A DNA stretch of 25,383 nt from a virus, in the IMG/VR virus record IMGVR_UViG_3300044491_000369, positions 1-25,383 of that record; one strand, written 5' to 3'. Under the pieces are notes generated by a model that worked only from the letters and a program-made list of their open reading frames with translations, ran no database searches and had not been told where the DNA came from. Below are positions 1 through 25,383 of the stretch, in pieces. The translations under genes and the position numbers were made by a program. The first letter of the stretch is position 1. Each line of letters begins with the position of its first letter.

Positions 1-125
1 CCACTAATAGGTATAGGTCTTCTTAGGAGGCTTGTATGTGGCTAATAGAGGTTAACACGCGCCACCTTCACAGCAAGCTACTACTTTTTGTTTGTATGAG
101 GGACAAGAGGGGTTGTTGCAGTATA

Positions 126-166
126 AAAGAAAAAGAGCACCCGGTTGGAAGATGCTCTCGTTCTTT
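126..166 (+). terminator. Probable Rho-independent terminator
   Basis: AGAGCA at 134-139 pairs with TGCTCT at 153-158. AAAGAA at 126-131 can pair with TTCTTT at 161-166, with a small internal loop between the two helices. A T-rich run follows. It would end transcription coming from the left edge. The 13-base loop and interrupted stem make it weaker than the terminator after the capsid gene. Confidence 0.5.
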
Positions 167-235
167 GTTTATATCTTATCACATTTATTTATATATACAA
201 ATTACAAAAGTAAAACTATTTATTACTTTCTGCGT

Positions 236-264
236 TTGACTTTGTTTGACATTCGTTCTAATCT
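236..264 (+). promoter_or_regulatory. Possible sigma-70-type promoter upstream of the packaging operon
   Basis: TTGACT at 236-241 is followed after 17 bases by TAATCT at 259-264, a TANNNT type -10 box. A second TTGACA at 246-251 lies ten bases on, with a poorer partner. It sits after the terminator at 126-166 and before the first plausible gene, where a promoter is expected. The -10 match is modest, and this is a guess from motifs only. Confidence 0.28.
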
Positions 265-330
265 GTTTAATTACAAACAGTTCAAGATACTGGCTCTTAA
301 AATATCTTGTACGACTAGAACAAAAGTAAG

Positions 331-420
331 CGGTCTAGCCAGCCCGTATGTCGTCCGTTAAGGGACATTCCTCGGAGTATTTAAATTTTGTGTTGGGCGG
401 GTCCGCACAGGGTTAGCTGT
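331..420. other. GC-rich patch, candidate cos or structured leader
   Basis: This stretch is visibly more G+C-rich than the AT-rich DNA around it and carries no believable reading frame. It contains ATGTC at 348-352 facing GACAT at 364-368, with CC/GG pairs inside, and a run of G/C at 394-405. Phages that carry an HNH protein beside TerL generally package from cos sites near these genes. That makes this patch, or the hairpins at 682-776, a candidate cos region. No cohesive end can be seen directly. Confidence 0.25.
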
Positions 421-489
421 ACCTACCATTAAAAAGTTTGGGTGGGGGCAATAAAAAAAATATTCAAAGTTGGGTGCTACTATAAAAAA

Positions 490-681
490 ATGACTTTAGA
501 TTATATACAAAATGGAATGAGATTTAAAGTTAATAGAAACCAAATAACTTACATCAAGAATAAAAAAATTATAGACACTTGGACACAGCCAAATCTAAAT
601 CCAAAAGCTCTTGAACGATATGTAATCGACAGAATGATTTCTTTAGCTTATCTCTACAAAGAGGAATTAATTCGACTATAA
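490..681 (+). CDS. Small protein of unknown function
   Basis: A 63-residue frame starts at ATG 490. The frame is open further upstream to a GTG at 442, but that stretch has no ribosome site and overlaps the structured leader. The ATG at 490 also lacks a clear Shine-Dalgarno sequence, and an in-frame ATG at 517 is another option. The product is mixed-charge, rich in Lys, Asn, Ile and Tyr, with a likely amphipathic C-terminal helix (around PKALERYVIDRMISLAYLYK). I do not recognise a family. Its place just ahead of the HNH and terminase genes is where a small terminase often lies. However, it is much shorter than usual and no helix-turn-helix is evident, so that role is not claimed. Confidence 0.45.
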   Translation: MTLDYIQNGMRFKVNRNQITYIKNKKIIDTWTQPNLNPKALERYVIDRMISLAYLYKEELIRL

Positions 682-776
682 TAAAACCTATGGTTTTAGA
701 TTTAAATGTTAAGATGATTATGTCGGCTCCACTAACCGATATCCTCCCATCACTGGCTATTCTTTCGGGGATAGCC
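682..776 (+). promoter_or_regulatory. Three tandem hairpins before the HNH gene
   Basis: TAAAACC at 682-688 pairs with GGTTTTA at 692-698 around a 3-base loop. ATGTCGG at 720-726 pairs with CCGATAT at 736-742 (one G-T pair, 9-base loop). GGCTAT at 755-760 pairs with ATAGCC at 771-776, extended inward by C762-G769, and is followed by TTATTC. The last could be a weak terminator or attenuator. Together they form a compact structured spacer between two genes. They could instead be protein-binding sites for DNA packaging. Confidence 0.4.
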
Positions 777-802
777 TTATTCAAAAGGAGTCTAGGCACA
801 CC

Positions 803-1195
803 ATGAGTAAAATAAGTTGGGACCCGGAAAACGAAACTTTTCAAGAGTTTAAACAGAGGCGTAGTGCTTCTTCGGGGGTATCCGGAATGGGGCAGAAAAA
901 ACGAGAAGGCACCGGCAAAAAAAATCTATCTGAGCTTCGGGAGAAAGCTTTACAGAGAGCAAACAATGTTTGTGAATGGCCGAGTTGCAATTCTAAAAAA
1001 TGGCTAGAGATGGCGCACTTAAAAGCAAAGGGTATGGGTGGAGCAAACAGAGATATATCTGACGACCCTATGAATGTATGTATGTTGTGTAAACATCATC
1101 ATGACATCTTTGATGGTAGACAACAAGTTGGTTCCCAACGCGAGTATACTGAACTCTTAAAGGGATTTCTTGTGTTACAGTGGAGAGTGAAATGA
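803..1195 (+). CDS. HNH endonuclease, packaging-associated
   Basis: This 130-residue protein has a clear HNH fold in its second half: zinc-ligand pairs C57/C62 and C93/C96, the AH dipeptide at 71-72, N91, and a His run at 98-100 followed by DIFDG. The first 50 residues are charged and probably disordered. Small HNH proteins encoded beside TerL are common in HK97-type cos phages. In HK97 itself gp74 supports terminase cleavage of DNA at cos, so a DNA-nicking role in packaging is likely here, though a free-standing homing nuclease cannot be excluded. AAGGAG at 785-790 lies 12 bases before the ATG, which is rather far. The stop overlaps the next start (ATGA), implying coupled translation with the following gene. 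Confidence 0.85.
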   Translation: MSKISWDPENETFQEFKQRRSASSGVSGMGQKKREGTGKKNLSELREKALQRANNVCEWPSCNSKKWLEMAHLKAKGMGGANRDISDDPMNVCMLCKHHHDIFDGRQQVGSQREYTELLKGFLVLQWRVK

Positions 1196-1473
1196 GTGAT
1201 GTGTACAGTGAACTTAAAGAGTTCAATCCGAAAGCAATGATAATTGACGACTTTGAAGAAGCATACCTTGGTTACTCTTCAGACGGTAAAGCAATCTATG
1301 ATTTTTATACAATGTTGGATTTAGTTATTGATGGTATCTACGAAGACGCAGAAGAAGAGATAACGGAAGACCAAGCTTATAGCGAGGCTTACTCACATCT
1401 TGACTATAATGTTATCAATGCCTATGTAGGTGAACACACTCCAATAATTATGTATAAAGAACTTCATGAATAA
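1192..1473 (+). CDS. Conserved small acidic phage protein, function unknown
   Basis: The protein has 93 residues from ATG 1192. That start is chosen because GGAG at 1182-1185 is spaced six bases from it and the ATG overlaps the HNH stop as ATGA; a GTG at 1180 would add four residues. The protein is strongly acidic. The pattern of GY, then YD, then a helix with a DxAYxEA-like stretch, then DYNVINAYVGEHTPI near the C-terminus resembles a small family common in unrelated phages. That family has no role known to me. I see no helix-turn-helix or metal site. Its position between HNH and TerL could suggest a packaging accessory role, but that is inference. It overlaps the TerL start by eight bases. 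Confidence 0.75.
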   Translation: MSDVYSELKEFNPKAMIIDDFEEAYLGYSSDGKAIYDFYTMLDLVIDGIYEDAEEEITEDQAYSEAYSHLDYNVINAYVGEHTPIIMYKELHE

Positions 1474-2698
1474 CAAGTATGTTCCTAAACTTCCTGCTCT
1501 GCACGAGGGACAACTTAAAGTAGCAAAATCCGAAGCTCGTTGGAAAATTTTATGTGCAGGTAGACGATTTGGTAAAACACGACTTGGTGTTCAATTATGT
1601 TTAGATATAGCTTTGCGAGGTGGTCGTGCTTGGTGGGTTGCTCCTACATTCTCAATTGCTAGAGTTGGTTGGAGAGATATAGCTGCCTCAGCAAAATCAT
1701 TCCCCAAAGAAATAGAGCCAAAGGTATCACTAGCTAATATGCAAATTGATTTAGCTAACGGGGGTTCTATTGCAGTAAGGTCTGCTGACAATCCTCAAAG
1801 ACTTCGTGGTGAGGGTCTTGATTTCTTAGTTATGGATGAGGCTGCTTTCGTTAAACCGGAGGTATGGCAAGAAGTTCTTAGACCTACTCTTACAGAAAGA
1901 AAAGGTTCAGCATTATTTATTAGCACGCCTATTGGAAGAAACAACTGGTTTTATGACTTGTGGGAAACAGCAGAGGAAGCAGACAACTGGGAGAGATTTA
2001 AATTTGCTACTACTGACAATCCTATGATTGACCCCGAAGAAGTTGAAGCGGCTAGAAAAGAAGTAGGCTCTATTGTTTTTGCTCAAGAGTATTTAGCTGA
2101 GTTTGTAGATGCCGGTCAAGGTATGCTTAGGCCAGAATGGCTTCACTATTTCTCTATGGTTCCAGATTCAGTAGGAAATATTAAATGTTTAGTCGAAGGT
2201 TCAGAATATTACTTATCTAACTTAGATAAATTTGGAATAGTTGACTTAGCAACAACAACAAATAAAGATTCTGATTTTACTGTAATTACATCATTTGCGA
2301 GAACTCCAGACAATAGATTACTTGTTATTGACATGACTAGAGCAAAATTAGAAGGTCCAGATATTATTCCGGCGATAAAACGCGCAATGGACAAAAATAA
2401 GCTAAAATATGTAGGTATAGAACGCCAAGGTTTTCAAACTACAATAATCCAGATGGCGCAACGAGCTGGTATTAAAGTTAAAAATCTTAAAACGGATAAA
2501 GACAAGATTACACGCGCACTTCCTTTATCTGCCCGTATGGAATCGGGAGATGTATTTTTGTTAAGAGATACGCATTGGCTTCCAGAAGTAGAAAGAGAAA
2601 TAATGACTTTTCCTGCTGGAGCACACGATGATATCATTGACACATTATCTTATGGTGTTCAAATGTTACAAGAACAACGAGGCTGGAGCGCGTATTAA
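1466..2698 (+). CDS. terL: Terminase large subunit (packaging ATPase and nuclease)
   Basis: This 410-residue protein is the motor that cuts concatemeric DNA and pumps it through the portal into the prohead. The N-terminal ATPase has Walker A AGRRFGKT at 31-38, Walker B FLVMDEAA at 120-127 with D124/E125, and the coupling motif FISTP at 151-155. The C-terminal RNase H-like nuclease has its acidic residues at D260 (GIVDLATT), E319 (VGIERQGF) and the D388/D389/D392 cluster (AHDDIIDT). All key residues are present and the length is usual for the family. The start at 1466 overlaps the preceding stop. The portal gene follows after two bases, so packaging and head genes are probably co-transcribed. 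No small terminase subunit was recognised upstream. Confidence 0.97.
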   Translation: MNNKYVPKLPALHEGQLKVAKSEARWKILCAGRRFGKTRLGVQLCLDIALRGGRAWWVAPTFSIARVGWRDIAASAKSFPKEIEPKVSLANMQIDLANGGSIAVRSADNPQRLRGEGLDFLVMDEAAFVKPEVWQEVLRPTLTERKGSALFISTPIGRNNWFYDLWETAEEADNWERFKFATTDNPMIDPEEVEAARKEVGSIVFAQEYLAEFVDAGQGMLRPEWLHYFSMVPDSVGNIKCLVEGSEYYLSNLDKFGIVDLATTTNKDSDFTVITSFARTPDNRLLVIDMTRAKLEGPDIIPAIKRAMDKNKLKYVGIERQGFQTTIIQMAQRAGIKVKNLKTDKDKITRALPLSARMESGDVFLLRDTHWLPEVEREIMTFPAGAHDDIIDTLSYGVQMLQEQRGWSAY

Positions 2699-2700
2699 TA

Positions 2701-5493
2701 ATGGCTGAAAACAAGTCAAGATTTTCAAAAGCATTAGATTGGTTGAATGCACCAACTGATGCAAGAGTTCGTAGAGAACAAAAAGGTTTACTTGTAAACC
2801 AATCAGAGTATTCATATTTAAATCAAGCAGTTATGGGTTACAATACTCAGTCTGGTTACTTTGACCACAAAAAATTAGCAGAACTAGGAGATGGTACAGG
2901 AAACTCTGCTGTTATTGCATGTCTTAGTGTTTTAGCAACCTCATTCGCAGAACCTGGACTTTTAGTAGCAACAAGAAATGCTGAAGGTGATTATTCACAA
3001 GATATGAACCATCCAATGGCTAGATTGTTTAGAAAACCAAATCCTTACATGACACAACAGTTATTAGCTAACTATATTGTTACTTCTTTAAATGCAAACG
3101 GCGATGCTTTTATTTATAAAAATAGGAATCAAAGAGGACAAGTTGTAGAATTAGTTCCTTTAATGCCTCACTTAGTAGAAGCTAAAGGTAACGAAAACGA
3201 ACTTATTACACATTTTGATTATCAACCACAAGGTGGTATGCAGGGTGAAGATTCTGTAAAGATAGAAAAAAAAGATATGATTCATTTACGCCAAGCTGTT
3301 GACCCAAACAACATGAGGCGAGGACTTGCTCCACTTAGAGGCGTTCTAAGAGAAATAGCAGGAGACGAAGCCGCAGGACAATACACTGCTGCTTTGTTGC
3401 ACAATATGGCAGTACCCGGAGTAATTCTCTCTCCAAGAGATGACCAGATGGGTGGGCCAACAAGAGAAGAAGCCGAAGCTATTGCTGAAATGTATAAGCA
3501 AAAGTTTGGGGGTAAGAACAGAGGTGCTCCTATGGTCTTATCCGGTGCTATGAATGTAGAAATCGTTTCTTTCTCACCAGACCAAATGAAGTTGGCAGAA
3601 TTAAGAAGAATACCAGAAGAAAGAGTTTCAGCGGTACTTGGCGTTCCAGCTATTCTCGCAGGACTCGGCGCTGGTCTTGATTCGGCAACTTACTCAAATA
3701 CAAAAGAACTGAGAGAGTTCTTTACAGAGTCTAAACTAGTTCCAATGTGGAACATGGTTGCGCAAGATTTGACTCATCAATTGTTACGACCAGAGTTTGA
3801 CAGTAGTGATAACGAATACGCAGAATTTGATATTTCTAATGTTAGAGCTTTAGCTGATGACAAAGACAATCTCTATAAACGCATGAACACTGCTGTACAA
3901 GGGGGTTGGGTAACAATTGGCGAAGCAAGAAAAGTTGTAGGATTAGAGGCAGATGATAGACATGATGTTTACTTAAGACCTTTAAATATGATTCAAGTTA
4001 CAGAAGATGGTTCACCACTTCTTAATGATAACCCTACAGAAGAACCTGCTCCGGCAAATAACAATGATGACGAAGAAAGCAAGCTAACAAGTATTGACCT
4101 TCCGCCAGAAGTTGAAAGAGAAGATGTTCCAAAACTAACTCCAACTTACTTGAACGAAGAAAAATATATAGCAGAGATGCCTAATGGCTCATATTGTATT
4201 ATAAGTCATGAAGACGGCGAAATAATTAAGTGCTTTGATTCAAGACAAGAAGCAGAAAATTTTCTTAATAATAAAAAAGAACCAGCTGCTTTGATGAAAG
4301 ATACCTATACGACTATAGAAGAAGCTCAAGAAAGAGCAAAAGAACTAGGTTGTGAAGGAACACACTTTATTGAAGTAGATGGAGATAAATTCTATATGGC
4401 TTGTGCTACACACCAAGATTATTTAGATACAGTCCACAAACCTAAAAAAAATCAAGACATACAAGAACTTAAAGTATCTTTAGAAGAAGCAGAAACAATG
4501 TACGAAAAAGGTGATAAATTACACAGTCCAGAAGAAAAAGCTCCTAAAAAAATAACAAACTTTCCTAAGAGTGGAGATAACCAAAAAATAAGTTTGTCTA
4601 ACTCACAACATAAACAATTCCCTAGTCACGCTTATGTTAAAGATTTAAAGGAAAACTGGCCAGAGATTTGGAGAAGAGCAGGTACCGGTGGTAATCCTCC
4701 TACTTCATTTACTGGTAATGATGCTTTTAATAGATGGACAGCTTACAAAGGCGGAGACAGAAGTGAATCAGTTCTTAACTGGGTTAAGAGAAGAGAACGC
4801 TTTATGAACCGTCATAAGAAAAATAACAGACTTAACGGCACTATTGCTGTAATGAAATGGGGCGGTGTAACAGCCGGTGGTGTTTCACAAATGAAGTCAG
4901 TTGTTAATGATTATAAAAAAGTTATTAGAGAGAGAAGAAAAAAATCTCTTCATATTGCAGAAGAATATTTAATGAAAGCTGTATCTGATAGAGTTAGAAC
5001 AGCTCTTACAAATAAAGTAGAAGACCATAATAAAAGTAATCCAAAACATAGAGCAACATTAACAATGCTTATTGCAGTATTTAACAGAGGTGTTGGAGCT
5101 TACAGAACTAATCCTGGTTCAGTAAGGGGTAATGTTACATCAGCTGACCAGTGGGCAATGGCCAGAGTTAACGGGTTTATAAGAGCATTAAAAACAGGTA
5201 AGTTTAGAAGAAAACCTTACGACCAAGACTTACTACCAAGTTCACATCCATTGTCTTCTAAAAAATCTGGAACTAAAGCAGATTCAGTTGCAGTAGGTCA
5301 AGCAGTAAGTTGGTCAATCAACAAAGACCCAGACCCACCATCAATTGTTCACGGTATTGTTACATCAGTAAATGACGATGAAGCAACTGTTATGGTATGG
5401 GCTCGTTTAGAAAATGGTGACCATCAGAAGACTGATAGAAGCGTAAAGATAGCTATTTCAAAGCTCAAAATAATATCAGACTTTAGACAATAA
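2701..5493 (+). CDS. Portal protein with long C-terminal multidomain extension
   Basis: The portal forms the ring at the head vertex through which DNA is packaged. Residues 1-435 are a typical HK97-family portal, with landmarks LNANGDAF near 130-137, MIHLRQAVDPNN near 193-204 and GVPAILAGLGAGLDSATYSN near 314-333. HK97 portals usually end near 400-450 residues, whereas this one has 930. After an acidic linker (435-480) come several pieces: a small segment (488-525); a segment with TTIEEAQERAKELGCEGTH and MACATHQDY (537-574); a basic region with WPEIWRRAG and AVMKWGG (640-735); a region with NRGVGAYRTNPGSV and DQWAMARVNGF (795-828); and a last SH3/Tudor-like barrel (about 860-925). Similar pieces recur in portals and proteases of other environmental phages, but I cannot give them functions. 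Confidence 0.93.
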   Translation: MAENKSRFSKALDWLNAPTDARVRREQKGLLVNQSEYSYLNQAVMGYNTQSGYFDHKKLAELGDGTGNSAVIACLSVLATSFAEPGLLVATRNAEGDYSQDMNHPMARLFRKPNPYMTQQLLANYIVTSLNANGDAFIYKNRNQRGQVVELVPLMPHLVEAKGNENELITHFDYQPQGGMQGEDSVKIEKKDMIHLRQAVDPNNMRRGLAPLRGVLREIAGDEAAGQYTAALLHNMAVPGVILSPRDDQMGGPTREEAEAIAEMYKQKFGGKNRGAPMVLSGAMNVEIVSFSPDQMKLAELRRIPEERVSAVLGVPAILAGLGAGLDSATYSNTKELREFFTESKLVPMWNMVAQDLTHQLLRPEFDSSDNEYAEFDISNVRALADDKDNLYKRMNTAVQGGWVTIGEARKVVGLEADDRHDVYLRPLNMIQVTEDGSPLLNDNPTEEPAPANNNDDEESKLTSIDLPPEVEREDVPKLTPTYLNEEKYIAEMPNGSYCIISHEDGEIIKCFDSRQEAENFLNNKKEPAALMKDTYTTIEEAQERAKELGCEGTHFIEVDGDKFYMACATHQDYLDTVHKPKKNQDIQELKVSLEEAETMYEKGDKLHSPEEKAPKKITNFPKSGDNQKISLSNSQHKQFPSHAYVKDLKENWPEIWRRAGTGGNPPTSFTGNDAFNRWTAYKGGDRSESVLNWVKRRERFMNRHKKNNRLNGTIAVMKWGGVTAGGVSQMKSVVNDYKKVIRERRKKSLHIAEEYLMKAVSDRVRTALTNKVEDHNKSNPKHRATLTMLIAVFNRGVGAYRTNPGSVRGNVTSADQWAMARVNGFIRALKTGKFRRKPYDQDLLPSSHPLSSKKSGTKADSVAVGQAVSWSINKDPDPPSIVHGIVTSVNDDEATVMVWARLENGDHQKTDRSVKIAISKLKIISDFRQ

Positions 5494-5577
5494 AAAACTA
5501 AATCCCTAAAACATAGTATAAAATAGTTAAGACGCACATCTGAATATTCTATTGTACAATTTAAGATTGAAGGATGT
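5494..5577 (+). promoter_or_regulatory. Spacer with two palindromes before the protease gene
   Basis: GAATATTC at 5542-5549 and ATTGTACAAT at 5551-5560 are perfect palindromes set one base apart. GAAGGA at 5569-5574 is the probable ribosome site for the ATG at 5578, with a tight three-base gap. TATAAA lies upstream at about 5519-5524 without a convincing -35 box. A regulator site or a short structured leader is possible. Confidence 0.25.
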
Positions 5578-6756
5578 ATGGATAACGAATCTAAAAATAT
5601 AGACATAGAGTTAAAAGATAACTCTGGTCAAGTCGAAGCAGTTTTCAGTTTGTTCAACTCCCTTGACAGCGATGGAGATGTTGTTGTACCGGGAGCTGTC
5701 AAATCTGGTTTTAAAAATAATCAAGTACCTATGGTTTGGTCTCACAAATGGGACATGCCTATTGGAAAAGGTACAATCGCACAAGATGATGATAAAGCAG
5801 TGTTTAAAGGTGAGTTCTTTATGGACACAGAGTCTGGCAAAGAAGCTTATAATCTTGTAAAAAACATGGGCGATATGCAACAATGGTCTTTTGGCTACAA
5901 AGTAAACGATTCTGAGTTTGCTAAAGCAAAAACACAAGATGGCGAAACAAACGCTAGATATCTTAAAGACCTTACAGTTTACGAAGTTTCTCCTGTTCTA
6001 GTTGGAGCTAATCAAGATACATATACTCTTGCTATAAAGTCAAACACAGAATTACTTAAAGAAATCACAAGCGAAAAAAACGGCGAAGAAGAGGTTGAAG
6101 TTTCTTCTAGCTGTGATTGCAACTGTGGTTCTAAAGGTTATGGAGATGACGAACAAGAAAAAAAATCATGTAAGTATCACGAAGGTGGTTCTTGTATGAA
6201 GATGGAAGAGGATAAAAAAGAAATGAAAAGTGAAGAAGATTTAGAGATTTCAGAAGGAAGCAAACCTTTCTCTGATGAAGTCAAAGATGTGCTTGCCGCA
6301 TTGGATGACTTAGTCGCAAGAGCAAAAGCAATAGCCTTGCTCCGCGGCGAAGATGGTAGGAAATTAGGCGTTAAAGCCACTGAAGCACTTCGTGCAGTCG
6401 CAGACGACTTGCAAGATGCTTGGACCGAAGTAGATGAGTTCATCGGAACTATCGGAACTGAGGGTGCTTTAGAGTTAGAAGTAGAAGAAGAACTTGTGGA
6501 AGATGAGCCAGCTGAAACAGAAGAGGTAGCTGAGGCTTCAACTGATACTATTGATGTTGAAACAGAAGTCGAAGAAGTTACTGAGGAAGAAGCTTCAGTA
6601 GAGGAATCTGCTGAAGAAGAACCGGAAGATGAAGCTGCTGAAGAAGAAACTCCAGAAGATAACACTGATTCCTCTGACGAAGAATTTGACGCAGAGTGGG
6701 TGAGGGCTCAGCAGATTATCGCTGAATCCTTAGTCGAAGAAATAGAAGAAGTATAA
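5578..6756 (+). CDS. Prohead protease fused to a Cys cluster and acidic tail
   Basis: This is a 392-residue protein. Residues 1-155 match the HK97 prohead protease family, which cleaves the scaffold-like N-terminus of the capsid protein during head maturation. Likely active-site regions are H56 (VWSHKWD), S104 (QQWSFGY) and the VYEVSPVLVGAN segment at 134-145. Residues 179-206 hold five cysteines and a histidine (C179, C181, C183, C198, H201, C206), unusual for this family and suggestive of metal binding. Residues 233-292 are helical and resemble the tail of many actinophage-type proteases. From 296 to the end the chain is very rich in Glu. The acidic tail may act as scaffold. Codons in roughly 6250-6480 are visibly richer in G and C than in the first half. 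Confidence 0.9.
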   Translation: MDNESKNIDIELKDNSGQVEAVFSLFNSLDSDGDVVVPGAVKSGFKNNQVPMVWSHKWDMPIGKGTIAQDDDKAVFKGEFFMDTESGKEAYNLVKNMGDMQQWSFGYKVNDSEFAKAKTQDGETNARYLKDLTVYEVSPVLVGANQDTYTLAIKSNTELLKEITSEKNGEEEVEVSSSCDCNCGSKGYGDDEQEKKSCKYHEGGSCMKMEEDKKEMKSEEDLEISEGSKPFSDEVKDVLAALDDLVARAKAIALLRGEDGRKLGVKATEALRAVADDLQDAWTEVDEFIGTIGTEGALELEVEEELVEDEPAETEEVAEASTDTIDVETEVEEVTEEEASVEESAEEEPEDEAAEEETPEDNTDSSDEEFDAEWVRAQQIIAESLVEEIEEV

Positions 6757-6779
6757 GCAATATAGATAGGAATCTAAAA

Positions 6780-8021
6780 ATGAGTAAAATTAACGAACTC
6801 ATGGACCAAGTTGCTGCTAAAAGAACAGAACTTAAATCTGTCTTTGAAAATAACGAAGACGGCAAGTACACCTCTGAACAAAAAGAGGAAATTAAGTCAA
6901 GAAATGACGAACTTGCTGAACTCGTAGAAGACCTTTCAATTGAGAAGAAAAAAGCTTCCAATGAAAAAGCTCTTTCAGAAGATTCAAAGCCAGTATCTGA
7001 AATGCCACAACCTGGCGTATCAGCAGAAGTTAAATCTGTTGGCGAGCAATTTGTAGACACAGACGCATATAAAAATTATATGTCTAATGGTGTCAAGGGT
7101 GTTGACTCAAAAGTTGAGACAAAAACATCACTAACAACTACAGGATATCCACCGGAAGTCTTAAGACAACCAGGTATCTTGGAGACAGCTCTTAGAGACC
7201 CAAATGCTGTTATATCATTATTTGATGTAATAAACACAGACCAAAATGCTTTCTCATACCTTGAGGAAACAACCTTCACAAACAATGCAGCTGAAGCTGC
7301 TGAAGGTGCAGCAGTCGGTGAAGCAGCATTAGCGTTCACAGAGCAAACAGAAGCAATCCGTAAAATGGGTATTTTTATCCCAGTTACAGATGAATTATTA
7401 GCAGATGAATCTGGTATTCAAGGTTACTTGAATTCTAGACTACAAACAATGATTAGACTTCGTATGGACAACCAACTCCTTAGTGGAGATGGAACTGCTC
7501 CTAACTTAGAAGGAATCTTGGACGCTGGTAAATCATCAGTCGGTAGCACAGACTATAGCTCCTATGCAGGAACTTTAGGAAAAATTGGCGCTATCTACGG
7601 AGCAATTACCGACATTCGTGTCAACGCATTCACAGAACCAGATGCAATTATTATGCATCCTAATGACTGGAATGATGTTGTAACATCAGTCGGAGCAGAC
7701 TTTGCAGGTACCTCTAGTGCTGGTTATGCAGAAAGTTCACCACTTTTTGTAGCAGCTGGTGGTATGGGCGCAGGTCCTTCAGCACAAATCTGGGGACTTA
7801 AAGTCGTTCCTACAACCGCAATTGCCGCAGGAACAGTTCTTGTTGGTAAATTCGGTGGTGGCGAAGCAGCTAATGTTGTTATGAGACAAGGTATGGAAAT
7901 AGCCGTATCTGACTCACATAGCGATTTCTTTACAAAGAATCAATTAGCTATCAGAGCTACCATGAGAGTCGGTTTCCCTGTTTACAGAGAAGCAGCTTTC
8001 CACAAAATCACTAACTTCTAA
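6780..8021 (+). CDS. HK97-fold major capsid protein
   Basis: This 413-residue protein is the building block of the head shell. Residues 1-65 are a charged, probably coiled-coil segment (the delta-type scaffold domain). A linker to about 117 precedes the shell domain, where the prohead protease would cut. Family landmarks include RQPGILETALRDPNAV at 129-144, FTEQTEAIRKMGIFIPVTDELLADE in the N-arm and core, and the C-terminal AIRATMRVGFPVYREAAF. AGGAA at 6768-6772 sits seven bases before the ATG. A strong terminator follows, so the capsid gene ends a transcription unit. C-ending codons appear more often than in the tape measure or gp10-like genes, as expected for a highly expressed protein. Confidence 0.96.
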   Translation: MSKINELMDQVAAKRTELKSVFENNEDGKYTSEQKEEIKSRNDELAELVEDLSIEKKKASNEKALSEDSKPVSEMPQPGVSAEVKSVGEQFVDTDAYKNYMSNGVKGVDSKVETKTSLTTTGYPPEVLRQPGILETALRDPNAVISLFDVINTDQNAFSYLEETTFTNNAAEAAEGAAVGEAALAFTEQTEAIRKMGIFIPVTDELLADESGIQGYLNSRLQTMIRLRMDNQLLSGDGTAPNLEGILDAGKSSVGSTDYSSYAGTLGKIGAIYGAITDIRVNAFTEPDAIIMHPNDWNDVVTSVGADFAGTSSAGYAESSPLFVAAGGMGAGPSAQIWGLKVVPTTAIAAGTVLVGKFGGGEAANVVMRQGMEIAVSDSHSDFFTKNQLAIRATMRVGFPVYREAAFHKITNF

Positions 8022-8041
8022 AGTTAGCTAGATTTATACTT

Positions 8042-8073
8042 AAGAGCGGGTTAAACCCGCTCTTTTGTTTTTA
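8042..8073 (+). terminator. Strong Rho-independent terminator after the capsid gene
   Basis: A perfect ten-base-pair stem (AAGAGCGGGT at 8042-8051 with ACCCGCTCTT at 8055-8064) closes a three-base loop and is followed by TTGTTTTTA. It is the clearest terminator in the window. It probably separates abundant head transcripts from the connector and tail genes, either fully or as an attenuator. Confidence 0.93.
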
Positions 8074-8078
8074 TGTAG

Positions 8079-8084
8079 TAAAAT
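8079..8084 (+). promoter_or_regulatory. Possible -10 box close to the next start codon
   Basis: TAAAAT lies nine bases before the ATG at 8094 and just after the capsid terminator. No Shine-Dalgarno sequence precedes that ATG. With a start site near 8091 the message would be nearly leaderless. No good -35 box is visible. Confidence 0.3.
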
Positions 8085-8093
8085 GATTAAATT

Positions 8094-8351
8094 ATGTCAG
8101 AATATACAAAACCACAGAAAAGCATTTGGAAAATGAAAGATGGTTCCATTTGGGAAGGTCCTTTATCAGAACTTCCTAAATCCGGAGCTTCTCTTATTGC
8201 TAAAGCAGGTAAAGAATATCCGACAGCATGGCTCAATGAGCAAGGCTGGGGTAAAGTGGAGAAGAAAAAAGAATCAGCTCCTAAGAAAAAATCTGCCAAA
8301 AAAGCACCAGAAACCAAAGCTGTCAAACCAGAAGATACAGAAGACAAGTAA
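8094..8351 (+). CDS. Small protein with Lys-rich tail, function unknown
   Basis: An 85-residue protein. The first half has short aromatic and Gly-containing pieces (IWKMKDGSIWEGPL at 12-25, AWLNEQGWGKV further on). The last 30 residues are an Ala/Lys/Pro-rich basic tail of the kind that binds nucleic acid or is simply disordered. I do not recognise a family. No ribosome site is seen, but a -10-like TAAAAT lies just upstream. It precedes the head-tail connector gene by ten bases and is probably co-transcribed with it, so a minor head or connector accessory role is possible. An overlapping frame at 8140-8361 is a shadow. Confidence 0.7.
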   Translation: MSEYTKPQKSIWKMKDGSIWEGPLSELPKSGASLIAKAGKEYPTAWLNEQGWGKVEKKKESAPKKKSAKKAPETKAVKPEDTEDK

Positions 8352-8361
8352 GGAGTCCTAA

Positions 8362-9006
8362 ATGGCTCTTTGTAGCGCTAGTGATGTAGAGCAATTTCTT
8401 CAAATTGATTTAAACTCAACTGTTGAATCCTCAGTAACAAATACTTTCATACCTTATGTTGATGCTGCTATTAAGCGTTATTTAGGTCATGATATAGAAC
8501 AAGCTACATACACAGAAACTTTTGACGGTAATGAACAACAAGATTTATTTCTTCGTCATATTCCTATTGCTTCTATAACATCTGTTACTGAAGATGGAAA
8601 CACATTAGTTACAGGCAATGAAAAAGATTATGTTCATTACGATAACGGTAGATTAAGAAGAATAGTAGTTAGATGGTCTGGCATAAAACCCAAAAATATT
8701 TTAGTTACTTATGTTGGTGGATATCAATCAGCTGACATTCCAGAACAAATTAAATTTACTTCTGCTAAAGCTTCAGCAAGAATGGTTATGACAGCACTTC
8801 AAATTTCTGCAAAAGCAGATACTGGAGAAGTAGGCTCTCATTTAGCTGACAATACCTCTAGTTCAAGATTTGATGTTCCTATAACTGAAAGAATAGGAGA
8901 CTATGATGTTGCTTACGGAGATGTGGTAATACAAAGTCTTACTCCCGTTCTAACACAAGCTGATATGGCTGTATTAAACCCTTTTAAAAGCAGATTCTTT
9001 GTATAA
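8362..9006 (+). CDS. Head-tail connector (adaptor, HK97 gp6-like)
   Basis: This 214-residue protein has the layout of the adaptor that forms the ring below the portal. An N-terminal helical part (ASDVEQFLQIDLN at 6-18, then FIPYVDAAIKRYLGHDIE) is followed by a beta-rich middle with RHIPIASITSVTEDGN and a Tyr-containing LVTYVGGYQ stretch, then further helices (FTSAKASARMVMTALQI). The gene's order after the capsid fits. AGGAG at 8351-8355, six bases before the ATG, is one of the best ribosome sites in the window. Its stop codon overlaps a TATAAT box that may drive the next gene. Family assignment rests on pattern and position, without an alignment. Confidence 0.8.
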   Translation: MALCSASDVEQFLQIDLNSTVESSVTNTFIPYVDAAIKRYLGHDIEQATYTETFDGNEQQDLFLRHIPIASITSVTEDGNTLVTGNEKDYVHYDNGRLRRIVVRWSGIKPKNILVTYVGGYQSADIPEQIKFTSAKASARMVMTALQISAKADTGEVGSHLADNTSSSRFDVPITERIGDYDVAYGDVVIQSLTPVLTQADMAVLNPFKSRFFV

Positions 9007-9007
9007 T
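9002..9007 (+). promoter_or_regulatory. TATAAT box immediately before the cassette
   Basis: A perfect TATAAT overlaps the stop of the connector gene and ends five bases before the ATG at 9013, which has no Shine-Dalgarno sequence. A transcript starting at the usual distance would begin at or next to the ATG, that is, leaderless. No clear -35 box is seen, and AT-rich DNA gives such boxes by chance. Confidence 0.4.
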
Positions 9008-9012
9008 AGAGT

Positions 9013-9666
9013 ATGGTACATAGAAAAGCTCCATCTTTGGAAGAGGCAAGGGAGCTCTTTTTAACAGACCCTAACAAAATGCTCCAAGAGTGGGCAGATG
9101 AATGGGGAGTTACACATGAAAGAGTTCGTCAATTAAGAATAGAATCTGGTGTACCTCAACGCGGTGCATACAATCAAGAAACTGCTGAGGCAATACTAGA
9201 AATAATTAAAACTGGTCGTGGTGGTTTAACTACACCAAGAACTTATGAAGAACAACCTATAGGTCTGGAAAGATTTAAAACTTGGATAGAGGAAGAAGAA
9301 GGTTTAGCCGAGCGTGTTTTAGAAGCACAAAAATTAGCTGCTAAAAGTTTAAAAGACCCCATTGAAAAAGAATGTAAATATTGTCGTGAATGGAAACCTG
9401 TAGAAGAATATAAAAAAAACCAAAGATATTTAGACGGTCTAACAAGATTTTGTATTGAATGTATAGACATACTAAAACAAAAAAAAGAACAGTTAGGTGA
9501 TGAGAAAATGAAAATCTGTTTGTTTTGCAAACAAGATAAAAAATCTTCAGAGTTTTCTAAAAATCCTAATTCACCAGATGGATTTAAATTATTTTGTAAA
9601 GATTGTCACAAAACTTCTAAAAGAAAAAAAAGAAAAAAGAATAGGATAATTAACAAAAATGCCTAG
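9013..9666 (+). CDS. HTH protein with two zinc knuckles
   Basis: This 217-residue protein looks nucleic-acid binding. Residues 22-45 (with EWGVTHERVRQLR) look like a sigma-factor or recombinase type helix-turn-helix. Two CxxC...CxxC units follow, C121/C124 with C147/C150 and C169/C172 with C195/C198. They share the pattern F/Y-x-K-N, then DG, then a hydrophobic residue and FC. They are probably treble-clef or zinc-ribbon units of the sort found in phage His-Me finger proteins, but no catalytic His-containing motif is visible. The C-terminus is a Lys/Arg run. It interrupts the connector genes and so is cargo rather than structural. It may be a regulator or a degenerate homing nuclease. It overlaps the next gene by eight bases. 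Confidence 0.75.
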   Translation: MVHRKAPSLEEARELFLTDPNKMLQEWADEWGVTHERVRQLRIESGVPQRGAYNQETAEAILEIIKTGRGGLTTPRTYEEQPIGLERFKTWIEEEEGLAERVLEAQKLAAKSLKDPIEKECKYCREWKPVEEYKKNQRYLDGLTRFCIECIDILKQKKEQLGDEKMKICLFCKQDKKSSEFSKNPNSPDGFKLFCKDCHKTSKRKKRKKNRIINKNA

Positions 9667-9898
9667 ATACGATTACAAGTGTTTGAAGTGTGAGAAACTA
9701 TACGAGATACAACACAAAATTACTGAAGAGCCAGAAATTATTTGTCCTGTGTGCTCTTTTACCTGTTTTAGACAAATATCAAAAAATGTATTATTTGAAA
9801 CATCCGGAGATTTAGAATGGTCTGGAGACCCTAGCAAAATGGGTAATGATATTAAAAGAAAATATTCCAAGCTTAAAAAAAGGAAGTACAAGTGGTAA
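9659..9898 (+). CDS. FmdB-like zinc-ribbon protein
   Basis: A 79-residue protein beginning MPRYDYKCLKCEKLYEI, the classic opening of FmdB-family zinc ribbons. The second Cys pair is in CPVC (C8/C11 and C29/C32; an extra C36), and FRQIS at 37-41 is also a family feature. The family is thought to bind zinc and perhaps nucleic acid; FmdB itself was proposed as a regulator in methylotrophs. The C-terminal Lys-rich stretch resembles that of the preceding protein. It overlaps both neighbours (start inside 9013-9666, stop inside the next start), so the three genes are probably translated together. Confidence 0.8.
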   Translation: MPRYDYKCLKCEKLYEIQHKITEEPEIICPVCSFTCFRQISKNVLFETSGDLEWSGDPSKMGNDIKRKYSKLKKRKYKW

Positions 9899-11076
9899 AA
9901 GATGAAGGTAATCAAGAAGTACTGAGTGGTAAAAATAGATATTTTTTGCACTATAAAAATTATTCAATACTACAAGACCCTGTTAAAAAAAATAATTACT
10001 TAATAACACTGTATGTGCCAATCAGAGAGTTTGTATATAACAGACCAGGACTAAAACAAAGCTTACCTATTCATCCAAATTGTAATACTGTAGATATAAA
10101 CGAAAAAAATAAAAGTAATGTTATTAAAAATATAAAACAAGAATTTGGACAAATAGGAACTTTTCACTTAGATTCACAAGGAATAAAAATAATTTGTAAA
10201 GATGTTGAAATATCAGACACAGGACAAAGAGTAGCTTTTAATATTACAAATTTAGCAAATGAGGGAATTGTTGATGGAGCTAATTTATACTTAGCTATAA
10301 ATGAACTTACTACTGAAGAGATTTCTAAACACTCTTATGTAAAAGTAGAAATACATGTACTAGAAAATACAAATATAAGTGACAACATGACAGAATCTCT
10401 TGATAGCAAAATTTCTCTAGACAATAAAGTTAATTTAACCAAAAAAGAATTGTATTGGCTTGAAGAAATTGTTGAACAAACTGATTACAAAGACAAAATA
10501 GATTTAATAGATGTATTATGTTATATAAATCTTTTAAGAAATAACTACTATGACGCAGATGTTAGCAATCAACCAACAGACTCATATTGGAATAAGCAAA
10601 AGGTAAAAGAAGTATACAAAAAAAATCCTTCTAGCTTTGCTCAATTTGGACCTTTAGTTAAAGACATACTTTACTTGCATGATTATATTAATTTTAAGAC
10701 ACAAGAATTGTGGCCAAATAAAAGAGGGAGTTTAAATAGTTTAGGTCTTACAACTAAGTATAAACAAAAAGCTTATAGCTTAGAGATATTAGATAAAAAA
10801 TTAGATTATAAATTACATGAAGCAGTTTTATGTGTACTACTTAATGGTTTTCGTTCTTTTGTTATATTTAACCCAGATAGAAGTGCAAGATGGTCTAAAG
10901 ACTTTGATGAAATTCTTAAAATTTATGATACTGTAATTTTAGAAATTATAACAATAATAAAAGACTACAGTACTCAGTTAGGTCACAACCCACACTTATT
11001 AGGTAAGAATGCAATGTTATATAGCATTGTGTATAAAGAGTTTATGATGAGTGATTTACTAAACCAATTTTTATAA
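9892..11076 (+). CDS. AIPR-like (abortive infection phage resistance) protein, divergent
   Basis: A 394-residue protein starting at GTG 9892, with AGGAAG at 9881-9886. I recall AIPR-family proteins as running: an I-P-L/I-R-x-L/F opening; a segment like FxLLNxGI; a segment like GIxDGGHT; an RN(T/S)-containing loop; then a Trp-containing helix and a helical tail with SY-x-S/N-K and DIL-x-L-x-DYI. Here the matching segments are YVPIREF (41-47), FHLDSQGI (91-98), GIVDGANL (125-132), YWLEEI (188-193), SYWNKQKV (231-238) and DILYLHDYI (258-266). The order is kept, but the NNG/NRG, GGHT/GGQT and RN signatures are replaced by DSQG, GANL and a Ser/Lys loop. The gene is richer in A-runs than the structural genes. 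The family is linked to abortive infection, but its biochemistry is not known to me. It is inserted between connector genes. Confidence 0.7.
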   Translation: MVKDEGNQEVLSGKNRYFLHYKNYSILQDPVKKNNYLITLYVPIREFVYNRPGLKQSLPIHPNCNTVDINEKNKSNVIKNIKQEFGQIGTFHLDSQGIKIICKDVEISDTGQRVAFNITNLANEGIVDGANLYLAINELTTEEISKHSYVKVEIHVLENTNISDNMTESLDSKISLDNKVNLTKKELYWLEEIVEQTDYKDKIDLIDVLCYINLLRNNYYDADVSNQPTDSYWNKQKVKEVYKKNPSSFAQFGPLVKDILYLHDYINFKTQELWPNKRGSLNSLGLTTKYKQKAYSLEILDKKLDYKLHEAVLCVLLNGFRSFVIFNPDRSARWSKDFDEILKIYDTVILEIITIIKDYSTQLGHNPHLLGKNAMLYSIVYKEFMMSDLLNQFL

Positions 11077-11098
11077 ATTTCTGATGTAAAGTTAAGGT

Positions 11099-11434
11099 AT
11101 GCCTATACCACATAGATTTTTACCAGAAACAGCAACTATACAAACCGTTTCGGACACCACTGTTGACGAACGAGGTTTACCTAGTGCTAGCTGGGCAGAT
11201 ACATATACAAATGTTAAATGTAAATTTGAATCTTTAGGTGCAGAAGAAGATAGAGAAGGTAGAAATACTACAGTTGAATCTTTTAATGTATTTATAGAAA
11301 AAGGTATATCAGTTACTCCCGGAGATAGACTTAAAAGAGGTAGTAACTATCATGAAATTACATTTGTTCAACCTTTGTTAGATAGATATGGAGTAGAGTG
11401 TTATAAGATGCTTCAAACATTCGTAGCTAAATAA
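11099..11434 (+). CDS. Head closure / head-tail joining protein
   Basis: A 111-residue protein with the small beta-barrel pattern of the phage head-tail joining family: an opening MPIPHRFLPETATIQT, DERGLPSASW at 23-32, a middle strand around VESFNVFIEKG, and VTPGDRLKRGSNYHEI (positions 77-92) near the end. It would form the stopper ring that closes the filled head and joins the tail. AAGG at 11094-11097 lies directly before the ATG, closer than usual. The gene ends on the next start (TAATG). Without the inserted cassette it would directly follow the first connector, as in related phages. Confidence 0.85.
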   Translation: MPIPHRFLPETATIQTVSDTTVDERGLPSASWADTYTNVKCKFESLGAEEDREGRNTTVESFNVFIEKGISVTPGDRLKRGSNYHEITFVQPLLDRYGVECYKMLQTFVAK

Positions 11435-13341
11435 TGGGTCAAGTTTATAATTCTAAAAAACGCGAAGAAAGACAAAAATCCGGTTCAAATGCTCCAGATG
11501 TATTTAGAACTGCTTTATATAGATACGGTAAAGCTGCCGGTACCGCACGAGTTATACCCGGATTAGCCGGAACAAGAATAGCCCAAGGTTTAGCAAGGCA
11601 AAGAAATTTAGCATATCCCGTAGCTCGTTGGTTAGGTAACTTAGATGCCTTTTTAAATAAAAATAAAGACCCTAATAGAAGTTTAGTAAAGCAACAATTT
11701 GGTAGAGCTCTTCGTATTGCTTCTGGTTCTCTTTCTGGTAGAGCAATAGATGCTGTTGCAAGACCTTTTGGAAGTTTTGGATTAGGTTCATCTCTTGGAC
11801 CATTAGCTTCTCGTGCTATGCGTATTCAATTAGGTAAACAGTTAAGTAAAAGAAACCCTATAGACAATGCACTTTCCAAGTTAACTAATAAAACTACTGC
11901 TACTGGTAAAGTTGACGGTGCTAAAACAAACTGGGCTATTAGAAAAAATGTTGATGTACAAAAAGAAGCTCAAAAAATTTTATTAACAGCTTACAGAAAT
12001 ATATTAGCTATGGCTCCAGATGTATCTTCGGGACAGTATTTAATAGGTAAAAGAGGATTTGAAAATAAACTTGATACTAAATTAATGAATGATGTAGAAG
12101 CTTGGAATAAAATGAGTATAGCTTATAGAAATGATAAAGGGAAAAAAGAATTTAGAGACATATTTGGTTTTAAGCAACCAGGACTAGCAAGACAGTTTTT
12201 ATTAAACAGTGTTAATTTACAAAATGTAAGAGCAACTAAAGGTACTAGAGTTGACCATTTTTTCTATGGAGAAGTTGCAATAGGTGGAGACATGAGAGGA
12301 TTTCCTTGGATATGGGCAGTTGAATATGGTGGAGATATACCAGTTATGTACCCATCTAAAATGAAAGGAAAGCATGCCTTAAATAGAGACAAAGATGGAA
12401 ATCCTATTTATGCACAAAAGTTAAGAGATGTAACAGATGTAGATAAACGAAATAAAATTATGAAAGAAACTGGTCAACCTTTAGATAGTTACATTCCACA
12501 TAATCATTTTATTCAACCAACCTTTTTTGTTCATAGAGCTGCGGAAAAAGCTGCAATGACTGCTAGTAAAAAAGTTATGGTTCAGCAAGCAATGCTAACA
12601 AGCCCAGCGTCAAGATATTATGGGGATTGGTTAAAGGGAGCTAAAAGAAAAACAGCAAAATCTAAAAAGATAGGTTATGCAGATAAATTTACTAATAAAA
12701 CTTCTAATCAACAGTTTAGACGAGCTTTACAATTTGATAGAGGACAAGGTGCAAGACAGTTAAACTTTATGGACCAAAAAATACCTGGTCCACGAGTTGA
12801 AATGTCTCATGGAGGATTTTATTCTAAAGAACTATCAGATGCAATAGGTGTAAAACAAATACCAGAAGAATTTGCATTTTCTTTTGGCTTTCGTACAAGA
12901 CAAGGAGACTCTGCCGCTGTTCTTAAAAAAGCAGCAGATGTTTATGTTAGAAATGGTGGTCTTACCTCATCTTTTAATAAAGGAGTAGTAGATAAAATAG
13001 AAAAAGCAATAAGAAATGTTCCGGGTAGAAGTAGAGTTAGTGATGAAAGAAATCGTGATGATGCTGAACGATATGCTAGATTATTTAAACAATATAATAC
13101 TTCACAAGGTAATGTTAAGTCATCACATAGACGAGCTGAATACTTAGATAAAGTGTATGACTTCAGTGTTAAGTTATCTCCAGAAGGAAGAAGTGCAAAG
13201 GTTAATCTGCGAAGAAAAAGAGGTACTGTTAAGGCAGATAAACAAAGACGCATAGAGCAGACTAAACAACAAAAACTAGCTAAAAATATATTTTCAGATT
13301 TAGACATTCAGACACTACTTAAAGAAATAGGTGACTTCTAA
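11434..13341 (+). CDS. Enlarged gp10-like neck / tail completion protein
   Basis: This protein has 635 residues, whereas HK97 gp10-like proteins have about 120-170. A gp10-like core seems to lie at about 174-390: a helix VQKEAQKILLTAYRNILAMAP (175-195, the usual N-terminal helix before a short A-P-x-x-S-G-x-Y turn at 193-202), WIWAVEYGG at 292-300, and YIPHNHFIQPTFF at 353-365 followed by an Ala-rich helix. It is preceded by a basic, Gly/Arg/Ala-rich segment of 170 residues and followed by a basic extension of about 245 residues. The overall charge is strongly positive. Position between head closure and tail terminator supports the neck role. What the additions do cannot be read from the sequence; DNA contact is one guess. 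Confidence 0.7.
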   Translation: MGQVYNSKKREERQKSGSNAPDVFRTALYRYGKAAGTARVIPGLAGTRIAQGLARQRNLAYPVARWLGNLDAFLNKNKDPNRSLVKQQFGRALRIASGSLSGRAIDAVARPFGSFGLGSSLGPLASRAMRIQLGKQLSKRNPIDNALSKLTNKTTATGKVDGAKTNWAIRKNVDVQKEAQKILLTAYRNILAMAPDVSSGQYLIGKRGFENKLDTKLMNDVEAWNKMSIAYRNDKGKKEFRDIFGFKQPGLARQFLLNSVNLQNVRATKGTRVDHFFYGEVAIGGDMRGFPWIWAVEYGGDIPVMYPSKMKGKHALNRDKDGNPIYAQKLRDVTDVDKRNKIMKETGQPLDSYIPHNHFIQPTFFVHRAAEKAAMTASKKVMVQQAMLTSPASRYYGDWLKGAKRKTAKSKKIGYADKFTNKTSNQQFRRALQFDRGQGARQLNFMDQKIPGPRVEMSHGGFYSKELSDAIGVKQIPEEFAFSFGFRTRQGDSAAVLKKAADVYVRNGGLTSSFNKGVVDKIEKAIRNVPGRSRVSDERNRDDAERYARLFKQYNTSQGNVKSSHRRAEYLDKVYDFSVKLSPEGRSAKVNLRRKRGTVKADKQRRIEQTKQQKLAKNIFSDLDIQTLLKEIGDF

Positions 13342-13347
13342 ATTCAA

Positions 13348-13356
13348 TGATATAAT
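13348..13356 (+). promoter_or_regulatory. Extended -10 promoter before the tail terminator gene
   Basis: TGATATAAT matches the extended -10 consensus TGnTATAAT exactly. It ends nine bases before the ATG at 13366, which has no Shine-Dalgarno sequence. A transcript from here would start within a few bases of the ATG. An extended -10 can work without a good -35 box, and none is obvious. Confidence 0.5.
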
Positions 13357-13365
13357 ACTCTCACA

Positions 13366-13860
13366 ATGGGTATAAAAAAAGTAGGTGTGCATCCACATCA
13401 AGCAATGAAATTTCCACCAGATGGAGAAATTATCTTTAGAGAGTGGGCTGTGAACACACCAGTTATTACAAATGTTTGTGGAACACGAATTGCTACAAGA
13501 TTACCTAGAAACGCAGATTTACCATTCCTAACATTTTTTGTTGCCGGTGGAACAATGTTAAGTCCACAAGGTGATGCCTCTATAGGAAACATAGTTATAA
13601 ATGTAAATGCTTTTGCCGGAAGATGGGGTTCTGGCTCCGGTTCACAACCAGACTATGCAACTGCTTTAGAATTAGCAAATGCTGTAGCTGAAGCTGCTTT
13701 TAAAACTGGAAAAACTATTGTACACACTTCAACAACTTCAACAAAAGCAGTGATTTATGGATTTGATATACCAGAAATGCCTAGTCGAATTGAGGAGACT
13801 GAAACTGGATTAGGACATTATGAGCTATCATTAAGTATGTATTATCGAGGACTAGATTGA
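13366..13860 (+). CDS. Tail terminator protein
   Basis: A 164-residue protein with the compact alpha/beta layout of tail terminators, which cap the finished tail tube and attach it to the head. It has a short first helix (FREWAVNTPVITNVCGTRI), a strand around LPFLTFFVAGG, central INVNAFAGRW, a helix YATALELANAVAEAAF, and the end strand GHYELSLSMYYRG. Order between the gp10-like gene and the major tail gene supports this. It appears to have its own extended -10 promoter and no ribosome site. Confidence 0.8.
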   Translation: MGIKKVGVHPHQAMKFPPDGEIIFREWAVNTPVITNVCGTRIATRLPRNADLPFLTFFVAGGTMLSPQGDASIGNIVINVNAFAGRWGSGSGSQPDYATALELANAVAEAAFKTGKTIVHTSTTSTKAVIYGFDIPEMPSRIEETETGLGHYELSLSMYYRGLD

Positions 13861-13861
13861 T

Positions 13862-14146
13862 ATGAGTAACAAAAAAATAAAAGTTAAGATGAACCCTTTG
13901 CTAAACAAGAGCGTTGTTAGAGATACTATTAGCGGTATTGTTTTCAAAGGTGAATGGGTAGAAATACCGGTCGAAACTTGGGAGCGCCTCAAGGATAACA
14001 AGTTCAATCAAGGCGGGCAGCGCATACCTGTATTGATTGCAGATGACGATGTTGTTGAGGAAGAACCAATCGACAATTCAACAGAGGAAGACAATGAATC
14101 TGTTGAAGAGGTAGTGGAAGACTTCTTTATTGCTGAAGAAGAGTAA
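13862..14146 (+). CDS. Small protein with acidic tail
   Basis: A 94-residue protein starting one base after the tail-terminator stop. Residues 5-45 form a short folded part with VRDTISGIVFKGEWVEIPVE, a pattern I have seen in small phage proteins placed before the major tail gene but for which I know no function. Residues 62-94 are almost all Asp/Glu with Val and Ser, hence disordered and very acidic. The coding stretch at about 13980-14030 is unusually GC-rich for this window. It probably works in tail assembly given its position. Confidence 0.75.
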   Translation: MSNKKIKVKMNPLLNKSVVRDTISGIVFKGEWVEIPVETWERLKDNKFNQGGQRIPVLIADDDVVEEEPIDNSTEEDNESVEEVVEDFFIAEEE

Positions 14147-14153
14147 CCGGCAA

Positions 14154-14192
14154 AGCAGAATCGACTTTTTATAAAGTCGGCAGAGCTCTGCT
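14154..14192 (+). promoter_or_regulatory. Nested hairpin upstream of the major tail gene
   Basis: CGACTTT at 14162-14168 pairs with AAAGTCG at 14173-14179. An outer helix of AGCAGA at 14154-14159 with TCTGCT at 14187-14192 encloses it. CAGAGCTCTG at 14181-14190 is a perfect palindrome that competes with the outer helix. No T-run follows, so it is less likely a terminator than an RNA processing, stability or switching element. TATAAG-like boxes at about 14199-14210 lie between it and the strong AGGAG at 14218-14222. Confidence 0.5.
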
Positions 14193-14229
14193 GATAAGTA
14201 TAAGTATAAGATATGTTAGGAGATAACAA

Positions 14230-14883
14230 ATGAGCTATAATACAACAGGAACAATATCTGAAGTATTAATAGGTACAGGCGTTCTCTATATTAAAGATAG
14301 GACAACAGCTTCACTCGCCTTTCCAGGCGATAACTCTGGAGCATGGGAAGATGCCACAGGCATGTCCCCAGCTTGGGATGAAGTTGGATATTCTGAAGAT
14401 GGCTGGACATTAGAAGTTGATAAAACTTTTGAAGATGTAATGGTCGCAGAAGAATTAGACCCTATCAAGACACTTAAATCAGCACAAGAAGTAAGACTCA
14501 CAGGAGAATTAGCGCAAGCTTCTCTCTCTAACTTAGAAGTCGCAATGGGTGGCGGTACAACAACAGACAATGGTTCTGGTAGTTATGCTGTCGGATACTT
14601 TGAGTATCTTCCACCATTAACAGATTCCTTTACAGAGTATGCTCTTGTACTACATACTGATGGACAAGCAGGTAGCGATAGACAATTTCAGATTCCACGA
14701 GCAGTGAATACTGGTTCTTTCGCAATGGCTCATCAGAAGGCACCTAATAAAGTGACTTTGGCAACAGAATTTAAAGTTCTTGTTCCAGACACAACTTTAA
14801 ATGTTGGTTCTTCTGGTGGTTCATATTACTTGTTCAAAGTTGTCGAGAATAGAAACGACAGTAACGAATTAGATATTAACTAA
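14230..14883 (+). CDS. Major tail protein (tail tube)
   Basis: A 217-residue protein that would polymerise into the tail tube. It opens MSYNTTGTISEVLIGTGVLYIK, carries a Trp/Asp-rich loop (AWDEVGYSEDGWTLEVDK), the helix-and-strand segment IKTLKSAQEVRLTGELAQAS, and ends in beta strands typical of siphophage tube proteins (TLATEFKVLVPD). AGGAG is spaced seven bases before the ATG, the kind of site expected for an abundant product. C-ending codons are more common than in the neighbouring minor genes. The tail assembly chaperones follow directly, as is usual. Confidence 0.88.
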   Translation: MSYNTTGTISEVLIGTGVLYIKDRTTASLAFPGDNSGAWEDATGMSPAWDEVGYSEDGWTLEVDKTFEDVMVAEELDPIKTLKSAQEVRLTGELAQASLSNLEVAMGGGTTTDNGSGSYAVGYFEYLPPLTDSFTEYALVLHTDGQAGSDRQFQIPRAVNTGSFAMAHQKAPNKVTLATEFKVLVPDTTLNVGSSGGSYYLFKVVENRNDSNELDIN

Positions 14884-14910
14884 AATAGTTAAAGATAGGA
14901 GATTACGATA

Positions 14911-15258
14911 GTGGTAAAAGACTTTGACGAGGCTTATAAAGCCGACAAAAAAGAAAAATTGCAGATTAAGGTAGCAGGAAAAACATACGATTTACCTGCT
15001 ACTTTACCTGCGAGAACAGTTCTTGCACAGATGAGATACGCAGGAGAAGAATCAGTTCCAGTAGATATGATTCCAGAATGGATTGCATCATTGGTTGGAC
15101 AAGATAATTTTGACCAGATGCTAGAGGATGGTATCACATGGGACCAAATGAACGACTTACTTACTTATTTACTAGAACAATACGGTCTACAAGTAGCCGG
15201 TACAGAAGTAGTAGGAGAAGTTGAAGACTCTGAGGGAGACGAAGACTCCCCAAAATAA
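14911..15258 (+). CDS. Tail assembly chaperone, short form (gpG-like)
   Basis: A 115-residue protein starting at GTG 14911, with AGGAG at 14897-14901. It has the features of the zero-frame chaperone: a small beta part (LQIKVAGKTYDLPATLPA at 17-34), an acidic amphipathic helix region (DMIPEWIASLVGQDNFDQML) and an acidic C-terminus. Such proteins bind the tape measure while the tail tube forms around it. The last codons contain a -1 slippery site, so a longer form is also made. Confidence 0.85.
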   Translation: MVKDFDEAYKADKKEKLQIKVAGKTYDLPATLPARTVLAQMRYAGEESVPVDMIPEWIASLVGQDNFDQMLEDGITWDQMNDLLTYLLEQYGLQVAGTEVVGEVEDSEGDEDSPK

Positions 15259-15587
15259 ATTGGACCTACGAAGACATAATTGAACTCTGGGGTCCGATTG
15301 AGTCAGATTTCCTCCGTTTTTATCATATAGAAGAACCTTTAGATGTCAGGTGGCCTAAATTCATACGATTAGTTGCTTATATGCCACAAGATATATCAAT
15401 ATTTTTTAGAATACTTCAAAATAGACAATTAGAAGTTACTGAAGAAGGAAAACTTGTTAAAAAAGATAGAAAAAACACATCTAAAGTTAAAGAAGCTTTA
15501 CAAAGAAAAAACAGAAGGCAAAATAAAGTGAGAAATACAATATCTTTAAACGATATGATGAACCAAGCTGGAGGTTCTTTTGGTTAA
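14911..15587 (+). CDS. Tail assembly chaperone, -1 frameshift fusion (gpGT-like)
   Basis: The reading frame continues past the TAA at 15256-15258 after a -1 slip at 15249-15255, giving a product of about 225 residues (join 14911-15255 with 15255-15587). The frameshifted part reads INWTYEDIIELWG, then SDFLRFYHIEEPLDV, RWPKFIRLVAYM, and a basic C-terminus. The Trp/Tyr-rich start and basic end are typical of the T-domain, which holds tail tube subunits while the G-part binds the tape measure. The frame is open without a stop from the slip site to 15585. An ATG at 15381 lies inside it and does not look like a separate gene. The final bases overlap the tape measure start. Confidence 0.88.
15249..15255 (+). 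other. -1 ribosomal frameshift slippery heptamer
   Basis: C CCA AAA, in the zero frame of the chaperone gene, fits the X XXY YYZ rule (X=C, Y=A, Z=A). The stop codon TAA follows at once. Slippage leads into the long downstream frame. Confidence 0.88.
15260..15297 (+). promoter_or_regulatory. Stem-loop downstream of the slippery site
   Basis: TTGGACC at 15260-15266 pairs with GGTCCGA at 15291-15297 (seven pairs, one G-T), with a 24-base loop. It begins four to five bases after the heptamer, the usual place for a frameshift-stimulating structure. The long loop could form a pseudoknot. Confidence 0.6.
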
Positions 15588-18500
15588 AAAAAGTTCTGGT
15601 GTACAACCTTTAGTTCTATCCCTTAAAGTAGATATAGACGGTGCAAATAAAGCCGTAAAAGAACAGATGAGTGACCTCACCAAAACAATTGGTGCTTTTT
15701 ATTCATCTACAGGTAGAGCTATGGCTGCGGCAGGAGTTGGAGCTGCTGTAGGAGCTATAGTTGGTTTAGGAACAGCTATGTTAGTCACAGTAGGTGCTGC
15801 TTCTAAATTTGAAGATTCATTTGCTGGTATAAAGAAAACAGTTAACGCTAGTGATGCTGACTTTGATAAATTAGCTTTATCAGTAAGAAAACTAGCAACA
15901 GAAATACCTATTGCTACACAACAGTTAAATCAAATTGGTGAGCTCGGTGGTCAGTTAGGTATATCTACTGGCGGACTTCCTATATTTATTGATACTATAG
16001 CAAAAATAGGTGTTGCAACTAGACTTTCTACAGAAACAGCTGCTTTATCTCTTGCTCGTTTACAAACAATTTTCCAACTTTCTGAGTTGTCTGTATCTAA
16101 CTTAGCTTCTTCATTAGTTGATTTAGGTAACAACTTCGCAGCTCTTGAAGATGAAATACTTTCTACAGCATTACGATTAGCAGCAGGTGCTAAAGTAGCT
16201 GGGGCAACAGTTGCGGATACTTTAGCGATTGCTACTGCACTACAAGCAGTTGGTGTTCAATCACAAGCTGGTGGTACAGCTATGGCTCGTGTATTCCAAG
16301 CTATTACTCTTGCAACACAAGGCGGTAATAAAGAATTAAATACATTTGCCTCAGTAACTGGAATGACAGCTGAATCATTTAAAACATTAGCTACAGACGA
16401 CCCTGCTAAAGCTTTGAATGTTTTCCTCATTGCATTAAAAGACGCTGGTGATTCCGGTAGAAATGTTATTGAAATTTTAGAAGAGTTGGGTCTTAAACAA
16501 CAAAGAACTATTAGAGCATTGTTAGCAGTTTCTGAGGCAGGAGACTTGTTATCTGACACATTGAATACAGCAAACCTTGCTTACGATTTAAATGTAGCGT
16601 TACAAGACGAAGCAAACAAAAGATTCGAGACTGCTAAATCGCAAATCAAATTAATGAAAAACTCTTTTACTGAGCTTAGAATAGAAATGGGACAATTCTT
16701 TTTACCAGCACTTAAAAATATAGTTGCAGGAATGACTGGACTATCAGAGTCTTTACAAGATAGCGAAAAAGGAACTGGTGGCATGAGTAAGGGTGTCTGG
16801 GCACTAGTTGGTACTTTATCTACTTTATTTGGTTTTATTGCTTTAACTATTGGTGCTTTTATAAATATTAAAATGGCAGCTCTGGGGGCTGGTGAAGGCA
16901 TGATGGCATATTCTAAAGGATTATCGTATGTAACTTTAATGAGTAATGGAGCTACAAGAGCTCAAGCATCACTTGCAGTAGCTATGAAAGCTGTGCTGGT
17001 AAATTTGGGACCTATTTTAATAGCTCTTGCTGCTCTTACTGCTGCATTCTTAGTAAATCAAGGAGCAAATGTTAAAGCAAGAAGAGCAACCGAAGCATAT
17101 GGTAAAGGATTAGCATCGTTAGTTCCTATGCAAGATAAAGCAAGAAAATTAGAAGAACGCTTAAATGTACTAAGAGAAGAAGCTGCTAATTCTCCATTTG
17201 GCTCAAGAATGTCTGCTGAATATAAACTTGTACTTAAAGAACAACAAGCAGTGTTAGAAGCTATGGAACAAATAGAAAATCAAACAAACAGAGCATTTTT
17301 AAATATTCCAAAAATGAAAGTTGATTTAGGTTTGGATGAATCTATAGAGTTAGTTGATACTTTTAATAAAGGACTTAACGATTCTATCGAAATTACCGAA
17401 CTTTTACAGAATATAGACCCCTTTAAAAAATTTAGAGGCGGTGTACTTCAAGAAAGAGACATAAATCCTGTTGATAGTTTTGCAGAACAATTTAATATTG
17501 ATGTAGATACTGCTAAAGCAATATTAGAAAGTGATTTTGATACACTTACACAATTTTTAGTTAGTCAACTCTCTGAAAATGAAGACGCTATTAGTGACGG
17601 AGGAGAAATTCTAAGTACTCTTGCCGACAATTATTTTGCTACATTATCAAGAGTAAATACAGGTGTATGGCAAACTTCTGATGCGAATAAAGCTGCATTA
17701 AGAGCTCAAGAACCAACAATGAGAGGATTTGAAGAGGTATCAAAAAGACTTCTTAATATAAACGCCGAATCAGAGATGATAATTCAAGATAGAAAAAACA
17801 TGCTTGACGAATATAACGCAATGGCTGCGGATACAGAGGGACTCAAACCGATTACGGAAACTACTTTTAATACAAATCCACAGGCTGCACTAATTGTTTT
17901 TAAAGCTGTTAATGGTTTATTGGACATACAAGAAAATAAATTAGAAAATATTGTAAATAAAGGCGAAGATATTAAAAAAGCTTTTATAGACGCGTTAGAC
18001 CCATTACAAGATATAAATCAATTATTAAGTGAAGTAGAAAGTCCAGAAATAATAGACATAGACGAACTTATTAAAGGAAGTCAAAAAGTAAAAGATTTAA
18101 ATACTCTTTTATCTACAGGAGTTTTTCAAATATTAGAGGCAGGTTTCCCAGCATTAGCAATGGATTTAGCAGACGGAGGTTTAGAAGCACAGAATTTAGG
18201 AAAAATTGTAACAATATTAAACGCTGGTATAGAAAACAATATACCATTACTTCAAGAAATGAACGATAGTTTAATTGACAGTAATGAAGACTACAACTCT
18301 CTACTTGGTGATGGCCAAGTTACAATGGCAGAAATTTCTAATGAACTTCATGTACAATATGGCATACAGAGAAATAAAACTAGCGAAGAAGAACGCTCTG
18401 CTGCTATTAATAGAGTTACAGCTGATATGCAAAAAACAATAAAATATGAAGGAGCAAACTATTTAGATATATTAAAAGATATTTTAAATGACGAAAGAGC

Positions 18501-19986
18501 AGTTGCAGATGCTAAACAAGACATAGTAGATTTAACACAAGAAATATCTGATATGCAAGCAGATTTAGTTTATGATAATATAACAATTACTAATGCTGCA
18601 AAAGACCAGTTGACTATTGCAGAGGCAAAAGCAGCAGTAGACGAAGCTATTAGTGAATTTGGAAGAAAAGGTGTAGTTACTAAAAAAGAAAATATAAATC
18701 TTTTACAAATGGAATTAAATGTAGCAAAGATGCAAGACCAAATAGATAATAAAATGGACAAACGCCGTCAAAAATCTTTAAGAGATAAAAAGAAAGAAAT
18801 TAAATTTTTAGAGCTTGCTTTAGAACAGGGTGTTATTGAACAATTAGACTTAGATGCTGCTAGAGAAGACTTAGCAGAAATGCAAACACCAATATCTGGA
18901 AAACAATTAGATTTACTTAAACTACAAAAAGAAATAGCAGAAGCAGAATTTACCGCAGCTAAAGAAAGAGCAAAAGGTTTATCGCCAGAAATAATAAGTG
19001 CTATTGAAAATTACAATAGTGAGTTAGATGTTACAAAAGACAGAGCTGATGAAGTTGCTAAAATGCAAGAAGATGTTAATAAAAAAACAGCAGATTTAAA
19101 TATTACATTAGCAGAAAATGCTGTGAAATATGATGACATAGCTAAAAAGTTTCCAGACTTTAAAGATAAAGTATCAGAAATAGCTTCCATGATTGGTATA
19201 CCAGATGAAATGTTAAGTACAGCTTTAGGTTCTATGGAAGAAAGTGTTACAGCTTTTATTGATTATGTTGATTATGCAGAACAATATAAAGATAAAGTTA
19301 TGAGTGGTTCATCTGCTGGTTTTGATACTGGAACTGGCAAAGGAAAAGTGGCAATTAAAGATGACAAATATTTACAAGACCAATCTGATGACGAATTTGC
19401 ACGAGACCAGTTAGCAGCTGGTAAGTTACATACATATGAACCAGAAACAAAATATGTAACTAATCCAGAGACACAAGATACTTATTATTATAAAGGTGGA
19501 ACAAAAACTTATCCTCAACCTCATATAAATGTTGTCCAACCAGGAGGTTTTCAAGGTTTTGGAAGTATGTTTTCTAACTTAGATTTTCCGAAATTTAGTT
19601 TACCTAAATTTGAGGTAAAACCATGGAGTATGCCAGAGTCACCTGTTGATACTGATGTCTATAAAGGCATTACAGATAATTATGATTTTGACCGTTTTAA
19701 AAACATGTTTAATAATGCTTATGGTGGAAATGTTCCTATAGGTAGAAGTTCTGTTGTTGGAGAAATGGGACCAGAAGTTATTATGTCAACACCGGGTGGA
19801 ACATCTGTTTTTTCAAATAAAACAGGAGGTAGCTATGGAGGTGTTACAGTAGAGAATATGAATGTAAATATTACAGGACTTCCTGCTGACCCAATAAGTG
19901 CAAGAAAAGCTGCTATAAATATTAGAAAAGAACTTACTAAGTTAGAAAACGAAGGTAGTGCTGGTACAGGTTTAAGGAATAGATAA
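15580..19986 (+). CDS. Tape measure protein
   Basis: A 1468-residue protein that sets tail length; at roughly 0.15 nm per residue this predicts a tail near 220 nm. It starts at a TTG, chosen because GGAGG at 15570-15574 lies five bases upstream and no ATG is near. Residues about 75-390 match the tape-measure (TP901/PhageMin tail) core, with ATEIPIATQQLNQIGELGGQLG and LATALQAVGVQSQAGGTAM-like stretches. Hydrophobic segments lie at about 46-75, 405-430 and 470-492, as expected for a protein later inserted in the host membrane. Residues about 960-1190 are a long charged coiled coil. The C-terminus (about 1378-1415) has the familiar GEMGPEVIMSTPGGTSVF piece. No peptidase or lysozyme domain is seen. 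Confidence 0.95.
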   Translation: MVKKSSGVQPLVLSLKVDIDGANKAVKEQMSDLTKTIGAFYSSTGRAMAAAGVGAAVGAIVGLGTAMLVTVGAASKFEDSFAGIKKTVNASDADFDKLALSVRKLATEIPIATQQLNQIGELGGQLGISTGGLPIFIDTIAKIGVATRLSTETAALSLARLQTIFQLSELSVSNLASSLVDLGNNFAALEDEILSTALRLAAGAKVAGATVADTLAIATALQAVGVQSQAGGTAMARVFQAITLATQGGNKELNTFASVTGMTAESFKTLATDDPAKALNVFLIALKDAGDSGRNVIEILEELGLKQQRTIRALLAVSEAGDLLSDTLNTANLAYDLNVALQDEANKRFETAKSQIKLMKNSFTELRIEMGQFFLPALKNIVAGMTGLSESLQDSEKGTGGMSKGVWALVGTLSTLFGFIALTIGAFINIKMAALGAGEGMMAYSKGLSYVTLMSNGATRAQASLAVAMKAVLVNLGPILIALAALTAAFLVNQGANVKARRATEAYGKGLASLVPMQDKARKLEERLNVLREEAANSPFGSRMSAEYKLVLKEQQAVLEAMEQIENQTNRAFLNIPKMKVDLGLDESIELVDTFNKGLNDSIEITELLQNIDPFKKFRGGVLQERDINPVDSFAEQFNIDVDTAKAILESDFDTLTQFLVSQLSENEDAISDGGEILSTLADNYFATLSRVNTGVWQTSDANKAALRAQEPTMRGFEEVSKRLLNINAESEMIIQDRKNMLDEYNAMAADTEGLKPITETTFNTNPQAALIVFKAVNGLLDIQENKLENIVNKGEDIKKAFIDALDPLQDINQLLSEVESPEIIDIDELIKGSQKVKDLNTLLSTGVFQILEAGFPALAMDLADGGLEAQNLGKIVTILNAGIENNIPLLQEMNDSLIDSNEDYNSLLGDGQVTMAEISNELHVQYGIQRNKTSEEERSAAINRVTADMQKTIKYEGANYLDILKDILNDERAVADAKQDIVDLTQEISDMQADLVYDNITITNAAKDQLTIAEAKAAVDEAISEFGRKGVVTKKENINLLQMELNVAKMQDQIDNKMDKRRQKSLRDKKKEIKFLELALEQGVIEQLDLDAAREDLAEMQTPISGKQLDLLKLQKEIAEAEFTAAKERAKGLSPEIISAIENYNSELDVTKDRADEVAKMQEDVNKKTADLNITLAENAVKYDDIAKKFPDFKDKVSEIASMIGIPDEMLSTALGSMEESVTAFIDYVDYAEQYKDKVMSGSSAGFDTGTGKGKVAIKDDKYLQDQSDDEFARDQLAAGKLHTYEPETKYVTNPETQDTYYYKGGTKTYPQPHINVVQPGGFQGFGSMFSNLDFPKFSLPKFEVKPWSMPESPVDTDVYKGITDNYDFDRFKNMFNNAYGGNVPIGRSSVVGEMGPEVIMSTPGGTSVFSNKTGGSYGGVTVENMNVNITGLPADPISARKAAINIRKELTKLENEGSAGTGLRNR

Positions 19987-20384
19987 TGTTAAATAAAATA
20001 AAAGATAATTTAGGTTTAATAGCTACAGCTATAGCTCTTATGGGTTCTGTTGGTGCAGGTCTATCTACTGCTGGAGACATAGTTAATACACTACAAAATA
20101 TTGACGACAGAATGAATCAAGTTGAAGTAGATTTTGAAATGCTAAAAGAAAGTACATTCGTACAAGGCGATATAGCTGTTCTGTTTGAAAAAGTGCAGAA
20201 ATTAGAAATAACTAATGACACTAATCAATATGTTCAAATTGAAAAATGGGAATGGGAAGATATCAAACAACAAATTACTCGTCTTGAAACACAACTTATA
20301 GACCAAAACCAAGATTTAAATGTAGTTAGAGAAATACAAACTAGACTTGCGTGGATAGAAGCGAACTGTTGCAATGGTAGATAA
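19986..20384 (+). CDS. Membrane-anchored coiled-coil protein
   Basis: A 132-residue protein whose start overlaps the tape measure stop (TAATG). After a short Lys-containing N-terminus, residues 9-32 form one hydrophobic helix (LGLIATAIALMGSVGAG and onward) without a signal cleavage site. The remainder is charged and helical with heptad-like spacing (DDRMNQVEVDFEMLKE; DIKQQITRLETQLIDQNQDL), ending in an ANCCNGR tail. It could be a holin-like or tail-tip membrane protein. Its place between tape measure and distal tail protein favours a tail or DNA-injection role. I do not recognise a named family. Confidence 0.75.
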   Translation: MLNKIKDNLGLIATAIALMGSVGAGLSTAGDIVNTLQNIDDRMNQVEVDFEMLKESTFVQGDIAVLFEKVQKLEITNDTNQYVQIEKWEWEDIKQQITRLETQLIDQNQDLNVVREIQTRLAWIEANCCNGR

Positions 20385-20496
20385 TAAAGAAAAACATTAC
20401 TTAAAAGCTTGTAAATCAGATTTTAAATGTGGTTACTATTTTTATGGTCCAGATTATAGATACTGTGAACAATGTAGAACAAAGGATATGTGTTAA
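20374..20496 (+). CDS. 40-residue Cys-rich mini-protein
   Basis: A short frame, ATG 20374 to TAA 20494-20496, overlaps the preceding gene by 11 bases, and its stop overlaps the next ATG (TAATG). It therefore fills exactly what would otherwise be a 110-base gap in a tightly packed operon. The product has five cysteines (C13, C19, C31, C34, C40), with CEQC at 31-34 and a Tyr-rich middle. A zinc knuckle is plausible. No family is recognised and no strong ribosome site is seen, but translational coupling would serve. Overlaps at both ends are the main support. Confidence 0.6.
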   Translation: MVDNKEKHYLKACKSDFKCGYYFYGPDYRYCEQCRTKDMC

Positions 20497-21758
20497 TGTC
20501 TAATGAACATCAAATAAAAATAGGTCATCTTAATTTTACCTCACCTAGCTCTTTAAATTTTGCTACAGACCCAACATCAAGAACATTTACTTTAAGTGGA
20601 ACAATAGCACACACCAATACTTCTCAATTAGATTTAGCTGAAGTCAAATATATTAGAGATGAACTTTCTTCTATGTCTAATTATGGAATATTTTATCCTC
20701 TAACATACACAGGAGATTCTACACTCAAAGGATACTGTAAGATAAACAGTGTGAGTGTAGACATTACAAGATATGGTGGAGCAGGTATAAAATACAACAT
20801 TATGGGAAACTGGTTAGGAAATCCAGGTGAGATAAGATTTGAATCACAATTTTCTGGTGCTTTGTTAGATAATGACCATAGTATAACTTCGACAACTTCT
20901 CAATTTTTTGCTGTACCTTCAGAAGCTTTTTCAGTACATATACCCGCTGTTGGAACTGGTACAACTCCCAATGTAGAGCAAAGAATTGCTTCTTATGGAA
21001 CAGGAACTACTACTCTTAACTACTTTAGTAGTAGCAATATTAGAGCTGATAATGTAGAATTTGAGTGTAATCCTGTAGATTATTTAAAGGGTGCAGTAAA
21101 GATTTCTACTAATGGAAAAGTAAGAAATGGATTACTAAGTCCTAATGATAATGTTGACCAGACAGTTATAGAAAATGGTCTAGTCAAAATGCAATTAACT
21201 GAAAGCAATACCGAATCAAGATTTACAATTTATCTTTGGGAAAATGATGACTGGAGAAGTGCTAAAGAATTTGCTGTATCAAAAGGTACATCTAAAACAG
21301 AGTGGGATGGATGGAACACAGTAAATATTATTAAAAATTATGCTGAGTGCGGAACAATAAGGTTTACTTCACAAGCAAACACTGATGGTAGTGGTAGATT
21401 GACATTCGATGTTTCTTTAAGAAGAGGGTCAAGGTATTTTAGCTTGATTATTAATTCTTATGGAAATGCAGACGAAATAAGAATACAGAGAACAGAAACA
21501 GAAGCATCTAGCTCTGGTACTGGATATATAGTTTCATCAACAAATGACTCAGAAGGTAACTTCTTTATTCTTGGTTCGCCGAACACCTTTAGTTCAGATT
21601 TAACTGAGGGTGGGATTTACCTTACTGCTACACAAATGAAAGCATTTGTTGGTTACTGCTTAGACGGTACATCAGCTGTTGGAGAAAACACTCCAGATAA
21701 TATGCGCGATTCTTATTTTGATTATTTGTATGAGCATGTAAGGTCAATCAAGTCATGA
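20496..21758 (+). CDS. Distal tail / minor tail protein
   Basis: A 420-residue protein from ATG 20496, with AAGGA at 20482-20486; a GTG six bases earlier is less likely. It is beta-rich, opening with IKIGHLNFTSPSSLNFATDP and SGTIAH-like strands. Its N-terminal part, with LDLAEVKYIRDELSSM and GIFYPLTYTGDSTLKGYCKI, resembles the phage distal tail family in which a barrel forms the ring at the tube end. The rest has many Thr/Ser/Asn strands, probably a galectin- or carbohydrate-type domain. It overlaps the following gene as ATGA. The role rests on position and overall pattern more than on single motifs. Confidence 0.7.
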   Translation: MSNEHQIKIGHLNFTSPSSLNFATDPTSRTFTLSGTIAHTNTSQLDLAEVKYIRDELSSMSNYGIFYPLTYTGDSTLKGYCKINSVSVDITRYGGAGIKYNIMGNWLGNPGEIRFESQFSGALLDNDHSITSTTSQFFAVPSEAFSVHIPAVGTGTTPNVEQRIASYGTGTTTLNYFSSSNIRADNVEFECNPVDYLKGAVKISTNGKVRNGLLSPNDNVDQTVIENGLVKMQLTESNTESRFTIYLWENDDWRSAKEFAVSKGTSKTEWDGWNTVNIIKNYAECGTIRFTSQANTDGSGRLTFDVSLRRGSRYFSLIINSYGNADEIRIQRTETEASSSGTGYIVSSTNDSEGNFFILGSPNTFSSDLTEGGIYLTATQMKAFVGYCLDGTSAVGENTPDNMRDSYFDYLYEHVRSIKS

Positions 21759-24751
21759 GCGTAAACGAAAAATTAATGACTCCAGGTACATTTAATGTAC
21801 TACTTAATCTTGAAACAACTCCCAACTCAGTAGTTAACTCTATAGAGCCTTGGGGTAATATTGTTCTAACTCCTACAAGAATAAACCCAGAAGAATTTAC
21901 AGACGCACAAATTAGAAACATGTCTAGATATGTAGGTATTGTTACTTCTCAAGAAATATCAGAAGAAGGCATAGATGTATCTGGTAAAGGTGTTCTTGCT
22001 TATCTTGGAGATACAGATTCTAGAGGTATGGTACTTGCTAGAAATGCAGGTGTTGGTGCAGTAAGGAGTTATGTTGACGACACACTAGATGATGTTGTTG
22101 ATAGAAGTACATCATCTCCTTACGGCTTACTCAGAGATGAAAACGCACTACAAAGAGCTGTAAGAAAAGGTACTGTTACAGAGGTAACTTACGATGATAC
22201 AGTTTTACTTTTAAATTTTGAAGGAACTGACGGAGATACAACTACTACTGATGGTTCTCAATTTACACAAAATCAAGTAATTAGTTTTGTAGGAACTTCT
22301 GATATATCTAGCGACCAAGCTAAATTTGGAAGCACAAGTCTTAATCTATCTACTGATGGCGTAGTAACAATTGCTGACCGACCAGAGCTTGACTTAACAT
22401 TTAGAGATTTTACAATCGAATGGTGGGAATACAGAAACTCTGGAGGAACTAATCCTACTGTTGCTGCTAGAAATAATGATACATACTCCCCTTGGATTGT
22501 AGGAAAATTATCTGGTGGTAATAATACATTTTTAGCAACACATGATGGAGATGGTTATAACGAAGCAGAAGATTTAAACATAAGTATGGGTTCTATAGAT
22601 TTAAATCAATGGAATCATTTTGCTGTAACAAGAAAAGGACAAACATTTAGAACTTTTAAAAATGGTACAAAAATTACAGAGGCAAATAGACCAGACTTAT
22701 ATATAAGAGTTAATTCAGACGCAATGCAAATAGGTAAAGCACAAGGTGGTAATTTCTTTAATGGATACATAGATGCTTTTAGAATTGTAAAAGGTACAGC
22801 TCTTTATACAGCAGACTTTACACCAGATACATCTGCTCCTGTAGCAACAACAGCAGCTAAAAAATATACTGGTAAGCATTATATGGAATCAGCTTATAAA
22901 GCTTTTAAAGATGTGGCTGTGGCAATTGGAGCAGAGTTCAAAATGAATAATGATGGAACAATTGATGTAGGACCTCCAGAAGCTTTATTTACAGGACACG
23001 AAAATAATACTCCACAAGGAATGATTGTAAGAGATATGTCCGGTGCAGACCCATCAATACAAGGTTATTCCGGTATTGATTTAAGTACAGAGTTTAACGC
23101 AGAAGATTATGTTAGCCGTGTAGAGCTAATAGCTTCTAACTATGGTTTAGAAATAAACTTAGGTCAAGCTGATGCAAAAAGTGTACCTTACAAAGATTTG
23201 TTTGGAAATGAATTAGAAAGAATACAGATACTATCTGAAAATGATGTACCAGATTCTTTGCGAGACATCAGAGCAGAGGCATACTTAAATGAATATAACA
23301 AAATACAAAAAACTTTAAGTGTTGGTTTAGAAGATTATGATGTTTCTGGTGATATAGGTGTTGGAGATATTATATTTGTTTGGGACCCAGATGTTGGGTT
23401 TGAGGATACAGCAGCTGATGCCACATTAGAAAATAGAGACAGACACGAAATAACTTATCAAGGTCAAATATTACATCCTATAAAAATTAGAGTTATGGGA
23501 CTTTCTTTTCCTATTACAGAATCTATGGGTGTCTTTTATCGAGACGGAAATGGAAACTATACTGATTTAACAGATTATATTGAATTTGAAGTTGGTGTAA
23601 CGCAGATAGAAGTAGGTTCTACAACTAAAAACATTAATGAAGACTTAAGAGGTTCTGCTTCTATTATCTCTGTAGGTGGTACTAACGAGTTCACAGTTCC
23701 AGATGCTCCAACAGGGTTTTCAGCAGCTACAGGAACATATCAAGACGGAACAGGAAGACCCTTTGCTTTTGCTAAATTAAGCTGGACAGAACCAACGAAC
23801 ACAGATGGTTCAAGAATTACTGATGGTAACATGTATCGTGTTAGGTATAGACAGGTAACTGACAGTGATGGTAATAATTTAATTGACCAAAATGATAATC
23901 AAGTTATTGATTACGAATATCTTACTATAGAATTTGGAACTACTTCTGCTGTTATAAAAGGCTTAGGTTCACAAAATACATACGAGTTTGGAGTTGCAGC
24001 AATAGATAACTCTGGATTCTCTGGTGGATTTTCAATACTTACAGCTGTTGCTATGCCTTCAGATGCTACAATTCCACCCGAACCTTTACCTCCTACAGGT
24101 ACTTATGGAACAGTTGCTGCTAATCCTACTCGTGTACAAATACAACACAATTTAGGTGCAGCTAAAGATTCAGACGGGAATCCAATAAGTTCTCCAGTTA
24201 ACTTTTCTCTACCTGTTGATATAGACCATTTAAATGTTTATAGAGGTACAACTTCTGATTTTACAATTAGTTCAAGCAACTTAGTAGGACAGATAGAAGC
24301 TAAATCAGCTCATGTTACTTTAGGAATACCCGCTATCGGAGATTTCCCCTCTAGAACAGAAGGTGTTGCATACTATAAAGTTACAGCAGTTGATGTTGCT
24401 GGAAATGAATCAACGGCTTCTACAGCTGGAGAAGTAACAGAAGAATTAGTAAACACAGCGTTTATTTCTAATGCGGCTATTACAGAAGCAAAGATTGAAG
24501 ACTTAGCAGTTACTAGTGCAAAGATAAATAGCTTGGAAGCTGGAAAAATTACAGCAGGAACTATTAGTGGTAAAGAAATTATTATAGATACAGATAGCTC
24601 AGACCCTTTAAATCCAGTTTTAGGTACGATACGAAGTGATAATTATGTTACAGGCACAGCAGGTTGGATAATTAAATCTGATGGTACAGTTGAGTTCGAG
24701 GGCGGAGAGTTCCGTGGTACACTTAGAGCTGGGGAGATACATATAGGATAA
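21755..24751 (+). CDS. Tail hub / fibre-base protein with inserted LamG and FN3 domains
   Basis: A 998-residue protein. Residues 1-144 and about 370-640 look like the two parts of a tail-tip hub (Tal/gp27-like) fold, including AYKAFKDVAVAIGAEFKMNNDG at 380-401 and a GDIGVGDIIFVWDPD strand pair at 532-546. Between them, residues 145-362 form a complete LamG/concanavalin-type lectin domain (FTIEWWEYR at 219-227, NQWNHFAVTRKG at 284-295, FNGYIDAFRIVKG at 335-347). Two FN3-like domains follow at about 648-766 and 775-890. The end repeats ITEAKIEDLAVTSAKI and AGKITAGTIS hinge motifs known from lambda J-type proteins. It likely contacts host surface sugars. It ends on the next start (TAATG). Confidence 0.85.
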   Translation: MSVNEKLMTPGTFNVLLNLETTPNSVVNSIEPWGNIVLTPTRINPEEFTDAQIRNMSRYVGIVTSQEISEEGIDVSGKGVLAYLGDTDSRGMVLARNAGVGAVRSYVDDTLDDVVDRSTSSPYGLLRDENALQRAVRKGTVTEVTYDDTVLLLNFEGTDGDTTTTDGSQFTQNQVISFVGTSDISSDQAKFGSTSLNLSTDGVVTIADRPELDLTFRDFTIEWWEYRNSGGTNPTVAARNNDTYSPWIVGKLSGGNNTFLATHDGDGYNEAEDLNISMGSIDLNQWNHFAVTRKGQTFRTFKNGTKITEANRPDLYIRVNSDAMQIGKAQGGNFFNGYIDAFRIVKGTALYTADFTPDTSAPVATTAAKKYTGKHYMESAYKAFKDVAVAIGAEFKMNNDGTIDVGPPEALFTGHENNTPQGMIVRDMSGADPSIQGYSGIDLSTEFNAEDYVSRVELIASNYGLEINLGQADAKSVPYKDLFGNELERIQILSENDVPDSLRDIRAEAYLNEYNKIQKTLSVGLEDYDVSGDIGVGDIIFVWDPDVGFEDTAADATLENRDRHEITYQGQILHPIKIRVMGLSFPITESMGVFYRDGNGNYTDLTDYIEFEVGVTQIEVGSTTKNINEDLRGSASIISVGGTNEFTVPDAPTGFSAATGTYQDGTGRPFAFAKLSWTEPTNTDGSRITDGNMYRVRYRQVTDSDGNNLIDQNDNQVIDYEYLTIEFGTTSAVIKGLGSQNTYEFGVAAIDNSGFSGGFSILTAVAMPSDATIPPEPLPPTGTYGTVAANPTRVQIQHNLGAAKDSDGNPISSPVNFSLPVDIDHLNVYRGTTSDFTISSSNLVGQIEAKSAHVTLGIPAIGDFPSRTEGVAYYKVTAVDVAGNESTASTAGEVTEELVNTAFISNAAITEAKIEDLAVTSAKINSLEAGKITAGTISGKEIIIDTDSSDPLNPVLGTIRSDNYVTGTAGWIIKSDGTVEFEGGEFRGTLRAGEIHIG

Positions 24752-25383
24752 TGGCTGTAGCAGATGGATTTCATGTAGATAGTATCGGAAACCTTTGGTT
24801 AGGTTCTAACCGAGAAACTTTTGATGCAACAACTCGTTCAGAAGCACCTTTTTATGTTTATGCTAACGGCGACATGGTTGCTAATTCTGGAACATTTGCA
24901 GGTACATTATCTTCTGGAATTTCTATATCTGCTCCAGTAATAACTGGAGGAAGCATATCCGGTACTAGTGGTAGTTTTACAGGAAGTATATCTGGTGCTA
25001 GTGGTACTTTTACAGGTGACTTATCTGGTTCTGATATAACTGGTGGAACAATAGATATTGGTAGTGGAACTTTTGAAGTAGATTCATCTGGTAACTTAAC
25101 AGCTACTTCCGCAACTATTACAGGTTCAATAACATCAACATCTGGAACTATTGGTGGTTGGACAATAGGTTCAACAGATTTATCTGCTGGAAATATATCA
25201 ATAGATTCTGGAGGAACAATATCAGCTAACTATTCAGCAACTACTGGATGGAAGATAGAAGCAGATGGAGATGCTTTTTTCAATGACATAGATTTAAGAA
25301 TAGCTGGAGCTCTTTCTGCTAATCCAACTACTGGATTTACTACTTTAGATATTGGAACAGCCAAAATTAGTGAGTATGATGAC
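24751..25383 (+). CDS. Tail fibre protein, N-terminal part (runs off the edge)
   Basis: The frame opens at ATG 24751, which overlaps the preceding stop, and stays open for 211 codons to the right edge of the window without a stop. The start (MAVADGFHVDSIGNLWLGSN) is a typical attachment segment. It is followed by Gly/Ser/Thr-rich beta repeats and later by GWKIEADGDAFFNDIDLRI, a piece seen in central fibre proteins that pairs with the GWIIKSDGTVEFEGG end of the upstream protein. It is expected to form a trimeric fibre. The receptor-binding end is outside the window. Confidence 0.85.
   Translation, partial: MAVADGFHVDSIGNLWLGSNRETFDATTRSEAPFYVYANGDMVANSGTFAGTLSSGISISAPVITGGSISGTSGSFTGSISGASGTFTGDLSGSDITGGTIDIGSGTFEVDSSGNLTATSATITGSITSTSGTIGGWTIGSTDLSAGNISIDSGGTISANYSATTGWKIEADGDAFFNDIDLRIAGALSANPTTGFTTLDIGTAKISEYDD
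24949..25014 (+). repeat. Two-copy 33-base tandem repeat in the fibre gene
   Basis: Copies at 24949-24981 and 24982-25014 differ at four of 33 bases. They encode GSISGTSGSFT and GSISGASGTFT, and decayed copies follow. The repeat keeps frame and fits a beta-helical fibre. Confidence 0.8.

Follow-up and report, generated by a model that had tools for sequence, protein, structure and literature searches.

A divergent AIPR-like protein encoded in the late structural operon of a siphophage lineage

Introduction

Phage genomes often include anti-phage genes, which they carry as optional cargo. One family known from defence islands is AIPR (PF10592), which has been described as a component of defence systems (PMC9523054). 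Its members have already been recorded in phages, namely in Bacillus phage Goe8 and in Podoviridae sp. ct8nN1. In addition, the N-domain of DndB has been assigned to the AbiU1/AIPR family (PMC3506569), and DndB has been described as a ParB-like protein (PMC11662687; PMC12704722). In the literature outside subscription-only papers, we found no description of an AIPR protein encoded as a fixed gene of a structural operon, or of one with the site changes reported here. The locus analyzed in this study lies on a stretch of 25,383 nucleotides (positions 1 to 25,383 of the IMG/VR virus record IMGVR_UViG_3300044491_000369), hereafter called the window, in which an earlier note made from the sequence alone had proposed a divergent AIPR-family protein.

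The AIPR-like Gene and Its Relatives

The window carries the late operon of a siphophage, with genes for terminase, portal, protease, capsid, and adaptor, three small-to-medium genes, head completion, and tail genes (Table 1). The reading frame of the AIPR-like gene is open and contains every segment that the earlier note had quoted from a protein of 394 residues. Scans of IMG/VR recovered about 60 viral relatives of this protein, with identities of 41–100% and lengths of 389–394 aa, and their alignment with the window protein is almost free of indels. The dN/dS values of 0.04–0.22 across pairs are those of a selected, not a decaying, gene; the AIPR-like gene is real and under purifying selection. 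It is AT-rich (26.7% GC), but a recent foreign origin was rejected because its third-position GC is similar to that of the neighbouring genes, so that amino-acid composition suffices to explain the low value. The pI of the protein, near 6, does not indicate strong general DNA binding. Frameshifted copies occur in a few relatives, and a pseudogene reading of them was also rejected. Sequencing error is more likely, since further genes on the same contig are broken as well in one case (L163) and the neighbouring EndoVII-like match is short too in the others (L022/L069).

Table 1. Positions of the AIPR-like gene, its sites, and its neighbours in the window.
Feature	Position	Strand	Remarks
Portal gene	2701-5493		930 aa in total; fused C-terminally to a long part that matches DUF3721 and DUF5824
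Prohead protease gene	5578-6756		C-terminal part long, Glu-rich, and highly acidic; net charge of whole protein -71; perhaps a fused scaffold
Head-tail adaptor Ad1-like gene	8362..9006	+	phrog_442, E = 9e-20; flanks the cassette
Cassette gene 1, HTH/zinc (EndoVII-like)	9013..9666	+	HTH-like at the N terminus; two zinc-knuckle modules resembling those in endonuclease VII-type proteins; 46/46 intervals
Cassette gene 2, FmdB-family zinc ribbon	9659..9898	+	TIGR02605, E = 2e-11; PF09723; overlaps the AIPR start by 7 nt
AIPR-like gene	9892..11076	+	394 aa; GTG start (ATG in relatives); stop codon within coordinates
Residues 62-65, PNCN	10075..10086	+	Aligns with TNPR/VNPR of canonical AIPR; Arg lost
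Residues 91-98, FHLDSQGI	10162..10185	+	Aligns with FxxxNRGI; KSQG, NQG, SHG, or NHG in the clade
Residues 128-133, DGANLY	10273..10290	+	Aligns with DGGHTY; D128 and G129 invariant in 62/62 aligned proteins
Residues 169-176, SLDSKISL	10396..10419	+	Aligns with ARNTSVQV; N and Q lost
R321	10852..10854	+	Invariant in phage and bacterial members
Residues 364-372, GHNPHLLGK	10981..11007	+	C-terminal NPxxxGK motif common to canonical AIPR
Head-completion (Phage_HCP-like) gene	11099..11434	+	PF05521, E = 1e-3, below cut-off; phrog_615, E = 1e-4; 22 nt past the AIPR stop codon

Membership of the AIPR Family

The AIPR likeness is visible only through the clade, as the window protein alone has no AIPR match in Pfam. 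Single-sequence searches of Pfam, PHROG, NCBIfam, PADLOC, and PDB sequences with this protein gave nothing useful, and its weak Pfam matches to Fimbrillin_C, SH3DP, and INCENP_N were taken as noise. PADLOC missed the canonical AIPRs too. Among the four relatives tested, all of which match PF10592, one (L154) passes the cut-off of 25 bits with 40.2 bits (E = 4e-10), and three fall slightly under it (E = 7e-5 to 2e-4). The comparison of the phage-clade profile with 42 canonical AIPRs, reference proteins gathered from species genomes, gave an hhalign probability of 100 and E = 2.6e-43 over 357 of the 394 columns, whereas an unrelated control, the adaptor gene, reached a probability of 0.2; hhalign E-values apply to one pair only, and the contrast with the control is clear. 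A tblastn search with another relative (L016) retrieved plasmid proteins annotated as AIPR, the best with E = 7e-10 and 2e-9, at coverages up to 96%.

These matches, together with the rise in pLDDT and the Foldseek match reported below, support well the assignment of the window protein as a divergent, full-length member of the AIPR family, with an identity of the phage form to the aligned canonical AIPRs of only about 16–22%. The family assignment of the earlier note, and the collinear order of segments that it had claimed across the whole protein, are thus borne out, while the profile search that it had suggested as a check succeeds with the clade profile and not, in Pfam, with the single protein. 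A chance similarity in motif order within an unrelated phage protein would agree with the missing Pfam match of the window protein, but it is extremely improbable given the full-length profile–profile alignment, the relative above the cut-off, and the full-length tblastn matches. Relatives of the phage form were found neither in GTDB species genomes, as scanned by peptide patterns only, nor in named phages, where the search returned only a faecal scaffold with a broken AIPR of canonical type.

Signature Sites

Four sites (NPR, N-R-G, DGGHT, and RN..Q) are near-invariant in the 42 references, which describes these proteins and is not a formal criterion of Pfam membership. The R of NPR, the G of NRG, DGGHT as a whole, and the N of RN are invariant among them, and the remaining positions nearly so. 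In the phage clade, PNCN (or PEC, PDV, and similar) takes the place of NPR, and the other sites read [SNT][QH]G, DG[ASG][NHYA][LIF]Y, and LDxK or xNxK. The window protein retains G97, D128, and G129 as the sole remnants of the signature residues at the catalytic-type sites. The site alignment upholds the loss of all three sites named in the earlier note, including its DSQG, which is altered from the canonical form as claimed; however, the D of this motif is peculiar to the window, most relatives having KSQG.

Intermediates are still visible at the DGGHT site, where DGGNLY, DGSHIY, DGSAFY, and DGANLY occur. The first of these belongs to L166, the deepest branch of the clade under midpoint rooting (92/76 support), and three relatives (L109, L147, and L151) retain an N at the third site. 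Within the clade, the new residues at these sites are conserved and not random, and the alignment indicates that the signature site is rebuilt, not simply eroded. In the same tree, a viral AIPR from a different contig (L286:5992-7167) attaches near the root by a long branch, and nothing was concluded from its placement; this protein is of canonical type (KNKGI, DGGHTY) and is encoded on the strand opposite to most neighbouring genes.

Five residues, D128, G129, G125, R321, and G371, show no variation across all 62 phage and bacterial proteins in the alignment. The persistence of D128, G129, R321, and G371 could be explained if the protein were active, as an enzyme or a nucleotide binder with a changed specificity, and worked through D128/G129, R321, and NPxxxGK; the nucleotide bound is known to differ among ParB-fold proteins (PMC12704722). 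However, nearly all phage members carry other residues in place of the R of NPR, the H and T of DGGHT, and the N of RN, and we regard such an activity as unlikely.

Predicted Structure and Possible Relation to ParB

The AlphaFold pLDDT of the phage protein increased from 76.5 to 88.0 once canonical AIPRs were added to the alignment, and a Foldseek search against viral models matched an annotated AIPR protein (E = 6.8e-5). The fold is predicted to be kept despite the loss of the signature. Against the PDB, the first structure model matched nothing; the better model gave Noc as the top match (E = 0.28), with SspE and PadC also listed; none of these matches, with E-values from 0.28 to 8.9, is significant. 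Comparisons of sequence profiles for AIPR with ParB or with DUF262 gave no signal, and they are uninformative, since the accepted link between DUF262 and ParB was equally silent.

According to the alignment and the predicted secondary structure, the order of NPR, helix, strands, DGGHT at a strand–helix junction, strand, helix, and RN..Q resembles that of ParB boxes I, II, and III. The AIPR N-domain could be a ParB/sulfiredoxin-like, nucleotide-dependent fold in which NPR, DGGHT, and RN..Q stand roughly at these three boxes. If the ParB link holds, the phage form, in which the nucleotide-contacting positions are lost, would no longer undergo nucleotide switching and would act as a fixed-state binder. 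The phage form may be a ParB/Srx-like, probably NTPase-dead protein that takes part in late DNA transactions or head completion.

Genomic Context and Possible Function

Scans run independently with the adaptor protein and with the head-completion protein identified 46 distinct intervals containing both genes. In every one of them, the HTH/zinc gene, the FmdB-like zinc-ribbon gene, and the AIPR gene lie between the two. The zinc-ribbon gene overlaps the AIPR start in most intervals, and the head-completion gene begins 22–32 nt (mostly 25) after the last AIPR codon. All relatives are found in the late structural operon, and none has a defence-island, restriction-modification, or HTH-regulated context. 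Distances between phages in the AIPR protein track those in the adaptor Ad1 (rho 0.81) and the HTH/zinc gene (rho 0.86) and are less tied to those in the zinc ribbon (rho 0.27) and head completion (rho 0.46). A single insertion of the cassette into an older connector module, followed by fixation, is the probable history, because no AIPR is annotated at the corresponding place in MW202444, and in a distant relative (L113) the adaptor, Phage_HCP, HK97-gp10-like, and tail-completion genes are directly consecutive, without the cassette.

In the EndoVII-like neighbour, a sigma-4-like HTH is joined to two zinc-knuckle modules, with no HNH nuclease core seen, and the protein may serve in DNA binding or late regulation. 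In some relatives (L076:6209-7087, L104:6287-7090, and L146:2782-3558), an additional ORF of 259–294 aa separates the HTH/zinc gene from the zinc ribbon, with a weak DUF6065 match in two. A comparison of L012 with window positions 2701-11434 gave 97–100% identity over portal, protease, capsid, and g8094 and 61–85% over the genes from the adaptor through AIPR, a drop that indicates a recombination breakpoint immediately upstream of the connector block.

The fixed late position in all 46 intervals, the tracking of the adaptor gene, and the purifying selection favour an AIPR-family protein that was acquired by an ancestor of the lineage and domesticated as a core gene of the late operon, instead of an accessory gene for defence, decoy, or exclusion. 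We give this reading about an even chance. The functions originally suggested for the protein, as a decoy, an inhibitor of a host AIPR system, or a superinfection-exclusion factor, fit the same evidence less well. Counting against domestication, the evolutionary rate of the AIPR protein is about double that of the adaptor (mean distance of 0.44 vs. 0.21), which would also be expected from a role in an arms race.

Counter-defence genes are typically expressed early and distributed patchily. An inactive look-alike of AIPR, acting by poisoning or titrating the AIPR system of a host, would account for the faster evolution relative to the neighbouring head genes, the best point for both the decoy and the exclusion explanations, and for the loss of almost all signature residues from a fold predicted to be kept; the place of AIPR in defence systems also agrees with it. 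However, it fits poorly with a gene that every phage of the group has, at a single site of the late operon; in addition, the low identity to canonical AIPRs makes mixed complexes unlikely, and no host AIPR partner is known. Counter-defence is therefore distinctly unlikely. A retuned, still active AIPR could instead provide superinfection exclusion or inter-phage defence late in infection, as the occurrence of the family in defence islands and the conservation of the altered sites within the clade would allow. Such a role is quite improbable for a gene that is universal and fixed in position, not variable, whose signature residues are gone and for which no immunity or antitoxin-like partner was seen.

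Returning to domestication, an ancestor of the phage lineage would have acquired an AIPR-family gene, whose product may now bind protein or DNA constitutively late in infection, acting with its HTH/zinc and FmdB-like neighbours. The late operon and these neighbours suggest a role in completing the head, packaging the genome, or controlling late genes. That the lineage has turned a defence-family protein of ParB-like fold into an obligate late factor for head completion or packaging, its nucleotide switch having been lost, is a tentative and rather doubtful extension of this reading. Across a whole phage lineage, a defence-family protein seems to belong to the fixed set of late genes; its signature site is apparently rebuilt, and intermediates survive. 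The clade offers a natural mutant series for asking what the AIPR signature residues do, and it suggests a testable ParB-like mechanism for the family.

Comparison with Known Systems

One comparison is with the ParB/Srx superfamily (DndB, GmrSD-N (DUF262), and ParB/Noc), which resembles the phage protein in the order of boxes and of secondary structure around the DG site and in weak fold matches. However, GxxR in this superfamily corresponds to DGGHT in AIPR and DGANL here, and there is no significant match in sequence or to PDB folds. The AIPR of MORC/Z1-type defence operons (mza-like, MzaE) shares the family name (PMC9523054), but no gene for MutL/MORC, Z1 helicase, PD-(D/E)XK, or methylase was recognised in the window. 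Bacillus phage Goe8 also carries an AIPR gene, annotated as a ‘putative AIPR protein’ (L315); it has a clear PF10592 match (54 bits) and, unlike the gene described here, is located among non-structural genes, adjoining a sigma-factor gene. This arrangement (L315:7899-8927) recalls the mza systems, which list a sigma factor. The short stand-alone AIPRs of plasmids and Bacillota genomes (PF10592, ~390–405 aa), with a divergent HTH gene upstream in six of the seven plasmid loci, possess the NPR, NRG, DGGHT, and RN..Q sites, whereas the phage form is without these and is encoded in a structural operon. Both nevertheless have the same length, collinear motifs across the whole protein, and the D-G pair, R321, and NPxxxGK in common.
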